Source: Shinella yambaruensis | Lineage (GTDB): Bacteria; Pseudomonadota; Alphaproteobacteria; Rhizobiales; Rhizobiaceae | Reading direction: 5' to 3' | Assembly (NCBI RefSeq): GCF_022899355.1 | Contig: NZ_JALJCK010000002.1 | Coordinates: forward strand, 310,001 to 374,000 | DNA: 64,000 nt | Shown here: positions 1 to 64,000 of the stretch, one piece after another | How positions within the stretch are numbered: position 1 is the first letter of the stretch | How the letters are laid out: each line of letters opens with the position of its first letter | Position numbers and translations under genes: made by a program | The notes under the pieces: generated by a model | Told to the model about the DNA's origin: nothing | What the model saw: the letters and a program-made list of their open reading frames with translations, nothing else | Database searches by the model: none

Positions 1-1
1 G

Positions 2-898
2 CCGCTCTCGGCCTTCGCGCTCGCCGTTCTGGCGGAGCGTGCCGGCGTGCCGGCGGGGGTTTTTTCCGTCATTACCGGCGAGGCAAGGCCGATCGGCATG
101 GAGTTCTGCCACAATCCGAAGGTCGCGAAGATCACCTTCACAGGCTCGACCGGCGTCGGGCGCTGGCTGATGAAGGAGGCGGCGGACGGCATCAAGCGCC
201 TGTCGCTGGAGCTTGGCGGCAACGCGCCCTTCATCGTGTTCGACGACGCCGACATAGACGCGGCGGTCGAGGGGGCGATGATCTCCAAGTTCCGCAATGC
301 CGGCCAGACCTGCGTGTGCGCGAACCGCATCTATGTCCAGGAGACCGTCGCGGAGGCGTTCACCGCCAGGCTCCTGGAAAAGGTCTCGGCGATCACGCTC
401 GGCCGCGGCACGCAGGCGGGCGTTAGCCAGGGGCCGCTGATCGACGACAGGGCCGTCGCCAAGATGGAGGAGCATGTCAGCGACGCGCTCGCCAAGGGCG
501 GCAGGATTCTCGCCGGCGGCAAGCGCAGCGCGCTCGGCGGCACCTTCTTCGAGCCGACCGTCATGAGCGGCATCACGCAGGACATGAAGGTGGCGAAGGA
601 GGAGACCTTCGCGCCGCTCGCCCCCATCATCACCTTCCGCGACGAGGACGAGGTCATCGCCATGGCGAACGACAGCGAGTTCGGTCTCGCCTCCTATTTC
701 TACGCGCGTGACCTCGGCCGCGTCTGGCGGGTCGCCGAAGCGCTGGAGGCGGGCATGGTCGGCGTCAACACCGGCATGCTGGCCAACGAGATGGCACCGT
801 TCGGCGGCGTCAAGCAGTCGGGCATGGGGCGGGAAGGCTCCTCCTATGGCATCGAGGGTTTCCTCGAACTGAAATATGTCGCCGTGGCAGGCATCTGA
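2..898 (+). CDS. gabD: NAD(P)-dependent succinate-semialdehyde dehydrogenase, C-terminal part (5' end outside window)
   Basis: Aldehyde dehydrogenase oxidising a semialdehyde, most likely succinate semialdehyde to succinate, in the cytoplasm. The frame is open from the first bases of the window, so the N-terminal Rossmann half lies outside. The catalytic Glu is seen in LELGGNAPF and the catalytic Cys in NAGQTCVCANR. The C-terminal signature EMAPFGGVKQSGMGREGS and the overall run resemble E. coli GabD closely (from memory). The stop overlaps the ATG of the next gene (ATGA), so it is the upstream member of a catabolic operon with an SDR, an enolase-superfamily enzyme and a permease. Because of those neighbours, alpha-ketoglutarate semialdehyde is an alternative substrate. 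Confidence 0.9.
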   Translation, partial: PLSAFALAVLAERAGVPAGVFSVITGEARPIGMEFCHNPKVAKITFTGSTGVGRWLMKEAADGIKRLSLELGGNAPFIVFDDADIDAAVEGAMISKFRNAGQTCVCANRIYVQETVAEAFTARLLEKVSAITLGRGTQAGVSQGPLIDDRAVAKMEEHVSDALAKGGRILAGGKRSALGGTFFEPTVMSGITQDMKVAKEETFAPLAPIITFRDEDEVIAMANDSEFGLASYFYARDLGRVWRVAEALEAGMVGVNTGMLANEMAPFGGVKQSGMGREGSSYGIEGFLELKYVAVAGI

Positions 899-1641
899 TG
901 GGCGAGACCACGGATCCTTTTGCCTTTCCGCCCGGCTTCCAGGTCGTCGTTGTCGGCGGCGCGGGGGATATCGGCTCGGCGATTGCCGCGCTGTTCCACG
1001 CCCGCGGCGCGAAGGTCGTGGCGACCGGCCACGACCGCGCCGCGCTCGACCGCTCCGCCCTGTCGCGCCTTCCGGCCGTCGATCTCGACGTCCTGGACGT
1101 CACCTCCGACGAGGCCGTGGCGGCGTTCGCCGCCCGCTTCGAGCGGGTCGATGCGCTCGTCAATTGCGCGGGCATCCTCGCCCGCGACGAGGAGTTCCGG
1201 ATAGAGACCTTCCAACGCGTGCTCGACGTCAACCTGACCGGCACCTTCCGGACCTCCACGGCCTTTCGCCCGCATCTTGCCGCAAGCCGCGGCTCGATCG
1301 TCAACATCGCCTCCATGAACGCCTTTGCCGCCTTGCCCCGCCTTCCGGCCTATTGTGCCAGCAAGGGCGGCGTCGTGATGCTGACCAAGGCCCTCGCGCT
1401 CGCCTGGGCGGAGGAAGGGATCCGGGTCAACGCCGTCGCGCCCGGCTATATCGAGACGGCGATCAACAGCGAGGGGCGCAAGGACATCGCGCATCGCGAC
1501 CGGATAGCCGCGCGCACGGCGCTGAAGCGCTGGGGCCAGCCGGAGGAGGTGGCGGGCGCCGTGGTTTTCCTCACCATGCCGGCTGCACGCTATGCCACCG
1601 GTACGGTCTATGCCGTCGACGGCGGCTTCCTTGCGGGGTGA
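898..1641 (+). CDS. SDR family NAD(P)-dependent oxidoreductase
   Basis: Classical short-chain dehydrogenase of 247 residues, the usual length. A slightly modified cofactor loop, GGAGDIG, lies near residue 20, NCAG near 90, and the catalytic Ser-Tyr-Lys set is in IASMN and YCASK. The C-terminus GTVYAVDGGF is typical of the family. The start overlaps the aldehyde dehydrogenase stop, so the two are translationally coupled. Next to an enolase-superfamily dehydratase and a semialdehyde dehydrogenase it probably oxidises a hydroxy- or keto-sugar-acid intermediate. The exact substrate cannot be read from the sequence. Confidence 0.88.
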   Translation: MGETTDPFAFPPGFQVVVVGGAGDIGSAIAALFHARGAKVVATGHDRAALDRSALSRLPAVDLDVLDVTSDEAVAAFAARFERVDALVNCAGILARDEEFRIETFQRVLDVNLTGTFRTSTAFRPHLAASRGSIVNIASMNAFAALPRLPAYCASKGGVVMLTKALALAWAEEGIRVNAVAPGYIETAINSEGRKDIAHRDRIAARTALKRWGQPEEVAGAVVFLTMPAARYATGTVYAVDGGFLAG

Positions 1642-1648
1642 GGATGCC

Positions 1649-2818
1649 ATGAGCAAGACAGGGTCCACCCGTTCCCCTGTGATCAGGTCCGTTGAGGCGC
1701 ATGTCTTCCGTATGCCGCTCGAAAAGCCTGTCTCGACGTCCTTCGGCACGATGAGGGACCGGCCGGCCGTGCTGGTGCGGCTGGAGGATGATGCGGGCCT
1801 GGTCGGCTGGGGGGAGATCTGGTGCAACTGGCCGGCCTGCGGCGCGGAGCATCGCGCCCGCCTGCTCGTCTCGGATATCGCGCCGCGCATCCTCGACAGG
1901 CCGCTGCCCGATCCGGCGGACCTTTGGAAGGAATTGACCGCGGCAACGCACATACTCGTGCTGCAGACCGGGGAGGCCGGCCCCTATGCGCAGGTGATCG
2001 CCGGCTTCGACATGGCCTATTGGGACCTTGCCGCCCGCCGCCGCGGCGTGCCGCTTGCCGTGGCGCTGTCGCCCGATGCGGCGGGCGCGGTGCGCGCCTA
2101 TGCCAGCGGCATTCATATCCGCGACGCCGAAAAGGTCGTGGCGCAATCCCGCGCGGCCGGCTACCGCGACTTCAAGGTCAAGGTCGGTTTCGACTTCGAT
2201 CGCGACCTGGTGCTGATCCGGGCGCTCGCCGGGAGCCTGCAGCCCGGGGAAACGCTGCATGCGGACGCCAACCAGGCGTTTTCTCCGGAAGCGGCGCGAG
2301 ACTTCCTGTCGGCGACGGCCGATCTCGGGCTCGGCTGGGTGGAGGAGCCCGTGCGTGTGGATGCCGGCCCGGCCGTCTGGGGCGAGCTTGCGCGGCTGAC
2401 CGCAACGCCGCTGGCCGGAGGGGAGAACCTTGCCGGCCTGCGGGCCTTCCGGTCGGCAATCGGCGCCGGCCACCTCTCCGTCATCCAGCCCGATGCGGCA
2501 AAATGGGGCGGACCGACAGGCTGCCGCGCTGTGGCCCGGGCCGCAATCGCCGCCGGCCGGCGCTACTGCCCGCATTTCCTCGGCGCCGGCATCGGCCTTG
2601 CCGCCTCGGCGCATGTCCTGGCGGCAGCCGGCGGGGACGGGCTGCTCGAAATCGACGTCAATCCGAATCCGCTGCGCGACGCGGTCGCGCCCGCATGGCC
2701 CGTGGTGGAGAAGGGCGTCGTCGTGCTGCCGCAAGGGCCGGGCCTCGGAACGGTGCCGGACCTCGACCGGCTCGAACCCTTCCGCACCCTCGCCCTGGCG
2801 GCCGGTTCCACGGCATGA
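1649..2818 (+). CDS. Mandelate racemase/muconate-lactonizing enzyme family protein (enolase superfamily)
   Basis: Enolase-superfamily enzyme of 389 residues with an N-terminal capping domain and a TIM barrel. The K-x-K base motif is visible in FKVKVG. Mg2+ ligands are spread over HADANQAF (Asp), WVEEPV (Glu) and AGGEN (Glu). A Lys follows in IQPDAAKWGG and a His in CPHFLGAG, so acid-base residues sit on both faces. Such enzymes dehydrate sugar acids or racemise/cycloisomerise 2-hydroxy acids. The start at 1649 is chosen because it lies just after the SDR stop; an in-frame upstream ATG would overlap the SDR by 50 nt. The stop overlaps the permease ATG. Neighbours suggest sugar-acid dehydration, but the substrate is unproven. 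Confidence 0.87.
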   Translation: MSKTGSTRSPVIRSVEAHVFRMPLEKPVSTSFGTMRDRPAVLVRLEDDAGLVGWGEIWCNWPACGAEHRARLLVSDIAPRILDRPLPDPADLWKELTAATHILVLQTGEAGPYAQVIAGFDMAYWDLAARRRGVPLAVALSPDAAGAVRAYASGIHIRDAEKVVAQSRAAGYRDFKVKVGFDFDRDLVLIRALAGSLQPGETLHADANQAFSPEAARDFLSATADLGLGWVEEPVRVDAGPAVWGELARLTATPLAGGENLAGLRAFRSAIGAGHLSVIQPDAAKWGGPTGCRAVARAAIAAGRRYCPHFLGAGIGLAASAHVLAAAGGDGLLEIDVNPNPLRDAVAPAWPVVEKGVVVLPQGPGLGTVPDLDRLEPFRTLALAAGSTA

Positions 2819-3588
2819 TCGGCACGAGCGAACTTGCCCTCTTCGCCGCGCTCGCCTTCGTGGCGGCCTATGTGCAGACCCTGACGGGTTTCGCCTTTGG
2901 CCTGTTGCTGATGGGCGCCCTGGCGCTGACGGGCCTTGTCCCGCTGCCGGAGGCCGCCATCGTCGTCAGCCTGCTGACGCTCGCCAATGCCGTGATGGTG
3001 CTGGCGCGGGGCTGGCGGGATATCGTCGTGAAACCGTTCCTTCTGTCGCTTGCCGGCGCCCTGCCCATGGTCGCCGCCGGCTACGGGGTGCTGACGCTTC
3101 TGGCGGCCTCGTCGCTGTCGGCGCTGCGCCTCATCCTCGGGTTCGCCATCATCGTGTCGAGCCTCCAGCTGATCCGGCGGCCGTCGCCGCTGGCGCAGCA
3201 GTCGGGCGGGCCTGCCTTCCTGTTCTTCGGCGCGCTTGGCGGCCTGATGGGCGGGCTCTTCTCCACCGCCGGGCCGCCGCTGGTCTTCCAGTTCTACCGC
3301 CAGCCCCTGCCGCATCGGGTCGTCCGCGAGACGCTCGTGGCGATCTTCGCGCTCAACTCGGTGTTCCGTCTCGGCCTCGTCGCGGCAGCCGGCGACTGGC
3401 AGCATCACGCGCTTTTATGGGCGCTTGCCGGCCTGCCGGCCGTCCTGGTTTCGACCTATCTGGCGCGCCGCTGGCCCCCGGCGCTTTCGGCGCGCACGCT
3501 CCGCTTCGCAGCCTTCGTGCTGCTCTTGCTGTCCGGCGTCTCCCTGATCGCGCCCGTGATCCTGGGGGCCGTTCCGGCGCGCGCATGA
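2815..3588 (+). CDS. TauE/SafE family membrane permease (sulfite/organic anion exporter family)
   Basis: Integral membrane protein of 257 residues, rich in hydrophobic segments in two halves, with the family GG-rich turn GGLMGGLFSTAGPP in the second half and a similar TGFAFGLLLMGAL in the first. TauE/SafE proteins move sulfite, sulfonates or other small organic anions. Here the gene ends an operon of sugar-acid enzymes and its ATG overlaps the preceding stop (ATGA), so an anion related to that pathway is a plausible cargo. Direction of transport is unknown. Confidence 0.85.
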   Translation: MIGTSELALFAALAFVAAYVQTLTGFAFGLLLMGALALTGLVPLPEAAIVVSLLTLANAVMVLARGWRDIVVKPFLLSLAGALPMVAAGYGVLTLLAASSLSALRLILGFAIIVSSLQLIRRPSPLAQQSGGPAFLFFGALGGLMGGLFSTAGPPLVFQFYRQPLPHRVVRETLVAIFALNSVFRLGLVAAAGDWQHHALLWALAGLPAVLVSTYLARRWPPALSARTLRFAAFVLLLLSGVSLIAPVILGAVPARA

Positions 3589-3616
3589 CGCGCCGTCCGC
3601 CTCCGCCGGTGCAGAG

Positions 3617-4315
3617 CTACCAGAGGCCCGGAACGAGCCGGAACCGGACGCGGCGCGCATAGTCGGCATAGCCCTCCAGCCCGGATTGGAGAAGGGCGTC
3701 CTCCCAATGCGTGCGCAGGACAAGCACCGCGCCGGCAACCGCCGCCGGCACGAGCGCCCACCAGGAACCGAGCGCCGGCGGCAGGCCGGCGAACATCATC
3801 AGCGCGCCGACATAGCCGGGATGACGGACGAAGGCATAGGGGCCGAAGGTGATGACGCGCTGGCCGCGTTCGCGTTGAAGACGCACGCCGGGCTCGAAGA
3901 AGCGGTTGACCCCCTGCGCCCAGGTGGTGATCGCGATGCCGGCGGCGAGAAGCGCGTAGCCGAGGACGATAAAGGCCGGGGGCACGCTCGACCAGGACAT
4001 CCTGCCGGCATCCAGCGTGGCGAGCGGCACTTCGGCCACCATCGCCGGCAGCATCAGCAACAGCAAGATCCGGTCCCAGCGTTCCGTTCCTGGCTGGAAG
4101 CGGCTGCGAGCCCGATAGATCGCCGGGTTCACGCGCTGCAGGATCAGGGCCGAGACCGCGAAGGCGGCGACGAGGAAGCCGATGAAGATCCAGCCGGGCA
4201 TCCAGTCGAGGCGCCCGGCCGGCAGGAAGACCAAAGCCAGCAGCGCCGCAGGCAGGCCTATCGCATAGGCGCTGGTCTTCGTTCGTGACATGGGGTCGGG
4301 TTCGGTGACAGGCAT
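3617..4315 (-). CDS. Isoprenylcysteine carboxyl methyltransferase (ICMT)/PEMT-like membrane protein
   Basis: Integral membrane protein of 232 residues. The C-terminal half carries the family signature: FGPYAFVRHPGYVGALMM, followed by a charged stretch with HWEDALL and YADYARRVRFRLVPGLW. In this superfamily the RHPxY block binds S-adenosylmethionine and the acidic/Arg end lines the active site. In bacteria the substrates are mostly unknown, as no prenyl-Cys proteins are expected; some relatives methylate phospholipids or other small lipophiles. An AGGAGG Shine-Dalgarno about 8 nt upstream supports the start at 4315. It lies 117 nt downstream of the siderophore reductase gene on the same strand and may be transcribed with it or alone. 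Confidence 0.8.
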   Translation of the reverse strand: MPVTEPDPMSRTKTSAYAIGLPAALLALVFLPAGRLDWMPGWIFIGFLVAAFAVSALILQRVNPAIYRARSRFQPGTERWDRILLLLMLPAMVAEVPLATLDAGRMSWSSVPPAFIVLGYALLAAGIAITTWAQGVNRFFEPGVRLQRERGQRVITFGPYAFVRHPGYVGALMMFAGLPPALGSWWALVPAAVAGAVLVLRTHWEDALLQSGLEGYADYARRVRFRLVPGLW

Positions 4316-4432
4316 CCGTCGGCCTCCTGGTTTCGCGCCGCAACCGTCGAACCGTGAGCGTCATACCTTATCCGTATCGCGCGCCAGCCGCCAGCGGCGC
4401 AGTAAGCGCGGGGGGCGCATAGTGTGCGGGCA

Positions 4433-5545
4433 TCAACCGGCGACGACATCGCCGCCGGCCTCGATGATTTCATCATTGCTCAGGCCGCGACGCCAATGGG
4501 AGAAGGCGACCTGCCGGTGGTTCGGCAGCTTGACCGTCTCGCGCAGGAACTGACGGATTTCCCGGAAGGTCGAGTATTCGCAGCCACACCAGAAGAAGGT
4601 GTCTTCCTTGTCCGCGGGCCAGTCGAGGGATCGAACCGCCTGCGCCAAGGGATCCGGAGTGCCCGGCGGCCGGCCGTGCCGGTGAAACCAGCGTATGTCG
4701 ACGCCGCCTGGCGCGGCGATCGGTTGTTCCTCGGCCTGTTCGGCCACCTCGATGAGAGCGACGCCCTTCGCATCCCGCGGCAACGCCTCGATCATGCGGG
4801 CTATGCCCGGCAGGCCCGTCTCGTCGCCGACATAGACGTTCCATCTCGCGGGCTTGGGCCCGTGAGCGCCCGGGCCGAGCAGGCCGACGAGCGCGCCCGG
4901 TGCCGCCTTGCGGGCCCATTCGACGCCGGCACCGCCGGCATCGTGCAGATAGAAATCGACCTCCAGCATTCCCGTTGCCGCATCGACGGTCCGCATCGTG
5001 TAGATGCGCGACGCGAGCTGTTGCCCGCCCTTCGGCCAGACCAGCCGCCCGTTGTCGCCGAGCCTCGGCCATTCGGGATTGGGCTCGCCATGCGGCTGGA
5101 ACAGCAGGCGACAATGGATCTGATCGGGCACATCGTAGTGAGCGAGATTTTCCCCGGCGAAGCGGATGCGGCGCATCCGCGGTGTCAGGTCGCGCACGGC
5201 GCGAACCGTCAGGACCCGAAAGTCCGGCGGCCATGTGTCGCCGGCCTTGTCGCCGGTCCAGACGATGTCGGGATCCTCGGCTCGTGCGACGAAATCGACC
5301 AGGCCGGTGAGGGCGTTCTTCAGGCGGTTGAGGGATGCGCCATTCTCGGCTTCCACCGCGATGTGGAGCATCTGGCCGGCGGGCCGCACGCGAACGGTGC
5401 CATAGGGCGACGTCGCGACATGGATGCCGTCCGCAAAACGAACCTGCATGTCGTGATCGCCGAGCAAGATGAGGATATTGTCCAGATATCGCGTCAGGTC
5501 GGAAAATGTGATCGTGGTGTGCGCCTTTAGGCTCGGCATGGCCAA
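4433..5545 (-). CDS. DUF2218 - siderophore-interacting protein (SIP) fusion, ferric-siderophore reductase
   Basis: A 370-residue protein made of an N-terminal DUF2218-like domain (about residues 1-95, beginning TTITFSDLTRYLDNILILL) and a SIP/ViuB-like FAD reductase domain (about 105-370). SIP features visible are the FAD-binding stretch ASRIYTMRTVD, the NAD(P)-site region YVGDETGLPGIARM and the C-terminal FFWCGCEYSTFREIR followed by a HWRRGLS end. SIP proteins release iron from imported ferric siderophores by NAD(P)H-dependent reduction in the cytoplasm. It is third in the operon after a TonB receptor and a binding protein, 22 nt downstream of the latter, which fits intracellular iron release. 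Confidence 0.9.
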   Translation of the reverse strand: MAMPSLKAHTTITFSDLTRYLDNILILLGDHDMQVRFADGIHVATSPYGTVRVRPAGQMLHIAVEAENGASLNRLKNALTGLVDFVARAEDPDIVWTGDKAGDTWPPDFRVLTVRAVRDLTPRMRRIRFAGENLAHYDVPDQIHCRLLFQPHGEPNPEWPRLGDNGRLVWPKGGQQLASRIYTMRTVDAATGMLEVDFYLHDAGGAGVEWARKAAPGALVGLLGPGAHGPKPARWNVYVGDETGLPGIARMIEALPRDAKGVALIEVAEQAEEQPIAAPGGVDIRWFHRHGRPPGTPDPLAQAVRSLDWPADKEDTFFWCGCEYSTFREIRQFLRETVKLPNHRQVAFSHWRRGLSNDEIIEAGGDVVAG

Positions 5546-5567
5546 ATTCCTGGGATTTCCGGGGCTG

Positions 5568-6689
5568 TCAGAGGCTGACCCAGCACGGGCCGGCGATCGG
5601 TCTTGCCAGGAAGCGCCGGTTCAATTCCGCCAATGTTTCGTGCGGATCGATATCGTGGCAGCGGTCGGGATGCAGCCATTTGGCGGCGACTTCCAGGAAG
5701 AGGAGGTTGAGCGGCTGGGCGGTGATCAGCCCCGTCCAGATGCCATGCACCTGCTTGTGCTCTACAGCCTTCAAGAGGTGAAAGCCGGGCCGTCCGGTGA
5801 GGCGCTCCAGCCCGGCGCGCGCTTCGGCTTCGGGAAGGCCGGGGCCGATCGCGGGTCTCGTGGCGTTCGCATAGCCGCCACCCGTCGCGATGTAGACGTC
5901 GGCGCCTTCCGCGAGCAGCTGTTCGAGCTGGATCTTGGCGGCCCACGGGGAGGACGCGGCATCAAGCCCGCGGCCGCCGGCCGCTTCAAGAAGCGTGCCC
6001 CAGATGTCCCGGCCGACGGCCCAGCAACAATCATCGTAGAGCGAGCCGATTTCGAAATAGGTCTTGCGCGGCGCGACGCCCGCCAGACGTCGTTTCAGCC
6101 GCTCGATTTTCTGCTCATGGAAGGTCCGGAAGGCCGCGGCCTCCCGGCGGCGATCCAGGATCGCGCCCCACATGTGCATCAGGCGTGGCAGTTCCGCGAG
6201 CGGCGAGGGCGCCTCACCTGCCGCGTCATTGCTGAAGCTGCTGCTGAACAGGACGGGAATGCCAAGCTCCGCAAGCCGTTCGGACAGGGCGTCGGCGCCG
6301 TTTCCGGGCGCCATGTAGGCGGTGGCGACGACGAGATCGGGTTGCAGGGATATCAGGCCCTCCAGCGAGACGGTTTCCGGCGTCTGCCGGCCGACCAGGG
6401 CTATGTCGAAACCCGTGCTGTAGGCGGAATGGAGATCGTCACTGTCCATGCGCTCGACCGCGGCCCAGCCGACGACGAGCCGTGCCGGGTCGGGATGCAG
6501 CATGGACATGGTGAGGATGTCGCGCGCCTCCAGAAGCACGATGCGTTGCGGTGGCGCCGCAAGCTCCACCGTGCGTCCTGCCATGTCCGTTACTGTGATC
6601 ACCTGCGGACCGGCACCGAGAGCCGGGCCGGAGAGTGTTGCGGCGGCAAGCGTCAGGAAGCGTCTTCGGTTCATCCGCATGCCCGTCAC
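5568..6689 (-). CDS. Ferric-siderophore ABC transporter substrate-binding protein
   Basis: Periplasmic type-III (FhuD/FepB-like) binding protein of about 373 residues. The N-terminus MNRRRFLTLAAAT is a Tat-like twin-arginine signal followed by a hydrophobic core. The typical opening strand QVITVTDMAGRTVELAAPPQRIV starts the mature protein. The GTG start at 6689 overlaps the TonB-receptor stop (GTGA), indicating coupling. Internal ATGs at 6680 and 6674 also keep the Tat signal, so the exact start is uncertain. No permease or ATPase gene follows in the operon, so it must rely on an importer encoded elsewhere or on another route. Confidence 0.88.
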   Translation of the reverse strand: MTGMRMNRRRFLTLAAATLSGPALGAGPQVITVTDMAGRTVELAAPPQRIVLLEARDILTMSMLHPDPARLVVGWAAVERMDSDDLHSAYSTGFDIALVGRQTPETVSLEGLISLQPDLVVATAYMAPGNGADALSERLAELGIPVLFSSSFSNDAAGEAPSPLAELPRLMHMWGAILDRRREAAAFRTFHEQKIERLKRRLAGVAPRKTYFEIGSLYDDCCWAVGRDIWGTLLEAAGGRGLDAASSPWAAKIQLEQLLAEGADVYIATGGGYANATRPAIGPGLPEAEARAGLERLTGRPGFHLLKAVEHKQVHGIWTGLITAQPLNLLFLEVAAKWLHPDRCHDIDPHETLAELNRRFLARPIAGPCWVSL

Positions 6690-8836
6690 CAGCGATAGCG
6701 AAGGCCGGCCACGACTTCGCGGCCCTTTCCGACCTGGCAGTAGAAACCGTTGCTGCAGCCCGAATAGTAGTCCCTGTCGAAAAGGTTCGTGACGTTGAGG
6801 GTCGCCTCCGCCCCCTTGAAGGCCGGATTGGCCGCGCCGAGATCATAGCGCAGGGCCGCGTCCACCAGGGCGTAACCCGGCGTGCGGACGGCGTTTGCAT
6901 CGTCCGCGTAGCTGCTGCCGACGATCCGCACCCCGGCCCCGACCGAAAGGCCGTCGAACACGTCGTCATCGAAGGTGTAGTTCGCCCAGAGTGAGCCGAA
7001 ATACCGCGGCACGCCCTGCGGCCGGTTGCCGACGATCGACGGAACGACGTTCGATCGGGAGATCTCGGTTTCGAGCAGCGTGACGGCTGTGATCAGTTCG
7101 AGATTGTCGGTCACGTTCCCACGCGCTTCGAACTCGATGCCGCGGGAACGGACCCCGCCCTGCTGGATGCTGAAGCCGGGCACGGGGCCGGGCGTGAGGA
7201 CATTCTTCTGCTTGATGTCGAAGGCGGCGAGGGTGAAGATGGCATCGAGGCTTTCGGGTGAATATTTGACGCCTATCTCGAACTGCTCGGCCTCCGTGGG
7301 GACGAAAGGCCGGCCGTCCGATCCGACGCCGACGACGGGCTCGAAGGATGTCGAATAGCTGAGATAGGGGGCGATGCCGTTGTCGAACTCGTAGAGCAGG
7401 CCCGCCCGGTAGCTGGCCGCGCGTTCCGTCTGGTTGCGCTCAACGCCCGTGAGACGGTTGAGAGAGCCTTCCCGGGACCAGTCGTAGCGGCCGCCCAGCA
7501 GGATATGCAGATTGCCGAGGGTCATCTGATCCTGGAGGTATATCCCCGTCTGCCGCAAATCCTGCTTTGCATCCGTGAAGGTGGTGAACGGCCCGACGGG
7601 TAGGCCGTACTGCGGATTTGTCACGTCGAGCGGCTGGGCACCGCCGAGCAGGAACAGGAAGTCGCTTGTCGAGCGCTGGACATCGATGCCGACGAGGACC
7701 TTGTGCTCCAGGGCCGCTGTCGCGAAGCTCAGTTCCACGTTGTTGTCGGCACTCACGCCGCGCACGCTTTCCGCCGAGTGCGCCGCCCAGCGCGGTAGCA
7801 GACCGTCGGGAGTGAGCGGCCCTGAGATCTGAAGGGTCCGGAATGTCGAATCGAGACCGCCATAGCGCAGGCGCGAGCCCACTTTCACCATATCGTTGAA
7901 GCGGTGTTCGAAGATGTAGCCGATGCCGAACTGGTCGCGGTCATAGCTGTCGTACGAAGGGTCGCCCACATTGAGGCCGCCGGTCAGGTAGGGACGGTAT
8001 GAGGCCGGCGCCAGAAAGCGCGGATAGATGTGGTTGAAGTAGCCGCCTTCGGGGTCCTTCTGGTAGAAGCCGAGCAGCGTCAGGCTCGTGTCCTCGTCCG
8101 GCTGCCATGTCAGCGCCGGCGCGACCGCAAGGCGCCGTTCATCCACGTCGTCATGGCGCGTGCCGGACTGGCGGCCGATCCCGCTGAACGAATATTGCAG
8201 GACGCCGTCCTCGCTCAGCGCGCCGCGGCTCCTGACGCCGGCCTGGACCCGGCCATGGCTGCCGGTCTCAAGGCGCAGCTCGTGGGACGGGTCGGCACTC
8301 GGCATGTTGCTGATCTGGTTGACGAGCCCGCCGGGGCTTCCCTGGCCGTAGAGAACCGCCGACGGACCCTTGAGCACGTCGATCTGGTCGAGCAGGAAGG
8401 GGTCGATCTGCGGTATGCCCCATGCCTGGCCGCGCGGAAGCTTCAAGCCATCGAGATAGTCGACCGTGCGCATGGCGCTGAAGAAGCCGCCGAAACCGCG
8501 AATCGAGAGGCTGTCGAAGCGGCTGTTCTCATCGACGTTCGAAAGAACGCCTGCCGTATAGTTCAGTGCGCTCTGCACCGTCTGGGCGTTCTGGTCATCC
8601 ATCTGCTTGCGGTTGACGGTCGTCGTCGATTGGGGCGTGTTCTCGACCGGCGTCGCGCCCTTGGTCGCGGTGGTCGTCCGATTGACGACATAACGATCGC
8701 CCTTCCGCGGGGTTTCGCTTTCACCCTCGACGACGATCGTCTCGAGCCGGGTCGCGGCGTCCTGAGCTTGAGCGCCGGCAACCTGCAAGGGCAGGAGACT
8801 GGCAGTTGCGAGAAGGTAGGTCAGCTTGCGTCCCAT
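6686..8836 (-). CDS. TonB-dependent siderophore receptor
   Basis: Outer-membrane receptor of 716 residues. The signal peptide MGRKLTYLLATASLLPLQV... ends near AQA. A plug domain (about residues 45-200) shows TPQSTTTVNRKQM, IRGFGG and DVLKGPSAVLYGQGSPGG. A 22-strand barrel follows and ends in the expected aromatic residue (GLRYRW). It belongs to the ferrichrome/hydroxamate-type TIGR01783-like group. The start at 8836 is chosen because it begins the signal peptide; a longer frame to 9007 would run through the promoter and iron box. It leads the iron operon with the binding protein and SIP reductase. The upstream TGA-N9-TCA box implies iron-dependent repression. Confidence 0.93.
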   Translation of the reverse strand: MGRKLTYLLATASLLPLQVAGAQAQDAATRLETIVVEGESETPRKGDRYVVNRTTTATKGATPVENTPQSTTTVNRKQMDDQNAQTVQSALNYTAGVLSNVDENSRFDSLSIRGFGGFFSAMRTVDYLDGLKLPRGQAWGIPQIDPFLLDQIDVLKGPSAVLYGQGSPGGLVNQISNMPSADPSHELRLETGSHGRVQAGVRSRGALSEDGVLQYSFSGIGRQSGTRHDDVDERRLAVAPALTWQPDEDTSLTLLGFYQKDPEGGYFNHIYPRFLAPASYRPYLTGGLNVGDPSYDSYDRDQFGIGYIFEHRFNDMVKVGSRLRYGGLDSTFRTLQISGPLTPDGLLPRWAAHSAESVRGVSADNNVELSFATAALEHKVLVGIDVQRSTSDFLFLLGGAQPLDVTNPQYGLPVGPFTTFTDAKQDLRQTGIYLQDQMTLGNLHILLGGRYDWSREGSLNRLTGVERNQTERAASYRAGLLYEFDNGIAPYLSYSTSFEPVVGVGSDGRPFVPTEAEQFEIGVKYSPESLDAIFTLAAFDIKQKNVLTPGPVPGFSIQQGGVRSRGIEFEARGNVTDNLELITAVTLLETEISRSNVVPSIVGNRPQGVPRYFGSLWANYTFDDDVFDGLSVGAGVRIVGSSYADDANAVRTPGYALVDAALRYDLGAANPAFKGAEATLNVTNLFDRDYYSGCSNGFYCQVGKGREVVAGLRYRW

Positions 8837-8948
8837 TGTGTATCCCCAGCCCCTTGTCCGACCCTCGGACACCATCACGGCGGCAGGCATTTGCCCCGCC
8901 GGTCGGAGTCGTCTATTAATCAAACGGGACGGTAGTGTCCAGTTAATT

Positions 8949-8969
8949 ATATGAGCTTGGAACTCATAT
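8949..8969. promoter_or_regulatory. Iron-responsive operator (RirA/IRO-type box) in the divergent promoter region
   Basis: Perfect inverted repeat ATATGAG-N7-CTCATAT. Its core reads TGA-N9-TCA (8952-8966), which is the consensus I know for the rhizobial RirA-type iron-responsive operator. It sits 113 nt upstream of the TonB-receptor start and 87 nt from the divergent TetR gene, in a 219-nt intergenic region. Binding by the neighbouring TetR protein is the alternative reading. Confidence 0.6.
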
Positions 8970-9055
8970 TTTTTGACGTCGCCTTGCCCGACGCCGCGGT
9001 CGGCCAAGGGTTGGGCGGGAGCGGTGGAGTCTGCTAAGGAAAGGCGTAAACGAGC

Positions 9056-9790
9056 ATGATGGGAAATTCAGCGATGTCGGAGCGGGGCATGACGGATGGC
9101 GTTCGGCGATCGGCCGCGGAAATCAGTGTCGAAGGTGCGCCAGGCCCTGACGAACAGGCCCGTGTTTCGAAAACCGGCCGGCCGTCGCGGCAGAAATCCG
9201 AAGAGCTGACGGCCAGGATCCTCGATGTCGCGACCGGCATGTTCGCGGCGCAGGGCTATGCGGGCACCTCGATGGAGAAGATCGCGGCCGCTTGCGGTGC
9301 CGGCAAGGACACGGTCTACAGGCGTTTCCCATCGAAGGAAGTGCTGTTCCGCGGTGTTATAGAGCGCATCCGCGCAAGCGCATTGCGCAGCCTCGAAATG
9401 ACCGTTCCACCCGCGGGCGCGCCGCTGGAGCGGCTCAAGGTGGCCGGCCACTGGTTCCTGACCGCCCATCTCGAGCCGCAGCAAATCGCCATGAAGCGCA
9501 TCACCCTGAGCGAAGCCGCGATGTTCAGGCAGAGCCTTGCCGACGGGGCGAGCAGCGATCCGACCGTCCGCTGTCTGATCGAGCTGATCGAGGCCGCGCA
9601 GGCAAGCGGTGACCTTGCGAAAGGAGAGGCGGCCTTCATCGCCGATCAACTCATCTATTCGCTGACGGTGAAGCCGATCACCTATGCCATGCTCGGAAGC
9701 ACCGCCTTCGCCTCCACCGAAGCGCGCGATGCCTATTTCGAGCAGGCTTGGGAGCTGTTCATGCGAGGCGCCGGAAAGAGGGCAAGCTGA
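9056..9790 (+). CDS. TetR/AcrR family transcriptional regulator
   Basis: Regulator of 244 residues. About 45 charged residues precede a classic TetR helix-turn-helix: ILDVATGMFAAQGYAGTSME, then KIAAACGAGKDTVYRRFPSK. The C-terminal ligand domain resembles the TetR_C AefR-like type (GHWFLTAHLEPQQIAMKRI). The AAGGAAAGG ribosome-binding site at 9035-9043 supports the ATG at 9056. It is transcribed away from the siderophore receptor and may control it or itself; the ligand is unknown. Confidence 0.88.
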   Translation: MMGNSAMSERGMTDGVRRSAAEISVEGAPGPDEQARVSKTGRPSRQKSEELTARILDVATGMFAAQGYAGTSMEKIAAACGAGKDTVYRRFPSKEVLFRGVIERIRASALRSLEMTVPPAGAPLERLKVAGHWFLTAHLEPQQIAMKRITLSEAAMFRQSLADGASSDPTVRCLIELIEAAQASGDLAKGEAAFIADQLIYSLTVKPITYAMLGSTAFASTEARDAYFEQAWELFMRGAGKRAS

Positions 9791-9856
9791 CGCGGCCCGG
9801 CATGACGCTACGCCGCAGATTCGAATCCAGCCGGTGTCTCGATGGAGATCGGCAGC

Positions 9857-11461
9857 CTAGCGCAGCATGCTCACATCATTGAACCTCAGGCCAAATCGCG
9901 CGAGATATTTCGACAGGCGGTCGGCGTCGTTGCTGCTTTTCTTTTCCAGGCGCGAGCTTGCGAACAGCGCCCGGCCCGCCGCGCTGGCGCTGGCATGTTT
10001 GCGGCAAGTCTGCAGCACGGCGGCGAGCTGCACGGCGTCGAACCGGTCCAGCTGCGCTGCAGCATCCTCGCCCAGATGCTCGACAAGGATGTCGTCGGAC
10101 GCCGTCTGCCGTGAAGCGCCGTGCCAGGCCGTGTTCAGCCGCCGGATCTCGTCGTAGACGACCTCGATGGTGATGCGGCCGAGCGGGGCGAGCGTGGCCA
10201 TGCGGGTGACGGATGCGGAAAGGTCGCGGAAATTGGCGCTCCAAGCGGCGTCAGGGCCGGTGGCGAAGGCGAGATAGCGTTCGCGCGCCTCCTTGTTGAA
10301 GGTCACGTTCTGGCCCTCGCGCTCCAGGAAGCGGCGCAGCTCGAAATCGAGGTTGGGTTCGATGTCCTCCGCGCGTTCGCGAAGTGCCGGCAGCCGGAAC
10401 GTCCAGAGGTTCAGGCGGGCGAAGAGGTCCTCGCGGAACCTTCCGAGGCGCACGGCCTCGGCGAGGTCGCGGTTGGTGCCGGCGAGAAGCTGGAAATCGG
10501 CGGAGGCCTCGGTGTCGGCGCCCACCGGGAGGAAGCGTTTCTCCTCGATGGCGCGCAGGCACATGGCCTGTTCATCGAGGCCGAGCTCGCCGATCTCGTC
10601 CAGGAAGAGCACGCCCTTGTCCGCAGAGCGCAGGAGGCCCGCGCGCTCGCCGGCCGCCCCCGTGAAGGCGCCCTTGACATGGCCGAACAGCGCCGACATC
10701 GCCTGGTCTCCCCGCAATGTCGCGCAGTTGACCTCGACGAAGGGACCGCTGACCTTCCGCTGCGCATTCTTGAGTTCGTAGATGCGCCTGGCGAGCTGGG
10801 ATTTGCCGGCGCCGGTCGGCCCCGTCAGGAGGACCGGCGCCGCCGAGCGTATCACCACGCGCTCGATCTCGTCGATCATCCGGTTGAAGGCGGTGTTGCG
10901 CGTGGAGATCCCCGATTTCAGGAAGGAGGCGGCCTCTTCGCGTTCGGAGGCGAAGCGCTTGGCGATCTCGTCGTAGCGGGAGAGGTCGAGGTCGATGATC
11001 CGGTGCGTGCCGGCGAAGTCCGCGCCCGGATCGCGATCGCGCGGCGGCGAGAGCTGCAGCAGCCGGCCGGGGATGATGCGGGCCTCGGTCAGCAGGAACC
11101 AGCAGATCTGCGCGACATGCGTTCCGGTGGTGATGTTGACGAGATAATCCTCGGTATCGGGGTCGAACGGGTAGCCGCGCGCAAAGTCCCGGAGGTTCGT
11201 GTAAACCTCCGAAAAATCCCACGGGTCACGGAAATTGATGACATTGCTGCGTACCTCCGTGGCCGGTGACACGGTCTCGATGTCGGCGATGATCCGCGTG
11301 GCGAGGGCGCTCGCGTGGTTGTCATGGATGAGTTCCAGCCGGTCGATAAACAGGCCGGCTTGCTGGCAGAGCCCGACATTGGGCCGCCAGCGGCTCCAGC
11401 GATTGTCCCTCCCCATGTCGAGGGTGGTTCCCAGGATGCTGATGGCGACACGCCGCTTCAT
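9857..11461 (-). CDS. rtcR: RtcR: CARF-domain sigma-54-dependent activator of the RNA-repair operon
   Basis: Protein of 534 residues with an N-terminal CARF-like sensor domain (about 1-180, starting KRRVAISILGTTLD with NITTGTHVAQICWFLL). An AAA+ sigma-54 activator domain (about 190-430) and a C-terminal DNA-binding region follow. In the AAA+ part are Walker A GPTGAGKS, the sigma-54 contact loop GAFTGA and Walker B VLFLDEIGEL. RtcR activates rtcBA in enterobacteria, and its CARF domain is reported to sense RNA ends/tRNA fragments. Here it is divergent from rsr, whose promoter region carries a -24/-12 element, so the whole rsr-Y-rtcB-prfH set is its likely target. Confidence 0.95.
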   Translation of the reverse strand: MKRRVAISILGTTLDMGRDNRWSRWRPNVGLCQQAGLFIDRLELIHDNHASALATRIIADIETVSPATEVRSNVINFRDPWDFSEVYTNLRDFARGYPFDPDTEDYLVNITTGTHVAQICWFLLTEARIIPGRLLQLSPPRDRDPGADFAGTHRIIDLDLSRYDEIAKRFASEREEAASFLKSGISTRNTAFNRMIDEIERVVIRSAAPVLLTGPTGAGKSQLARRIYELKNAQRKVSGPFVEVNCATLRGDQAMSALFGHVKGAFTGAAGERAGLLRSADKGVLFLDEIGELGLDEQAMCLRAIEEKRFLPVGADTEASADFQLLAGTNRDLAEAVRLGRFREDLFARLNLWTFRLPALRERAEDIEPNLDFELRRFLEREGQNVTFNKEARERYLAFATGPDAAWSANFRDLSASVTRMATLAPLGRITIEVVYDEIRRLNTAWHGASRQTASDDILVEHLGEDAAAQLDRFDAVQLAAVLQTCRKHASASAAGRALFASSRLEKKSSNDADRLSKYLARFGLRFNDVSMLR

Positions 11462-11464
11462 GTC

Positions 11465-11505
11465 TTATCCAATTTTATAAGGATGGATATTTTTAGATAG
11501 GATAA
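11465..11505. promoter_or_regulatory. Cluster of TTATCC/GGATA half-sites next to the rtcR start, possible activator site
   Basis: Just upstream of rtcR lies TTATCC (11465-11470), GGATA (11485-11489) and GGATAA (11500-11505). The outer pair forms an inverted repeat with about 29 nt between the arms. It lies about 120-155 nt upstream of the sigma-54 promoter for rsr, a usual distance for an enhancer-type activator site. Assignment to RtcR is inference. Confidence 0.35.
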
Positions 11506-11620
11506 TGGGAGCGTCGAAATTTGGCAATTTAGGCCGGCCTCTGAACGGGTATAATTTTTAAGTATTGATTACAGCTGGTTAGAAGAAAATTTCTGCTTCT
11601 GAGAGACTATTTCGTCAAAC

Positions 11621-11636
11621 TGGCACGCCGCTTGAA
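11621..11636 (+). promoter_or_regulatory. Sigma-54-type -24/-12 promoter for rsr and the RNA-repair genes
   Basis: TGGCACGCCGCTTGAA matches the sigma-54 consensus TGGCACG-N4-TTGCW except that the -12 GC is GA. The -24 GG and the spacing are as expected. It lies 39 nt before the rsr ATG and opposite an RtcR gene, which is the known arrangement of RtcR-controlled RNA-repair operons. Confidence 0.75.
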
Positions 11637-11674
11637 ACGTATCTGGCACGAACCAAACAACAAGAGGTGCCGTC

Positions 11675-13231
11675 ATGGTCAACAAGGCGATCTTCAAAAC
11701 CTATCTCGGAAAGCTGCTTGCGGGCACGGACACGAAAAACCACGAAGCCGCGCCGGCCTACAGGCTGACGCCGCGCGAGGCGCTGGCGCAGTATGCCGTG
11801 ACCGGCACGTTCAACGGTACGTTCTACGCCGACGGTGCCGAGCAGCTGGAGGCGGTGAAGGCGCTGGCCCTCGAGGTCGAGCCGGAATTCCTTGCCAAGG
11901 TGGCCATCCACGCGGCCGGGAAGGGGCACATGAAGGACATGCCGGTCACCCTGCTGGCCATGCTGTCCAGCCTTGAGAGCGATGCTTTCGCCCGCGCCTT
12001 TCCGCGCGTCGTCAAGAGCGGCAAGATGCTGCGCGGCTTCGTCCAGGTGATGCGCTCCGGCGCGACGGGGCGCAAGTCGCTCGGCACGCGGCCGAAGAAG
12101 GCCGTGCAGGCATGGCTGGAACGGGCAAGCACCGAGCAGATCCTGCGCGCCATGGTCGGCAACGACCCGTCGCTGGCCGACGTCATCCGCATGGTGCATC
12201 CTAAGCCGGTGTCGGAGGAACGCAGGGCGCTCTATGCCTGGGCGATCGGCAAGCCGCACGACGTTGCGGCGCTGCCGGACCTCGTCAAGGCGCTGGAAGC
12301 CTTCCGGCGTGACCAGACGCGGTCGGTGCCGGACGTGCCGTTCCAGATGCTGACCTCGCTGCCGCTGACGCGCGAGCACTGGGTCGAGATCGCCCGTAAG
12401 GGCGGCTGGCAGATGGTGCGGCAGAACCTCAACACCTTCGCGCGCAACGGCGTGTTCGAGGTCGAGGGTTTTGCCGAGGCGCTGGCTGCGCGGCTGGCCG
12501 ATCCGGACGAGGTCCGCAAGGCCAGGGTCTTCCCCTATCAGCTGATGATGGCGTGGAAGATGGTCGACGGCCAGGTTCCGGATGTCGTGCGCGATGCCTT
12601 GCAGGACGCGATGGATATCGCGATCGCCAACGTGCCGTCGTTCGGTGGCAATGTGGTGCTGTGCCCCGACGTTTCCGGATCCATGGCTTCGCCGGTGACC
12701 GGATACCGCAAGGGGGCGACGTCGGCGGTCCGCTGCATCGATGTCGCCGGCCTGATGACGGCGGCCTTCCTGCAGCGCAACCCGAAGGCACGGGTGCTGC
12801 CGTTCGAGACCGGCGTGGTGAGCGTCGCGCTCAACCGGCGGGATTCGGTGATGACCAATGCCGGCAAGCTGGCGGCCATCGGCGGCGGGGGAACGAACTG
12901 CTCCGCACCGCTGCGCAAGCTCGCGGACGAGAAGGCCAGGGTCGATCTCGTCGTGTTCATCTCGGACAACGAATCCTGGGTGGATGCGCGCAAGGCCGGT
13001 CAGCCGACGGGCGTGATGACGGAATGGGCACGGATCAAGCGGGTCAACCCGGCTGCAAAGCTGGTCTGCCTCGATCTCCAGCCCCACGCCACCACGCAGG
13101 CGCCGACCCGGAACGACGTGCTCAACATCGGCGGCTTCTCGGATGCCGTCTATGGGGTCATCACCGCTTTCGCCGCCGACAGCAAGGGCGCCGACGGCTG
13201 GGTGAGGGCAATCGAGGCGATCGAGCTCTGA
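11675..13231 (+). CDS. rsr: TROVE-domain Ro60/Rsr ortholog, Y-RNA-binding protein
   Basis: Protein of 518 residues, the length expected for bacterial Ro proteins. A HEAT-like TROVE ring (about 1-330) opens NKAIFKTYLGKLLAGTDTKNHEAAPAYRL. A von Willebrand A domain (about 345-518) follows, whose MIDAS motif is DVSGSM with later GGGGTNCSAPL and SDNESW. Ro proteins bind Y RNAs and misfolded or damaged RNA and guide exonucleases such as PNPase. The AGAGGTG ribosome-binding site lies about 10 nt before the ATG. Directly downstream are four Y-RNA-like elements and two rtcB genes, so Y RNA partner and RNA ligases are encoded with it. Confidence 0.95.
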   Translation: MVNKAIFKTYLGKLLAGTDTKNHEAAPAYRLTPREALAQYAVTGTFNGTFYADGAEQLEAVKALALEVEPEFLAKVAIHAAGKGHMKDMPVTLLAMLSSLESDAFARAFPRVVKSGKMLRGFVQVMRSGATGRKSLGTRPKKAVQAWLERASTEQILRAMVGNDPSLADVIRMVHPKPVSEERRALYAWAIGKPHDVAALPDLVKALEAFRRDQTRSVPDVPFQMLTSLPLTREHWVEIARKGGWQMVRQNLNTFARNGVFEVEGFAEALAARLADPDEVRKARVFPYQLMMAWKMVDGQVPDVVRDALQDAMDIAIANVPSFGGNVVLCPDVSGSMASPVTGYRKGATSAVRCIDVAGLMTAAFLQRNPKARVLPFETGVVSVALNRRDSVMTNAGKLAAIGGGGTNCSAPLRKLADEKARVDLVVFISDNESWVDARKAGQPTGVMTEWARIKRVNPAAKLVCLDLQPHATTQAPTRNDVLNIGGFSDAVYGVITAFAADSKGADGWVRAIEAIEL

Positions 13232-13244
13232 CATGAAGCAATAC

Positions 13245-13272
13245 CCCCGTGCCGCCCGTGAACGGCACGGGG
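13245..13272 (+). other. 10-bp hairpin after rsr, in front of Y RNA element 1
   Basis: CCCCGTGCCG (13245-13254) pairs perfectly with CGGCACGGGG (13263-13272) around an 8-nt loop. There is no U-tract, so it is more likely a processing or stabilising element than a terminator. Element 1 begins one base later. A similar hairpin with an 8-nt loop precedes element 2. Confidence 0.7.
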
Positions 13273-13273
13273 A

Positions 13274-13407
13274 CCGTGACGAATGCCGGATGAAACTACA
13301 GGCTGTTAACCTCCAGGTCGCGGGTTCGAATCCCGCCGGGTCCCCCAACCATGGACCCGTAGCTCAGCGGATAGAGCGGGTCGTTTCACCACACCTCGTC
13401 GTCACGG
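13274..13407 (+). ncRNA. Y RNA element 1 (YrlA-like) with permuted tRNA body
   Basis: A 134-nt element closed by CCGTGACGA (13274-13282) with TCGTCACGG (13399-13407), or by CCGTG/CACGG plus ACGA/TCGT (13396-13399) around a 3-nt bulge as in the other copies. The 5' strand holds GACGAATG and then CTACAG (13296-13301). These agree with the Ro-binding element I recall for bacterial Y RNAs. Inside is a tRNA-like body: T-arm GCGGG-TTCGAAT-CCCGC (13320-13336), a 7-bp acceptor-like stem CGGGTCC (13337-13343)/GGACCCG (13353-13359) with loop CCCAACCAT, TA, then D-arm GCTC-AGCGGATA-GAGC (13362-13377). It lies 43 nt after rsr, fitting a Ro ligand. Confidence 0.85.
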
Positions 13408-13415
13408 ACGAACGA

Positions 13416-13441
13416 CATGGGCAAGAAGGCTATTGCCCATG
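13416..13441 (+). other. 9-bp hairpin between Y RNA elements 1 and 2
   Basis: CATGGGCAA (13416-13424) pairs perfectly with TTGCCCATG (13433-13441) around an 8-nt loop. It is the counterpart of the hairpin before element 1 and may separate the RNAs during processing. Confidence 0.65.
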
Positions 13442-13446
13442 GAAGA

Positions 13447-13581
13447 CTTGCAGCGACGAATGCCGGACGGAACTACAGCCACCACCGTTGGATGGTCTGG
13501 CAGGTTCGACTCCTCCTGGGCATACGCTCTCTGGCACGAGCGGGGCCATCCGGTTTCGTTCATCCTCGTCGCCGCTGCAAG
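13447..13581 (+). ncRNA. Y RNA element 2
   Basis: A 135-nt element closed by CTTGCAGCG (13447-13455)/CGCTGCAAG (13573-13581) plus ACGA (13456-13459)/TCGT (13566-13569), with a 3-nt bulge CGC on the 3' strand. It repeats the 5' core GACGAATGCCGGA...CTACAG (13455-13478). An anticodon-stem-like helix pairs GGATGGTC (13490-13497) with GGCCATCC (13544-13551). Between these arms lie a weakened T-arm, GCAGG-TTCGACT-CCTCC with one mismatch (13500-13516), and a D-arm, GCTC-TCTGGCAC-GAGC (13526-13541). The acceptor stem is missing; the two arms are joined by a 9-nt linker. Confidence 0.82.
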
Positions 13582-13598
13582 GGCTTGCATAGGGAATG

Positions 13599-13736
13599 CC
13601 CGGCGAATGCCGGTGGGACTACAGGTAAGAGCGGCTCGCCGGATATCCGGCGTGCAGGTCGGATGTTCGATCCATCCCGCATGTTCGTCAGGATGTGCGT
13701 AGCTCAGAAACCGTCCCGCCAAGGTTCGTCGCCGGG
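13599..13736 (+). ncRNA. Y RNA element 3
   Basis: A 138-nt element closed by CCCGGCGA (13599-13606)/TCGCCGGG (13729-13736), or by CCCG/CGGG plus GCGAA/TTCGT with a CGC bulge as in its siblings. The 5' core is GGCGAATGCCGG...ACTACAG. A perfect 16-nt palindrome at 13637-13652 forms an inner hairpin. The T-arm GGATG-TTCGATC-CATCC (13661-13677) is intact. A permuted acceptor stem CGCATGT (13678-13684)/ATGTGCG (13693-13699, two G-U pairs) is followed by TA and GCTCAG of a D-arm whose 3' strand is lost. Confidence 0.8.
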
Positions 13737-13747
13737 ATGGCAAGAGG

Positions 13748-13844
13748 CCCCGGGCGAATGCTGCGGAGGACTACATGGGCCGCATCGCGCCATGCAAATG
13801 GAATGCGTGCGGAAACGTCTTCCGCCTGAATTTGTCGCCCGGGG
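13748..13844 (+). ncRNA. Y RNA element 4, without tRNA-like module
   Basis: A 97-nt element closed by a perfect 10-bp stem, CCCCGGGCGA (13748-13757)/TCGCCCGGGG (13835-13844), or by CCCCGG/CCGGGG plus GCGAA/TTTGT around the CGC bulge. The 5' core GGCGAATG (13753-13760) is kept; the second motif is CTACAT instead of CTACAG. No T-loop or D-arm is found. Inside is a hairpin GCGGAA-N5-TTCCGC (13810-13826). It ends 12 nt before the rtcB1 start, just before the AGGA ribosome-binding site. Confidence 0.75.
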
Positions 13845-13856
13845 ACAGGAAACTCG

Positions 13857-15314
13857 ATGGATAGAAGGACTGCAGAAGCAGAAGAAACGATGAAACAGGT
13901 AGTAAGCGGGCAGGATCTGATCGATGCGGGCATGCCCCAGGGCAAGTGGTTCCGCGATGCGCTGGACGCCGCCAACACGGTCTTGAGCGAAGGCGGTTCG
14001 ATGGAGGGCGCGCTGGAAGCGGCACGCGCCTTCCAGCCGGGCCCGACGCTTGCGCTGAGGGCGGACAACGATATCGAGATCTATTCCAACATCCGCGCGG
14101 AAAACGCCTTCGAGCAGGACAATGTGGAGAAGGTCAATGCGACGATGCGGGCGCTGGTGCGCACGCCCGTGGTGCGCTCGGCGGCGATCATGCCCGATGC
14201 CTGCCCGGCAGGCCCGATCGGGACGATCCCGGTCGGCGGTGTCGTCGCATCCGAGGCGATCCACCCCGGCATGCATTCGGCCGATATCTGCTGCTCGATG
14301 GCGATCTCCATCTTCCCCGATGTCGATCCGAAGGCCCTGCTCGATGCTGTTCATGCGGTGACGCATTTCGGTCCGGGCGGGCGCCCGCGCGGTGCGCAGT
14401 TCAAGCCCTCGCAGGCGACGCTGTCCGCCTTCCAGCAGAACCCCTACCTGCGGGACGGCGCGCTCAGCGCCGGTATCGAGCACTTCGCGACGCAGGGCGA
14501 CGGCAACCACTTCGCCTATGTCGGGACGATGAAATCGACGGGTGAAACGGCGCTCGTCACCCATCACGGGTCGCGGGCACCGGGCGCGCGCCTCTACGAC
14601 AAGGGCATGAAGGTCGCCAATCGCTTCCGCGAGCAGCTGTCGCCGCAGACGCATCGGGAAAACGCCTGGATTCCCGCCGATACCGAGGAGGGCGACCTCT
14701 ACTGGTCGGCACTCCAGACGATCCGCCAGTGGACGAAGGAGAACCATTACGTCCTGCACGACATGGCTGCGGCACGGCTCTCGGCCAAGGTGGCCGACCG
14801 TTTCTGGAACGAGCACAACTTCGTCTTCCGCAAGTCCGACGGGCTCTTCTACCACGGCAAGGGGGCGACGCCCGCCTTCGACAAGTGGGCGGAGGATGCG
14901 ACAGACCTGACGATCATTCCGCTCAACATGGCGGAGCCGATCCTGATCGTTCGCGGTTCCAATGCCGCCCATGGCCTCGGATTCTCGCCGCATGGCGCCG
15001 GCCGCAATTTTTCCCGCAGCGCCCATATGCGGCGCCTTGCGGAGGAATACGGCGCCGATGCCCGCGGCCTGAGCCCTAACAACCTGGCGGATGTCCTGAA
15101 AAAGGAGACGGCGGGGCTCGACGTCCGCTTCTTCTCCGGCTTTGCGGATGCTTCGGAGCTGCCGAGCGCCTACAAGTCCGCCGCCAATGTGCGCGCCCAG
15201 ATCGAGCACTATGGCCTCGCCGAGGTGGTCGACGAGGTCGTGCCCTTCGGGAGCATCATGGCCGGGGACTGGCAAAGGGACGCGCCGTGGCGGAAGAGGC
15301 GGGAAAGGCGTTGA
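13857..15314 (+). CDS. rtcB: RtcB family RNA ligase, copy 1
   Basis: RtcB-type 3'-phosphate/2',3'-cyclic-phosphate to 5'-OH RNA ligase of up to 485 residues. Metal and guanylate-site motifs are visible in order: HPGMHSADICCSM (family DxGCGM, with C and S for the two glycines), GDGNHFAYV, THHGSRAPGARLY and SPHGAGRNFSRSA with the guanylated His. AGGA at 13847-13850 supports the ATG at 13857. An ATG at 13890 (MKQVVSGQDLI) matches the usual family N-terminus and is the alternative, giving 474 residues. It follows the Y RNA array and rsr, so it probably seals cleaved RNA, perhaps tRNA, in the RtcR regulon. No rtcA cyclase is present. Confidence 0.92.
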   Translation: MDRRTAEAEETMKQVVSGQDLIDAGMPQGKWFRDALDAANTVLSEGGSMEGALEAARAFQPGPTLALRADNDIEIYSNIRAENAFEQDNVEKVNATMRALVRTPVVRSAAIMPDACPAGPIGTIPVGGVVASEAIHPGMHSADICCSMAISIFPDVDPKALLDAVHAVTHFGPGGRPRGAQFKPSQATLSAFQQNPYLRDGALSAGIEHFATQGDGNHFAYVGTMKSTGETALVTHHGSRAPGARLYDKGMKVANRFREQLSPQTHRENAWIPADTEEGDLYWSALQTIRQWTKENHYVLHDMAAARLSAKVADRFWNEHNFVFRKSDGLFYHGKGATPAFDKWAEDATDLTIIPLNMAEPILIVRGSNAAHGLGFSPHGAGRNFSRSAHMRRLAEEYGADARGLSPNNLADVLKKETAGLDVRFFSGFADASELPSAYKSAANVRAQIEHYGLAEVVDEVVPFGSIMAGDWQRDAPWRKRRERR

Positions 15315-15365
15315 GTGACGACGGGCCGGCCGTCGCCCTTGTGGCGGCGGCCGGCGCGATGACGG

Positions 15366-15393
15366 TTGAAACGGGACAGAATTCGCGTATAAG
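15366..15393 (+). promoter_or_regulatory. Possible sigma-70 promoter in the rtcB1-rtcB2 gap
   Basis: TTGAAA (15366-15371), 16 nt, then TATAAG (15388-15393). It would start transcription about 140 nt before rtcB2 and allow rtcB2-prfH to be expressed without RtcR. Prediction from sequence only. Confidence 0.4.
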
Positions 15394-15428
15394 CGCCGTC
15401 AATGTGTTTCTGGAAAGGGAGCGGATCG

Positions 15429-15470
15429 ATGCAGAACATCTCCTCACGCCCCATCGGGGTTCCGGTCTGA
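15429..15470 (+). CDS. Possible 13-residue leader peptide upstream of rtcB2
   Basis: ATG to TGA encoding MQNISSRPIGVPV, preceded by GGAAAGGGAG at a suitable distance. It is followed by a tight inverted repeat CTCAGCC-T-GGCTGAG (15471-15485). It lies after the candidate promoter and before the rtcB2-prfH pair. A ribosome-sensing leader would make sense for a ribosome-rescue operon, but this is inference from position; it may be chance. Confidence 0.3.
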   Translation: MQNISSRPIGVPV

Positions 15471-15499
15471 CTCAGCCTGGCTGAGGAGGATCGTTCGAC

Positions 15500-15518
15500 C
15501 CGCCGTCTTCGACGGCGG
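15500..15518 (+). other. 8-bp hairpin just upstream of rtcB2
   Basis: CCGCCGTC (15500-15507) and GACGGCGG (15511-15518) form a very stable stem with a tiny UUC loop, 27 nt before the rtcB2 ATG. It is close enough to affect translation initiation or to mark a processing end. No U-tract follows. Confidence 0.5.
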
Positions 15519-15545
15519 ACACGAGCACCTATCCAGAGTTCTATC

Positions 15546-16763
15546 ATGGGCACTTTTTTCGGGGACACGTCTGTCTCCACCCAGCCGGCATGCACGCCGG
15601 CGACTATCCATCACTATTTCTCGGCCGAAAGCTGGATCGAGGGCGCCGCGCTCGACCAACTCGACAGGATGGCGCGCCTTCCGGGCGTCAGAAGCATCGC
15701 GGCCTTCCCGGATCTCCATCCGGGCAAATACGGTGCGACAGGTGTCGCGCTCCTGTCGGACCGGCTGCATCCGCTGCTCGTCGGCAACGACATCGGCTGC
15801 GGCATGTCCCTGTTCGAGCTCGATCTTCCATTGCGGAAGCTGAAGCTCGACAGGGCGGCAAGCCGCCTCCGGCGGTTCGATGCGCTTGCGGTCGACGATG
15901 CTGCCGGGCGCCTCGACGGTGTCGGCCTTCCGGGCGATCTCTTCGCGGATGCGCTGGGAACGATCGGCGGCGGCAATCACTTCTGCGAGCTGCAGGCGGT
16001 GGAGAGCCTTTCCTCGCCGGTATCCGGCATCGGCCGTCAGGGCCTTTACCTGCTCGTCCATTCCGGTTCCCGCGGCTTCGGAGCAGCTGTCCTGTCCGAC
16101 AGTCTCTCGGCCGAACCGGACCTGATGTCGGGGCTCGATGCCTCGTCTCCGGCCGGCCTCCATTGGCTCGGCAGGCATGATCAATGTGTTGCCTGGGCCT
16201 CGCTCAACCGCATCCTCATCGCCGAGAAGGCGGCCTCGGCGCTTGGCGCCGATTGCCGCCTGGTGACCGACGTGCCGCATAATCTCGTTCGCCGGAGCGA
16301 GAAGGGCTATGTCCACCACAAGGGCGCGGCGGCCGTCGATCCCGGCACGATCGCCCCGCTCGCAGGGTCGCGCGCGACGCTGAGCTACATCGTGCGGGCC
16401 ACGGAAAAGGTTGCCGGTTCGCTGGGCGGCATATCGCACGGTGCGGGGCGCAAATACGACCGTGCCACCATGCACGGCCGCGTCGGCCGGACCCGCTCCG
16501 AGCGGGACGACCTCCTGCGCAATGCCTGGGGCGGCATCGCCATATGCGACGACCGCGCGCTCGTCATCGAAGAGGCGCCCTCCGCCTACAAGGATGCAGG
16601 GCGGGTGGTTGCCGATCTCGTGGCGGCGGGCCTCGTCGAAAGCCTGGCCGCCATGCGGCCGCTCGTCACCTACAAGAAGGCGGTCGACGAGGAGGGGCGT
16701 GCCCGCCGTCCGGACAAGCCGGATCACCGCCAGACGGGGAGGCGCAAGCATGACCGCTATTGA
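15546..16763 (+). CDS. rtcB2: RtcB2: release-factor-H-coupled RtcB family RNA ligase
   Basis: Shorter RtcB homolog of 405 residues matching the release-factor-H-coupled group (TIGR03073 as I recall it). Metal and catalytic motifs are canonical: GNDIGCGMSLFE, GGGNHFCEL, LVHSGSRGFG, VPHNLV, VHHKGA and SHGAGRKYDR with the guanylated His. Members paired with PrfH are reported to reseal 16S rRNA cut in the decoding centre by colicin-E3-like nucleases. The 3' end overlaps prfH by 14 nt, so the two are co-translated. It sits 231 nt after rtcB1. Confidence 0.92.
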   Translation: MGTFFGDTSVSTQPACTPATIHHYFSAESWIEGAALDQLDRMARLPGVRSIAAFPDLHPGKYGATGVALLSDRLHPLLVGNDIGCGMSLFELDLPLRKLKLDRAASRLRRFDALAVDDAAGRLDGVGLPGDLFADALGTIGGGNHFCELQAVESLSSPVSGIGRQGLYLLVHSGSRGFGAAVLSDSLSAEPDLMSGLDASSPAGLHWLGRHDQCVAWASLNRILIAEKAASALGADCRLVTDVPHNLVRRSEKGYVHHKGAAAVDPGTIAPLAGSRATLSYIVRATEKVAGSLGGISHGAGRKYDRATMHGRVGRTRSERDDLLRNAWGGIAICDDRALVIEEAPSAYKDAGRVVADLVAAGLVESLAAMRPLVTYKKAVDEEGRARRPDKPDHRQTGRRKHDRY

Positions 16764-17370
16764 TCTGCTGATCACCGCCGGCAACGGTCCTGCCGAATGC
16801 CGCATCGCCGTCAGGGCGTGTCTCGATATCCTGGAAAAGGAAGCGGCGGCGCGTGGCTACCTCTTCGAGGTCAGCACGGGGCCTATGCCGGACTGTCACG
16901 GCCCGAAATCCGCCCTCGTCAGCCTGGAGGGCGAAGCGGCACCGTGCATGGCCGCGGAGTTCTGCGGCACCGTGAAGTTCCTGTTCAAGAGCCCGGTGCG
17001 TCCCGGCCACAAGCGGCAGAACTGGTTCGTCTCCGTACAGCGCGTCGACCTTTCCGGCGGTGAGGGCGTGGCGATCGATCCGCGTGACATCCGGTTCGAA
17101 ACCCTGCGGGCCGGCGGACCCGGCGGCCAGCACCAGAACACCACGGACAGCGCCGTCCGGGCCATTCACATTCCAACCGGGCTGCGCGTCATCGCCCGCA
17201 ACGAGCGATCCCAGCATCGCAACAAGGCGCTGGCGGTCAAGCGGCTCGCAGCCATGCTGCAGCATCTGGAGGACAGGAAGACGGACGCGGCAAAATCGGA
17301 ACGCTTCATCGCCAACCGCTCGATCGAGCGGGGCAATGAAGTCAAGACGTTCAAGATCCAGCGGCCATAG
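16750..17370 (+). CDS. prfH: Peptide chain release factor H (PrfH)
   Basis: RF2-like protein of 206 residues with the peptidyl-tRNA hydrolysis motif in GGPGGQHQNTTDSAVR (about residues 117-132). It lacks the N-terminal stop-codon-reading superdomain of RF1/RF2 but has its own N-terminal extension (about 1-110). The C-terminus RNERSQHRNKALAVKRL is typical of class I/rescue factors. With RtcB2, PrfH is reported to release nascent chains from ribosomes with cleaved 16S rRNA so that the ligase can repair them. The ATG at 16750 overlaps the end of rtcB2. Confidence 0.94.
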   Translation: MTAIDLLITAGNGPAECRIAVRACLDILEKEAAARGYLFEVSTGPMPDCHGPKSALVSLEGEAAPCMAAEFCGTVKFLFKSPVRPGHKRQNWFVSVQRVDLSGGEGVAIDPRDIRFETLRAGGPGGQHQNTTDSAVRAIHIPTGLRVIARNERSQHRNKALAVKRLAAMLQHLEDRKTDAAKSERFIANRSIERGNEVKTFKIQRP

Positions 17371-17404
17371 ACCGACGCTGGACCTGCAGAGGGGGGACGG
17401 CGAC

Positions 17405-17443
17405 GGAGCATTTCCGCGATCAGAGGAAAAGCGGAAATGCTCC
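17405..17443. terminator. Bidirectional terminator-like inverted repeat between convergent genes
   Basis: GGAGCATTTCCGC (17405-17417) and GCGGAAATGCTCC (17431-17443) are perfect 13-bp arms around 13 nt. It lies between prfH and the convergent SDR gene. The AGCATTTCCG-type palindrome is frequent between convergent genes in rhizobia, in my recollection. Confidence 0.7.
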
Positions 17444-17457
17444 AATCGGCTGCGGCT

Positions 17458-18243
17458 TCACGACATGATCAGTCCGCCGTCGACATTGATCGTCTGGCCG
17501 GTGATATAGGCGGCGTCCTCGGAGGCGAGGAAGGCGACGAGGGCGGCGACTTCGGCGGGGGTGCCGGCGCGGCCCATCGGGATGCCCTCGACCCATTCGG
17601 CCATCAGCTCGCCCGGGCCGTATTCGCCGAGCATCTTGCCCCAGACACGGTCGTTGTAGTCCCACATCTCGGTGTGGATGATGCCGGGGCAGATGGCGTT
17701 GGCTGTGATGCCTTCCCGCGCCAGCTCCTTGGCGAGGCTCTGGGTCAGGCCGACGACGCCGAATTTCGAGGCGGCATAGTGCGGGGTGTAGATGAAGCCC
17801 TGGCGGGCCTGGCCGGAGGCGGTGTTGACCAGGCGGCCCTTCATGCCGCTGGCGCGGAAGCGGCGGATCGCCTCCTGGCAGCACAGGAACACGCCCTTGG
17901 TGTTGACGTCGAGGTTGAGGTCCCATTCGCGCTCGGTGAGGTTCTCCACCTTGGCGATGGTGATGACGCCGGCATTCTGCACGGAAACGGAGATCGCGCC
18001 GAGCTTCCCCTCGGCCTCGCCATAGGCGTCCTGCACGGCTTTCGCGTCGGTCACGTCGAGCGCAAGGCCGATCACCTCGGCGCCGGTTTCCGCGGCCAGC
18101 GCCTCGGCGGCCGCGGCCGTGTCCTTCTCGATCGCCGCGATGGCGACCTTCGCGCCTTCCTCGGCAAAGCGCTTGGCGATGCCGCGGCCGATGCCCTTGT
18201 TGCCCCCGGTGACGAATACCGTCTGGCCTGCGAAACGTCTCAT
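17458..18243 (-). CDS. SDR family oxidoreductase (polyol/sugar dehydrogenase-like)
   Basis: Classical SDR of 261 residues: TGGNKGIG cofactor loop, NAG, and YAASK with the catalytic Tyr/Lys. The C-terminus is GQTINVDGGLIMS. The long specificity loop (HTEMWDYNDRVWGKMLGEYGPGE) resembles acetoin/sorbitol-type dehydrogenases. A GGAGAGAAG ribosome-binding site supports 18243 as the start. It is the last gene of a minus-strand operon with a split transketolase, FGGY kinase and SorC regulator, so it probably oxidises a polyol or reduces a ketose of that pathway. Confidence 0.87.
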   Translation of the reverse strand: MRRFAGQTVFVTGGNKGIGRGIAKRFAEEGAKVAIAAIEKDTAAAAEALAAETGAEVIGLALDVTDAKAVQDAYGEAEGKLGAISVSVQNAGVITIAKVENLTEREWDLNLDVNTKGVFLCCQEAIRRFRASGMKGRLVNTASGQARQGFIYTPHYAASKFGVVGLTQSLAKELAREGITANAICPGIIHTEMWDYNDRVWGKMLGEYGPGELMAEWVEGIPMGRAGTPAEVAALVAFLASEDAAYITGQTINVDGGLIMS

Positions 18244-18292
18244 GGTCTTCTCTCCATAATGCGCAGCAGGCCGTGGACTGGTCCGGGATGGA

Positions 18293-19243
18293 TCAGGCCG
18301 TGAGCCGTGCCGCAGTGAACTTGTCGGTGACGAGCACATCGATGACGCCCAGCTTCAGGGCGCCGGCGATGGCCTCGGTCTTCGATTCTCCGCCCGCAAG
18401 GGCCATGACGCGGTTGGTCCTGCGCAGGTCCTCCAGCGAGATGCCGATGACGCGGTCGTTGAGCGGGGTTTCCACCGGTTTTCCGTCCCGGTCGTAGAAA
18501 CGGTAGGAAATCTCGCCGACGGCGCCGGCCTCGTGCAGCATCGCCATTTCCTGGCGGGAGAAGGTGTTGCCGGACCGGGCCAGCATTTCGGACGGCTCCA
18601 CCGCGCCGATGCCGACGATGGCGAGGCTGAGGCGGCCGAAGAGGTCCATCGTCTCGCGCACGGCCGGGTCGGCGAGCATGACGAGTTTCGCCTCGCGCGA
18701 GGAGGTGATGCCCTGGACGAGCAGGAGCCGCGGCTCGCCGCCGGTGAGCTTGGCAAGCCGCGCCGTCAGCTGCGTGGCGTGCATCTGCACCGAGGCATCG
18801 CCCATGCCGCCAAGGATCTGCACGATGTACTTTGCCTTGGCGTTCTTCAGCGGGTGGATGTTGTCCACCATGCGCAGGATGGTCTGGCTCCAGCTCGAGA
18901 CGCCGATGATCTCGTCCTGCTGCAGGGTGACTTCGAGGAAATGGGCGGCAGCCTCGCCGACGCGGGCCATGATCGCGCCGTCGCGGTCCTCCGAACAGTC
19001 GATGACGATGGCTTCGGTCAGGCTGTAGCGCTCGCGCAGGGCCAATTCGAGTTCGGCGAAGGTGCCGGCGGGCGGGATGACCGTCGTTCGCACGATGTCT
19101 TCCTGCTCCGCGCGCTTCAGCATGCGCGAGACGGTCGCCTGCGACATGTGCATGATCTCGGCGATCTCCGCCTGCCGCTTGCCTTCGATATGGTACATCT
19201 GGGCTACGCGGGCGATCAGTCGCAGCTCGTTGAGCCTTCCCAT
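18293..19243 (-). CDS. SorC/DeoR-type sugar-binding transcriptional regulator
   Basis: SorC-family regulator of 316 residues: N-terminal HTH (MYHIEGKRQAEIAEIMHMSQATVSRMLKRA, about 13-42) and a phosphosugar-binding domain. The latter shows GVSSWSQTI and VGIGAVEPS and ends GVIDVLVTDKFTAARLTA. The start at 19243 is chosen because GGAG lies 6 nt upstream; longer starts at 19255 or 19273 would overlap the kinase stop and the palindrome. Such regulators respond to a phosphorylated sugar, consistent with the adjoining FGGY kinase. The TGAATWWWTAT sites at 19259, 22610 and 22750 are candidate operators. Confidence 0.9.
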   Translation of the reverse strand: MGRLNELRLIARVAQMYHIEGKRQAEIAEIMHMSQATVSRMLKRAEQEDIVRTTVIPPAGTFAELELALRERYSLTEAIVIDCSEDRDGAIMARVGEAAAHFLEVTLQQDEIIGVSSWSQTILRMVDNIHPLKNAKAKYIVQILGGMGDASVQMHATQLTARLAKLTGGEPRLLLVQGITSSREAKLVMLADPAVRETMDLFGRLSLAIVGIGAVEPSEMLARSGNTFSRQEMAMLHEAGAVGEISYRFYDRDGKPVETPLNDRVIGISLEDLRRTNRVMALAGGESKTEAIAGALKLGVIDVLVTDKFTAARLTA

Positions 19244-19253
19244 AGGGTTCTCC

Positions 19254-19277
19254 ATGAGTGAATTTTTATTCACTCAT
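19254..19277. promoter_or_regulatory. Perfect palindrome at the SorC gene start, putative SorC operator
   Basis: Arms ATGAGTGAA and TTCACTCAT (9 bp) around TTTTTA. It spans the kinase stop and lies 11 nt upstream of the regulator's start. Its core TGAATTTTTAT recurs as TGAATAAATAT (22610-22620) and TGAATATTTAT (22750-22760) at the other transcription units of this locus. Confidence 0.55.
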
Positions 19278-20735
19278 AGTGGATGGACCCGTTAGGGTCG
19301 AGCGGCAGATCGCGTCTTTCCAGACCGCAAGTCGTCGTGTGGCGTCGGAAGCACGCGGGGCGATGGCATTGGCGGTGCGCGGCAGGGCGGCGATGGCGGC
19401 GAGATCCGGCCAGACGCCGAGCGAGAGGCCGGCGAGATAGGCCGCGCCGAGCGCGGAGGCCTCGGGCGCATCGCACTGGATGACGGCGTGGCCCAGCGTA
19501 TCGGCGACGCATTGCATGAGGAAGGTGTTCCTGCTCGGGCCGCCATCGGCATGGAGCCGGCCGAGCGGTGTCGGCGATTGCGCGGACATCGCCTTGAAGA
19601 CGTCGTGCACCTGGAAGGCGATGCTGTCGGTCACCGCGCGGGCCATCTGGGCGCGGCTGGTGTTGAAGGTGATGCCGCAGAACAGTGCCCGCGCGTCGGA
19701 GTGCCAATAGGGTGCGCCGAGGCCGACGAAGGCGGGCACGAAGCCGGGGCCGCCGGGCTCGGCGGTGGCGGCAAGCTCGGTCAGGGCCTGCACGTCCGGC
19801 AGGCCGAGCATCTCGGCCATCCAGGGCAGCGAGGCGGCCGAGACCAGGATATTGCCCTCGAAGGCGTAGGTCGGCTTGCCGCCGATCGACCAGGCGATGG
19901 TCGTGGTGATGCCCTGTTCCGGCGCGATGAAGCGCGGCAGTGTGGTCATGATAGACGAGCCGGTGCCGAAGGTCACCTTGCCGTCGCCGGGATTGAAGGC
20001 GCCGTGGCCGAAGAGGGCGGCATGGCTGTCGCCGATGGCCGAGGCGATCGGGATGCCGTCGGCAAGGCCCGGCACGTTCCTCGTCACGCCGAAACGGGAC
20101 GCGCTGTCGCGCACCTCGGGCAGGGCGGCCTTTTCGACGCCGAAGAGGGCGCAGAGCTCGTCGCTCCATTCCCGCCGGTTGAGGTCGTAGAGCTGGCTGC
20201 GCGCGGCGTTGGCGGCGTCGCAGGCATGGACCGCGCCGTCCGTGAAGCAGTGGATGAGCCAGGCGTCGATCGTGCCGAGCCGGACGGGACGTTCCCCGGG
20301 CACGCGGTCGAGCAGCCATTTCATCTTGGGGCCGGGGAACATCGGATCGATGGGAAGGCCGGTCAGCGCCTGGACGCGCGGCGCATGGCCCGCCGCGATC
20401 AGGTCGGCGCAGGCCGGCGCGCTGCGGCGGCACTGCCAGCTCACGACCGGGCCGAGCGGTTTTCCGGTCTCGGCATCCCAGACGGTGACGGATTCGCGCT
20501 GGTTGGAGATGGCGATGCCGAGGATATTTACCGCAGGACCTGCCGCAAGGCAGGCGGCGATGGCCTCCTGTACGGATTCCCAAAGGCGTTGCGGGCTTTG
20601 CTCCACCCAGCCCGGCTGCGGATGCTCGATGCCGACGGGAGATGCGCCGCGGGCCAGGATCGCGCCGTCCGTGGAGACGAGCACGGCCTTCGAATTCGTG
20701 GTGCCCTGGTCGATGGCGAGGATGGCGGTCGTCAT
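19266..20735 (-). CDS. FGGY-family carbohydrate kinase
   Basis: Sugar kinase of 489 residues in the glycerol/xylulose-kinase superfamily. The N-terminal phosphate loop is AIDQGTTNSKAVL, ISNQRESVTVWD follows, and the ATP-binding half shows FGTGSSIMT and ADGGPSRNTFLMQ. It phosphorylates a ketose or polyol. Genes for a two-subunit transketolase lie directly upstream, an arrangement I recall for apulose use (apulose kinase plus apulose-4-phosphate transketolase). Erythrulose or xylulose are other options. It is the third gene of the minus-strand operon, 83 nt after transketolase subunit B. Confidence 0.9.
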   Translation of the reverse strand: MTTAILAIDQGTTNSKAVLVSTDGAILARGASPVGIEHPQPGWVEQSPQRLWESVQEAIAACLAAGPAVNILGIAISNQRESVTVWDAETGKPLGPVVSWQCRRSAPACADLIAAGHAPRVQALTGLPIDPMFPGPKMKWLLDRVPGERPVRLGTIDAWLIHCFTDGAVHACDAANAARSQLYDLNRREWSDELCALFGVEKAALPEVRDSASRFGVTRNVPGLADGIPIASAIGDSHAALFGHGAFNPGDGKVTFGTGSSIMTTLPRFIAPEQGITTTIAWSIGGKPTYAFEGNILVSAASLPWMAEMLGLPDVQALTELAATAEPGGPGFVPAFVGLGAPYWHSDARALFCGITFNTSRAQMARAVTDSIAFQVHDVFKAMSAQSPTPLGRLHADGGPSRNTFLMQCVADTLGHAVIQCDAPEASALGAAYLAGLSLGVWPDLAAIAALPRTANAIAPRASDATRRLAVWKDAICRSTLTGPSTMSE

Positions 20736-20818
20736 GGCGGCTCCGGTAAGCAGGAGTTGGAAGGCGCGGCGAAAGGGAGGTCTTGCCGCGCCCCGGCACG
20801 AAATCTAGCCCCGCACAA

Positions 20819-21790
20819 TCACGTGCGGGAAGATTTTCGCGCGATCAGGGCGATGGCCGCCTCGGCGATGGCAGCGGGCGACATGCCGAACTCGTCGAGC
20901 AGGAATTCGGCCGAGCCGGTGGGGGCGAAAATGCCGGGCACGCCAAGGATCTTCATCGGCACGGGGGCTTCCGCCACGACGACCTCCGCGATGGCGGAGC
21001 CGAGGCCGCCGAAGGTGGAATGCTCCTCCGCCGTCAGGATGGCGCCGGTCTCGCGTGCCGCGGCCACCACGGCCTCGACGTCGATCGGCCGGACGGTCGC
21101 CATGTTGAGGACACGCGCCTCGATGCCCTTCTCGGCGAGGATGGCTGCGGCCTTCACCATGCGGTGGGTCAGGGTGCCGTTGGCGATGAGGGTGACGGCA
21201 TCGCCGTCGCGCAGCAGGTTGGCCTTGCCCAGAGCGAAGGTGTGGCCGGCCGGCAGAAGGTCCGGCACGCCGACGCGCGAGAGGCGCAGGAAGACCGGGC
21301 CGTCATACCTGGCGGCCCATTCCACGGCGGCGGCCGTCTCGATGGAATCGCAGGGCGCGATGACCGGCAGGTTCGGCAGGACGCGCGTCCAGGCGAAATC
21401 CTCGATGGAATGGTGCGTCGGGCCAAGCTCGCCATAGGCCATGCCGGATGAGATACCGACGAGTTTCACATTGGCGTTGGAATAGGCGATGTCGGCCTTG
21501 ATCTGCTCCAGCGACCGGCCGGTCAGGAAGCAGGCGGCGGCGCAGACGAAAGGCAGCAGCCCGCCATTGGCAAGGCCGGCGCCGACGCCGACGAGGTTCT
21601 GCTCGGCGATGCCGACATTGACGAGGCGTTCGGGCCACCTGGCCTTAAAGCCCCCGAGCTTGGAGGAGCCGACAGAATCGTTGCAGACGGCCACGACCTT
21701 GGGATTGTCGGCGCCGAGGCGCTCCAGCACGGCGACGAAGGCGTCGCGGCAATCGTGAAGCTTGGCGGAAGGGGTCACGGCGTTCATCAA
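20819..21790 (-). CDS. Transketolase, C-terminal subunit
   Basis: Split transketolase subunit B of 323 residues, carrying the pyrimidine-binding domain (about 10-180; NVGIAEQNLVGVGAGLA with the catalytic Glu) and the C-terminal domain (VLNMATVRPIDVEAVV). It pairs with the N-terminal subunit encoded just upstream; the genes overlap by 4 nt (ATGA). Together they transfer a two-carbon unit between sugar phosphates with thiamine diphosphate. Stand-alone split transketolases in sugar operons usually serve a dedicated ketose phosphate. Confidence 0.92.
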   Translation of the reverse strand: MMNAVTPSAKLHDCRDAFVAVLERLGADNPKVVAVCNDSVGSSKLGGFKARWPERLVNVGIAEQNLVGVGAGLANGGLLPFVCAAACFLTGRSLEQIKADIAYSNANVKLVGISSGMAYGELGPTHHSIEDFAWTRVLPNLPVIAPCDSIETAAAVEWAARYDGPVFLRLSRVGVPDLLPAGHTFALGKANLLRDGDAVTLIANGTLTHRMVKAAAILAEKGIEARVLNMATVRPIDVEAVVAAARETGAILTAEEHSTFGGLGSAIAEVVVAEAPVPMKILGVPGIFAPTGSAEFLLDEFGMSPAAIAEAAIALIARKSSRT

Positions 21791-22596
21791 AGGGCCTCCG
21801 AAAGCTCAGCCACGGCAATTTCGTATTGTTCGGCATTGGGCACCTTGTGGTGCCAGTCGACCTTGTCCTGCATGAAGGAAATGCCGTGGCCCTTGTTGGT
21901 GTGGGCGACGATGCAATGCGGGCGGCGCCCACGCTTTTCCAGCGCCGGAACGATCTCGTCCATGGCATTGCCGTTGATCTCGGTGACATCCCAGCCGAAG
22001 GCTTCAAGCTTGGCGGGGAAGGGCGCGAGGTTGTTGGTGTCCTTCAGCGAGGCACCCTGCTGGAAGCGGTTGTGGTCGATGACCAGCGTTAGGTTGTCGA
22101 GGCCGAACTGCGCGGCCGAGGCGATCGCCTCCCAGTTCGAGCCTTCCTGCATCTCGCCGTCGCCCGTCAGCACGTAGACGCGGTAGGTCGCGCCGGTCAG
22201 CTTGGCGGCCTTCGCCATGCCGACCGCGACCGGCAGGCCATGGCCGAGCGGGCCGGTATTGGTCTCGACGCCCGGCACCTTGTTGCAGTTCGGATGGCCG
22301 TTGAGCCGCGAATGGGGCTTCAGGAAGGTCGCGATCTCCTCTTCCGGAATGAAGCCGCGCCTGGCGAGCGTCACGTAGAGCGCCAGTGCCACATGCCCCT
22401 TCGATAGCACGAAGCGGTCGCGATCCGGCCGTCTCGGCGCCTCGGGCGAGACGTCGAGGACGCGGAAGTAGAGCGCCGTCAGGATGTCGATGGCGGACAT
22501 TTCCCCGCCGATATGGCCTGCGCCAGCTTCAAAAACCGCTTGCAGATCGCGAAGGCGGATCTGGCGAGCGATGCGGTCGAGATCGTTCGGCTGCAT
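21787..22596 (-). CDS. Transketolase, N-terminal subunit
   Basis: Split transketolase subunit A of 269 residues with the ThDP diphosphate-binding domain. Visible are SKGHVALALY, the TGPLGHGLPVAVGMA loop, and the GDGEMQEGSNWEA motif with metal ligands further on in DHNRFQQ. The start at 22596 follows GAGGG at a good distance; a longer frame to 22632 would run over a putative SorC operator. It is the first gene of the minus-strand operon and divergent from the ABC-transporter operon. Confidence 0.92.
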   Translation of the reverse strand: MQPNDLDRIARQIRLRDLQAVFEAGAGHIGGEMSAIDILTALYFRVLDVSPEAPRRPDRDRFVLSKGHVALALYVTLARRGFIPEEEIATFLKPHSRLNGHPNCNKVPGVETNTGPLGHGLPVAVGMAKAAKLTGATYRVYVLTGDGEMQEGSNWEAIASAAQFGLDNLTLVIDHNRFQQGASLKDTNNLAPFPAKLEAFGWDVTEINGNAMDEIVPALEKRGRRPHCIVAHTNKGHGISFMQDKVDWHHKVPNAEQYEIAVAELSEAL

Positions 22597-22609
22597 GAAA
22601 CCCTCGTTG

Positions 22610-22760
22610 TGAATAAATATACAGTGATACATATATTTGCATGGACGCCGGACAAGTCAAGCGAAAATACCATCAGTAGCCGCTAAAGAATTCGGAAGCG
22701 GCGCCTTGACACGCTCCACCTGGATGCGTTACGAATTTACACACACTAATGAATATTTAT
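22610..22760. promoter_or_regulatory. Divergent promoter region with two putative SorC operators
   Basis: TGAATAAATAT (22610-22620) lies 14 nt before the transketolase start and TGAATATTTAT (22750-22760) lies 46 nt before the ABC-permease start. Both match the core of the palindrome at the SorC gene. A possible sigma-70 promoter for the ABC operon, TTGACA (22706-22711)-N17-TTACGA, lies between them, so the downstream site would act as a roadblock operator. Confidence 0.5.
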
Positions 22761-22805
22761 GCGTTAAGCGAAACGCGAGGCGGAGACCGGTCGGGAGGAG
22801 TGCTC

Positions 22806-23780
22806 ATGGTGGCGGATGTGAAGGAAAGACGCGGGGTGGCCGGTATTGCGCTGCCCTCGCTGCGCGGCGCCACGGGGCCGCTGATCGGCCTCATCGTGCT
22901 GTGCCTCTTTCTCACCTTTGCGACGGACAAGTTCCTGTCGGTGCGCAACTTCCTCAACGTGCTCGACCAGATCACGGTGCTCGGCGTCATGGCTGTGGGC
23001 ATGACGATGGTCATCCTGATCGGCGGCATCGACCTTGCGGTCGGCTCGGTCATGGCGCTGGCCATGATGGTGCTGGGCTATCTCAACGTCGTCGCCGGCT
23101 TGCCGATGGGGATCGCCATTCCGCTCGCCCTCTTCGTCGCCGCCCTCAACGGGCTCGTCGCGGGTCTTCTGATCACGCGCTTCAACGTGCCGGCCTTCAT
23201 CGCGACGCTTGCCATGATGTCGATCACGCGCGGCCTTGCGAACATGATCACCGACGGCCAGCAGATCATCGGCTTTCCGGCCTGGTTCAACATGATGGCC
23301 ATCGTGCGCTTCGGCGGCTTCCTGACGCTGACCGTCGCCGTGATGATCGTCGTCTTCATCGTCGGCCTGCTCTACCAGCGCTACCGCCATGGCGGGCGCG
23401 TGCTCTATGCCATCGGCGGCAATGCCGAGGTCGCGCGCCTTGCCGGCATCAACGTCCAGCGCGCCACCGTGCTCGTCTATGTCGTGTGCAGCTTCCTTGC
23501 CGGCCTTTCCGGCATGGTGCTCGCCGCCCGCCTCGACTCCGTCCAGCCGTCCTCGGGCGTCTCCTACGAGCTCGACGCCATCGCGGCGGTCGTCATCGGC
23601 GGCACCTCGCTTTCGGGCGGCACGGGCGGCATCGGCGGCACGATCATCGGCGTCCTCATCATCGGCGTCCTGCGCAACGGCCTCAACCTGCTCAGCGTCT
23701 CGCCCTTCATGCAGCAGGTCATCATCGGCGCGGTCATCGTGCTCGCCGTGACGGCGGAGACCTACCGCAAGCGCAAGTAA
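22806..23780 (+). CDS. Sugar ABC transporter permease (RbsC-like)
   Basis: Inner-membrane permease of 324 residues in the ribose/xylose/arabinose family. It has the typical opening LPSLRGATGPLIGLIVLCLFL, VLGVMAVGMTMVILIGGIDLAVGSVMAL, and the cytoplasmic loop GGNAEVARLAGINV that contacts the ATPase. GGAGG 7 nt upstream fixes the start at 22806, not 22749. It begins a plus-strand operon (permease, binding protein, ATPase, SDR). With the divergent kinase/transketolase genes it probably imports their sugar. Confidence 0.92.
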   Translation: MVADVKERRGVAGIALPSLRGATGPLIGLIVLCLFLTFATDKFLSVRNFLNVLDQITVLGVMAVGMTMVILIGGIDLAVGSVMALAMMVLGYLNVVAGLPMGIAIPLALFVAALNGLVAGLLITRFNVPAFIATLAMMSITRGLANMITDGQQIIGFPAWFNMMAIVRFGGFLTLTVAVMIVVFIVGLLYQRYRHGGRVLYAIGGNAEVARLAGINVQRATVLVYVVCSFLAGLSGMVLAARLDSVQPSSGVSYELDAIAAVVIGGTSLSGGTGGIGGTIIGVLIIGVLRNGLNLLSVSPFMQQVIIGAVIVLAVTAETYRKRK

Positions 23781-23790
23781 CCCCGTTCAC

Positions 23791-23837
23791 CCCCGCCGCC
23801 GGCGGGGTGGCGAAAACGGCCCGCAATGGTGCGGGCC
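23791..23837 (+). other. Two consecutive hairpins between permease and binding-protein genes
   Basis: CCCCGCC-N3-GGCGGGG (23791-23807) and GGCCCGCA-ATGG-TGCGGGCC (23818-23837) lie in the 118-nt gap. Neither is followed by a U-tract. Such hairpins often stabilise the downstream message, which fits the need for excess binding protein. Confidence 0.55.
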
Positions 23838-23898
23838 GGCAAAAGGAAGGTGGCTTCCTGCAGGGGCGGGGGCTGCCGGGCAAACCGGAGGAGAAACC

Positions 23899-24831
23899 AT
23901 GAAACTGTCCAGACTGCTGATCGCGGCAAGCGCCGCGTCCGTCCTCGCGCTTCCTGCATCCGCCGCCGAGGTCAAGAAGATCGGCCTCGCGGTGCCGAAC
24001 CTGCAGGCCGACTTCTTCAACCAGATCAAGCTCGGCGTCGAGAAACATGCCAAGGAAAAGGGCATCGAGGTGGTCGTGGTCGATGCCAAGAACGACACCA
24101 ACACCCAGGTCAGCCAGGTGCAGGACCTGATGACGCAGGACATCGACGCCTTCATCTACATCCCGGCCGGCGCCGCCGCCGCTGCCGTGCCGACCCGCCT
24201 TGCCCGCGAGGCCGGCATTCCCGTCATCAACGTCGACCGCACGCCCGAGGGTGCCCCGGGCGACACGTTCATCGCCGGCGAGAGCGTCGAATCCGCCTAT
24301 GAAGTCTGCAAGTACATCATCGGCAAGGCGGGCGGTTCGGGCAAGATGGCGATCATCCACGGCCAGAAGGGCACGACGCCGGAAGTCGACCGCTTCACCG
24401 GCTGCAAGCGCGCCATCGACGAGAACCAGGGCGTCGAACTGGTCGACCAGCAATGGAGCAACATGTGGTCGGCTGACGAAGGTTTCACGATCGCCCAGAA
24501 CATGCTGCAGGCGAATCCCGACATCACGATCATCTTCGGCCAGGCCGACGGCCTCGCGATGGGCGCGGCCAAGGCGGTCGACGTCGCCAACCTCTCCGAC
24601 AAGGTGATCATCGGCGGCTATGACGGCGATGTCTCGGCGCTCGAATACCTCGCCAAGTGCACGGGCCCGTTCATCGCCACCGCGACGCAGAGCACACAGA
24701 AGATGGGCGTTCTCGCCGTCGAATCCGCGCTCGCCGTCGCTGCCGGCGAGAAGGTCGAGGAGCGCCAGACGCCGAACGCCGTGCTGACGACCTGCGAGAA
24801 CGCGCCGGAATTCGTCAAGGTCCACCCGTAA
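23899..24831 (+). CDS. Sugar ABC transporter substrate-binding protein (RbsB-like)
   Basis: Periplasmic binding protein of 310 residues with Sec signal MKLSRLLIAASAASVLALPASA and type-I PBP fold. VKKIGLAVPNLQADFFNQIKLGVEKHA opens lobe 1, IDAFIYIPAGAAAAAVP and GIPVINVDRTPEG form the hinge/ligand region. KVIIGGYDGD precedes the last strand. It belongs to the ribose/allose/xylitol group; the ligand is not readable. GGAGGAGAAACC precedes the ATG. Confidence 0.92.
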   Translation: MKLSRLLIAASAASVLALPASAAEVKKIGLAVPNLQADFFNQIKLGVEKHAKEKGIEVVVVDAKNDTNTQVSQVQDLMTQDIDAFIYIPAGAAAAAVPTRLAREAGIPVINVDRTPEGAPGDTFIAGESVESAYEVCKYIIGKAGGSGKMAIIHGQKGTTPEVDRFTGCKRAIDENQGVELVDQQWSNMWSADEGFTIAQNMLQANPDITIIFGQADGLAMGAAKAVDVANLSDKVIIGGYDGDVSALEYLAKCTGPFIATATQSTQKMGVLAVESALAVAAGEKVEERQTPNAVLTTCENAPEFVKVHP

Positions 24832-24852
24832 CAGCACGAAGGCAGCAGCGCC

Positions 24853-26340
24853 ATGACGAACCGCTCTCCCATCCTGTCGCTCCGCGGGATCCAGAAATCC
24901 TACGGACCGATCAAGGTCCTCCACGGTGTCGATCTCGACATCCATCCGGGAGAGGTCGTGGCGCTGCTCGGCGAAAACGGTGCCGGGAAATCGACCCTGT
25001 CGAACATCATTTCCGGCACCGTCCAGCCCTCCGCCGGAGAAATGACCTGGCTCGGCAAGCCCTACGCCCCCGCCAATCCCCGCGCCGCCATGGACGAGGG
25101 GGTCGGCATGATCCACCAGGAACTCAAACTGCTGCCGAAGCTTTCGATTGCCGAAAACGTCTTCGTCGGCCGCTATCCCATGAAATCCGGCCGGCTCGAC
25201 CGCAAGACGATGGAGGACAAGGCACGCGCCGGCCTCCAGCGCCTCGGGCTCGACGTCGCGCCCGACCGCCCCGTCGAAGGGCTTTCGACGGGAAAGCAGC
25301 AGCTCATCGAAATCGCCAAGGCGCTGACGCTCAACGCGCGCCTGCTCATCCTCGACGAGCCGACCGCCGCGCTGGGCGGCGAGGAGACGCAGGCGCTGTT
25401 CCGCCAGATCGAGCGCCTGAAATCCGAAGGCGTCGGTATCATCTACATCTCGCACCGGCTGGAAGAGATCCGCCAGATCACGGACCGCATCGTCGTCATG
25501 CGCGACGGCGCCAAGGTGCAGGAATTCGACCGTGGCGACGTGCCGATCCGCACCATCGTCGAGGCCATGGTCGGCCGTTCGCTCGAACGCATGTTCCCCG
25601 CGCTCCCCGTCCCGACACAGGAGGTGGCGCTGGAGGTGCGCGGCCTTTCCTCGCCGTCGAAGGCGTTTCGCGACATCAACTTCTCCGTCCGCAAGGGCGA
25701 GGTCTTCGGCATTGCCGGCCTGATGGGCGCCGGCCGCACGGAGCTTGTCCGCGCCATCACCGGCGCGGACCCGATTTCTGCCGGCGAGGTGCTTTTGCAC
25801 GGAAAACCCGTCACGCCGCGTTCGCCGATCGATGCGATCCGCAACGGCATCGTCCTCGTGCCCGAGGATCGCAAGCTCCAGGGCGTGGTGCTCGACCATT
25901 CGATCGCGGAAAACATCGGCTATGCCAATCTCGGGGAAATCGCCCGCAACGGCTGGCTCTCCACCCGCCGCATCCGCGAATTCGCCGAGGACTACATCAG
26001 GAAATTCGGCGTGAAGGGCCGCGGCGGGCAGAATGCCGGCGAGCTCTCCGGCGGCAACCAGCAGAAGGTGGTGCTTGCCAAATGGCTGGCGCGCAAGCCG
26101 CAGGTCGTGGTGCTGGACGAGCCGACGCGCGGCATCGACGTCGGTGCCCGCTCGTCGATCTACGATCTCATCATGGACCTGGCGCGCCAGGGCGTCGCCG
26201 TCATCGTGGTCAGCTCCGACCTCGAGGAGGTGCTCGGCGTCTCCAGCCGCATCATGGTCATGGCCCAGGGCAAGCAGGCCGGCATCCTGAACCGCGAGGA
26301 CGCCAACGACGTCTCGGTCATGGAACTGGCAACGATCTGA
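24853..26340 (+). CDS. Sugar ABC transporter ATP-binding protein (RbsA-like, two NBDs)
   Basis: Tandem ATPase of 495 residues. The first domain has Walker A GENGAGKST, signature LSTGKQQLIEIAKAL and Walker B LLILDEPTAAL. The second has the degenerate P-loop GLMGAGRTE, signature LSGGNQQKVVLAKWL and LDEPTRGIDVG, as usual for the ribose family. It sits 21 nt after the binding-protein gene and energises the RbsC-like permease. Confidence 0.94.
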   Translation: MTNRSPILSLRGIQKSYGPIKVLHGVDLDIHPGEVVALLGENGAGKSTLSNIISGTVQPSAGEMTWLGKPYAPANPRAAMDEGVGMIHQELKLLPKLSIAENVFVGRYPMKSGRLDRKTMEDKARAGLQRLGLDVAPDRPVEGLSTGKQQLIEIAKALTLNARLLILDEPTAALGGEETQALFRQIERLKSEGVGIIYISHRLEEIRQITDRIVVMRDGAKVQEFDRGDVPIRTIVEAMVGRSLERMFPALPVPTQEVALEVRGLSSPSKAFRDINFSVRKGEVFGIAGLMGAGRTELVRAITGADPISAGEVLLHGKPVTPRSPIDAIRNGIVLVPEDRKLQGVVLDHSIAENIGYANLGEIARNGWLSTRRIREFAEDYIRKFGVKGRGGQNAGELSGGNQQKVVLAKWLARKPQVVVLDEPTRGIDVGARSSIYDLIMDLARQGVAVIVVSSDLEEVLGVSSRIMVMAQGKQAGILNREDANDVSVMELATI

Positions 26341-26354
26341 ACAAGGAAGAAATC

Positions 26355-27143
26355 ATGTCCGACATCACGCTCAACGCGCCGAAACTGTTCGATCTCTCGG
26401 GCAATGTCGCCTTCGTCACGGGCGCCGGCAGTGGCATCGGCCAGCGCATCGCCATCGGCCTTGCCCAGTGCGGCGCCGATGTCGCGCTGCTCGACCGGCG
26501 CACGGACGACGGGCTTGCCCGGACGGCCGATTTCATCGCGCGGGCCGGGCGCCGCAGCATCCAGGTCGCCGCCGACGTCACCAGCGGCGCGGCGCTCGCC
26601 GAGGCCGTCGCCCGCACCGAGGCGGAGCTCGGCGCCCTCTCGCTCGCCGTCAACGCGGCCGGCATCGCCAATGCCAATCCGGCGGAGACGATGGAGGAAA
26701 GCCAGTTCCAGACGATGATGGACATCAACCTGAAGGGCGTTTTCCTGTCCTGCCAGGCCGAAGCGCGCGCCATGCTGAAGACCGGCCGCGGCGCCATCGT
26801 CAACATTGCCTCCATGTCCGGCGTCATCGTCAACAGCGGCCTCAGCCAGTGCCACTACAACGCCTCCAAGGCGGGCGTCATCCACATGACCAAGTCGATG
26901 GCGATGGAGTGGGTCGGCCGCGGCATCCGCGTCAACACGATCAGCCCCGGCTATACCGCGACGCCGATGAACACCCGGCCCGAAATGGTGCACCAGACGA
27001 AGCTTTTCGAGGAGCAGACGCCGATGCAGCGCATGGCCAGCGTCGACGAGATGGTCGGCCCCGCCGTCTTCCTGCTCTCGGATGCCGCGAGCTTCGTCAC
27101 CGGCGTCGACCTTCTCGTCGATGGCGGCTTCTGCTGCTGGTGA
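26355..27143 (+). CDS. SDR family oxidoreductase, second of the sugar/polyol locus
   Basis: Classical SDR of 262 residues: TGAGSGIG cofactor loop, NAAG, IASMSG and YNASKAG catalytic block, and GVDLLVDGGFCCW at the end. AAGGAAG 7 nt upstream of the ATG and a 14-nt gap after the ATPase gene place it in the ABC operon. It resembles polyol dehydrogenases and would be the natural first step after uptake of a sugar alcohol, giving the ketose for the FGGY kinase. The substrate is inferred. Confidence 0.88.
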   Translation: MSDITLNAPKLFDLSGNVAFVTGAGSGIGQRIAIGLAQCGADVALLDRRTDDGLARTADFIARAGRRSIQVAADVTSGAALAEAVARTEAELGALSLAVNAAGIANANPAETMEESQFQTMMDINLKGVFLSCQAEARAMLKTGRGAIVNIASMSGVIVNSGLSQCHYNASKAGVIHMTKSMAMEWVGRGIRVNTISPGYTATPMNTRPEMVHQTKLFEEQTPMQRMASVDEMVGPAVFLLSDAASFVTGVDLLVDGGFCCW

Positions 27144-27206
27144 TTTTCCCGGGGCCGGCCGCACGCGGCCTCTTGCATCCCCCGGCGAAAATTCCTTATT
27201 TACGCC

Positions 27207-27347
27207 TGTTCTCAGGGCGGGGTGAAATTCCCCACCGGCGGTATCCGGAGCGATCCGGGAGCCCGCGAGCGCTTCCGTTGACGCGGAAGGTCAGCAGATC
27301 CGGTGCGATGCCGGAGCCGACGGTCACAGTCCGGATGGAAGAGGACA
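27207..27347 (+). promoter_or_regulatory. FMN riboswitch (RFN element)
   Basis: Nearly consensus RFN element. The 5' part has CTCAGGGCGGGGTGAAATTC then CCCACCGGCGGT; AGCCCGCGAGCG and GGTCAGCAGATCCGG follow; GCCGACGGTCACAGTCCGGA lies near the end. The closing helix P1 is TGTTCTC (27207-27213) with GAGGACA (27341-27347). It precedes ribB by 92 nt and lowers its expression when FMN is plentiful. Confidence 0.97.
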
Positions 27348-27357
27348 TGTCTGCTAA

Positions 27358-27377
27358 ACCGCCCTTTCCCGGGCGGT
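27358..27377 (+). other. Expression-platform hairpin after the FMN riboswitch
   Basis: ACCGCCC (27358-27364) pairs with GGGCGGT (27371-27377) around TTTCCC. It lies 11 nt after the aptamer with no U-tract, so control may act on translation or by Rho. A second, smaller GGGC/GCCC stem follows. Confidence 0.55.
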
Positions 27378-27439
27378 CGCGGGCCTGTTCGCCCAAGGGA
27401 TTGAAACGCCGGCATCGGCAACCCTTGAAAGGCAATGAA

Positions 27440-28075
27440 ATGGCACTCTCGAAAATTGAAGACGCAATCGCTGCCCTTGCGCGCGGTGGCATGATCGTCG
27501 TCGTGGACGACGAAAACCGGGAAAACGAGGGCGATATCATCGTGGCCTCGGATGCGGTGACGCCGGAGGCGATCGCCTTCATGATGAAACACGCCCGCGG
27601 CCTCATCTGCGTGGCGATGGAAGGCGAGCGGCTCGATGCGCTCGACATCCCGCTGATGGTTCCGCAGAACACGGAATATCTCCATACGGCCTTCACCGTC
27701 TCCGTCGATTACCTTCCCGGCACGACGACCGGCATTTCCGCAGCCGACCGCGCCGCAACCGTCAAGGCGCTCATGGACCCCGCGAGCCGCCCGGAAGACT
27801 TCGCCCGCCCGGGCCATATCTTCCCCCTGCGTGCGCATCCGCGGGGCGTGCGCGGTCGCCCGGGCCATACGGAAGCCGCCGTCGATCTTGCGCGCCTTGC
27901 AGGCAGGACCGCATCGGGCGTGATCTGCGAGGTCGCCAACGATGACGGCACGATGGCCCGGTTGCCCGAATTGATCGACTTTGCGGCAACCCATCGGCTG
28001 CCGCTGATCAGCATCGAGGACCTCATCGCCTACATCGCCGCCGGCCGCGACGATACGCCTGCGGTGGCCGCGTAG
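27440..28075 (+). CDS. ribB: 3,4-dihydroxy-2-butanone-4-phosphate synthase
   Basis: Monofunctional RibB of 211 residues that converts ribulose 5-phosphate to the four-carbon precursor of riboflavin. Motifs are the acidic loop VDDENRENEGD, GLICVAM, RPGHIFPLRAHPRGVRGRPG and GHTEAAVDLARLAG with catalytic His/Glu. There is no GTP cyclohydrolase II domain. AAAGG before the ATG at 27440 fixes the start. The FMN riboswitch upstream makes regulation clear. Its position after a sugar operon appears coincidental. Confidence 0.97.
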   Translation: MALSKIEDAIAALARGGMIVVVDDENRENEGDIIVASDAVTPEAIAFMMKHARGLICVAMEGERLDALDIPLMVPQNTEYLHTAFTVSVDYLPGTTTGISAADRAATVKALMDPASRPEDFARPGHIFPLRAHPRGVRGRPGHTEAAVDLARLAGRTASGVICEVANDDGTMARLPELIDFAATHRLPLISIEDLIAYIAAGRDDTPAVAA

Positions 28076-28156
28076 TTGTCCGGCCAGGGGCCGTATCCCG
28101 GCGCATAGGCGCCGGGATACGGCCGCGTGGATCCAGGCAAGACGTGTCGCCAACCG

Positions 28157-29488
28157 TCAGTTCGTCCCGCCGATCTCGCTCGCCGTGCGCAGGAAGGCCT
28201 GGAACTGGTCCTCCGGCACGAAGGCGCCACCGGTGGTCCAGATGACGTGGGTTGCCTGGGCGAGCCGGTCGCCGATCTGCCGATGCGCGCAGAATTCCTT
28301 GCCCGCCGGGTGCTTCACGAGGAAGTCCGGTCCGGCGAAGCCGGCGGCGGCCGAGGGTTCGAGGCGCAGGTTCTGGCTCTGATGGGCGCTCAGGAGCCAG
28401 CGGAAGAGGGACGGGTCGTCGACGGTGAAGACGCCGGCCAGCATGCGGCGCATGACGGTGGCGACGAAGGCCGACATGCGGGCGACGGCCATGCCGTCCG
28501 CCTCCGTGCGGTTGGTCAGGCCGACATCGTAGACGGAGACGAGATCCGCCGAACCGCTCATGAGATGGACCAGCGCACAGGGCGACTGAACCGGCTCCAC
28601 GAAGAAGCAGTGCACATCGTCGCCGAAGACCGCCTTCGCGCCATAGGCGACGCCGCCCGGCGCGCCGCCGATGCCGCAGGGCAGGTAGAGGAACAGCGGA
28701 TGTCCGGCATCGACGACGATGCCGCGGGCCCGGAGCTGCCCGGCAAGCTCCAGCGCGGCGACGCTGTAGCCGAGGAAAAGCTGCCGGGATTGCTCGTCGT
28801 CGACGAAGTAGATCGTCGGGTCGCTCTCGGCGGCGATGCGGGCATTTTCCACCGCGGTCGTATAGTCGGCGTCGTGCCTGACGACCGCGACGCCGAGCCG
28901 CGTCAGCCGCTCCACCTTCCACGCCTTGGCGTCGGCGGACATGTGGACCGTCGCCCGGAAGCCGAGCGCGCGGGCCGCGACGCCCACGCTGAGCCCCAGA
29001 TTGCCGGTGCTGCCGACGGCGATGGTGTAGCGGGAGAAGAAGGCTTTCGCGTCCGATCCGGCGAGGCGCCGGATGTCCTCGCCCGCCTTCAGCAGGCCCT
29101 CGCGCCGGGCCAGCCGTTCGGCGAACAGGAAGACCTCGTAGACGCCGCCGCGCGCCTTGATCGACCCGGCGACAGGAAGGGCGTTGTCCGCCTTGACGAG
29201 AAGGGTGCCGAATTCGGCGCCGTCATAGCCCAGCGCCTTGCGCATGGCCTCCAGCGGCACGAGGTCGGAGCGGATTTCGCCGTTCGTGGCTTGCAGTTCG
29301 GGGAAGCAGGCTTCCAGCAGGGGCGCGAGATGCCGCCAGTTCTCCTGCGCCTCGTCCACATCCGACGGCCGCACGGGAAGCGTCGCGTCCGCGATGGCGT
29401 TTTCCGTGTAGTGCGGGTTCGTCCAGAGCGTCGGGCGCGCTGCCAGCACATCGGTGCGGGCGGGATTGTCGGGGAGATGGATGGCCAT
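28157..29488 (-). CDS. dsdA: D-serine ammonia-lyase (D-serine dehydratase)
   Basis: PLP enzyme of 443 residues, the usual DsdA length, converting D-serine to pyruvate and ammonia. The PLP lysine is in PVAGSIKARGGVYE. The phosphate-binding glycine loop is CGIGGAPGGVAYG, and GSTGNLGLSVG lies between. It ends TTGGAFVPEDQFQAFL. It is the last gene of a minus-strand group glyA-folD-purU-dsdA, 150 nt from purU, next to an amino-acid ABC transporter, suggesting use of serine/glycine-type amino acids. The 28076-28156 gap shows no clear feature. Confidence 0.95.
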   Translation of the reverse strand: MAIHLPDNPARTDVLAARPTLWTNPHYTENAIADATLPVRPSDVDEAQENWRHLAPLLEACFPELQATNGEIRSDLVPLEAMRKALGYDGAEFGTLLVKADNALPVAGSIKARGGVYEVFLFAERLARREGLLKAGEDIRRLAGSDAKAFFSRYTIAVGSTGNLGLSVGVAARALGFRATVHMSADAKAWKVERLTRLGVAVVRHDADYTTAVENARIAAESDPTIYFVDDEQSRQLFLGYSVAALELAGQLRARGIVVDAGHPLFLYLPCGIGGAPGGVAYGAKAVFGDDVHCFFVEPVQSPCALVHLMSGSADLVSVYDVGLTNRTEADGMAVARMSAFVATVMRRMLAGVFTVDDPSLFRWLLSAHQSQNLRLEPSAAAGFAGPDFLVKHPAGKEFCAHRQIGDRLAQATHVIWTTGGAFVPEDQFQAFLRTASEIGGTN

Positions 29489-29638
29489 GTCGTGATCCTG
29501 CTTCGGGTGGGAGGCGCGCGCCGCGCCATTGGCGGCGGCGTGCCGGTCTTCGGGGGGTAGCGATAGCCGCGGCGATCTCGACCTGGCAAGGCGCGTGCCG
29601 GCAGCGATGCCTTTTACGGGGCCCGCGGCGGGCGGCGC

Positions 29639-30535
29639 CTATCCCATTCGCTCGGAGGCATAGGAGCCGGGCGAGGGCGGGAAGACGATGGTCCGGTTGC
29701 CGTTGAGGAAGACGCGGCCGTGGATATGGGCGTGGATGGCGCGGGCGAGCACCTGGCTCTCCACGTCGCGGCCGAGGCTGACATAGTCTTCGGCGCTCTG
29801 GGCGTGCGTCACGCGCACCGTGTCCTGCTCGATGATCGGGCCCTCGTCGAGGTCGGCGGTCACGTAGTGCGAGGTCGCGCCGATCAGTTTCACGCCGCGC
29901 TCGAAGGCCTGCTTGTAGGGATTGGCGCCCTTGAAGGACGGCAGGAAGGAATGGTGGATGTTGATGATCCGGCCCGACATCGTCCGGCACATCTCGTCGG
30001 AGAGCACCTGCATGTAGCGGGCGAGCACGATGAGCTCGGCGCCCGTCTCCTCGACGATGCGCATCTGCTCGGCCTCCGCCTCCGGCTTGTTCTCCTTCGT
30101 CACTTTGATGTGGTGGAAGGGGATGTCGTGGTTCACGACCACCTTCTGGTAATCGAAATGGTTGGAGATCACGCCGACGATGTCGATCGGCAGGGCGCCG
30201 ATGCGCCAGCGATAGAGCAGGTCGTTGAGGCAATGGCCGAAGCGCGAGACCATGAGGATGACCTTGCGCTTGGTCGTCTCGTCGAAGAATTCGGCATCCG
30301 CCTGATAGGTCGCGGCGATCTCGGCAAAGCCCTCGCGCAGCGCTTCCAGCGTGCGGCCCTCCTCGGACTGGAAGCTGACGCGCATGAAGTAGCGGCCGGT
30401 GCTCTTGTCGTCGAACTGGGCGCTGTCGGAGATGTTGCAGCCGTTGGCTGAGAGGTAGGTGGCGATCGCGGCCGTGACGCCCCGGATCGAGGGGCAGGCG
30501 ACGCGCAGGGCATAGCGGTTGGAAAGGGCGGACAT
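29639..30535 (-). CDS. purU: Formyltetrahydrofolate deformylase
   Basis: PurU of 298 residues: N-terminal ACT domain (about 8-90; YALRVACPSIRGVTAAIATYLSANG) and C-terminal formyltransferase-like hydrolase domain. In the latter, RHxQVLS is seen as RYMQVLSDEMC, and the catalytic stretch is NIHHSFLPSFKGANPYKQAFERGVK. It releases formate from 10-formyl-THF to regenerate free folate. It lies 20 nt from folD, so with SHMT and FolD it drains one-carbon units formed from serine or glycine. Confidence 0.95.
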   Translation of the reverse strand: MSALSNRYALRVACPSIRGVTAAIATYLSANGCNISDSAQFDDKSTGRYFMRVSFQSEEGRTLEALREGFAEIAATYQADAEFFDETTKRKVILMVSRFGHCLNDLLYRWRIGALPIDIVGVISNHFDYQKVVVNHDIPFHHIKVTKENKPEAEAEQMRIVEETGAELIVLARYMQVLSDEMCRTMSGRIINIHHSFLPSFKGANPYKQAFERGVKLIGATSHYVTADLDEGPIIEQDTVRVTHAQSAEDYVSLGRDVESQVLARAIHAHIHGRVFLNGNRTIVFPPSPGSYASERMG

Positions 30536-30555
30536 TGGCGATCCTTTCGGGTCGA

Positions 30556-31452
30556 TCAGTCGACAGGGACGGAATGCTGGCGGCCGAAGGCCGTGAGCGT
30601 GTTGGAGAGCAGGCAGGCGATCGTCATGGGACCGACGCCGCCCGGAACGGGCGTGATCGCGCCGGCCACATGGCGGGCTTCCTCGAAGGCGACGTCGCCG
30701 ACGATGCGCGGCTTGCTGTCGATCTCCACCCGGTTGATGCCGACATCGATGACGGTGGCGCCCGGCTTGATCCAGTCGCCACGCACGAGGCCTGGCCGCC
30801 CGACCGCGACGACGAGAATATCGGCGGCGCGGCAGAGTTCCGGCGTGTTGCGCGTGCGCGAATGGGCGATGGTCACCGTGCAGTTTTCCGAAAGCAGCAG
30901 TTGCGCCATCGGCTTGCCGACGATGTTCGACTTGCCGACCACCACGGCGTTCAGGCCGGAAAGATCGCCGCCGAGCCGGTGCTTCAGCAGCATCAGGCAG
31001 CCGAGCGGCGTGCAGGGCACCAGCGCCGGCTGGCCGGTGGAAAGGCGCCCGGCATTGGAAACATGGAAGCCGTCGACATCCTTGTCGGGATCGATGCCCT
31101 GGATGACGGCGCTGGCGTCGAGATGAGGCGGCAGGGGCAGCTGGACGAGGATGCCGTGCACCGCGGGATCGCCGTTGAGCCGGCCGATCAGCGCCATCAG
31201 TTCGTCCTGCGTCGTGTCTGACGCAAGCTCGTGCTTGAAGGAATTCATGCCGGCGGCGGCCGTCTGGCGATGCTTCGAGCCGACATAGACGGCACTGGCG
31301 GGATCGCTGCCGACGAGGACCACGGCGAGGCCCGGCACGGCGCCGGTCGCGGTCTTCAGCCGTGCGACCTTCACCGCGACGTCGTCCAGCAGGCCGGCCG
31401 CGAACATCCTGCCGTCGATGATCGCACCGCCGGCGCCCCTGTCCATTCCCAT
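30556..31452 (-). CDS. folD: Bifunctional methylenetetrahydrofolate dehydrogenase/methenyltetrahydrofolate cyclohydrolase
   Basis: FolD of 298 residues. The catalytic Lys/Tyr region is [15 protein letters not shown]; folate-binding IQLPLPPH is seen as [32 protein letters not shown] for NADP and [13 protein letters not shown] follow. AAAGGGA upstream favours the start at 31452 over 31476. It interconverts methylene- and formyl-THF and links glyA to purU in this operon. A second housekeeping folD is expected elsewhere in the genome. Confidence 0.95.
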
Positions 31453-31543
31453 GACGTTCCCTTTCGCATCATCCAAGGCCCGGCTCGGGCCGGAACGAGG
31501 GGCGCGTGGCGCGCCCCCTTCTGTCAGTCCGGATCTCTCGCGC

Positions 31544-32821
31544 TCAGTGCGCGTAGACCGGGAAAGCTGCCGTCAGCCTGGCCACCTTGGCCTTCGCGCC
31601 GTCGACGACGTCGTCCGCCGTGCCGGCGGCTTCCGCCTCGATGAGGTCGGCGATGATGGTGCCGAGCGTGCGGAACTCCTCTTCCTTCATGCCGCGCGTG
31701 GTGGCGGCGGAGACGCCGAGGCGCATGCCGACCCATTCGGGCGGGCGCGGGCTGTCGCCCGGGATCGGGTTCTTGTTGGCGGTGATGTTGGCGCGCGCCA
31801 GAAGGTCTTCCGCCTGCTTGCCGATCAGGCCCTTGCTCGACAGGTCGACCAGCACGATGTGCGTGTCCGTGCCGCCGGAGACGATGCGCACGCCGCGGTC
31901 GATCAGGGTCTCGGCAAGGGCGCGGGCATTGGCCTTGACCTGCGCGGCGTAGACCTTGAAGTCGTCCTGCAGCGCTTCGCCGAGGCAGACGGCCTTGGCG
32001 GCGAGCACGTTGCTGTGCAGCGAGCCCTGGACGCCGGGGAAGACGGCGGCCTGCAGCTTCTTGAACCAGGCCTCGTTGTTGGTGAGGATCAGGCCGCCGC
32101 GTGGCCCGCGCAGCGTCTTGGTCGTGGTGCAGGTGACGATGTCGGCATGCGGGAAGGGTGAGGGGTGGGCGCCGCCCGCGACGAGGCCGGCGATATGCGC
32201 CATGTCGACGAGGAACCAGGCGCCGACCTTCTTCGCGATCCTGCCCATGCGCTCGAAGTCGAGCTCGCGCGGATAGGCCGAGCCGCCGGTGATCAGCAGC
32301 GTCGGGCGAACCTCCTCGGCGATGCGCTCCAGCGCGTCATAGTCGATGACCTCGGTTTGCGGGTCCACATTGTAGTTGTGCGATTCGAACCAGCGGCCCG
32401 ACAGGTTGCCCTTCATGCCATGCGACAGGTGGCCGCCGGCGGCCAGATCGAGCGAGAGGACCTTGTCGCCCGGCTTCAGCAGCAGGAAGAAGACGGCGAG
32501 GTTGGCCTGTGTGCCCGAATGGGGCTGGACGTTGGCATAGGCGCAGCCGAAGAGCTGCTTGGCGCGGTCGATCGCCGCCTGCTCGACGATGTCGACGAAC
32601 TGGCCGCCGCCGTGGAAGCGGTTGCCCGGATAGCCCTCCAGCGTCTTGTTGGTCATCTCGTGGCCGAGCGCGTCGAGCACGGCGCGGCTGACGATGTTCT
32701 CGGATGCGATGAGCTCGATCTGGTCCTGCTGGCGCTTGCGCTCGTTGTCGATGGCGCCGGCGACGAGCGGGTCGCGTTCGTGAACGGGGGCGTTGAAATA
32801 GGCTTTCGTCTGTTCGGTCAT
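31544..32821 (-). CDS. glyA: Serine hydroxymethyltransferase
   Basis: SHMT of 425 residues, PLP-dependent conversion of serine and THF to glycine and methylene-THF. The PLP lysine is in [34 protein letters not shown] and [12 protein letters not shown] are typical. It starts at 32821 after GGAGA. It leads the minus-strand group with folD, purU and dsdA and is divergent from a LysR gene. In such clusters it often serves catabolism of serine, glycine or methylated glycines and is a second copy beside the housekeeping glyA. Confidence 0.95.
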
Positions 32822-32952
32822 GACCAGTCTCCGCAAGGGGTATGAGGGCGTGGAGAAAGGCTAGTCACGGCTTCGATCCAGAAAAAGTTAATAATATTTG
32901 CACATGCGTTCTGATTTGCTAATCATTCTTCGTGCTGCTCCAGGAGGAAAGA

Positions 32953-33921
32953 ATGGACCTTGCCCGCTTGCGCGCGCTGCGCGAACTGTCGATCCGCAAG
33001 ACCATGGCCGCGGTGGCCGAGGCGCTATACGTTTCCCCATCCGCCGTCTCGCAGCAGATCGCGCTGCTGGAACAGGAGGTCGGCATCGACCTCATCGAGC
33101 GGCGCGGCCGCGGCGTCGAGCTGACGCCGGCCGGAAAGCAGCTCGTCGAGCGGGCGGAGCGGATCCTCATCGAACTGGAATCGGCCCGCGCGGACATCGC
33201 CGAATTGAAGAAGGTCATTGCCGGCGAGCTGCGGGTGGCGGCCTTTCCCTCCGTTGCCGCGGCGGTGGTGGCGGGGGCGATCCAGAGCCTTTATCGCCTC
33301 CATCCGCACCTCACGGTGCAGTTCGACGAGATGGAGCCCGCCGAAAGCCTTGCCGCCCTGCGCAGCTGGCAGACGGACATCGCGATCATCGACGACCTCA
33401 ACGTGCCTGCCGGTGCCGTCGATCCGAACATCGAGACGATCCCGCTGATGGAGGACGTCTTCAATGTGATGGTGTCCCAGACCCATCCGCTGGCCGAGCA
33501 GCCGACCGTCATGCTGCATCAGCTGCGCGACGAGCGCTGGGCGCTCGATACCGCCTCCTCGACCTACAACCGGATGATCACCGATGCGTGCCAGGAGGCC
33601 GGCTTCACCCCCAACATCGTCGCCCGCTGCAAGGGCTTCGAGGTGACGATCGCGCTGATCCGGGAGGGCTATGGCATCTCGATCCTGCCGGGTCTTCGGG
33701 CGAGCTACGACCTCGAGGACGTCTGGGTCTGCAAGGTCGAGCCGGAGATCCGCCGCAAGATCTCGCTGGCCTTCCGCAAGGGGGAAAAACGCAGCCCCGC
33801 CGTCCAGGCCTTCATCGCGCAGATCAACGCGCGGATCGGCTCCCGCCGCCGCTTGCCCACGGGCAAGGGCGAGGCGCGGCTCCCGCCCGATGCGACTTCC
33901 GCAGGCAATGCCGGCGGTTAA
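32953..33921 (+). CDS. LysR family transcriptional regulator
   Basis: LTTR of 322 residues with winged HTH (MDLARLRALRELSIRKTM, then PSAVSQQIALLEQEVG) and periplasmic-binding-like effector domain. AGGAGGAAAG at 32942-32951 fixes the ATG at 32953; a GTG at 32932 is less likely. It stands between the glyA operon (divergent) and the amino-acid ABC transporter (downstream, same strand). TTTGCTAA occurs in both flanking intergenic regions (32917 and 33933 areas), so it may control both units. Confidence 0.92.
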   Translation: MDLARLRALRELSIRKTMAAVAEALYVSPSAVSQQIALLEQEVGIDLIERRGRGVELTPAGKQLVERAERILIELESARADIAELKKVIAGELRVAAFPSVAAAVVAGAIQSLYRLHPHLTVQFDEMEPAESLAALRSWQTDIAIIDDLNVPAGAVDPNIETIPLMEDVFNVMVSQTHPLAEQPTVMLHQLRDERWALDTASSTYNRMITDACQEAGFTPNIVARCKGFEVTIALIREGYGISILPGLRASYDLEDVWVCKVEPEIRRKISLAFRKGEKRSPAVQAFIAQINARIGSRRRLPTGKGEARLPPDATSAGNAGG

Positions 33922-34176
33922 AATCAAACAGTTTTGCTAAATAGTACGTAAAGCAGAATTAAGTAGACCTGAACAAATCGTGTTCCTATCGTCCCCCTGT
34001 CGATTGATATGGGTTCGCAGCTTGGCTACCAAACGGCGGACTTAGGCCAATGGCGGGAACAATCGCTACAGAACGGCAAGAGCCGCTGTTGCCCTATCGC
34101 CCAAATCAGCTCTCGGCATGAGAACCGGGCTCTGCACCAGCGTGCAGGGCGCTCGCGATATTCACAGGGGACTGCA
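33922..34176 (+). promoter_or_regulatory. 255-nt intergenic leader before the amino-acid ABC operon
   Basis: No gene seen. The 5' part is AT-rich with TTTTGCTAAAT near 33932, which shares TTTGCTAA with the LysR-glyA region. Further down, CGGCAAGAGCCGCTG (from 34073) can form a small hairpin. The amino-acid-binding protein gene starts at 34177 after AGGGGA. Confidence 0.35.
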
Positions 34177-35208
34177 ATGAAACTGATCAAGCTTCTCACG
34201 GCCGGCGTGTTTGCCGGCCTCGCCGTTACCGCAGGTCACGCGTCGGCCTCCGTCCTCGACACGGTCAAGCAGCGTGGCACGCTGAACTGCGGCACGGACA
34301 ACACCGCGCCCGGTTTCGGCTACCTCAATACGACGACGGGCCAGATGGAAGGCCTCGATGTCGACTTCTGCCGCGCGGTCGCTGCCGCGGTGCTCGGCGA
34401 TGCGTCGAAGGTCAAGTTCGTCACGGTCACCGACAAGAGCCGCTTCGATGCGGTCCTCACCAACCAGGTCGACGTCGTCTTCGCGCACACCACCATCAAG
34501 CCGGCGCGCGAATCCTCCATCGCCATCGATTTCCTGCCGGTCAATTTCTACGACGGCACGGGCGTCATGGTGAAGACGGAGTCGGGCGTGAAGGAATTCG
34601 CCGACCTCGACGGCGCCACCTTCTGCACGACGCAGGGCTCGGTGACCGAGACGGTCCTCACCAGCGCCTTCAAGGCGCGCGGCTGGGAAGGCTCCAAGGT
34701 CCTGACCTACGAAAACCTCGAAAAGCTCTTCGCGGCCCTCAATTCCGGCCGCTGCAACGCGATGAGCACGGACAAGTCCGCGCTTGCCGCCTGGGCCGGC
34801 AACTCGCCCAAGCCGGCCGACTACCTGATCCTGCCCGACACGCTCGACAAGTCGCCCTTCGGCGGCTTCGTCGCGGCCAATGATTCCAAGTGGCGCAACG
34901 CGCTGCGCTGGGTCACCTACGGCCTGTTCCAGGCGGAGGAATCCGGCATCACGCAGGCCAATCTCGAAGAGAAGCAGAAGAGCGAGGATCCGTTCGTCCA
35001 GAAGTTCCTCGGCGTCGGCGGCGGCTACGGCAAGGATTTCGGCCTGCCGGACGATTTCGTCGCGCAGGTGATCAAGGCCACCGGCAATTACGGCGAGATC
35101 TACGCGCGCAATCTCGGCCCGGACACCCGGATGTTCCTTGACCGCAAGGGCACGCCGAATGCCCTGTGGACCGAGGGCGGCGCCATCTATTCGCCCCTCT
35201 GGAACTGA
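34177..35208 (+). CDS. Amino-acid ABC transporter substrate-binding protein (AapJ-like)
   Basis: Periplasmic binding protein of 343 residues with signal MKLIKLLTAGVFAGLAVTAGHASA. It matches the general L-amino-acid AapJ/YhdW type: LDTVKQRGTLNCGTDNTAPGF, MEGLDVDFCRAVAAAV and a C-terminus naming GNYGEIYARNLGP. AapJ proteins have broad specificity. It leads a four-gene operon of ABC components. The link to glyA/dsdA suggests serine, glycine or D-serine among the cargoes, which is inference. Confidence 0.92.
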   Translation: MKLIKLLTAGVFAGLAVTAGHASASVLDTVKQRGTLNCGTDNTAPGFGYLNTTTGQMEGLDVDFCRAVAAAVLGDASKVKFVTVTDKSRFDAVLTNQVDVVFAHTTIKPARESSIAIDFLPVNFYDGTGVMVKTESGVKEFADLDGATFCTTQGSVTETVLTSAFKARGWEGSKVLTYENLEKLFAALNSGRCNAMSTDKSALAAWAGNSPKPADYLILPDTLDKSPFGGFVAANDSKWRNALRWVTYGLFQAEESGITQANLEEKQKSEDPFVQKFLGVGGGYGKDFGLPDDFVAQVIKATGNYGEIYARNLGPDTRMFLDRKGTPNALWTEGGAIYSPLWN

Positions 35209-35273
35209 TCCCCTCCTGACCGGCCCGGGGCGGCATCGCGCCCCGGGCCTCCCATCGGTTCTGGTATTTCGAC

Positions 35274-36485
35274 ATGACTGTGCAAACCCAAGCGAACGTG
35301 GCCGGTAACATGGCCGACGACGACCTTCCGGCTCGCCGCCGCCGCAACCGGATTCGGCACAACGCCACCCAGTCCGCCATCGTCGCGGCTGCCATCGTCC
35401 TCGTGGTCCTCTTCGCCTTCGCCGTGAAGGAGGGGCTGGCCCGGCACGGGATCAGGTTCAGCTTCTCCTTCCTCTGGGATGCCGCGGGCTTCGACATCAG
35501 CGAAGGCAAGACGGTCGCCCTTAAGGACGGCGTCTGGCCGGCCTTGCTGAACTTCACGTCGGATCACCTGATCGCCCAGGCCTTCGTCACCGGCATCTTC
35601 AACACGATCAAGGTGGCCGTCCTCGCCATCCTTCTCAGCACCGTGCTGGGAATGCTGCTCGGCGTCGGCCGGCTCTCGACCAACTGGGTGGTGCGCAACC
35701 TCTCCTTCTGGTGCGTGGAGTTCGTGCGCAACACGCCGCTCCTGATCCAGCTCGTCTTCTGGTATTTCGCCGTCGTCCTGCATTTTCCGCCGATCGCCGC
35801 GGCCGCGAAATTCTATGGCGTCGTGATCAGCCAGCAGGGCCTCTATTTTCCTGTTCCCACCTGGCAGGGTGGTGACTCGCTCCTAGCCGTCGGAGCCGCA
35901 ACGGCACTCTGGGTCGCCATCCTCGGCGTGCTCTTCGATCGTCACGGCACGGTCCGGTGGATCTGCGCCGGCGCCGTCCTCCTGCTTGGCGGCATGATGT
36001 TCGCAACCGGCATCGTCGGCCTCGACGTTCCCGTCGCCTCGAAATTCCAGGCGCGCGGCGGAACCAGCATGAGCCCGGAAATGGCCGCGCTGCTGCTTGC
36101 CATCGTCGTCAACAGCGCGTCCTACATCGCGGAAATCGTGCGCGGCGCCATCGACGCGCTGCCGAAGGGGCAATGGGAGGCGGCCGCTTCCCTCGGCCTC
36201 ACGCGCCGCGACACCGTCAACGACATCATCCTGCCGCAGGTCTTCCGCGTCGTCCTCCCGTCCTTCGGCAACCAGTATATCAGCCTGACGAAGAACACCG
36301 CCCTCGGCATCGCCATCGGATATCCCGAACTGTTCAACATCTACGGCACCATCGCGAACCAGACCGGCCACAGCCTCGAAGGCATCGTCATCGTGATGGC
36401 CTCCTACCTCATCCTCAGCTGGGCCATCAGCGCCGCCGTCGGCTGGGCCGACCGCCGCATGACAAGACACGGAGCGTCGCGATGA
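35274..36485 (+). CDS. Amino-acid ABC transporter permease (AapQ-like)
   Basis: Permease of 403 residues, longer than ordinary polar-amino-acid permeases, as in AapQ with its inserted loop. The N-terminal cytoplasmic Arg-rich segment is LPARRRRNRIRHN. The conserved EFVRNTPLLIQLVFWYF and the EAA loop ALPKGQWEAAASLGLTRRD are visible. Its stop overlaps the start of the next permease. Confidence 0.93.
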   Translation: MTVQTQANVAGNMADDDLPARRRRNRIRHNATQSAIVAAAIVLVVLFAFAVKEGLARHGIRFSFSFLWDAAGFDISEGKTVALKDGVWPALLNFTSDHLIAQAFVTGIFNTIKVAVLAILLSTVLGMLLGVGRLSTNWVVRNLSFWCVEFVRNTPLLIQLVFWYFAVVLHFPPIAAAAKFYGVVISQQGLYFPVPTWQGGDSLLAVGAATALWVAILGVLFDRHGTVRWICAGAVLLLGGMMFATGIVGLDVPVASKFQARGGTSMSPEMAALLLAIVVNSASYIAEIVRGAIDALPKGQWEAAASLGLTRRDTVNDIILPQVFRVVLPSFGNQYISLTKNTALGIAIGYPELFNIYGTIANQTGHSLEGIVIVMASYLILSWAISAAVGWADRRMTRHGASR

Positions 36486-37612
36486 TCGCCAGATCGCTGA
36501 AATGGTCGCGGCACAACCTGTTCGCCAAGCCGTTCGACATCCTCCTGTCCCTCACGGTCATTCCCGGCGTGCTCTGGCTCATCTGGCAGATCGCCGGCTG
36601 GGCGCTGACGGTGGCGCAATGGGACATCATTCCGCAAAGCCTGCGCGTCCTGATGATCGGCATCTTCCCGGTGGACCAGGTGTGGCGGACCTGGGTCGCG
36701 GCGATGATCATCGCCGCCCTGCTCGGCGCAGCGCTGGGTTGCGTCTTCGCGTTCCGCGGGCGACATGCCGGCGGCCTCCTCCTCGTGGTGGCGGTTGCGC
36801 TGATCCTGACGGGGACGAACGACCTTGCGAACATCCTGCTTGTTGCGGCACTGGTCGTTCTCTTCGGGCTGTCCTGGGCGCTGATTTCCCGCGTTCCGGC
36901 GGTGCGCAAAGGGCTCGTGCCGGCAAGTTTCGTCGGGCTGATCGCGATCTTCGCCGTGATGGCGCCGCCCGGCGCCGGCCTTTGGGGCGGCCTGCTGCTC
37001 AGCATCCTCCTGACGCTCGTCACCGCGGTCGTCACCCTGCCGATCGGCATCCTGCTTGCTTTCGGCCGCCGCAGCCGCTTTTCCAGCGTGCGCTGGATCT
37101 GCACCGCCTATATCGAGGTGATGCGCTCGGTGCCGCTGATCATGGTCGTCTACTGGATCTGGATCCTGATGCCCGTGCTGACGCCGCAGCTCAACCTTGC
37201 CGATGTGGTGCGCGGCATGATCGGCTTCACGCTGTTCTATTCCGCCTATGTCGCCGAATATGTCCGCAGCGGCCTGCAGGCCGTGCCGCGCGGGCAGACG
37301 GAAGCCGCCCGGTCGCTCGGCATGAGCGAGTTCGACATCAACCGTTCGATCGTCCTGCCGCAGGCCCTTCGCGTGGTGGTGCCGCCGCTCGTCGGCAACG
37401 TGCTCGACATCTTCAACACGGCCCCGCTGGTCTTCATCATCGGCCTCACCGATTTCCTGCGCGCCGGTCAGATGATCCTCGCCAACCCGCAATATGGCGA
37501 CCGCACATATGAAGTCTATTCGTTCCTGTTCCTGACCTATTTCCTCGTCGGATCCCTGATCACCTTCGTCGCCCGCAAGCTCGAAAAGCACCTTGCGCGG
37601 GGCAGCCGATGA
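36482..37612 (+). CDS. Amino-acid ABC transporter permease (AapM-like)
   Basis: Second permease of 376 residues with [16 protein letters not shown] and the EAA loop [19 protein letters not shown]. The N-terminal half has additional hydrophobic segments as in AapM. The ATG at 36482 overlaps the AapQ-like stop (ATGA) and the end overlaps the ATPase gene, so the operon is tightly coupled. Confidence 0.93.
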
Positions 37613-38400
37613 GCGACGCGAACACCACCGGAGGCCGCTCCATGAGCACCATCGTCGAAATGAAGACCCTCAACAAGTTCTACGGAAGCCATCACGTCCT
37701 GAAGAACATCGACCTTTCCGTGGCGCGCGGCGAGGTGGTGGTGGTGATCGGCGCGAGCGGCTCGGGCAAGTCGACGCTCATCCGCTGCGTCAACGGGCTG
37801 GAAATGTACCAGAACGGCAGCCTCCTGGTGGACGGCTACCCGATGCCCGTGGAGGAGGATCGCCTTCTCGGCGGTGAAAGCGAGCTTGCCGCCATCCGCA
37901 AGGGCGTCGGCATGGTGTTCCAGCAGTTCAACCTCTTCCCGCACAAGACGGTGGTGGAGAATATCACCATCGCGCCGATGCGCGTGCACCGCAAGTCGAA
38001 GGCCGAGGCCGAGGCGACCGCGCTCAGGCTGCTAGACCGCGTCGGCCTGAAGGCGCATGCGCACAAATATCCCGGCCAGCTCTCCGGCGGCCAGCAGCAG
38101 CGCGTGGCGATCGCCCGTTCGCTGGCGATGGAGCCGCACCTGATGCTGTTCGACGAGCCGACCTCGGCGCTCGATCCGGAAATGATCGGCGAGGTGCTCG
38201 ACGTGATGCGCGAACTGGCCGCCGACGGCATGACGATGATGATCGTGACGCACGAAATGGGCTTTGCCCGCGAAGTGGCCGACCGGATCGTCTATATCGA
38301 CCAGGGCGCGATCCTGGAGGTCGGCAAGCCGGACGCATTCTTCGACAACCCGCAGAACGAACGCGCCCGCGCCTTCCTCGCACGCGTGTTGAAGCACTAG
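37609..38400 (+). CDS. Amino-acid ABC transporter ATP-binding protein (AapP-like)
   Basis: ATPase of 263 residues: Walker [11 protein letters not shown]-loop [11 protein letters not shown], signature [15 protein letters not shown], Walker [16 protein letters not shown]-loop THEMGF. The start at 37609 overlaps the permease stop; an ATG at 37642 with GGAGG upstream is an equally good start. It completes the Aap-type transporter. Confidence 0.94.
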
Positions 38401-38445
38401 GTGTTTTCTTCCCACGCCTTAGCTAGGCGCCCTTTGACGAAGTGG

Positions 38446-38694
38446 TCAGTTAACGAGCGTCGGCCGCGGCAGGATCCGTTCCGTCACGGGGCAGCCTTCC
38501 TGGATCTTGGTCCAGGACGAGACATTGAGCTTCATCTCGCAGCGCGCGAGATAGGAACCGCCATCGACCCTCAGGCAGGATGTCTCGCCGAGTTCGAACA
38601 TGACGCCGCGATTGCGGCATTTGCAGTTGTGGGCATCCGCCAATGTGGGAATCAGGGCCACGGCGAGGCCGGGTACGAGCACTCCAAGACGCAT
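38446..38694 (-). CDS. Small secreted Cys-rich protein of unknown function
   Basis: Protein of 82 residues with signal peptide MRLGVLVPGLAVALIPTLADA and a mature part of about 60 residues holding five Cys (NCKCRN, TSCLRV, ARCEMKLN, EGCPV). The run ARCEMKLNVSSWTKIQEGCP looks like a small periplasmic family common in rhizobia, in my memory, without known function. It lies alone between the ABC operon and a LysR gene. Periplasmic location and disulfides are inferred. Confidence 0.7.
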   Translation of the reverse strand: MRLGVLVPGLAVALIPTLADAHNCKCRNRGVMFELGETSCLRVDGGSYLARCEMKLNVSSWTKIQEGCPVTERILPRPTLVN

Positions 38695-38799
38695 GGCTGA
38701 GGCTCCAGATGATAGGCCGCCAGATTACACCCGTCCGCTGGCATCGTAAAGCGGCCGCCCGCCCACCGAGGTGGAGCGTGCGCCGCGTGCGAGTCTCGC

Positions 38800-38811
38800 G
38801 GGGGGGGGGGG
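38800..38811. repeat. Run of 12 G
   Basis: Homopolymeric G tract in the 178-nt gap between the small secreted protein gene and the LysR gene. It does not fall inside a called gene. It is prone to slippage and to sequencing error, so its length should be treated with caution. Confidence 0.8.
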
Positions 38812-38872
38812 CTTCCGGCCAGTCGGGCCTGTCGCTTTCGTGGCACCGTTCGGCCGCTGAAATCGCCATCCG

Positions 38873-39751
38873 CTACTCAAGGCCCCGCATTTCGGCGTTC
38901 ATCCAGTTGCAGAATTGCCGGACCACTCTCGATTCCGAGCGGCGCTGGTAACGATATGCCCCGATCTCGACCGGCTCATATCCGGGCAGGGCCACCAATG
39001 CGCCGGATCGTGTTTCCCTGGCTGTGAGGATGGGGGGCGCGAGCACCATGCCAAGGCCGGCAACACAGGCATGAAGAGCTGCGTCGTCCGTGTCGAATTC
39101 ATGGGCGAAGGTCAGGGCCGTTATGGGAATATCGAAGGTCTTGCACCAGAGCTTCCAATCCCAGTTGCCGGCTGCGCATCGAAGCGCGGGCACATCCGAA
39201 ACGCTGATCTCCCGGCCCGTGGCGCCCCTCGCCAGCAGGCCCGGCGAGACGACGGGGCGGCTGAAGTCGCGGCACAGGTGCTCCCAGCCGTCAACCGCGT
39301 CACCGGCCCGGACATAGCGGATGCTCACGTCGGACGCCGGAGCGGCCGGGAAGGTGAGATAGGCACTTGTTTCCACCCGCACGCGCGCTTCGGGGCATAG
39401 GGAGCGGAAACGGTCCAACGACGGAATGAGCCACCGCACGGCAAACGACATCGACGCCAGAACGCTGATCTCGTTTTCGTCTCTGTACAGCGCATCGGCC
39501 GACCGCTCGATGAGCGCGACTGCCGGCGCGACCTCCTGATAGAACCGTTCGCCGGCATCGGTCAGCGAAACGGAATTGTGTCCGCGACGGAAGAAGCTCA
39601 CGCCGAGCTCGTCCTCGAGCTTCTTGATCTGGTGGCTCACCGCGCCGGAGGTGACGCCGAGCTCTGTGCCTGCGGCCGTCAGGCTCGCGGTGCGTGCGGC
39701 GGTGACGAACACCCGGATGGCATTGAGAGAGACGCGGCGGCCGATCTGCAT
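38873..39751 (-). CDS. LysR family transcriptional regulator (GcvA-like)
   Basis: LTTR of 292 residues. The HTH is in VRFVTAARTASL-type sequence at the N-terminus, here AIRVFVTAARTASLTAAG and VTSGAVSHQIKKLEDELG. The effector domain belongs to the GcvA/AmpR-like group. It is divergent from an EamA-family transporter 90 nt away, the standard layout for an exporter and its LysR regulator. Confidence 0.9.
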   Translation of the reverse strand: MQIGRRVSLNAIRVFVTAARTASLTAAGTELGVTSGAVSHQIKKLEDELGVSFFRRGHNSVSLTDAGERFYQEVAPAVALIERSADALYRDENEISVLASMSFAVRWLIPSLDRFRSLCPEARVRVETSAYLTFPAAPASDVSIRYVRAGDAVDGWEHLCRDFSRPVVSPGLLARGATGREISVSDVPALRCAAGNWDWKLWCKTFDIPITALTFAHEFDTDDAALHACVAGLGMVLAPPILTARETRSGALVALPGYEPVEIGAYRYQRRSESRVVRQFCNWMNAEMRGLE

Positions 39752-39841
39752 GAATTTTCCTCAGGCTCCCCTCAAAATCCTCGTTTGAGCAGAAAACGGA
39801 AATCCGGCACAAGGCAAGGGCAAAAACCTCATGGATGTGCA

Positions 39842-40756
39842 ATGCGCCCACGCCAGTTCTACACCAACACCAGAGCCATTGCATGGGTCACGGTCGGGAC
39901 AGCATTATTTTCCTTGATCTTCGCATCGGGCAAATTCGCCGATGGAAGCGCAACCCCGCTGCAGATCCTGTTCCTCCGCTACATCGGCGGCTTGGCAACG
40001 CTGCTGCTGGTCGTGGTGGCGCGGCGGGAAAGGCTGTCCGCCTATCGAAGCCCGAAACCGCTCTCCCATTTCATGCGGGCCGTTTTCGGCGCTTCGGGCG
40101 GGGGCGCGCTGATCTACGCATCGGCAAACATGCCGATCGTGGATGCCACGGCCATCGGCCTTCTCTATGTCGTGTTCGTCGTTCCTCTCGGGGTGCTGGT
40201 TCTGAAGGAACGGCTTGGCCGGCAGCAGCTTGGCGCGATCACGGTATGCTGCGCCGGCGCGGCGATCATCATGGCCTCGCGCGGCGCCTTCACCGAATTC
40301 CAGCCGGCTTATGTCTTGCCGGCCTGTATCGCGGTTCTCGGTGCGGCGCTGCTGGCCGTCGAAGGGCTGATGATCAAGGTGCTTTCGCACGCCGACCGCA
40401 CGATGACGGTGCTGCTCTATGTCAATACGTTCGGCCTCCTGCTGATGGCCGTTCCCGCTGCCATGCAGTGGGTGCCGCTCACGCTCGAAGGTGCTCTGCC
40501 ATTCGTGCTGCTCGGGCCGCTTGCGGTGACGGCGCAATATTGCATCGTCCAGGGCTACCGCCTTGCGTCTCTGTCGGTCGTCGGTCCCGTCGACTATACA
40601 TGGTTGATCTTCGCGGGCCTGATCGGCTTTCTGTTTTTTGGCGAACAGCCGACACTGGGTGTCGTCGCAGGGTCGGCAATCGTCGCCGCAGGCGGCATCA
40701 TGCTCGCGGTCGTCAAGTCACCGCCCAGCGAGCGCGAAAGCACATCGGCAGCGTGA
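39842..40756 (+). CDS. DMT (EamA) family transporter
   Basis: Membrane protein of 304 residues with ten hydrophobic segments arranged as two EamA repeats. The first repeat ends YVVFVVPLGVLVLKERLG, the second GLIGFLFFGEQPTLGVVAGSAIVAAGG. These transporters usually export amino acids or other metabolites. The start at 39842 fits the repeat. It is divergent from a LysR gene that probably controls it. Confidence 0.88.
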   Translation: MRPRQFYTNTRAIAWVTVGTALFSLIFASGKFADGSATPLQILFLRYIGGLATLLLVVVARRERLSAYRSPKPLSHFMRAVFGASGGGALIYASANMPIVDATAIGLLYVVFVVPLGVLVLKERLGRQQLGAITVCCAGAAIIMASRGAFTEFQPAYVLPACIAVLGAALLAVEGLMIKVLSHADRTMTVLLYVNTFGLLLMAVPAAMQWVPLTLEGALPFVLLGPLAVTAQYCIVQGYRLASLSVVGPVDYTWLIFAGLIGFLFFGEQPTLGVVAGSAIVAAGGIMLAVVKSPPSERESTSAA

Positions 40757-41093
40757 GGCGTGCACGAAATCCCGCGCTCTGCGTCGGGAAGCGGGGATTT
40801 CGCCGTCCCGCATGCGTTTTTCGCGGGGCGTCGCACCACGCCGCGCCGGGTGCCGGCCGGGCTTGCCGCAGTCGACGACTCGTGCTCGATACGAAAGCGG
40901 CCCGCTCTGGTCCTGCACCTGTATCGCCGCTGGTTGCCGCGCAGAGGAGGCGGGGATAGCAAGGTCTCTACAAGTTGACACATGTATGATAAGTGATATA
41001 TCCATTTTTGCCTGGGAATGATCCCGTGCGCGGCCGGGGAGGCCGGCCGGCGGCGAGGGCGGCGTTGCGAGGATATCGTCGGTGGAGAATGCG
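40757..41093 (+). promoter_or_regulatory. 337-nt intergenic region with promoter and putative GntR operator for the hyuA operon
   Basis: No gene is seen in it. Near its 3' end are TTGACA (40975-40980) and TATATC (40997-41002) with 16-nt spacing, a good sigma-70 promoter. TGTATGATAAGTGATA (40983-40998) overlaps the spacer and -10. A 15/16 match to it in reverse orientation lies upstream of the gntR gene at 47767-47782. Confidence 0.55.
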
Positions 41094-43178
41094 ATGATGA
41101 AGGACAGGTCGCGGAACTGCCGGGTCGGCGTCGATATCGGCGGCACGTTCACCGACATCGCGCTCGATGTCGACGGCGTCCTGCATTCGACGAAGGTGCT
41201 GACCGATTATGCGGCACCCGAGCGGGTGATCCTGAAGGGGGTCGCCGCCGTCGCGGATCTTGCCGGCATCGCCCTTTCCGAGATCGGCCTGCTGATCCAC
41301 GGCACGACACTCGCCACCAATGCGCTAATCGAGCGGCGCGGCGCGAAGACCGCCTTCGTCACGACGGAAGGCTTTCGCGACGTGCTGGAAATGCGCACGG
41401 AAAACCGCTTCGAGCAATACGACCTCAACATCACCCTGCCGCCGGCCCTTATACCCCGCGCCGATCGCTTCGTGGTGCGCGAGCGCATGAACGCAGCCGG
41501 CAAGGTTCTGTTGCCGCTCGACGAGGCCTCGGTTTCCGCCGCCGTCGAGGCGCTTGCTGCGGGCGGCTATGAGAGCGTTGCCATCGGCTTCATCCACGCC
41601 TATGCCAACGGCGCGCATGAGGCGGCCGTGCGCGCGGCGATCCTCGCGCACCTGCCGCGTCTTTCCGTGTCGATCTCCTCGGAGGTCTCGCCGCAGATGC
41701 GAGAGTTCGAGCGCTTCAACACGGTCTGCGCCAATGCCTATGTGAAGCCGGCGATCAAATCCTATCTCGACCGTCTCGTCGTCTCGCTGAAGGAGATCGG
41801 CGTTTCCTGCCCGGTCTTCATGATCCATTCCGGCGGCGGCATCGTTTCGGTCGAAAGCGCCGCGGAATTCCCCGTCCGCCTCGTCGAATCCGGCCCCGCG
41901 GGCGGGGCGATCTTCGCCGCCGACATTGCCCGCCGCCATGGCCTCGACACGGTGCTCTCCTTCGACATGGGCGGCACGACAGCAAAAATCTGCCTGATCG
42001 AGAACCAGGTGCCGAAGACCGCCAAGACCTTCGAGGTCGCGCGCACCTACCGGTTCCGCAAGGGCTCCGGCATGCCGATCTCCATTCCGGTGGTCGAGAT
42101 GGTGGAGATCGGCGCAGGCGGGGGCTCCATAGCCTCGGTCGACGGCATGCGCCAGATCCGCGTCGGGCCGCATTCCGCCGCCTCCGAGCCCGGCCCCGCC
42201 TGTTACCAGCGCGGCGGCACGAACCCGACCGTGACGGATGCCGACCTCATCCTCGGCAAGCTCGATCCCGACAATTTCGCCGGCGGCGCCATTCCGCTTT
42301 CCATCGCGGCCAGCCGGCAGGCCATGGCCGACGACATCGGCGCCGTCATCGGCCTTGATCCGGAGGCCGCCGCCTTCGGCACCTGCGAGATGGTGGACGA
42401 GAACATGGCCAATGCCGGCCGCGTCCACACCGTCGAGAACGGCAAGAACATCGCCGATTTCACCATGATCACCTTCGGCGGCGCCGGCCCGCTGCATGCC
42501 GCGCGGCTCTGCGAGAAGATGGGCATCTCCACCTTCCTCGTTCCGCCCGGCGCCGGCGTCGGCTCCGCCATCGGTTTCTTGCGCGCGCCGTTCGGTTACG
42601 AATCCGTACGCAGCGCGGTCTTCAGCCTCGCGGGCTTCGACGTAGCGGAGGCGAACCGGCTGGTGGAATCCATGGAGGTGGAAGCGCTCGGCTTCGTCGA
42701 GGGCGGGTTGGACACCGGCGAACCCGTCATCGAACGCACGCTCTTCATGCGCTATGCCGGGCAGGGCTGGGACATTCCCGTGCCGCTCGCCGCCAGCCGC
42801 TTCGATGCGGGAAGCGCGCAGAAGATCGCCGCGCTGTTCGAAATGGAATATGAGCGCTTTTTCGGCCGCGCCATCGAGGGGCTGGACATCGAGATCGTCA
42901 GCTGGTCGGTCAAGGCAAGCTCTCCGCTGCCGCCGGTCGCGCGCGTCGCCGCCATCGCGGAAGGCGCGGCGGTGACGCCCGCAAAAACCCGCCGCCTGTT
43001 CGAGGCCGCCCAAGGCGCTTTCCTCGACGCCGGCATCCATGAGCGCGACAGCCTGAGGCCCGGTGATGTCGTCAAGGGCCCTGCCGTCATCGTCGAGCGC
43101 GAGACCTCCACCATGCTCACCGCCGCATTCAGGGCCGTCGTGCAAAACGACGGCTGCCTGCTCGTCACCCGGACCTGA
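41094..43178 (+). CDS. hyuA: Hydantoinase/oxoprolinase family protein, subunit A
   Basis: HyuA-type protein of 694 residues with the ATP-binding actin-like fold: RVGVDIGGTFTDIAL, HGTTLATNALIERRGAKTAFVTT, SFDMGGTTAKICLI and ITFGGAGPLHAARLCE. The family includes N-methylhydantoinase, 5-oxoprolinase and acetone carboxylase beta subunits, ATP-dependent enzymes acting on cyclic amides or ketones. GGAG 6 nt upstream supports 41094. It pairs with hyuB 15 nt downstream. The neighbours (FAD oxidoreductase, Udh-like protein) do not fix the substrate. Confidence 0.92.
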   Translation: MMKDRSRNCRVGVDIGGTFTDIALDVDGVLHSTKVLTDYAAPERVILKGVAAVADLAGIALSEIGLLIHGTTLATNALIERRGAKTAFVTTEGFRDVLEMRTENRFEQYDLNITLPPALIPRADRFVVRERMNAAGKVLLPLDEASVSAAVEALAAGGYESVAIGFIHAYANGAHEAAVRAAILAHLPRLSVSISSEVSPQMREFERFNTVCANAYVKPAIKSYLDRLVVSLKEIGVSCPVFMIHSGGGIVSVESAAEFPVRLVESGPAGGAIFAADIARRHGLDTVLSFDMGGTTAKICLIENQVPKTAKTFEVARTYRFRKGSGMPISIPVVEMVEIGAGGGSIASVDGMRQIRVGPHSAASEPGPACYQRGGTNPTVTDADLILGKLDPDNFAGGAIPLSIAASRQAMADDIGAVIGLDPEAAAFGTCEMVDENMANAGRVHTVENGKNIADFTMITFGGAGPLHAARLCEKMGISTFLVPPGAGVGSAIGFLRAPFGYESVRSAVFSLAGFDVAEANRLVESMEVEALGFVEGGLDTGEPVIERTLFMRYAGQGWDIPVPLAASRFDAGSAQKIAALFEMEYERFFGRAIEGLDIEIVSWSVKASSPLPPVARVAAIAEGAAVTPAKTRRLFEAAQGAFLDAGIHERDSLRPGDVVKGPAVIVERETSTMLTAAFRAVVQNDGCLLVTRT

Positions 43179-43193
43179 TCGAGGATCGAAGGC

Positions 43194-44852
43194 ATGAACC
43201 AGTCGATGATCGATATTCACATGCAGGTCATGTGGAACCGCCTGATCTCCGTCGTCGAGGAGCAGGCACAGACGCTGATCCGCACGGCCTTTTCCACCTC
43301 GGTGCGCGAGGCGGGTGATCTTTCCGCCGGCGTCTTCGACCTCGAAGGCCGCATGCTGGCGCAGGCCGTCACCGGCACGCCGGGCCATGTCAACGCCATG
43401 GCCGAATCCGTCGCCCATTTCATCCGCGACATCGGCCCGGAGAACATCTTCGAAGGCGATGTCTACATCACCAACGACCCGTGGAAGGGCACCGGGCACC
43501 TGCACGACATCACCGTCGTCACGCCCTCCTTCCACCATGGCAGGCTGGTCGGCTATTTCGCCTCCACCGCCCATGTGGTGGATATCGGCGGACGCGGCTT
43601 CGGGCCGGATGCGCGCGAGGTCTATGAAGAAGGCCTCTTCATCCCGATCATGAAGTTCTTCGAGCGCGGCGAATTGAACCGCACGCTCATCCATATCGTG
43701 CGCAACAATGTGCGCGAGAGCGACAAGGTGGTCGGCGATTTCCACGCGCTCGCCGCCTGCAACGAGACCGGCCACCGCCGTCTCGTCGACATGCTCACGG
43801 AGTTCAACCTCGAAGACCTGTCGATGATCGGCGGCTTCATCCTCAAGCATAGCCGCGAGGCGACGCTGGAGCGCCTCAAAAACCTGCCGCACGGCAGCTG
43901 GTCCTACAGCCTCGATCTCGACGGCTATGACGAGCCGGTGCATCTCGCCGCAACGCTGAGCATCGGGCCGGATGGCGTGCTGGTCGATTTCGACGGCACC
44001 TCGGGCATGAGCAAGTTCGGCATCAACGTGCCGCTGGTCTATGCGAAAGCCTATGCCTGCTACGGCATCAAATGCGTCGTCGCCCCCGAGATCCCGAACA
44101 ATGCCGCCTCGCTTGCGCCGTTCGACGTCGCCGCGCCGGAGGGCTGCATCCTCAATGCCAAGCGGCCTGCTCCCGTCGCGGTGCGCCATGTGCTCGGCCA
44201 TTTCGTGCCGGACCTCGTGCTCGGCGCGCTGCACCAGGCGCTGCCCGGCCAGGTGCCGGCGGAAGGGGCGAGCGCGCTCTGGAACCTGCATATGAGCGTG
44301 CGCCCGGTTTCCGACCAGATCGGCGGCAAGGGCGCGGAAATCCTGATGTTCAACTCCGGCGGGACTGGCGCGCGCGCCAGTCTCGACGGCCTCAATGCCA
44401 CGGCCTTCCCGAGCGGCGTGCACACGATGCCGATCGAGGCGACGGAAAATGTCGGCCCGGTCATCGTCTGGCGCAAGGAGCTGCGCGAGGGATCCGGCGG
44501 TGCCGGTGCACAGCGCGGCGGCCTCGGCCAGATGATCGAGATCGAAGCGGCCGAGGGCTATTCCTTCCGCTTCTCCGCCATGTTCGACCGCCTGAACCAT
44601 CCGGCCCGCGGCCGCGACGGCGGGCTCGACGGCGCGCCCGGCGGCGTCGCGCTCGATGACGGCACGGTGCTGAAGGGCAAGGGGCTGCAATTCGTGCCGG
44701 AGGGGCGCCGCCTCGTGCTCTCGCTGCCGGGTGGCGGCGGCTATGGCGATCCGTCCGGGCGCCCCGCCGATGCCGTCGCCCATGACGTCCGGCACGGCTA
44801 TATCACCGGCGAGCAGGCCGCGCTCTACGGCAAGGCGGAAGGGAAAGCATGA
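43194..44852 (+). CDS. hyuB: Hydantoinase B/oxoprolinase family protein, subunit B
   Basis: HyuB-type partner of 552 residues: IDIHMQVMWNRLISVVEEQAQTLIRTAFS at the start. GTPGHVNAM and DVYITNDPWKGTGHLHD hold probable metal-binding His/Asp. Near the end LVLSLPGGGGYGDPSGR is conserved. Subunits A and B form the ATP-dependent amidohydrolase/carboxylase complex. It follows hyuA directly and precedes the Udh-like gene by 134 nt; a CGTATGATACG palindrome at 44916-44926 shares a half-site with the GntR operators. Confidence 0.92.
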   Translation: MNQSMIDIHMQVMWNRLISVVEEQAQTLIRTAFSTSVREAGDLSAGVFDLEGRMLAQAVTGTPGHVNAMAESVAHFIRDIGPENIFEGDVYITNDPWKGTGHLHDITVVTPSFHHGRLVGYFASTAHVVDIGGRGFGPDAREVYEEGLFIPIMKFFERGELNRTLIHIVRNNVRESDKVVGDFHALAACNETGHRRLVDMLTEFNLEDLSMIGGFILKHSREATLERLKNLPHGSWSYSLDLDGYDEPVHLAATLSIGPDGVLVDFDGTSGMSKFGINVPLVYAKAYACYGIKCVVAPEIPNNAASLAPFDVAAPEGCILNAKRPAPVAVRHVLGHFVPDLVLGALHQALPGQVPAEGASALWNLHMSVRPVSDQIGGKGAEILMFNSGGTGARASLDGLNATAFPSGVHTMPIEATENVGPVIVWRKELREGSGGAGAQRGGLGQMIEIEAAEGYSFRFSAMFDRLNHPARGRDGGLDGAPGGVALDDGTVLKGKGLQFVPEGRRLVLSLPGGGGYGDPSGRPADAVAHDVRHGYITGEQAALYGKAEGKA

Positions 44853-44986
44853 GACGGTGCGTCCCGTAGACAATCGCGGACGTCCGGCCACGGGCCGTCA
44901 ACACGCGCCCTCCCTCGTATGATACGCTCATGCCGGCCATAGGGCGCATCGCCCGTGGACCGGCCGGTTTTGCTGAAGGAAAGATC

Positions 44987-45793
44987 ATGTCGCATTTTCA
45001 AAGGGTTCTGTTGACGGGGGCGGCCGGCGGCGTCGGCACGGCGCTGCGCCAGTCGGGCACGCGGCTCGGCAAGGTCGTGCGGCTTTCCGACCGCCGGCCC
45101 TGCGAAAACCTCGCGCCGCACGAGGAGGATTTCACGCTCGATCTTGCCGATTTCGATGCGGTCTGTGCGGCGGTGAACGGCTGCGATGCCATCGTGCATC
45201 TCGGCGGTCAGCCGCTCGAGGCCGAATGGAAGACGATCCTCGACAGCAACATTTCAGGCGGTTACCACATCTACGAGGCCGCACGCCGCCACGGCGTCAA
45301 GCGCATCGTCTATGCCAGCTCCGTGCATGCCATCGGCTATTACGAGCGCACGGAGACGATCGACGGCAACGTGCCGACGCGGCCGGACAGCCTCTACGGG
45401 GTTTCGAAGACCTTTGTCGAAAATCTCGGCCGCTACTATTTCGACAAGTTCGGCATCGAGAGTGTCAGCATCCGCATCGGCTCCTGCTTCCCGGAGCCGA
45501 CCGACCGGCGCCATCTCATCACCTGGCTCTCCTACCGCGATTGCCGCCAGCTCGTCGAAAAATGCCTGTCGGCCGAGCGCGTCGGCTTCATGGTCGCCTA
45601 TGGCATGTCGAACAACAGCCGCGCCTTCTGGGACAACCGCACGGCGGCCTCGCTCGGCTACAGGCCGCAAGACAGCGCCGATGACTATGCGGACAAGGTT
45701 TTCGCCGCGACCAGGCAGGGTGACCCGAGCGATCCGGCGGTACGCTACCAGGGCGGGAGTTTCACGGCTGCCGGTCATTTCGAGGACGAGTGA
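44987..45793 (+). CDS. udh: NAD-dependent epimerase/dehydratase family, uronate dehydrogenase-like
   Basis: Extended SDR of 268 residues. The cofactor loop is LTGAAGGVGTAL; CDAIVHLGGQPLE, YASSVHAIGYY and the catalytic YGVSKTFVENLGRYYFDKFG follow. RIGSCFPEP and a C-terminal YQGGSF also match the Agrobacterium uronate dehydrogenase that I know (NAD+ oxidation of uronic acids to aldarolactones). AAGGAAAG upstream fixes the start at 44987. In an operon with hyuAB and an FAD oxidoreductase, a related sugar-like substrate is possible. Confidence 0.82.
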   Translation: MSHFQRVLLTGAAGGVGTALRQSGTRLGKVVRLSDRRPCENLAPHEEDFTLDLADFDAVCAAVNGCDAIVHLGGQPLEAEWKTILDSNISGGYHIYEAARRHGVKRIVYASSVHAIGYYERTETIDGNVPTRPDSLYGVSKTFVENLGRYYFDKFGIESVSIRIGSCFPEPTDRRHLITWLSYRDCRQLVEKCLSAERVGFMVAYGMSNNSRAFWDNRTAASLGYRPQDSADDYADKVFAATRQGDPSDPAVRYQGGSFTAAGHFEDE

Positions 45794-46986
45794 TGCAGGC
45801 TTCGCGGACATCCTACGACGTGGTGATCGTCGGCGGCGCGGTGGTCGGCAGCGCGACGGCCTATTTCCTGGCGACCAATCCGGATTTCGCCGGCTCCGTG
45901 CTGGTGATCGAGAAGGACTGGACCTACCAGCGATCGGCGACCGCGCTCTCCTCCAGCTCAATTCGCCACCAGTTCTCCAACGCGATCAATGTGAAGATCT
46001 CGCAGTTCGGAACGGAATTCATCCGCAACTTCAAGGAGAATGTCGCGGTCGACGCCGACACGCCGGAGATCGGCTTCCACGAGAACGGCTATCTCTTCCT
46101 GGCGGGCGACGAGCGGGGGGCGGACGTGCTTCGCCGCAACCACGAAACGCAGGTCGCCTGCGGCGCGGACGTCTCGCTGCTCGACCCGGATGGTTTGGGA
46201 AAGCGCTTTCCCTGGCTGAACACGGAAGGCCTCACGCTTGGCAGCAAGGGTGAGCGCGGGGAGGGTTGGTTCGACAGCGTCGGTCTCCTGCAGGGTTTCC
46301 GCAAGAAGGCGCGTTCGCTCGGCGTCGAGTATATCGAGGACGAGGTCGTCGCGATCAATCGCGAAGGCGATCGCATCGTCTCGGTGACGACCGGGGGCGG
46401 GCAGGTGATCGCCTGCGGCATGCTGGTCAACACGTCGGGCACCAACGGCAAGGTCATGGCGCGCATGGCGGGCCTCGACATTCCCGTCGAGCCGCGCCGC
46501 CGGTCGATCTTCGTCGTCGATTGCCGCACGCCGCTCGGCCCCGGCGTCGGCCTCACCATCGACCCGACCGGCGTCTTCTTCCGCCCGGAAGGCAAATTCT
46601 ACCTGATGGGCACCTCCCCCAGGCATGATCCGGAGGTCGACCCGGCCGATTTTGCCGTCATGCACGACGAATTCGAGACGGAGATCTGGCCGACGCTGGC
46701 AAATCGCGTGCCGGCCTTCGAGGCGATCAAGGTCGTCAACAGCTGGGCGGGGCACTATGACTACTGCACGCTCGACCACAACGTCATCCTCGGCCCGCAC
46801 GCCGAGGTGAGGAATTTCCTCTTCGCCAACGGCTTTTCCGGCCATGGTCTGCAGCAGTCGCCGGCCATGGGGCGCGGGCTTTGCGAACTGATCACCTATG
46901 GCGGCTTCCGCACGCTCGACCTCTCGCCCTTCGGCTACGAGCGTGTTGTCGCAAACCGGCCCTTCCTGGAGGACGCCGTTATCTGA
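45793..46986 (+). CDS. FAD-dependent oxidoreductase (DAO family)
   Basis: Flavoprotein of 397 residues with N-terminal dinucleotide fold DVVIVGGAVVGSATAYFL and ESKDW-type follow-up LVIEKDWTYQRS. SSSSIRHQFSNAINVKIS and the C-terminal NGFSGHGLQQSPAMGRGL are features of the FOXRED1/sarcosine-oxidase-like group that oxidises N-substituted amino acids or imino acids. The stop of udh and this ATG overlap (TGATG). Together with hyuAB it might process an N-methyl amino acid released from a cyclic amide, but this is inference. Confidence 0.88.
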   Translation: MQASRTSYDVVIVGGAVVGSATAYFLATNPDFAGSVLVIEKDWTYQRSATALSSSSIRHQFSNAINVKISQFGTEFIRNFKENVAVDADTPEIGFHENGYLFLAGDERGADVLRRNHETQVACGADVSLLDPDGLGKRFPWLNTEGLTLGSKGERGEGWFDSVGLLQGFRKKARSLGVEYIEDEVVAINREGDRIVSVTTGGGQVIACGMLVNTSGTNGKVMARMAGLDIPVEPRRRSIFVVDCRTPLGPGVGLTIDPTGVFFRPEGKFYLMGTSPRHDPEVDPADFAVMHDEFETEIWPTLANRVPAFEAIKVVNSWAGHYDYCTLDHNVILGPHAEVRNFLFANGFSGHGLQQSPAMGRGLCELITYGGFRTLDLSPFGYERVVANRPFLEDAVI

Positions 46987-47005
46987 CGGCGCGTGCGCCG
47001 GCCCC

Positions 47006-47737
47006 TCAATCGTCCCCTTTGCTGCCTGCCGGCTCGTCCAGGAGGGCGCGGTAGCGGTCGAGGCTTTCCTCCAGATGGGCGGTCAGCGCCTGCTTGGCGG
47101 CCTTCGGGTCGCCCTGGGTGATGGCGGCGAGGATGGCGGCGTGCTCGCGGTTAATCTTCTTCAGGTACGTCTTCGAGGCGGGGCCGGACTGGCGGTGCTT
47201 GAGAACCAGGTCGAGATTGATCTCGCCCATCACGGCCTCGAGGAAGCGCGGGAAATGCGGGTTGCGCGTCGCCTTGGCGATGGCGAGGTGGAACTCGAAA
47301 TCGGCGCGCGCCTCGATCTCGGCATTGTTTGTGTCGAGCGTCTCGATATGGTCGAAGGCGCGGGCGATCTCGGCGAGGGCTTCCGGGGTGCGGCGCTGGG
47401 CGGCCAGCGCCACGGCCTGCATTTCGACGCCGAGCCGCAGTTCGAGGATCTGCATGGCCGAGCGGATGTCGTCGATGCGGCTGATCTCGAAGTTCAGCGC
47501 CCGCGCATCCTTCTCCGTGACATAGACGCCCGCGCCCTGCCGCGCGATGACGCGGCCGGCAACCTTGAGCGAGGCCAGTGCCTCGCGGATGACGGTGCGG
47601 GAGACGCCGAATTCCTCGCACAGCTGGGCGCTCGACGGGATCTTCTCGCCGGGTGGATAGAGGCCCGAGTCGATCCGCTCGGCGAGCCTGGCGACGACGA
47701 TCTCCGCGAGGTTGCCGCGCTGCGTGATGATCGACAT
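47006..47737 (-). CDS. GntR family regulator, FadR/FCD subfamily
   Basis: Regulator of 243 residues with winged HTH (about 10-75; GEKIPSSAQLCEEFGVSRTVIREALASLKVAG) and an all-helical FCD ligand domain with metal-binding His in FHLAIAKATRN. It is convergent with the hyuA-udh-FAD operon and divergent from two SDR genes. A putative operator lies 30 nt before its start, and matching sites sit before both flanking units, so it probably represses all three. Confidence 0.92.
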   Translation of the reverse strand: MSIITQRGNLAEIVVARLAERIDSGLYPPGEKIPSSAQLCEEFGVSRTVIREALASLKVAGRVIARQGAGVYVTEKDARALNFEISRIDDIRSAMQILELRLGVEMQAVALAAQRRTPEALAEIARAFDHIETLDTNNAEIEARADFEFHLAIAKATRNPHFPRFLEAVMGEINLDLVLKHRQSGPASKTYLKKINREHAAILAAITQGDPKAAKQALTAHLEESLDRYRALLDEPAGSKGDD

Positions 47738-47766
47738 GCCGATCCAGCCTTTCCCGGGTTTTCATT

Positions 47767-47782
47767 TATCACATATCATACA
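47767..47782. promoter_or_regulatory. Putative GntR operator before gntR
   Basis: TATCACATATCATACA; its reverse complement differs at one base in 16 from the site overlapping the hyuA promoter at 40983-40998. Confidence 0.5.
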
Positions 47783-47857
47783 CAGCCGGCTTCTCCAGAG
47801 GAAGGACGCCGGCGGGCGGTCTTCGGGAAGCAGCTTGCTTTTCGGCAAAGTTAGCAT

Positions 47858-47867
47858 ATAAGTGATA
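47858..47867. promoter_or_regulatory. Putative GntR half-site before the SDR pair
   Basis: ATAAGTGATA, identical to the core of the hyuA-promoter site, 47 nt upstream of the first SDR start. Confidence 0.4.
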
Positions 47868-47913
47868 ACATACCAATATGGCGTTGCCGCGAAAAACGCG
47901 GAGGAGATGGAGC

Positions 47914-48663
47914 ATGCGGGACCAGTCTGTTGTCATCGTCGGCGGCGCTTCGGGGCTCGGTCTCGTCACGGCCCGGCTGATGGTGGAACGGGGCGCTGCG
48001 AAGATCGGCCTTATCGACCGCAACGAGGCGCTGCTCGCTTCCTCCGCGGCGGCGCTGTCCGCGATGGGCGCCGAGGTGGCGACCGCCGTTGCCGACATTT
48101 CCCGGGCCGAGACGGCCCATGGCGGGTTCGCCGCGGTTGCGGAAAAGCTCGGCCGCGTCCATGCCCTCGTCAACAGCGCCGCCATCTATCCGCGCAAGCC
48201 GATCCTCGACATCACGGACGAGGACTGGGACCTGGAGAACGCCATCAACATCAAGGGCACCTATCACATGATGGTCGCGGCGGTGCGCCACATGCGCCGT
48301 TTCGTGACCCTGCCGGAGGTGACCGGCCGCATCGTCAACGTCACCTCGGTCGATGCCTTCAAGGCGCATCCGCAGAATGCCCACTATGCCGCCACCAAGG
48401 CCGCGGTCGTCAGCCTCACCAAGTCCTTCGCGCAGGAATGTGCCAAGGACCAGATCCTCGTGAACTCGGTCGCGCCGGCCGGCTTTGCCACGGACCGCGC
48501 CAGGGAACTCGGCTTCCTGCCGGAACTTGCCAGGGCAAGCGCGCTCGGCCGGGCGGCTGAACCGGTGGAAATGGCCGAGTGGATCGTCATGATGGCTTCC
48601 AGCCGCAACACCTATGCGACGGGCGAGAACGTCGTGGTCAGCGGGGGCTACATCTATGTCTGA
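47914..48663 (+). CDS. SDR family oxidoreductase
   Basis: Classical SDR of 249 residues: GGASGLG cofactor loop, NSAA in place of NNAG, NVTSVDA and YAATK catalytic block, and [13 protein letters not shown] at the end. The start at 47914 follows GGAGATGG; a longer frame from 47878 has no clear ribosome-binding site. It overlaps the next SDR by 8 nt. Both are presumably controlled by the divergent GntR regulator. Confidence 0.86.
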
Positions 48664-49399
48664 CGCAAACCGCGTCGCCGTCGTCACGGGGGCTACCAGC
48701 GGCATCGGCGAGGCCATCGTGCCGATGCTGCGGGGGCGGGGACTGGCGGTCTACGCCGTCGGCCGCAACGCGGCGGCGCTTGCCGGGCTGGCGGAACGCT
48801 GCGGGGCGATCCCCGTCGAGGCGGACGTGCGCGATACGGCGCGTATCGCCGAGGCGCTGGCGGGCGTCGCGGTCGACATCCTCGTCAACAATGCCGGCAT
48901 CCTGTCGACCCGCGCGGCTTTCCAGGACATCGACCCCGCCGAGATCGACGCGATGATCGATGTCAATCTCAAGGCGCCGATGCACCTGACGCGGGTCTTC
49001 CTGCCCGGCATGGTGGCGCGCAAGCGCGGCCATCTCCTCTATGTCGGTTCCAGCGGCGGCCAGGCGCCCTATCCGAACATGGGCGCCTATGGTGCCTCGA
49101 AGGCAGGCCTCAGCCTCTTTTGCGACAACCTGCGCTGCGACCTCCTCGGCACCGGCGTGCGGGTGAGCGAGATCGTGCCCGGCCGCGTCCAGACGGCGCT
49201 CTACCGCACCTCCCTTCCCGGCGACCAGGCGAATGCCGCGCTCTATGACGGCTACCGGCCCATCCAGCCGGAAAACATCGCGCAGATCGTCCACGACGTG
49301 ATCGCTCTGCCCGCCCATGTCGATGTCGCCCGCGTCGAGGTCTTCCCGACCGACCAGGCGACCGGCGGCGGCACGATGGTGAAGTTTGAGGCGCCCTGA
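48656..49399 (+). CDS. SDR family oxidoreductase
   Basis: SDR of 247 residues: [20 protein letters not shown] and YGASKAG. The C-terminus lacks the usual VDGG motif and instead resembles YdfG/serine-dehydrogenase-like SDRs ([21 protein letters not shown]). It is translated from an ATG inside the end of the previous SDR gene. It may be the second dehydrogenase of a two-step oxidation with its partner. Confidence 0.86.
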
Positions 49400-49417
49400 A
49401 ACCGCAAGGCGGCCGGA

Positions 49418-50209
49418 TCAGGCAGGCGGCCCGGCCTCCCGCTTGCGGGCGAGCAGGGCAAAGAGCACGTCGAGCATCACATACATCGGCGCGCGGCCCG
49501 TCGGCACGATGAGCGGATGGCCGGAGGCACGGTAGGCGTTGAGATTGATGTTCTCCTCGGCGAGCGAGGCGACGACCGAGCCGCCGGGCGAGATCGACAG
49601 GATGCGCGCGCCGGCCTTCTTGGCGATCTCCATATTGGCGATGAGGTAGCTCGTGCGGCCGGAGAAGGAGAGCACGAAGAGCACGTCCTGCGCCGTCAGC
49701 CGCGGGGCGGAGACCATCTGCAGCGTCGGGTCGGCATAGGCGACGCTCGCTATGCCGAGCGAGGCGAGGCGGTGCTGTGCCTCGCCCGCCAGGAAGCCGG
49801 AGCCGCCATAGCCGTAGACGTCGATGCGGCGGGCGCCGGCGAGCAGGTCCACGGCGCGCCGGAGCGAGTCGAGGTCGAGATCGTGCCGCGCCTCGCGCAG
49901 GGATTCCGCCGCGCGGTTGAAGACGTCGTCGACGAGGCCGGTGAAGGGATCCGCGCCGCTTTCCGCCGTGCTCGCCGGCGCCTGGCGCACGGCCAGCTGC
50001 TGGGCGAGCTTCAGCCGGAAATCCGGAAAGCCGTCGCAGTCGAGCCGGCGGCAGAAGCGGATGATCGACGGCTCGCTGACCTTGGCGATGCGTGCGGCAT
50101 CGGTGATCGACCAGGTGATCGCCGTGCTCGGCGTGTCGAGGATCGCCTCGGCGATCCTGCGCTCGGCGGGCGTGAACTGCGACAGCGATTGCCTGATCAG
50201 GTCGAGCAT
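49418..50209 (-). CDS. MurR/RpiR family regulator
   Basis: Regulator of 263 residues: N-terminal RpiR HTH (about 1-75; SLSQFTPAERRIAEAIL and ARIAKVSEPSIIRFCRRLDCDGFPDFR) and a SIS phosphosugar-binding domain (about 115-245; VYGYGGSGFLAGEAQ and VLFVLSFSGRTS). SIS domains sense sugar phosphates. It closes the minus-strand operon of an Afu/Fbp-type transporter and a phosphatase. TGTAG-N5-CTACA and related sites upstream of the operon match RpiR/HexR-type operators in form. Confidence 0.92.
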   Translation of the reverse strand: MLDLIRQSLSQFTPAERRIAEAILDTPSTAITWSITDAARIAKVSEPSIIRFCRRLDCDGFPDFRLKLAQQLAVRQAPASTAESGADPFTGLVDDVFNRAAESLREARHDLDLDSLRRAVDLLAGARRIDVYGYGGSGFLAGEAQHRLASLGIASVAYADPTLQMVSAPRLTAQDVLFVLSFSGRTSYLIANMEIAKKAGARILSISPGGSVVASLAEENINLNAYRASGHPLIVPTGRAPMYVMLDVLFALLARKREAGPPA

Positions 50210-50252
50210 GGAACCCTTTGTGCCGGCGGGACGATGGTCTTGCGGGTGACGG

Positions 50253-51110
50253 TCACAGTGTGCTGCCGGCCATCACCGCCGACAGGCAGGACGATTGATA
50301 GTCAAAACCGGCCTGCGCCACAACGAGCCTTTTGACCGATGCCAGCGCATCCTCGTGCGGCTCGATGCGCCGCCCCTCCGCGTCCGCGGCGACGACCTGC
50401 CCGCCGGCCGCCTCGACCAGCTGGATTCCGGCCGCGATGTCCCAGGCATTGAACTTCGATTCGTAGCAGACCGCCACGCGGCCGACGGCGACATAGGCAA
50501 GATGCAGCGCGCAGGAGCCGAGCCGGCGCACGGCGCGGAACGCGTTGACGAGGTCGGCATGGGCTTCCTGGGCGGCGCGGGAAGGGCGCTCGCCCTCGTA
50601 GGGCGCATTCGTCAGCACTTCCACCTCGCGGTCCGTGCGTCCGCGCAGGAAGGGTTTTGTCGGCTCGCCGTTCAGCGTCAGCCGGCCGTGCGCGGCCATG
50701 AACAGCTCCTCGCGGACCGGATCGTAGACGACGCCGCAGACCGCCTTGCCGGCGTGATAGGCGGCGATCGAGACACAGAAGAAGGGCAGGCCCGAGGCGA
50801 AATTGCTGGTGCCGTCGATCGGGTCGATGATCCAGGTCGTCTCGCCTTCGCCCTGCCAGCCGCCTTCCTCGCCGAGGATGCGCGAGGCCGGCAGGCGCGA
50901 CCAGATCGTGTCGCACGCGGCCCGTTCCGCCGCCTTGTCCGAGGCGGTCACGATGTCGAAGAAGCCGGCCTTCTGCTGGGTCTGCAGGGTTTCCGGGCTG
51001 GCATTGACGAAGCCCCGGTGCGCGACGATGCCGGCGGCCAGTGCGGCTTCGCAGGCCACGGTCGCGATCATGTCATGAAGGTCCGTGGTGAGGGGCTGGT
51101 TGAGGGTCAT
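50253..51110 (-). CDS. Inositol monophosphatase family protein
   Basis: Mg2+-dependent phosphatase of 285 residues: GEEGGW, WIIDPIDGTSNFASGLPFF (metal-binding DPIDGT) and WDIAAGIQLVEAAGG. The family dephosphorylates inositol phosphates, histidinol phosphate, fructose bisphosphate or PAP. The ATG at 51110 overlaps the ATPase stop (ATGA). In an operon with a transporter and a phosphosugar-type regulator it probably acts on an imported phosphorylated compound. Confidence 0.9.
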   Translation of the reverse strand: MTLNQPLTTDLHDMIATVACEAALAAGIVAHRGFVNASPETLQTQQKAGFFDIVTASDKAAERAACDTIWSRLPASRILGEEGGWQGEGETTWIIDPIDGTSNFASGLPFFCVSIAAYHAGKAVCGVVYDPVREELFMAAHGRLTLNGEPTKPFLRGRTDREVEVLTNAPYEGERPSRAAQEAHADLVNAFRAVRRLGSCALHLAYVAVGRVAVCYESKFNAWDIAAGIQLVEAAGGQVVAADAEGRRIEPHEDALASVKRLVVAQAGFDYQSSCLSAVMAGSTL

Positions 51111-52204
51111 GCGGCTTTTCCCATGCTGGCTGTTTCGGTTTCCGGCAGGATCCAGACCGGCCGGCTGTCGATGGAAAGGCGCAGCGTCTGGCCGACCTCG
51201 GCAACGCCCGTCCGGTAATAGTCGCTGTCGAGGAAGACGCATTCCTGGCCTTCGATCTCGGTAAGGTACTCGACATGGGCGCCCTGGAAGACGACGCGGC
51301 GCACCTTCGCCTCCATCGCACCGTCGGGATCGACCCGGATATGCTCCGGCCGCACGACGCAGCGCACCGCCTCGCCCGGCCTGAAGGCGCGGGGGCCGCG
51401 CGCCAGCGTGAAGGCGACCGTCGTGCTGATGCGCACGCGCACCGTTGTCTCGTCCACGGTCTCGACCGTGCCGCGAAGAATGTTTGCCTTGCCCATGAAT
51501 TCGGCGACGAAGCCGGTGCCGGGGCGGGAATAGACGTTGAGCGGCGTGTCGTCCTGCTCGATGACGCCGCCGCGCATCACCACCACGCGGTCGGAGATCG
51601 CCATGGCCTCGCTCTGGTCGTGGGTGACGTAGAGGCTGGTGATGCCGAGGCGCAGCTGGATGGCGCGCAGCTCGTCGCGCATGCGCTCACGCAGCTGCGC
51701 GTCGAGGTTGGAAAGCGGCTCGTCGAAGAGCAGCACCTTCGGCTGGGTGACGACGGCGCGGGCGAGCGCCACGCGCTGCTGCTGGCCGCCGGAGAGCCGC
51801 GCGGGCGCGCGGTCGGCATATTGCGCGAGCGCCATGGTCTCGAGGATGGAATCGACCCGGTCCTTCATCTCGCCCTTGGCCAGGGGCAGAAGGCGCACGC
51901 CGTATTCGACGTTCTCGCGCACCGTCATGTGCGGGAAGAGGGCGTAGCTCTGGAACACCATGCCGACATTGCGGGCGTTGACCGGCACGTTGGTGACATC
52001 GCGCCCGCCTATGGTGATCGTGCCGTCCGTCGGCGTCTCGAAGCCGGCGAGCATGCGCAGCGTCGTCGTCTTGCCGCAGCCGGAGGGGCCGAGCAGGGTG
52101 ACGAGCGTGCCTTCCTCGATGGTGAGGTTCAGCCGGTCGACGGCGGTCGCGCCGGCAACGCCGGGATAGCGCTTGGTGATGTTGGAGAAGATGACTTTCG
52201 ACAT
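51107..52204 (-). CDS. ABC transporter ATP-binding protein (PotA/FbpC/AfuC-like)
   Basis: ATPase of 365 residues: Walker A LLGPSGCGKTT, Q-loop VFQSYALFPHMT, signature [16 protein letters not shown], Walker B VLLFDEPLSNLDAQ, and a C-terminal TOBE/OB domain (about 245-360). It starts at 52204 and is 5 nt from the permease gene. It powers the two-domain permease. Confidence 0.93.
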   Translation of the reverse strand: MSKVIFSNITKRYPGVAGATAVDRLNLTIEEGTLVTLLGPSGCGKTTTLRMLAGFETPTDGTITIGGRDVTNVPVNARNVGMVFQSYALFPHMTVRENVEYGVRLLPLAKGEMKDRVDSILETMALAQYADRAPARLSGGQQQRVALARAVVTQPKVLLFDEPLSNLDAQLRERMRDELRAIQLRLGITSLYVTHDQSEAMAISDRVVVMRGGVIEQDDTPLNVYSRPGTGFVAEFMGKANILRGTVETVDETTVRVRISTTVAFTLARGPRAFRPGEAVRCVVRPEHIRVDPDGAMEAKVRRVVFQGAHVEYLTEIEGQECVFLDSDYYRTGVAEVGQTLRLSIDSRPVWILPETETASMGKAA

Positions 52205-52209
52205 GGGGC

Positions 52210-53892
52210 TTACCTCTTCGATGTCGAATTGAGAACGAGCTGCATGAGCGCCAGGATGGCGAGCACGACGAAGACGAGGATGCTGCAATAGGCGGCCGCC
52301 ACGCCGAGCTTCAGCGTTTCCACCTGCGACAGGATGGTGACGGTGATCAGCGTCCAGTTGGCCGAGACGAGGAAGATCACCGCCGACAGCGTCGTCAGCG
52401 AGCGCGTGAAGGCATAGGAGAGCGAGGTGAACAGCGCGGGCTTCAGGAGCGGCAGGGTGATCTGGAAGAAGGTCCGCGTGTTGGAGGCGCCGAGAATGGT
52501 GGAGGCTTCCTCGATGGACTTGTCGATCTGGCGCAGCTGGTTGGAGCCGGCCTCGATGCCGACCTGCAGGTTCTTCACGACCATGGCGGCAATGACGATG
52601 AAGGCGGTGCCGGTCAGGAGCAGCGGCGGGGCGTTGAAGGTGCTGACATAGCCGATGCCGAGAATGGTGCCGGGCGCGGCGAAGGAGAGGAGCGTGCCCC
52701 AGCGCAGCAGGAAGCTTCCCGGGAAGGCCTTGCGGATCAGGAGATAGGCGATCAGCATGCCGGCGATGGCGGTGACGGGCGTTGCGATGCCCGCGAGCAG
52801 CAGCGAGTTGCTGAGCGTGTGGAAGCCGGCGGTGAAGACGGTGACGTAGTGCGCCGTCGTCAGCGTGTTGTCGACGCCCGGCAGCCTGGTGAAGGAGACG
52901 TAGATCACCGTCAGGTAGAAGAGCAGGATGGCAAGCACGATGGCGTAGCAGGCGATGGTGAGCGGCACGACGACCGCGCCGGAAATGCGGATCGTCTGGG
53001 CGGAGGGCTTGCCCGTGACCGTGACATAGCTGCGCTTGCTCACCCAGTAGCGGTGGATGAGGAAGGCGGTCATCGAGGGCACCAGCATGAGGCTGGCGAG
53101 CAATGCGCCGGCCTGCAGGTTGAAGTAGCCCACCATCTGCGAATAGGCCTCGACGGCAAGCGTGTTGAAATTGCCGCCGATCAGCATCGGATTGCCGAAA
53201 TCCTCGACCGACTTCACGAAGACGAGCAGCGTGGAGGAGAGGATGGCCGGCGTCACCAGCGGCAGCGTGACCCGCGAGAAGGTCGTCCAGCGCGAGGCGC
53301 CGAGCGAGGCGGAGGCGTCCTCCAGCGCGCTGTCGATCGATTGCAGCATGCCGCGGATGTTGAGATAGGCGATGGGCGTGAAGGCAAGCGACTGGATCAG
53401 CACGAGGCTATGGAAGCCGTAGACATTGGCGTTGCGGATGCCGAGCAGTTCGCGGGTGATGAGGCCCGAGCGGCCGAACAGGATGACCACCGCCAGCGCC
53501 ATGACGAAGGGCGGCGAGATGATCGGCAGGAGCGCCACGCCATGCACGAAGATCTTGCCCGGCATCGTGGTGCGTGTCGCGGAGAAGGCGAGCAGGAAGC
53601 CGGCGGCCGTGGCGATCAGCGCCGAGGTGGCGCCGAGCAGCAGCGTGTTGGCGAGCGATTCCCAGACGAAGGACTGCGACAGCGTGCTGATGAGGACGGC
53701 GATGTCGAAGCCGTGCTCGGTGACGACCGCCTGTTTCAGGACGGTGAAGATCGGCAGGGCGGCGAAGACCAGCACCGAAAGCGTGGTGACGGCGAAAATG
53801 CCGAACAGCCAGGGATCGACGACGATGTTGCGCAGGAAGGCCGGCGCTGCCGCCGTCCGCCCGGACGGCGTCGCTTGCGAGGCGAGGGTCAT
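52210..53892 (-). CDS. ABC transporter permease, two fused membrane domains (FbpB/AfuB-like)
   Basis: Membrane protein of 560 residues with two BPD-type halves, each holding an EAA-like loop: DSALEDASASLGASRWTTFSRV and DKSIEEASTILGASNTRTFFQI. This double layout is typical of Fbp/Afu/Thi-type importers. AAGGAG just before 53892 fixes the start. AfuB-type systems were once called iron transporters, but one is reported to carry hexose phosphates, which fits the neighbouring phosphatase and RpiR regulator. Confidence 0.92.
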   Translation of the reverse strand: MTLASQATPSGRTAAAPAFLRNIVVDPWLFGIFAVTTLSVLVFAALPIFTVLKQAVVTEHGFDIAVLISTLSQSFVWESLANTLLLGATSALIATAAGFLLAFSATRTTMPGKIFVHGVALLPIISPPFVMALAVVILFGRSGLITRELLGIRNANVYGFHSLVLIQSLAFTPIAYLNIRGMLQSIDSALEDASASLGASRWTTFSRVTLPLVTPAILSSTLLVFVKSVEDFGNPMLIGGNFNTLAVEAYSQMVGYFNLQAGALLASLMLVPSMTAFLIHRYWVSKRSYVTVTGKPSAQTIRISGAVVVPLTIACYAIVLAILLFYLTVIYVSFTRLPGVDNTLTTAHYVTVFTAGFHTLSNSLLLAGIATPVTAIAGMLIAYLLIRKAFPGSFLLRWGTLLSFAAPGTILGIGYVSTFNAPPLLLTGTAFIVIAAMVVKNLQVGIEAGSNQLRQIDKSIEEASTILGASNTRTFFQITLPLLKPALFTSLSYAFTRSLTTLSAVIFLVSANWTLITVTILSQVETLKLGVAAAYCSILVFVVLAILALMQLVLNSTSKR

Positions 53893-54058
53893 GATGGGGC
53901 TCCTTGAGCGGTCCGCGCGGAACCGCATGAAGACAAAGAGAGCGAGCCTTTCGCCTGCTGACAAGCCCCTTGCCAGGGGCTGCCCTTTCTCCCCGCCGGG
54001 AAGAAAGGGCAGCCGGCTGGGAGAGGGGAGGCGGCGGCCGGTCGGTGGTCGGAGTGGC

Positions 54059-55078
54059 TTACTTGGCGTCGGCCTTGTGGCGGACGTCGTTCTCGTAGCG
54101 CTCCAGCAGGCGCGCGCGGTTCTCGCCGGCCCAGGTGAAGTCGTAGTCGATCATCTTGACGTTCGACAGGTCGATCCTGGCATCCGGGTTCTTGTAGCCA
54201 GGCACGATCGGGCCGCGGAAGGTGGCGCCGATGGCGGCTTGGCCCTTTTCCGTCAGCACCCAGTCGAGGAAGGCGCTGGCGCCCTTGGCCTGCTCCTCCG
54301 GCGCATTGGCGATGGCAGCGGCGGCATTCACCTCGAAGCCGGTGCCTTCCTCCGGGAAGGAATAGCCGACCGGATAACCCTGGGCGAGCGCCGCCTCGAT
54401 GTCCTGCGTATAGGCCATGGCGAGCGCGATCTCGTTGTTGGCGACCATGCGGGAGGGGGCGATGCCGGAGCGGGTGTACTGCACGACGTTCTTGTCGATC
54501 TCCTTCATCAGCGTGAAGGCCGGCTCCTCGCCGAGCAGCTGGACGGTCGAGGCGAGCGCGACATAGGCCGTGCCGGACGAGGCCGGATGGGCGAGCGCCA
54601 CGCTGTCCTTGAAGGCCGGATCGGCGAAGGCCTCCCAGCTCGTCGGCGGCTTGGCGCCGATTTCGTCGAGCACCTGCTGGCTGTAGGCGAAGACGATGGG
54701 CGACAGCGAGATCGGCGTCCAGCGGGCTTCCTTGTCGGTGTAGCGCGGATCGACCTTGTCGATGCCAGCGGCCTTGTGCGCGGCAAGCAGGCCTTCGCCG
54801 GCCGCCTGGATGAAGTTGTCCGCCGCGCCTGCCAGCCAGAGGCCGGCTTGCGGATTGGCCTTTTCGGCGCGGATGCGGGCGAGGATCTCGCCGGCGCCGA
54901 TGCGCACGAACTGCGCCTCGATGCCGGTATCGTCCTTGAAGGCCTTCAGCACGGCGCCGCAATCGTCTTCCGACATCGGGCAATAGACGGTCATTCCCGC
55001 AGCATCGGCGCTACCGGCCGAAAAGACGTGCGAGCACAGGACTACGAGCGCTGAGGCCAGCGCGAAACGGCGTGACAT
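54059..55078 (-). CDS. ABC transporter substrate-binding protein (FbpA/AfuA-like)
   Basis: Periplasmic binding protein of 339 residues with signal MSRRFALASALVVLCSHVFSAGSADA and a type-II PBP fold. MTVYCPMSEDDCGAVLKAFKD opens the mature part. The classical FbpA iron-binding Tyr pair is not obvious, only single tyrosines. This supports a small anionic ligand, possibly a sugar phosphate, rather than iron. It is the first gene of the minus-strand operon, 166 nt before the permease gene. Confidence 0.9.
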   Translation of the reverse strand: MSRRFALASALVVLCSHVFSAGSADAAGMTVYCPMSEDDCGAVLKAFKDDTGIEAQFVRIGAGEILARIRAEKANPQAGLWLAGAADNFIQAAGEGLLAAHKAAGIDKVDPRYTDKEARWTPISLSPIVFAYSQQVLDEIGAKPPTSWEAFADPAFKDSVALAHPASSGTAYVALASTVQLLGEEPAFTLMKEIDKNVVQYTRSGIAPSRMVANNEIALAMAYTQDIEAALAQGYPVGYSFPEEGTGFEVNAAAAIANAPEEQAKGASAFLDWVLTEKGQAAIGATFRGPIVPGYKNPDARIDLSNVKMIDYDFTWAGENRARLLERYENDVRHKADAK

Positions 55079-55172
55079 ATCGATTTCCTCCAGGTGACGC
55101 CACGGCCTCCTGCAAAGACCGGTCGGGTCCTCGCGTCTCACCGCCGTGGGTGAGCATGGGTATAATGAAGAA

Positions 55173-55210
55173 ATCTACATTTGTCAAAAAAAATGTAGAT
55201 AAGCTACATT
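55173..55210. promoter_or_regulatory. Putative RpiR operators upstream of the Afu-like operon
   Basis: Two overlapping inverted repeats share a half-site: ATCTACATTT-N8-AAATGTAGAT (55173-55200) and AATGTAG-N5-CTACATT (55192-55210). The second reads TGTAG-N5-CTACA, the general form of HexR/RpiR-type operators. They lie 95-132 nt upstream of the binding-protein start, whose operon ends in an rpiR gene. Confidence 0.6.
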
Positions 55211-55278
55211 CACTTCTCAACCGTGCCGCTGGTGCCCGTGGCAGCCGGCTATGCCATTGCGTGATCTCCCACCTTCGG

Positions 55279-55302
55279 TACTAATATTCTTATATTTTAG
55301 TA
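55279..55302. promoter_or_regulatory. Putative GntR operator before the EamA transporter gene
   Basis: TACTAATATT-N2-TATATTTTAGTA. TACTAATAT recurs before the Dpp-type operon (56343-56358) and, inverted, before the GntR/dehydratase genes (61711-61726), and nowhere obvious in between. Confidence 0.5.
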
Positions 55303-55411
55303 TGGATCGCCGCGTCGCCATGCCGTAAGTTCGCGCGCAGGAAGAGGGGCGTGCGCGGAGGAAGGTCATGGCGTTCCACATCATATCCGGGCCGGTCGCG
55401 GGCGGTTTTGC

Positions 55412-56299
55412 GTGAGGGCGGCGGTGCCGGGGCCGCGGGCAGGCGCGGCAGTGCTCATCATGGTGTGTGCGGCCATGCTGGCGGGGCTCGATGCGGTGAT
55501 CGTGCGCATGCTGGCGGGCGGCGTCCATCCGCTGATCATCGGGTTCTTCCGGGCGTTGTTCGGCCTTCTCGCCGTGCTGCCATTCCTGTTGCGGCGGGTC
55601 GAGATCATGGCGTCCCCCTATCGCGCGCTGCACGTCGTGCGCGCGGGCCTGAAGTTCGCCTCGCTCGTCGCCCTGTTCATCGCCTTCGGGCATGCCCCGC
55701 TCGCCGATGCCACGGCGATCAACTTCACCATGCCGATCTTCCTCACGCTCGGCGCCTGGATCTTCCTCAAGGAGAAGGTCGCGCTGTCCGTGGTCTTCGG
55801 CGTGCTGGCCGGATTCATCGGCATCGTCATCATCATACGGCCCGGCGCCGGCGCGTTCGATCCCTGGCTGCTCTTTGCCCTTGCCGGCGCGATCCTGACG
55901 GCGATCAGCCAGCTAATCCTGCGGCGCATGGCGCTGCGTGACACGACCGATCGCCTCGTCGCCTGGAACCTGCTGGCGATGGCACCGCTGGGCCTTCTCG
56001 CCGCTCTGCCGGTCTGGGCGGCGCCGAGCCCGGCGCAGATCGGCCTGCTGGCGTTGCAGGGTGGGCTGGGGGCGCTCAACATGGCGCTCATCACGCGCGC
56101 CTTCGCCATGGCGAGCGCGTCGTTCCTCGCGCCGCTCGATTTCCTGCGCCTGCCGGTCGTGGCGGGGCTCGCCTTCCTGTTCTTCGGCGAGGTCGCGCCG
56201 GTGACGACCTGGATCGGTGCCGCGATCATCTTCGGCGCAGCGCTCCTGGCGGCCGGCGGCGCGCGGTGGCGGCGTCACCGCGCCGAGGGCGGCGACTGA
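55412..56299 (+). CDS. DMT (EamA) family transporter
   Basis: Ten-segment EamA protein of 295 residues with two repeats (INFTMPIFLTLGAWIFLKEKV and SFLAPLDFLRLPVVAGLAFLFFGE). The start is a GTG at 55412 without a good ribosome-binding site; an ATG at 55460 would shorten the first membrane segment. It lies between the Afu-like operon and the Dpp-like operon and shares the TACTAATAT motif with the latter. The cargo is unknown. Confidence 0.85.
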   Translation: MRAAVPGPRAGAAVLIMVCAAMLAGLDAVIVRMLAGGVHPLIIGFFRALFGLLAVLPFLLRRVEIMASPYRALHVVRAGLKFASLVALFIAFGHAPLADATAINFTMPIFLTLGAWIFLKEKVALSVVFGVLAGFIGIVIIIRPGAGAFDPWLLFALAGAILTAISQLILRRMALRDTTDRLVAWNLLAMAPLGLLAALPVWAAPSPAQIGLLALQGGLGALNMALITRAFAMASASFLAPLDFLRLPVVAGLAFLFFGEVAPVTTWIGAAIIFGAALLAAGGARWRRHRAEGGD

Positions 56300-56342
56300 T
56301 TTCGCCAAACGTGAAAAAACAGGTTCACAAAAATCTCAGATG

Positions 56343-56358
56343 TACTAATATATTACTT
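56343..56358. promoter_or_regulatory. Putative GntR operator before the Dpp-type ABC operon
   Basis: TACTAATATATTACTT, 126 nt upstream of the first permease start. It matches the sites at 55279 and 61711 in the half-site TACTAATAT. An 8-bp inverted repeat TGCAGGAG/CTCCTGCA follows further downstream in the leader. Confidence 0.5.
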
Positions 56359-56483
56359 ACGGTGGGTTCAGGCGACGTGCCGTCGATTGGTCCGCAGGGG
56401 CCTGCAGGAGCCGGGAGGGCGGCCTCCTGCAAGACGGCCGCGGCAGGACCGGACCCATGAAATTCTCGCTCGGGAGGAGTGGC

Positions 56484-57398
56484 ATGAAATCATTCATCGG
56501 CAAGCGGGCCATTGCCAGCGGCGTTTCGCTGGTGGGGCTCGTCGTCCTTGTGTTCTTCCTGTCGAGGCTGACGGGAGACCCGACCGACCTCTACCTGCCG
56601 CTCGATGCGTCCGTGGAGATGCGCGAGCAGTTCCGCCAGATGCACGGTTTCAACGATCCGCTGATCGTGCAGTTCGGCCGCTATGTCGCCGATCTCGTGC
56701 AGCTTGACTTCGGCCATTCGCTGCGCCAGGCGCGGCCGGCGATGGAGGTGGTGCTGGAGGCCTTCTCCTGGACATTCCGGCTCGCCGTCATCACCATGAG
56801 CTGCGTGACGGTGGCGGCGATCGTCATCGGGTCGCTCGCCGCCTTCCGCGTCGGCGGCATCTTCGACCGGATCGCCACCTTCTTCTCGCTGATCGGCGCC
56901 TCCGCCCCGGATTTCTGGCTCGCCATCGTCGCCATCGTCATCTTCGCAGTCAACCTGCACTGGCTGCCGACCTCGGGAACGGGGACGGCGCTGCACTGGA
57001 TCCTGCCGGTCAGCGTGCTCTTCATCCGCCCCTTCGGCCTGATCCTGCAGGTGGTGCGCGGCTCGATGATCAACGTGCTCTCCTCCGCCTATGTGAAGAC
57101 GGCGCGGGCGAAGGGCGTGCGCACGCCGCGCATCATCTTCGTGCACGGCCTGCGCAACGCCATGCTGCCGGTCATCACCGTGATCGGCGACCAGGCCGCG
57201 GCGATCCTCAACGGCGCCGTCGTGGTCGAGACGGTCTTTGGCTTTCCGGGCATCGGCAAGCTGATGATCGATTCCATCCTGCTGCGCGATTTCGCCGTTG
57301 TGCTCGCCGTGATCATGGTCTCCGCGCTGGCGATCTTCCTCATGAACCTCCTGATCGACCTCGCCTATGCGCTGCTCGATCCCCGTATCCGGTATTGA
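56484..57398 (+). CDS. Peptide/opine-type ABC transporter permease (DppB-like)
   Basis: Permease of 304 residues in the DppB/OppB family: LTGDPTDLYLP and MREQFRQMHGFNDPLIVQFGRYV in the periplasmic N-terminal loop, and the EAA loop YVKTARAKGVRTPRII. GGGAGGAG just upstream favours 56484 over 56457. It begins an operon with DppC- and DppDF-like genes, but no binding-protein gene lies next to it. Confidence 0.92.
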   Translation: MKSFIGKRAIASGVSLVGLVVLVFFLSRLTGDPTDLYLPLDASVEMREQFRQMHGFNDPLIVQFGRYVADLVQLDFGHSLRQARPAMEVVLEAFSWTFRLAVITMSCVTVAAIVIGSLAAFRVGGIFDRIATFFSLIGASAPDFWLAIVAIVIFAVNLHWLPTSGTGTALHWILPVSVLFIRPFGLILQVVRGSMINVLSSAYVKTARAKGVRTPRIIFVHGLRNAMLPVITVIGDQAAAILNGAVVVETVFGFPGIGKLMIDSILLRDFAVVLAVIMVSALAIFLMNLLIDLAYALLDPRIRY

Positions 57399-57401
57399 GC
57401 G

Positions 57402-58328
57402 ATGACCATGACCGACACGCAAACTCTCTCCGGACGAAAGCCGGGCGGTGCGCTGGCCCGCTGGTTCTCCATGCTGTGGGCGGACAAGTTCGCCTTCTTC
57501 GCGGCGCTCTTCCTGCTGCTGGCACTGCTCTGTGCGCTCTTCGGCCCCCTCCTTCTGGAGGCGGTCGCCACGAAGCAGAACCTGCGCGGCCGCAACGCGC
57601 CGCCCTTCGATCTTGCGCGCGGCTGGATCTACATTCTCGGCGCCGACGCGCTCGGCCGGCCGCTGCTGGCCCGCATCGTCGTGGCGGCGCAGAACACGAT
57701 GCTCGTCGCGGGCGCGGCGGTGCTGGCCTCGTCGCTCGTCGGCGGCACGCTGGGGCTGGTGGCCGGCTACAGCCGGCGATCCGCCAGCCAGTGGATCATG
57801 CGGCTCGGCGACGTCATCATGTCCTTCCCCTCGCTGCTGCTCGCCGTCATCGTGCTCTACATGCTCGAGCCCTCCGTCGCCAACATCGTGCTGGTGCTCG
57901 CCGTCACGCGCATCCCGATCTACCTGCGCACGACGCGCGCCGAGGTGCTGGAGGTGCGCGAGCGCATGTTCGTGCAGGCCGCGACCGTGATGGGCGCCTC
58001 GCACCGGCGCATCGTCTTCCGTCATATCCTGCCGGTGATCCTGCCGACGCTGGTGACGATCGCGACGCTGGATTTCGCCTTCGTCATGCTGGCCGAATCC
58101 TCGCTCTCCTTCCTCGGCATCGGCATCCAGGCGCCGGAGATCACCTGGGGTCTCATGGTCAGCCAGGGTCGGCCCTATCTCACCAATGCCTGGTGGCTGT
58201 CCTTCTGGCCGGGCCTTGCGATCATCCTGACGACCCTGTCGCTCAATCTTCTTTCGAACTGGATGCGCATCGCGCTCGATCCGACGCAGCGCTGGCGCCT
58301 TGAAATGGGAGGCCGCAGGAATGGCTGA
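57402..58328 (+). CDS. Peptide/opine-type ABC transporter permease (DppC-like)
   Basis: Permease of 308 residues: N-terminal cytoplasmic tail, one membrane segment, then GADALGRPLLARIVVAAQNT (the GTDxxGRD motif of DppC) and the EAA loop FVQAATVMGASHRRIVFRH. It overlaps the following ATPase gene by 8 nt. Confidence 0.93.
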   Translation: MTMTDTQTLSGRKPGGALARWFSMLWADKFAFFAALFLLLALLCALFGPLLLEAVATKQNLRGRNAPPFDLARGWIYILGADALGRPLLARIVVAAQNTMLVAGAAVLASSLVGGTLGLVAGYSRRSASQWIMRLGDVIMSFPSLLLAVIVLYMLEPSVANIVLVLAVTRIPIYLRTTRAEVLEVRERMFVQAATVMGASHRRIVFRHILPVILPTLVTIATLDFAFVMLAESSLSFLGIGIQAPEITWGLMVSQGRPYLTNAWWLSFWPGLAIILTTLSLNLLSNWMRIALDPTQRWRLEMGGRRNG

Positions 58329-59955
58329 ACACCTGCTGGAGGTCCGCGGCCTGTCGGTCGAGTTCCATACCGCTGCCGGCACGGTCAATGCCGTGCAGGA
58401 CGTCAGCTGGCATCTCGATCGCGGCGAGACGCTGGCCATCCTCGGCGAAAGCGGCTCGGGCAAGTCCGTCTCCGCCTCGGCGATCATGAACCTCATCGAC
58501 ATGCCGCCCGGCAGGATCACCGCCGGCGCCATTCTCTTCAACGGAAGGGACATGCTGGCCATGGATGCCGAAGAGCGCCGGGCGATCAACGGCGCGAAGA
58601 TCGCCATGATCTTCCAGGATCCGCTCGCCCATCTCAATCCCGTCTATGCCGTCGGCTGGCAGATCTGCGAGATGATGACGACGCACGGTACCCCCGGGGC
58701 GGAGGCGCGACGGCGCGCGCTGGACCTCCTCGAGCGTGTCGGCATCCCGCAGCCGGAAGCGGCCATGCGCAAATATCCGTTCCAGTTCTCCGGCGGCCAG
58801 CGGCAGCGGCTGATGATCGCCATGGCGCTCGCCTGCAAGCCGGACATCCTCATCGCAGACGAGCCGACCACGGCCCTCGACGTGACGGTGCAGGCCCAGG
58901 TGCTGGAGCTTCTGAAGGCGTTGCAGCAGGAGACCGGCATGGGCCTCCTCCTCATCACGCATGACCTCGGCGTCGTGGCCGAGATCGCCGACCGGGTCGT
59001 GGTGATGAACGGCGGCTCCATCGTGGAGACCGGCAAGGCCGCGGCCGTCTACCGGAACCCGCAGCATCCCTATACGCGCAAGCTGATCGACGCGGCGCCC
59101 GGGAAGGGGGCGATGCCCGAGGGGCGCGAGCGCCGGGGCGAACCGCTCGTCAAGGCGGTCGGCCTGCACAAGCACTACGGCCTCTTCCATGCGCTCAAGG
59201 GCATCGACCTTGCGATCATGCCCGGCGAGACGGTCGCCGTGGTGGGGGAGAGCGGTTCGGGCAAGTCGACACTCGCCCGCGCCATGCTGCGGCTCGACGA
59301 TCCCGACGGGGGAGAGATCCTCTATCGGGGCAGGGACCTTCTGGCGATGACCCCGCGGGAGCTGTTCGGGCTGCGGCGCGACCTGCAGATGGTGTTCCAG
59401 GATCCCACGCAATCGCTCAATCCGCGCATGACGGTGTTCCAGCTCATCTCCGAGGCCTGGGTGATCCATCCGGATATCCTGCCCAAGGCGCGCTGGAGGG
59501 AGAAGGTGGCCGAGCTGCTGGTCAAGGTCGGGCTGAAGCCGGACATGGCCGGCCGCTATCCGCACCAGTTCTCCGGCGGCCAGCGGCAGCGCATCGCCAT
59601 TGCCCGGGCGCTGGCGATGGAGCCGAAGCTGATCGTCTGCGACGAGGCGGTGTCCGCCCTCGACGTGTCGATCCAGGCGCAGGTCATCGCGCTGCTCGAC
59701 GGGCTCCGGCGCGAATTCGGCCTCTCCTACCTGTTCATCGCCCATGACCTGCCGGTCGTGCGCGATTTCGCCGACCGCGTCATCGTCATGAAGGCCGGCG
59801 AGATCGTCGAGGAAGGCCCGGTGCGGCAGATCTTCGATGCCCCGCAGCATCCCTATACGCGTGCGCTGCTCGCCGCGAGCCTCGATCCGGATCCCGATAT
59901 CCAGGCCGCCCGTCGCGCCGCCCGAAACCTCGAAGAAGGACGTGTCACCGCATGA
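58321..59955 (+). CDS. Fused ABC transporter ATP-binding protein (DppD-DppF-like)
   Basis: Protein of 544 residues with two complete ATPase domains: Walker A GESGSGKSV and GESGSGKST, signatures FSGGQRQRLMIAMAL and FSGGQRQRIAIARAL, and oligopeptide-type C-termini NPQHPYTRKLI and APQHPYTRALL after each. Fusion of DppD and DppF is common in alphaproteobacteria. The end overlaps the dehydrogenase gene by 4 nt. Confidence 0.94.
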   Translation: MAEHLLEVRGLSVEFHTAAGTVNAVQDVSWHLDRGETLAILGESGSGKSVSASAIMNLIDMPPGRITAGAILFNGRDMLAMDAEERRAINGAKIAMIFQDPLAHLNPVYAVGWQICEMMTTHGTPGAEARRRALDLLERVGIPQPEAAMRKYPFQFSGGQRQRLMIAMALACKPDILIADEPTTALDVTVQAQVLELLKALQQETGMGLLLITHDLGVVAEIADRVVVMNGGSIVETGKAAAVYRNPQHPYTRKLIDAAPGKGAMPEGRERRGEPLVKAVGLHKHYGLFHALKGIDLAIMPGETVAVVGESGSGKSTLARAMLRLDDPDGGEILYRGRDLLAMTPRELFGLRRDLQMVFQDPTQSLNPRMTVFQLISEAWVIHPDILPKARWREKVAELLVKVGLKPDMAGRYPHQFSGGQRQRIAIARALAMEPKLIVCDEAVSALDVSIQAQVIALLDGLRREFGLSYLFIAHDLPVVRDFADRVIVMKAGEIVEEGPVRQIFDAPQHPYTRALLAASLDPDPDIQAARRAARNLEEGRVTA

Positions 59956-60926
59956 AATCCGATGTTCTGGTTGCCTATCCGCTCCGCCCGCGCCAGATGG
60001 CCCTGCTCGAAGAGGCCTATACGGTGCACCGCCTCGATCTCCTGAAGGGCGATGACCGCGAGGCGATGCTGGCGGAAGCCGGCCCGCGCTGCACCGCCAT
60101 GGTGGTCAACGGCCATGTGGCGATCGACGACGCGTTCCTGGCGCGGCTGCCGGCCCTGAAGCTCGCCGCCTGCTCCTCGGCCGGCTACGACCAGATGGAC
60201 GTCGCGGCGATGACCCGGCGCGGCATCACCCTCACCAACACCTCCGACGTGCTGCTCGACGATGTCGCCGACATGGCGCTGCTCCTGATGCTGGCCGCCC
60301 GGCGCCGGCTCGTCGTCGGCGACCGCTACGTCCGCTCGGGCGACTGGGGGCGGCAGGGCATGATGCCGCTGACGACGTCGACCGCCGGGAAGAGGGCGGG
60401 CATCGTCGGGCTCGGCCGGATCGGCCTTGCCATCGCCCGGCGCTGCGAGGCCGTCGGGCTGACCATCGGCTACTACGGCCGGTCGCGGAAAACCGGCAAC
60501 GACTATGCCTATTTCGACGATCCGGTGAAGCTGGCCGAATGGGCCGACATCCTGCTGGTCGCAACGCCCGGCGGGGCGGAAACCGAGGGGCTGATCTCCG
60601 CCGCCGTGCTCGACGCCCTCGGCCCGGCCGGCAGCCTCGTCAACATCGCGCGCGGCTCGGTGGTGGACGAGCCGGCGCTGATCCGTGCGCTCAGCGAGGG
60701 GAGGATCGCCTCGGCCGGGCTGGATGTCTATTACAACGAGCCCCATCCGGACCCGGCCTTCGCCGCGCTCGACAATGTCGTGCTCTACCCGCATCACGCC
60801 AGCGGCACGGAAGAGACGCGCGACCGCATGGCACAGCTCGTCATCGACAACCTTGCGGCCTTCTTCGCCGGAAAGCCGCTCCTGACGCCGGTGAACGGAG
60901 CAGGGGCGGTGCGTCAGGCGAAGTAG
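59952..60926 (+). CDS. D-isomer specific 2-hydroxyacid dehydrogenase
   Basis: NAD(P)-dependent dehydrogenase of 324 residues. The cofactor loop is VGLGRIGLAIARR, and the catalytic Arg lies in NIARGSVVDEPAL. Glu follows in YYNEPHPDP and His in LYPHHASG. It reduces a 2-keto acid to the D-hydroxy acid or the reverse; close relatives act on hydroxypyruvate/glyoxylate. Its ATG overlaps the ATPase stop and its end overlaps the convergent gntR gene by 13 nt. In this operon it may act on a sugar-acid breakdown product. Confidence 0.92.
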   Translation: MKSDVLVAYPLRPRQMALLEEAYTVHRLDLLKGDDREAMLAEAGPRCTAMVVNGHVAIDDAFLARLPALKLAACSSAGYDQMDVAAMTRRGITLTNTSDVLLDDVADMALLLMLAARRRLVVGDRYVRSGDWGRQGMMPLTTSTAGKRAGIVGLGRIGLAIARRCEAVGLTIGYYGRSRKTGNDYAYFDDPVKLAEWADILLVATPGGAETEGLISAAVLDALGPAGSLVNIARGSVVDEPALIRALSEGRIASAGLDVYYNEPHPDPAFAALDNVVLYPHHASGTEETRDRMAQLVIDNLAAFFAGKPLLTPVNGAGAVRQAK

Positions 60927-61627
60927 TGCGGAAACTCGTTGCGCAGCTCCTCGACCTTGGCGACGGTGCGGCTGAGATGATCGCGGATGGCGGCGATGGC
61001 GGCATGCTCGTCGCCGGCCGCGATCGCCTCGACGATCGCTCGGTGGCCCTCGAGGATGTTCACCACCTTGCCCTTCTCCGGAAGGTGCAGGCGGCGGATG
61101 CGCTCCAGATGCCCAGAGCGCTCGCGGATCAACTGGTGCAGGCCGCTGCGCTTGACGCCGGCAAACAGCGTCTGGTGGAACAGCTCGTCCAGCTCCTGGA
61201 AGATGACCATCTGCTCGGGATCGTCGGCGACGGCCTCCTGCATCTTGATGATGGAGCGGGCCCGCGTGACGGTGGAGGGATCCGGCTCCTGCGCCAGGCG
61301 GCGGCAGACCTCGGTCTCCAGCGCCACGCGCAGGAAATGCGCCTCGTAGATCTGCGGCACGTCAATGCGCGTCACGACGGTGCGCGACTGCGGATAGATG
61401 CGCACGAGGCCCTCCTGCTTGAGGAGCTGCATCGCCTCGCGGATGGGGGTCTGGCTGACCTCGTAGGTCTCGGTCAGCTCGGTGCGCGACAGCGTGGTGT
61501 CCGGCGGCAGCTGGATCGTGATGATGCGTTTGCGCAGGTCGTCGTAGACGCGCTGCACGGTGCTTCCCGCGATGGCGGGGAAGCCGGGTGACGAAAGGCC
61601 GAACGTCTGGGCAAGCGATGTGGTCAT
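60914..61627 (-). CDS. GntR family regulator, FadR/FCD subfamily
   Basis: Regulator of 237 residues with winged HTH (about 20-85; LSRTELTETYEVSQTPIREAMQLLKQEG) and FCD domain (FLRVALETEVCRRLAQE, ELFHQTLFAGVKR). AAGGACC upstream supports 61627. It is convergent with the Dpp-type operon and divergent from the dehydratase gene. The TACTAATAT sites around these units are its probable operators. Confidence 0.92.
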   Translation of the reverse strand: MTTSLAQTFGLSSPGFPAIAGSTVQRVYDDLRKRIITIQLPPDTTLSRTELTETYEVSQTPIREAMQLLKQEGLVRIYPQSRTVVTRIDVPQIYEAHFLRVALETEVCRRLAQEPDPSTVTRARSIIKMQEAVADDPEQMVIFQELDELFHQTLFAGVKRSGLHQLIRERSGHLERIRRLHLPEKGKVVNILEGHRAIVEAIAAGDEHAAIAAIRDHLSRTVAKVEELRNEFPHYFA

Positions 61628-61710
61628 CGTGGTGGTCCTTTTTCCCGCAGTGTTATCCGGCGTGCCGCTCATACACAAGAATAGAAATATAGATGTTGAT
61701 ATAGATGTAA

Positions 61711-61726
61711 AACTAAAATATTAGTA
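61711..61726. promoter_or_regulatory. Putative GntR operator between gntR and the dehydratase gene
   Basis: AACTAAAATATTAGTA, whose reverse complement is TACTAA-TATT-TTAGTT, the most symmetric of the three sites. A direct repeat ATATAGATGT-TG-ATATAGATGT (61687-61708) lies beside it. Confidence 0.55.
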
Positions 61727-61772
61727 TCGATGTTGAGGCGCAGCCGGGAGGCGGCTGCGGAAGGAGACGGAA

Positions 61773-63509
61773 ATGGCCGGGAGGAAGACCTACGAAGAGC
61801 TGCGTTCGGCCCGCTGGATGATGCCGGACGACCAGCGGTCGTTCGGGCACCGGTCGCGGACGATGCAGATGGGCTACGCGCCGGAGGACTGGCAGGGCAA
61901 GCCGATCATCGCGATCATCAACACCTGGTCGGACGCCCAGCCCTGCCACATGCATTTCCGCGAGCGGGCCGAATGGGTGAAGCGCGGCATCCTGCAGGCG
62001 GGCGGTTTTCCGATGGAGCTGCCGGCATTGTCGCTCTCGGAGAATTTCGTCAAGCCGACGACCATGCTCTACCGCAACCTCCTTGCCATGGAGACCGAGG
62101 AGCTGCTGCGCTCCCATCCGATCGACGGCGCGGTGCTGATGGGCGGCTGCGACAAGACCACGCCCGCTTTGGTCATGGGTGCGGTCTCCATGGGCGTCCC
62201 CTTCATCTACCTGCCGGCCGGCCCCATGCTGCGCGGCAATTATGCCGGCAAGACGCTGGGCTCCGGCACGGACGGCTTCAAATACTGGGACGAGCGCCGG
62301 GCCGGCACGATCTCCAGGGAGGAATGGCAGGGCATCGAGGGCGGCATCGCCCGCAGCTACGGCCATTGCATGACCATGGGCACGGCCTCCACCATGACGG
62401 CGATCGCCGAGGCGATGGGGCTGACGCTGCCGGGCGCCTCCTCGATCCCGGCCGCCGATGCCAACCATCAGCGCATGTCGGCCGCCTGCGGCCGGCGCAT
62501 CGTCGACATGGTCTGGGAGGATCTGACGCCGGACCGGATTATCACGCCGGCTGCGGTGAACAATGCCGTCACGGTGGCGATGGCGACGGGCTGTTCGACC
62601 AATGCCATCATCCACCTCATCGCCATGGCCCGCCGCGCGGGCGTTCCGCTGGAGCTGGACGATCTCGACCGCATCGGCCGCACGACGCCGGTGATCGCCA
62701 ATATCCGCCCGTCGGGCTCGACCTATCTCATGGAGGATTTCTTCTATGCCGGGGGCCTGCGCGCGCTGATGAAGCAGCTCGGCGACAAGCTCGACCCGAC
62801 CGCGATCACCGTGACCGGCCGGCCGCTGGTCGAGGGGCTCGATGCCGTCAAGGTCTGGAACGACGACGTGATCCGGCCGCTCTCCGATCCGGTCTACCAC
62901 GAGGGGTCGCTGGCCGTGTTGAAGGGCAATCTCGCGCCCGATGGCGCGGTCATCAAGCCGGCGGCCTGCGATCCCAGGTTCCACCGTCACCGCGGCCCGG
63001 CGCTCGTGGCCGACAGTTACCCCGACCTGAAGGCGATCATCGACGATCCGGACTACCCGCTGACGCCGGAGACGGTGCTCGTCCTGCGCAATGCCGGGCC
63101 GCAGGGCGGGCCCGGCATGCCGGAATGGGGCATGATCCCGATGCCCAAGGCGCTCCTGAAGCTCGGCCTGCGCGACATGGTGCGCCTGTCGGATGCGCGC
63201 ATGTCGGGCACGAGTTTCGGCGCCTGCGTGCTGCATGTCTCGCCCGAGGCCTTCGTCGGCGGTCCGCTCGCCCTGCTGAGGACCGGCGACATCGTCGAGC
63301 TCGACATCCCGGCGCGCAGCCTCAACATGCTCGTTCCCGAGGCGGAGCTTGCCGCGCGCCGCGCGGCCTGGCGACCGCCGGAGCCCCGTTACGAGCGCGG
63401 CTACGGCTTCATGTTCACCCGGCATATCGAGCAGGCCGACAAGGGCTGCGACTTCGATTTCCTGCGCACCGAATTCGGCGGCAAGACGCCGGAACCGGTC
63501 ATCAACTGA
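61773..63509 (+). CDS. IlvD/Edd family sugar-acid dehydratase (L-arabinonate dehydratase-like)
   Basis: Fe-S dehydratase of 578 residues. Cluster Cys are in SDAQPCHMHF, GGCDKTTPA and SYGHCMTMGTAS, with the substrate region ATGCSTNAIIHL. The C-terminal swivel is RLSDARMSGTSFGACVLHVSPE. The N-terminus RSARWMMPDDQRSFGHRSRT resembles the Rhizobium L-arabinonate/D-fuconate dehydratase group more than biosynthetic IlvD. AAGGAG precedes the ATG. It is divergent from gntR and followed by a RraA-like gene. Confidence 0.92.
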   Translation: MAGRKTYEELRSARWMMPDDQRSFGHRSRTMQMGYAPEDWQGKPIIAIINTWSDAQPCHMHFRERAEWVKRGILQAGGFPMELPALSLSENFVKPTTMLYRNLLAMETEELLRSHPIDGAVLMGGCDKTTPALVMGAVSMGVPFIYLPAGPMLRGNYAGKTLGSGTDGFKYWDERRAGTISREEWQGIEGGIARSYGHCMTMGTASTMTAIAEAMGLTLPGASSIPAADANHQRMSAACGRRIVDMVWEDLTPDRIITPAAVNNAVTVAMATGCSTNAIIHLIAMARRAGVPLELDDLDRIGRTTPVIANIRPSGSTYLMEDFFYAGGLRALMKQLGDKLDPTAITVTGRPLVEGLDAVKVWNDDVIRPLSDPVYHEGSLAVLKGNLAPDGAVIKPAACDPRFHRHRGPALVADSYPDLKAIIDDPDYPLTPETVLVLRNAGPQGGPGMPEWGMIPMPKALLKLGLRDMVRLSDARMSGTSFGACVLHVSPEAFVGGPLALLRTGDIVELDIPARSLNMLVPEAELAARRAAWRPPEPRYERGYGFMFTRHIEQADKGCDFDFLRTEFGGKTPEPVIN

Positions 63510-63602
63510 CGAGGCGCGCCATGCCCGGTGGGCTGCGGCCTTGCCGGCAGGGCGCGCGACTGGACCGTTGAAACCCGCCGCTTCGGCGATTGAGGAGGAC
63601 AG

Positions 63603-64000
63603 ATGAAACCCGAAACCCGTGAGAAGCTGCAGGGCGTTTCCGTCGCGACCCTGTGCTCGGCGCTCTACAAGCGCGGCCTCCGGAACCAGACGATCCAGGA
63701 TGTGCGCCCTGTCCGCGCCAAGGGGCGCAACATGGTCGGGCCGGCCTTCACGCTGCGCTACATGCCGGCCCGCGAGGATCGCAATCCGATGTCCGTCTTC
63801 CGCGATCCCAAACATCCCCAGCGCCTCGCCATCGAGACCTGCCCCGAAGGGCATGTGCTCGTCATGGACAGCCGCAAGGATCCGCGCGCGGCCTCGGCCG
63901 GCGACATCCTGATCACGCGGCTGATGGCGCGCGGCGGGGCAGGGGTGGTGACCGACGGCGGCTTTCGCGATTCCATGGTGATCGGCGCGCTCGACATCCC
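63603..64000 (+). CDS. RraA family protein, N-terminal part (3' end outside window)
   Basis: The frame from the ATG at 63603, after AGGAGGA, stays open to the window end (132 residues). TLCSALYKRG, GRNMVGPAFTLRYMP and GGAGVVTDGGFRDS match RraA/4-hydroxy-4-methyl-2-oxoglutarate aldolase-like proteins, where the Arg-Asp pair serves a class II pyruvate aldolase. Next to a sugar-acid dehydratase, cleavage or tautomerisation of the 2-keto-3-deoxy product is a plausible role. True RraA (RNase E inhibitor) is unlikely here. Confidence 0.88.
   Translation, partial: MKPETREKLQGVSVATLCSALYKRGLRNQTIQDVRPVRAKGRNMVGPAFTLRYMPAREDRNPMSVFRDPKHPQRLAIETCPEGHVLVMDSRKDPRAASAGDILITRLMARGGAGVVTDGGFRDSMVIGALDI

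What the first reader, a model, noticed from the sequence alone, without database searches (positions are those of the whole stretch)
13274..13844. Tandem array of four Y-RNA-like elements between a Ro gene and rtcB
The 625-nt gap after rsr is filled by four elements of 134, 135, 138 and 97 nt. All share a 5' core GRCGAATG(C) with an ACTACA motif 10-11 nt later, and a 3' core YGTCGY. The cores close through outer stems whose sequences differ but pair in every copy: CCGTG/CACGG, CTTGCAGCG/CGCTGCAAG, CCCG/CGGG, CCCCGG/CCGGGG. Each can leave a 3-nt CGY bulge on the 3' strand. This is covariation among paralogues. Bacterial Ro loci I know of have one or two Y RNAs; a graded family of four within an RNA-ligase operon seems new.
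Basis: partly seen in the sequence, partly recalled or inferred. Interest (0 to 1): 0.92.

Follow-up and report, generated by a model that had tools for sequence, protein, structure and literature searches.

The report
Bacterial Y RNA array mimicking tRNAs
Between a bacterial Ro gene and an RNA-ligase gene lies a row of four small RNA-like elements that share one stem but carry different, rearranged parts of a transfer RNA; similar rows sit beside the same gene in many related bacteria, which hints at a set of tRNA look-alikes used when tRNAs are damaged.

Summary
In detail: four elements at 13274-13407, 13447-13581, 13599-13736 and 13748-13844 fill the 625-nt rsr-rtcB gap. They are Y-RNA-like: E1 nearly reaches Rfam's YrlA cut-off, E3 and E4 match YrlA/YrlB weakly, E2 not at all. 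Four is not exceptional: 52 of 52 rhizobial-type loci hold 3-6, mostly in the order of five classes A-B-C-D-E; the window has A, C, D, E. New to me is what the heads are. E3 (class D) is a tRNA opened in its D-loop; a different opening from YrlA. E1 (class A) is a YrlA-type permuted tRNA whose extra 13 nt can complete a split anticodon arm. Covariation supports both (68, 91, 96, 103), as does ARAGORN on re-permuted sequences. Against the anticodon arm: folding energy favours another hairpin in 33 of 35. RNA-model genome searches at strict thresholds hit only beside rsr. I infer that RtcR/sigma54 switches the operon on upon tRNA damage and that each RNA presents a different tRNA mimic on the Ro ring. 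Expression, Ro binding and function are untested; the key 2014 Y RNA survey could not be read.

The parts
9857..11461 (-). rtcR, sigma54-dependent activator with RtcR sensor domain
   Evidence: NF038308 815 bits (cut-off 650), PF06956 260 bits
11621..11636 (+). putative sigma54 promoter TGGCAC-N5-TTGAA, 54 nt before rsr
   Evidence: only mismatch-free match in the window, but 5 matches with up to 1 mismatch against 2.68 expected; strict pattern upstream of rsr in 52 of 70 loci, absent in 18
11675..13231 (+). rsr, divergent Ro60 orthologue (518 aa)
   Evidence: PF25045 vWA_Ro60 66.8 bits; PF05731 TROVE 23.2 bits; NF041674 Rsr 84 bits, far below its cut-off of 900
13274..13407 (+). E1, class A Y RNA: permuted tRNA with T arm, acceptor hairpin, D arm and a possible split anticodon arm
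   Evidence: RF02553 64.0 bits, gathering 69; R3 160.2 bits; structure
13447..13581 (+). E2, class C Y RNA: T-arm-like plus D-arm-like hairpin, no acceptor hairpin
   Evidence: no Rfam match up to E 10; R2 150.2 bits; RNAalifold
13599..13736 (+). E3, class D Y RNA: tRNA-like cloverleaf opened in the D-loop
   Evidence: RF02553 31.5 bits only; R1 135 bits
13748..13844 (+). E4, class E (YrlB-like) Y RNA, irregular hairpin head without tRNA arms
   Evidence: RF02565 29.1 bits, gathering 97; RNAalifold
13857..15314 (+). RtcB-family RNA ligase (rtcB1)
   Evidence: PF01139 99.4 bits
15546..16763 (+). second RtcB-family ligase, PrfH-associated type
   Evidence: PF01139 172.6 bits; TIGR03073 283.5 bits, cut-off 271.8
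16750..17370 (+). prfH, peptide chain release factor H (likely start, inside the ORF listed from 16411)
   Evidence: TIGR03072 203.9 bits on residues 119-316 of that ORF; Met at residue 114

Best explanation
The gap encodes four Y RNAs of one rsr-rtcB RNA-repair operon. Each has the same lower part (a variable outer helix closed by CGA/UCG, the AUGC internal loop, a second stem), taken as the Ro (Rsr) handle, and a different head: E1 a permuted tRNA opened at the anticodon side, perhaps with its anticodon arm kept, E2 T and D hairpins only, E3 a tRNA opened in the D-loop, E4 no tRNA arms. Mechanism (inferred): damaged tRNAs activate RtcR, sigma54 transcription makes Rsr, the Y RNAs and RtcB together, and the Y RNAs let one Ro ring engage several tRNA-handling partners (PNPase, tRNA-modifying or tRNA-cleaving enzymes) through different tRNA surfaces, as single Y RNAs tether Ro to PNPase elsewhere.
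For: Shown: Rfam matches; 3-6 elements in 52 of 52 rtcB1-type loci by a heuristic finder; class A the best match of the element nearest rsr in 52 of 52; covariation against shuffles and slides for A and D, 0/500 on all five measures, and for 15 class D hits not in the training set, where the D-stem itself changes from A-U to C-G in 3 of 15; the same for 39 class A-like hits outside the family; alignment-free test of the split anticodon stem, 45 of 98 elements complete, 0 of 2000 swaps reach the observed pairing. ARAGORN calls re-permuted class A tRNA in 34 of 35 (best of 30 joins) and class D in 13 of 25 (24 of 25 at 90% threshold); shuffles 0/700 and 0/1000. R1 hits at E up to 1e-8 in 19 of 397 genomes, the window's own and 18 others, all with rsr beside them; the 5 of 385 class genomes hit by R3 at 1e-12 are among the 7 with rsr. 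RtcR adjacency and promoter. [quoted passage not shown]
Against: No transcript, Ro-binding or phenotype data. All four elements miss Rfam's cut-offs. For class A, nearest-neighbour energy favours another hairpin (30-33 with 45-48 in tRNA numbering) over the split anticodon arm in 33 of 35, median 4.6 kcal/mol, 3.3 for the window's E1, and E1's own fold shows that hairpin; inside the family this hairpin is also kept, by one-sided changes. The two lower anticodon pairs and the class D D-stem do not covary within alignments A1 and A3; alignments A5 and A6 were fitted to the models, and the three D-stem changes may be one event. E3 of the window is called tRNA only at the 90% threshold, where 2 of 25 unrotated sequences also ring. 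E2's single-sequence fold differs from the class C consensus. Two of the 7 class genomes with rsr gave no R3 hit. That different heads serve different partners is inference.
Confidence: 0.62

Rival explanations
1. Cis-acting structured spacers: the elements are mRNA-processing or stability structures that set rtcB expression, not free RNAs.
For: They lie on the coding strand of one gene row; a sigma70-type promoter and terminator scan shows none inside the gap.
Against: tRNA-like heads with conserved tertiary-core bases, classes shared between genomes and the known Y RNA core are not expected of spacers. In some hit loci no rtcB match was seen in the fetched stretch (L098, L099, L100, L104 only a fragment), but those stretches end about 1.5 kb from the hit.
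Confidence: 0.13
2. One functional YrlA plus decaying duplicates.
For: E2-E4 score far below E1 with Rfam models; copy number varies.
Against: Class C is found in 46 of 47 and class D in 34 of 47 rhizobial sources, many of them used to build the models, with compensatory changes in class D; decay would not keep the TAGCTCAG/AGAGC pairing.
Confidence: 0.05
3. Decoys for anticodon nucleases: class A offers an anticodon-like loop that soaks up tRNA-cleaving enzymes (a competitive-inhibitor role of YrlA is raised as a possibility in PMC7790460, passage).
For: 5-bp stem and 7-nt loop in 30 of 35 and 15 of 39 rows; among 22 distinct loops position 33 is T in 17, 37 is A in 19, and 34 is the most variable (entropy 1.95).
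Against: Position 33 is C in 15 of 45 rows; energy favours another hairpin; in Salmonella YrlA was not cut by the RecA-dependent nuclease, although bacterial Y RNA is described as resembling D, T and acceptor arms. Classes C and E have no anticodon arm, and class D's arm has no anticodon-like loop of fixed length.
Confidence: 0.16
4. Permuted tRNA genes: class A is processed, with RtcB joining the halves, into a working tRNA.
For: 3' half before 5' half; NCCA after the 7-bp acceptor in 26 of 35; ligase gene next door; ARAGORN reads the window copy as tRNA-Asn after re-joining.
Against: Anticodon differs among relatives, A34 in 10 and C33 in 15 of 45 rows; NCCA in only 8 of 39 outside the family; the Ro stem is kept.
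Confidence: 0.03
5. A protein-coding ORF in the gap (13417-13893 +, 158 aa; 13233-13592 +, 119 aa; 13402-13743 -, 113 aa).
For: Open frames exist.
Against: No Pfam match for any of the three; distances from 5' to 3' core in classes A, C, D and E fall in all three classes modulo 3.
Confidence: 0.01

Closest known systems
YrlA (Rfam RF02553), bacterial Y RNA with tRNA-like domain
   Same: CGAAUGC/CUAC core, lower stem, T arm - acceptor hairpin - D arm order in E1; encoded beside rsr
   Different: Class A has a 13-nt insert against the Rfam consensus that can complete a 5-bp, 7-nt anticodon arm (alignment); class D opens the tRNA in the D-loop; class C lacks the acceptor hairpin
YrlB (Rfam RF02565)
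   Same: E4 aligns over the whole model, 29.1 bits
   Different: Far below the gathering score of 97; 32 more bases at the model's skipped stretch, where the consensus has 10
Salmonella rsr-yrlBA-rtcBA operon (PMC7790460, passages seen)
   Same: RtcR, rsr, Y RNAs, RtcB in one operon
   Different: yrlB and yrlA there, four elements here and 3-6 in rhizobia; here a second rtcB with prfH follows; rtcA was not searched for
Circular permutation of Y RNA 6CU1 against tRNA (PMC11472068, passages seen)
   Same: Circularly permuted tRNA mimicry
   Different: One Y RNA described there; two different openings within one array here
Stress-induced tRNA operon of Anabaena, repressed together with rtcB (PMC10272220, passages seen)
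   Same: Extra tRNAs co-regulated with rtcB; compare the Caulobacterales and Hellea loci
   Different: No 'ro60' or 'rsr' in the text, separate loci, a repressor

Membership tests
YrlA (RF02553) | covariance-model score at or above gathering (69 bits) | tested here: not met
   E1 64.0, E3 31.5, no YrlA row for E2 and E4; class B relatives pass, e.g. 96.8 in L024, and some class A pass, e.g. 73.4 in L027
YrlB (RF02565) | score at or above gathering (97 bits) | tested here: not met
   E4 29.1 bits
Bacterial Y RNA (broad) | encoded next to a Ro60 orthologue | tested here: met
Bacterial Y RNA (broad) | 5' and 3' ends pair in a stem (named), with the CGAAUG / YGUCG core | tested here: met
Bacterial Y RNA (broad) | tRNA-like domain in at least one Y RNA of the locus | tested here: met
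   E1 and E3
Bacterial Y RNA (broad) | stable RNA bound by Rsr | not testable with these tools
   needs RNA from cells and pull-down
Four-arm tRNA mimic (class A) | anticodon stem of 5 pairs actually formed | tested here: inconclusive
   comparative support outside the family (split 0 of 1000 swaps reach it, alternative 94 of 1000) against energy (alternative lower in 33 of 35)
Permuted tRNA gene | halves joined into a mature, aminoacylatable tRNA | not testable with these tools
   sequence signs mixed
RtcR-regulated RNA repair operon | divergent rtcR, sigma54-type promoter, rtcB | tested here: met
   by sequence:

The most novel reading that the evidence does not exclude
The array is a kit of baits and sensors: Ro carries permuted tRNAs opened at different places so that different faces, including a cleavable anticodon loop whose triplet drifts between species, are offered to tRNA-cleaving toxins; cut bait yields 5' fragments of the kind RtcR senses and the neighbouring RtcB reseals them, giving a self-renewing decoy against tRNA damage.
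Probability: 0.12. Interest if true: 0.93.

Novelty: new variant of a known kind. Interest (0 to 1): 0.72.

Why it matters
[quoted passage not shown] An array that presents several distinct tRNA mimics beside one Ro gene, with two different openings of the tRNA, makes the question testable: each head can be removed and its partner identified. It also shows that Rfam's two models miss many members at their cut-offs: none of the four in the window, and 8 YrlA hits in 14 related loci of which 13 are rhizobial and hold 3-6 elements each.

Tried and rejected
Y RNAs elsewhere in the genome: the YrlA search of the own genome gave three further places, all of them tRNA genes by ARAGORN. R3 hits outside the array score 30.5-36.4 against 160.2; two of those four places were not looked at further. 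A tRNA-Asn origin of the class A loop: not held, the triplet is not conserved. Reading the loops as the motif of a known nuclease: recalled, no call, dropped.

Alternative hairpin of class A (columns 31-34 with 47-50): not excluded. Inside the family it pairs as well as mine (97.9% of cells) but changes on one side only, while column pair 32-41 of mine changes on both sides in 16 of 35. In the 33 elements of other families the split stem beats 1000 of 1000 swaps and the alternative does not (94 of 1000 reach it), but energy prefers the alternative in 33 of 35 class A sequences. The two may interconvert.

A first alignment-free test of the anticodon stem gave 13 elements and no support; it wrongly demanded at least 50 nt before the T-loop, which excludes class A. 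The corrected test is (98 elements), repeated with three more loci counted to the window's family (65 and 33 elements; 30 and 15 complete). The first re-permutation script stopped with an error after printing class D; it was repeated. For class A 30 ways of joining were tried, 14 to 34 of 35 called tRNA at default threshold; I quote the best. At an 80% threshold unrotated sequences also ring (class D 13 of 25, class A 21 of 35) and shuffles do so in 9 of 1000 and 9 of 700, so I use 100% and 90% only.

Rows dropped: class assignment required similarity and margin thresholds and unique sequences; this left out class A of L027, L033, L036 (near ties with B) and L019 (low similarity), and exact duplicates. 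Alignment A1 used 35 of the 41 class A sequences listed (L010, L011, L071 with a long insert and L029, L045, L070 left out), A3 25 of 27 (second copies of L010 and L071 left out), A2 41 of 41, A4 21 of 21; the 14 class B sequences were not aligned. Six genome records duplicate six contig records.

Papers: Chen 2014, Sim and Wolin 2018 (23, 29), Wang 2018 (24, 30), Sim 2020 (81) and one more recalled id (25) were not held; what they say is recalled or second-hand. That I found no text on a D-loop-opened Y RNA, an anticodon arm in a Y RNA or ordered Y RNA arrays rests on searches, read as listings, with passages of six papers (also 65).

Full report
Check of the observation. The 5' core with its ACTAC partner is far beyond chance (four copies; mean 0.003 and maximum 1 in 2000 dinucleotide shuffles). 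Inside the window the paired arms are suggestive only (19 of 20 Watson-Crick; best wrong assignment 17 of 20), but over 66 distinct arm pairs of rhizobial loci own pairing is 0.676 against 0.439 swapped, and no swap of 2000 reached it. The 3-nt bulge is not needed.

Surroundings. Upstream on the other strand is rtcR (NF038308, 815 bits), then a sigma54-type site 54 nt before rsr, rsr itself, the array, an RtcB-family ligase, a second RtcB of the PrfH-associated kind and prfH. The sigma54 site alone is not significant in the window (five matches with up to one mismatch against 2.68 expected); its conservation is the argument: the strict pattern is present in 52 of 70 loci, in rhizobial ones at -48 to -54, and absent in 18, among them L010, L011, L012, L047, L049, L051, L071, the two Hellea and three uncultured Caulobacterales loci. 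The Ro protein is divergent: TROVE only just passes, and NCBIfam's Rsr model is far below its cut-off.

Relatives. A sample of 297 family genomes gave 17 with the protein, a sample of 385 class genomes 7, both counts with the own genome, and a scan of named contigs 53 loci. In the 52 loci whose next gene is the rtcB1 type (46 after removing six duplicates) a heuristic, pairing-based finder sees 3 to 6 elements each. Model hits add more, for example L008 3656-3794 and L030 6807-6944, and L054 reaches eight with two weak hits. Assigned to the nearest of five reference elements, the classes come mostly in the order A-B-C-D-E, each of which may be missing or doubled; A is nearest to rsr in 52 of 52. 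In the more distant loci (for example L016-L019, L051, L053, L054, L073) the assignments are low in similarity and the order is not clean. B is the canonical YrlA (96.8 bits in L024). The window has A, C, D, E.

Class D (E3). RNAalifold on 25 sequences, without being told of tRNA, gives a cloverleaf whose D-stem joins the two sides of the head: GG..AGAGC on the 5' side, TAGCTCAG on the 3' side, with an anticodon-arm hairpin, AGGTC, T arm and acceptor hairpin between. All five measures beat 500 of 500 shuffles. In these 25 the D-stem never varies. In 15 model hits from other genera and families, none of them in the training set, it does: GAGC/GCTC becomes GCGC/GCGC in three, all three from the window's family and possibly one event; that alignment was fitted to the model. 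Bases that I number as U8, A14, G15, G19, A21, most of the T-loop and C48 are nearly invariant in A and D. When the domain is closed through the D-loop and cut in the acceptor loop, ARAGORN calls tRNA in 13 of 25 (24 of 25 at the 90% threshold; the window copy only then). Unrotated: 0 of 25, and 2 of 25 at 90%. Shuffles: 0 of 1000 at either. With cuts every third column around the circle, hits at default come only at columns 92-101, the acceptor hairpin (8 to 10 of 25); at 90% these give 22 to 25 of 25, column 89 gives 6 and columns 104-113 one or two.

Class A (E1). On 35 sequences a named structure with lower stem, second stem, T arm, 7-bp acceptor hairpin, D arm and a two-part anticodon stem beats 500 of 500 shuffles on all five measures (98.9% of cells paired; 14 pairs with two-sided changes against 5.1), and sliding partners by 1-3 columns destroys it. 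The anticodon part is the new piece: two pairs formed with the bases after the D-stem and a three-pair hairpin with a 7-nt loop. In Rfam's alignment of E1 this hairpin is exactly the 13-nt insert against the YrlA consensus. It is complete in 34 of 35 rhizobial rows (30 with a 7-nt loop) and in 19 of 39 hits from outside the family (15 with a 7-nt loop). In the latter all five pairs show two-sided changes, but that alignment was fitted to the structure, so I tested it without alignment at fixed distance from the T-loop: 45 of 98 distinct elements have all five pairs; own pairing is 0.862 and 0.595 for the two parts against 0.579 and 0.415 swapped, 0 of 2000. The other 53, by this strict count, do not.

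Against the anticodon arm stands another hairpin, which RNAalifold and the single-sequence fold of E1 choose. It scores almost the same within the family, by one-sided changes, and its energy is lower in 33 of 35 sequences, by 4.6 kcal/mol at the median and 3.3 in the window. Outside the family the split stem is better supported (0 of 1000 swaps reach it; 94 of 1000 reach the alternative). I lean to the split stem as the form within a folded tRNA-like core and to the alternative as a competitor; probing must decide. The loops look in part like anticodon loops: among 22 distinct loops T33 in 17 and A37 in 19, with position 34 most variable. The acceptor loop starts with NCCA in 26 of 35 rhizobial rows but only 8 of 39 others. 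Re-joined class A sequences are called tRNA in 34 of 35 at the best of 30 joins, 0 of 35 unrotated and 0 of 700 shuffles at default threshold; this shows tRNA-like halves, not that the anticodon arm forms.

Classes C and E. C (E2) keeps a T-loop hairpin and a GCTC...GAGC hairpin on a closing stem, without an acceptor hairpin; it is in 46 of 47 rhizobial sources, L014 weakly. No re-permutation test was run for it, and the window copy alone folds otherwise. E (E4) has a long irregular hairpin. D is in 34 of 47 sources, 12 of them with two copies. A scores over 100 bits in 46 of 47. Most of these sources had contributed to the models.

Genome searches by RNA model. The class D model at E up to 1e-8 in 397 genomes of the order hit 19 genomes with 22 places; in the 18 other than the window's own, tblastn finds rsr in the fetched stretch in 18 of 18. 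The class A model at 1e-12 in 385 class genomes hit 5, all among the 7 that have rsr by protein search and within about 1 kb of it; the other two with rsr were not hit. In the own genome weak R3 hits fall elsewhere too, at 30.5-36.4 bits; the YrlA model's stray hits there are tRNA genes.

How it works. Shown by sequence: conserved, paired, rsr-linked, apparently non-coding elements with tRNA-like heads of at least two openings. From known biology: Y RNAs bind Ro through the basal stem, tether PNPase, and the tRNA-like domain is modified by tRNA enzymes (PMC8394870, passages; PMC4726728, passages); RtcR is activated by tRNA fragments (PMC7790460, passages). Inferred: the array gives one Ro protein several tRNA faces. 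Which partner each face meets is unknown. The decoy idea was raised for YrlA by others; a possible anticodon arm makes it more pointed here, while C33 in 15 of 45 rows and the competing hairpin speak against a working anticodon loop.

Linked tRNAs. In three uncultured Caulobacterales and two Hellea loci the same gap holds 2 to 12 tRNA genes. Rfam at the thresholds used finds 7 of 7 in L062, 4 of 5 in L064, 2 of 2 in L065 and 11 of 12 in L069; L063 was not run. One of L069's lies inside the Y array. A DNA search with tRNA-Asn of L065 finds the operon copies and, in four of the five genomes, partial matches elsewhere that I did not identify. This ties the operon type to tRNA supply but says nothing direct about the window.

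Known or new. Y RNAs beside rsr, the YrlA permutation and the rtcB linkage are known. I found no text on a D-loop-opened Y RNA, on an anticodon arm in a Y RNA, or on ordered arrays in the held library (listings), but the central survey (Chen 2014) and later reviews are not held, so priority is open. I rate it a new variant of a known kind.

Noticed in passing
L062 6816-7516, L063 6893-7493, L064 6772-7207, L065 6772-6935, L069 6330-7612: Arrays of 7, 7, 5, 2 and 12 tRNA genes in the rsr-rtcB gap of Caulobacterales and Hellea loci, a possible emergency tRNA supply in an RNA-repair operon.
   Followed up: partly
window 15546-17370: A second RtcB (PrfH type) and prfH follow rtcB1; among the loci compared only L074 shows a prfH match nearby.
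   Followed up: no
L046 5027-5176: Rfam reports a tRNA (34.7 bits, cut-off 29) that seems to span the D half of one Y element and the T half of the next.
   Followed up: no
L067 6672-6908: ARAGORN calls a tmRNA inside the rsr-rtcB gap of Diaphorobacter caeni; Rfam gives no tmRNA at that place, so probably spurious.
   Followed up: partly
L054 6145-7205: Up to eight Y-like elements in one gap, two of them weak.
   Followed up: no
window 27204-27350: FMN riboswitch, 111.7 bits.
   Followed up: no
L055 4501-5984 and L074 4691-5864: rsr matches in two pieces in these two loci; L055 lies at a contig end.
   Followed up: no
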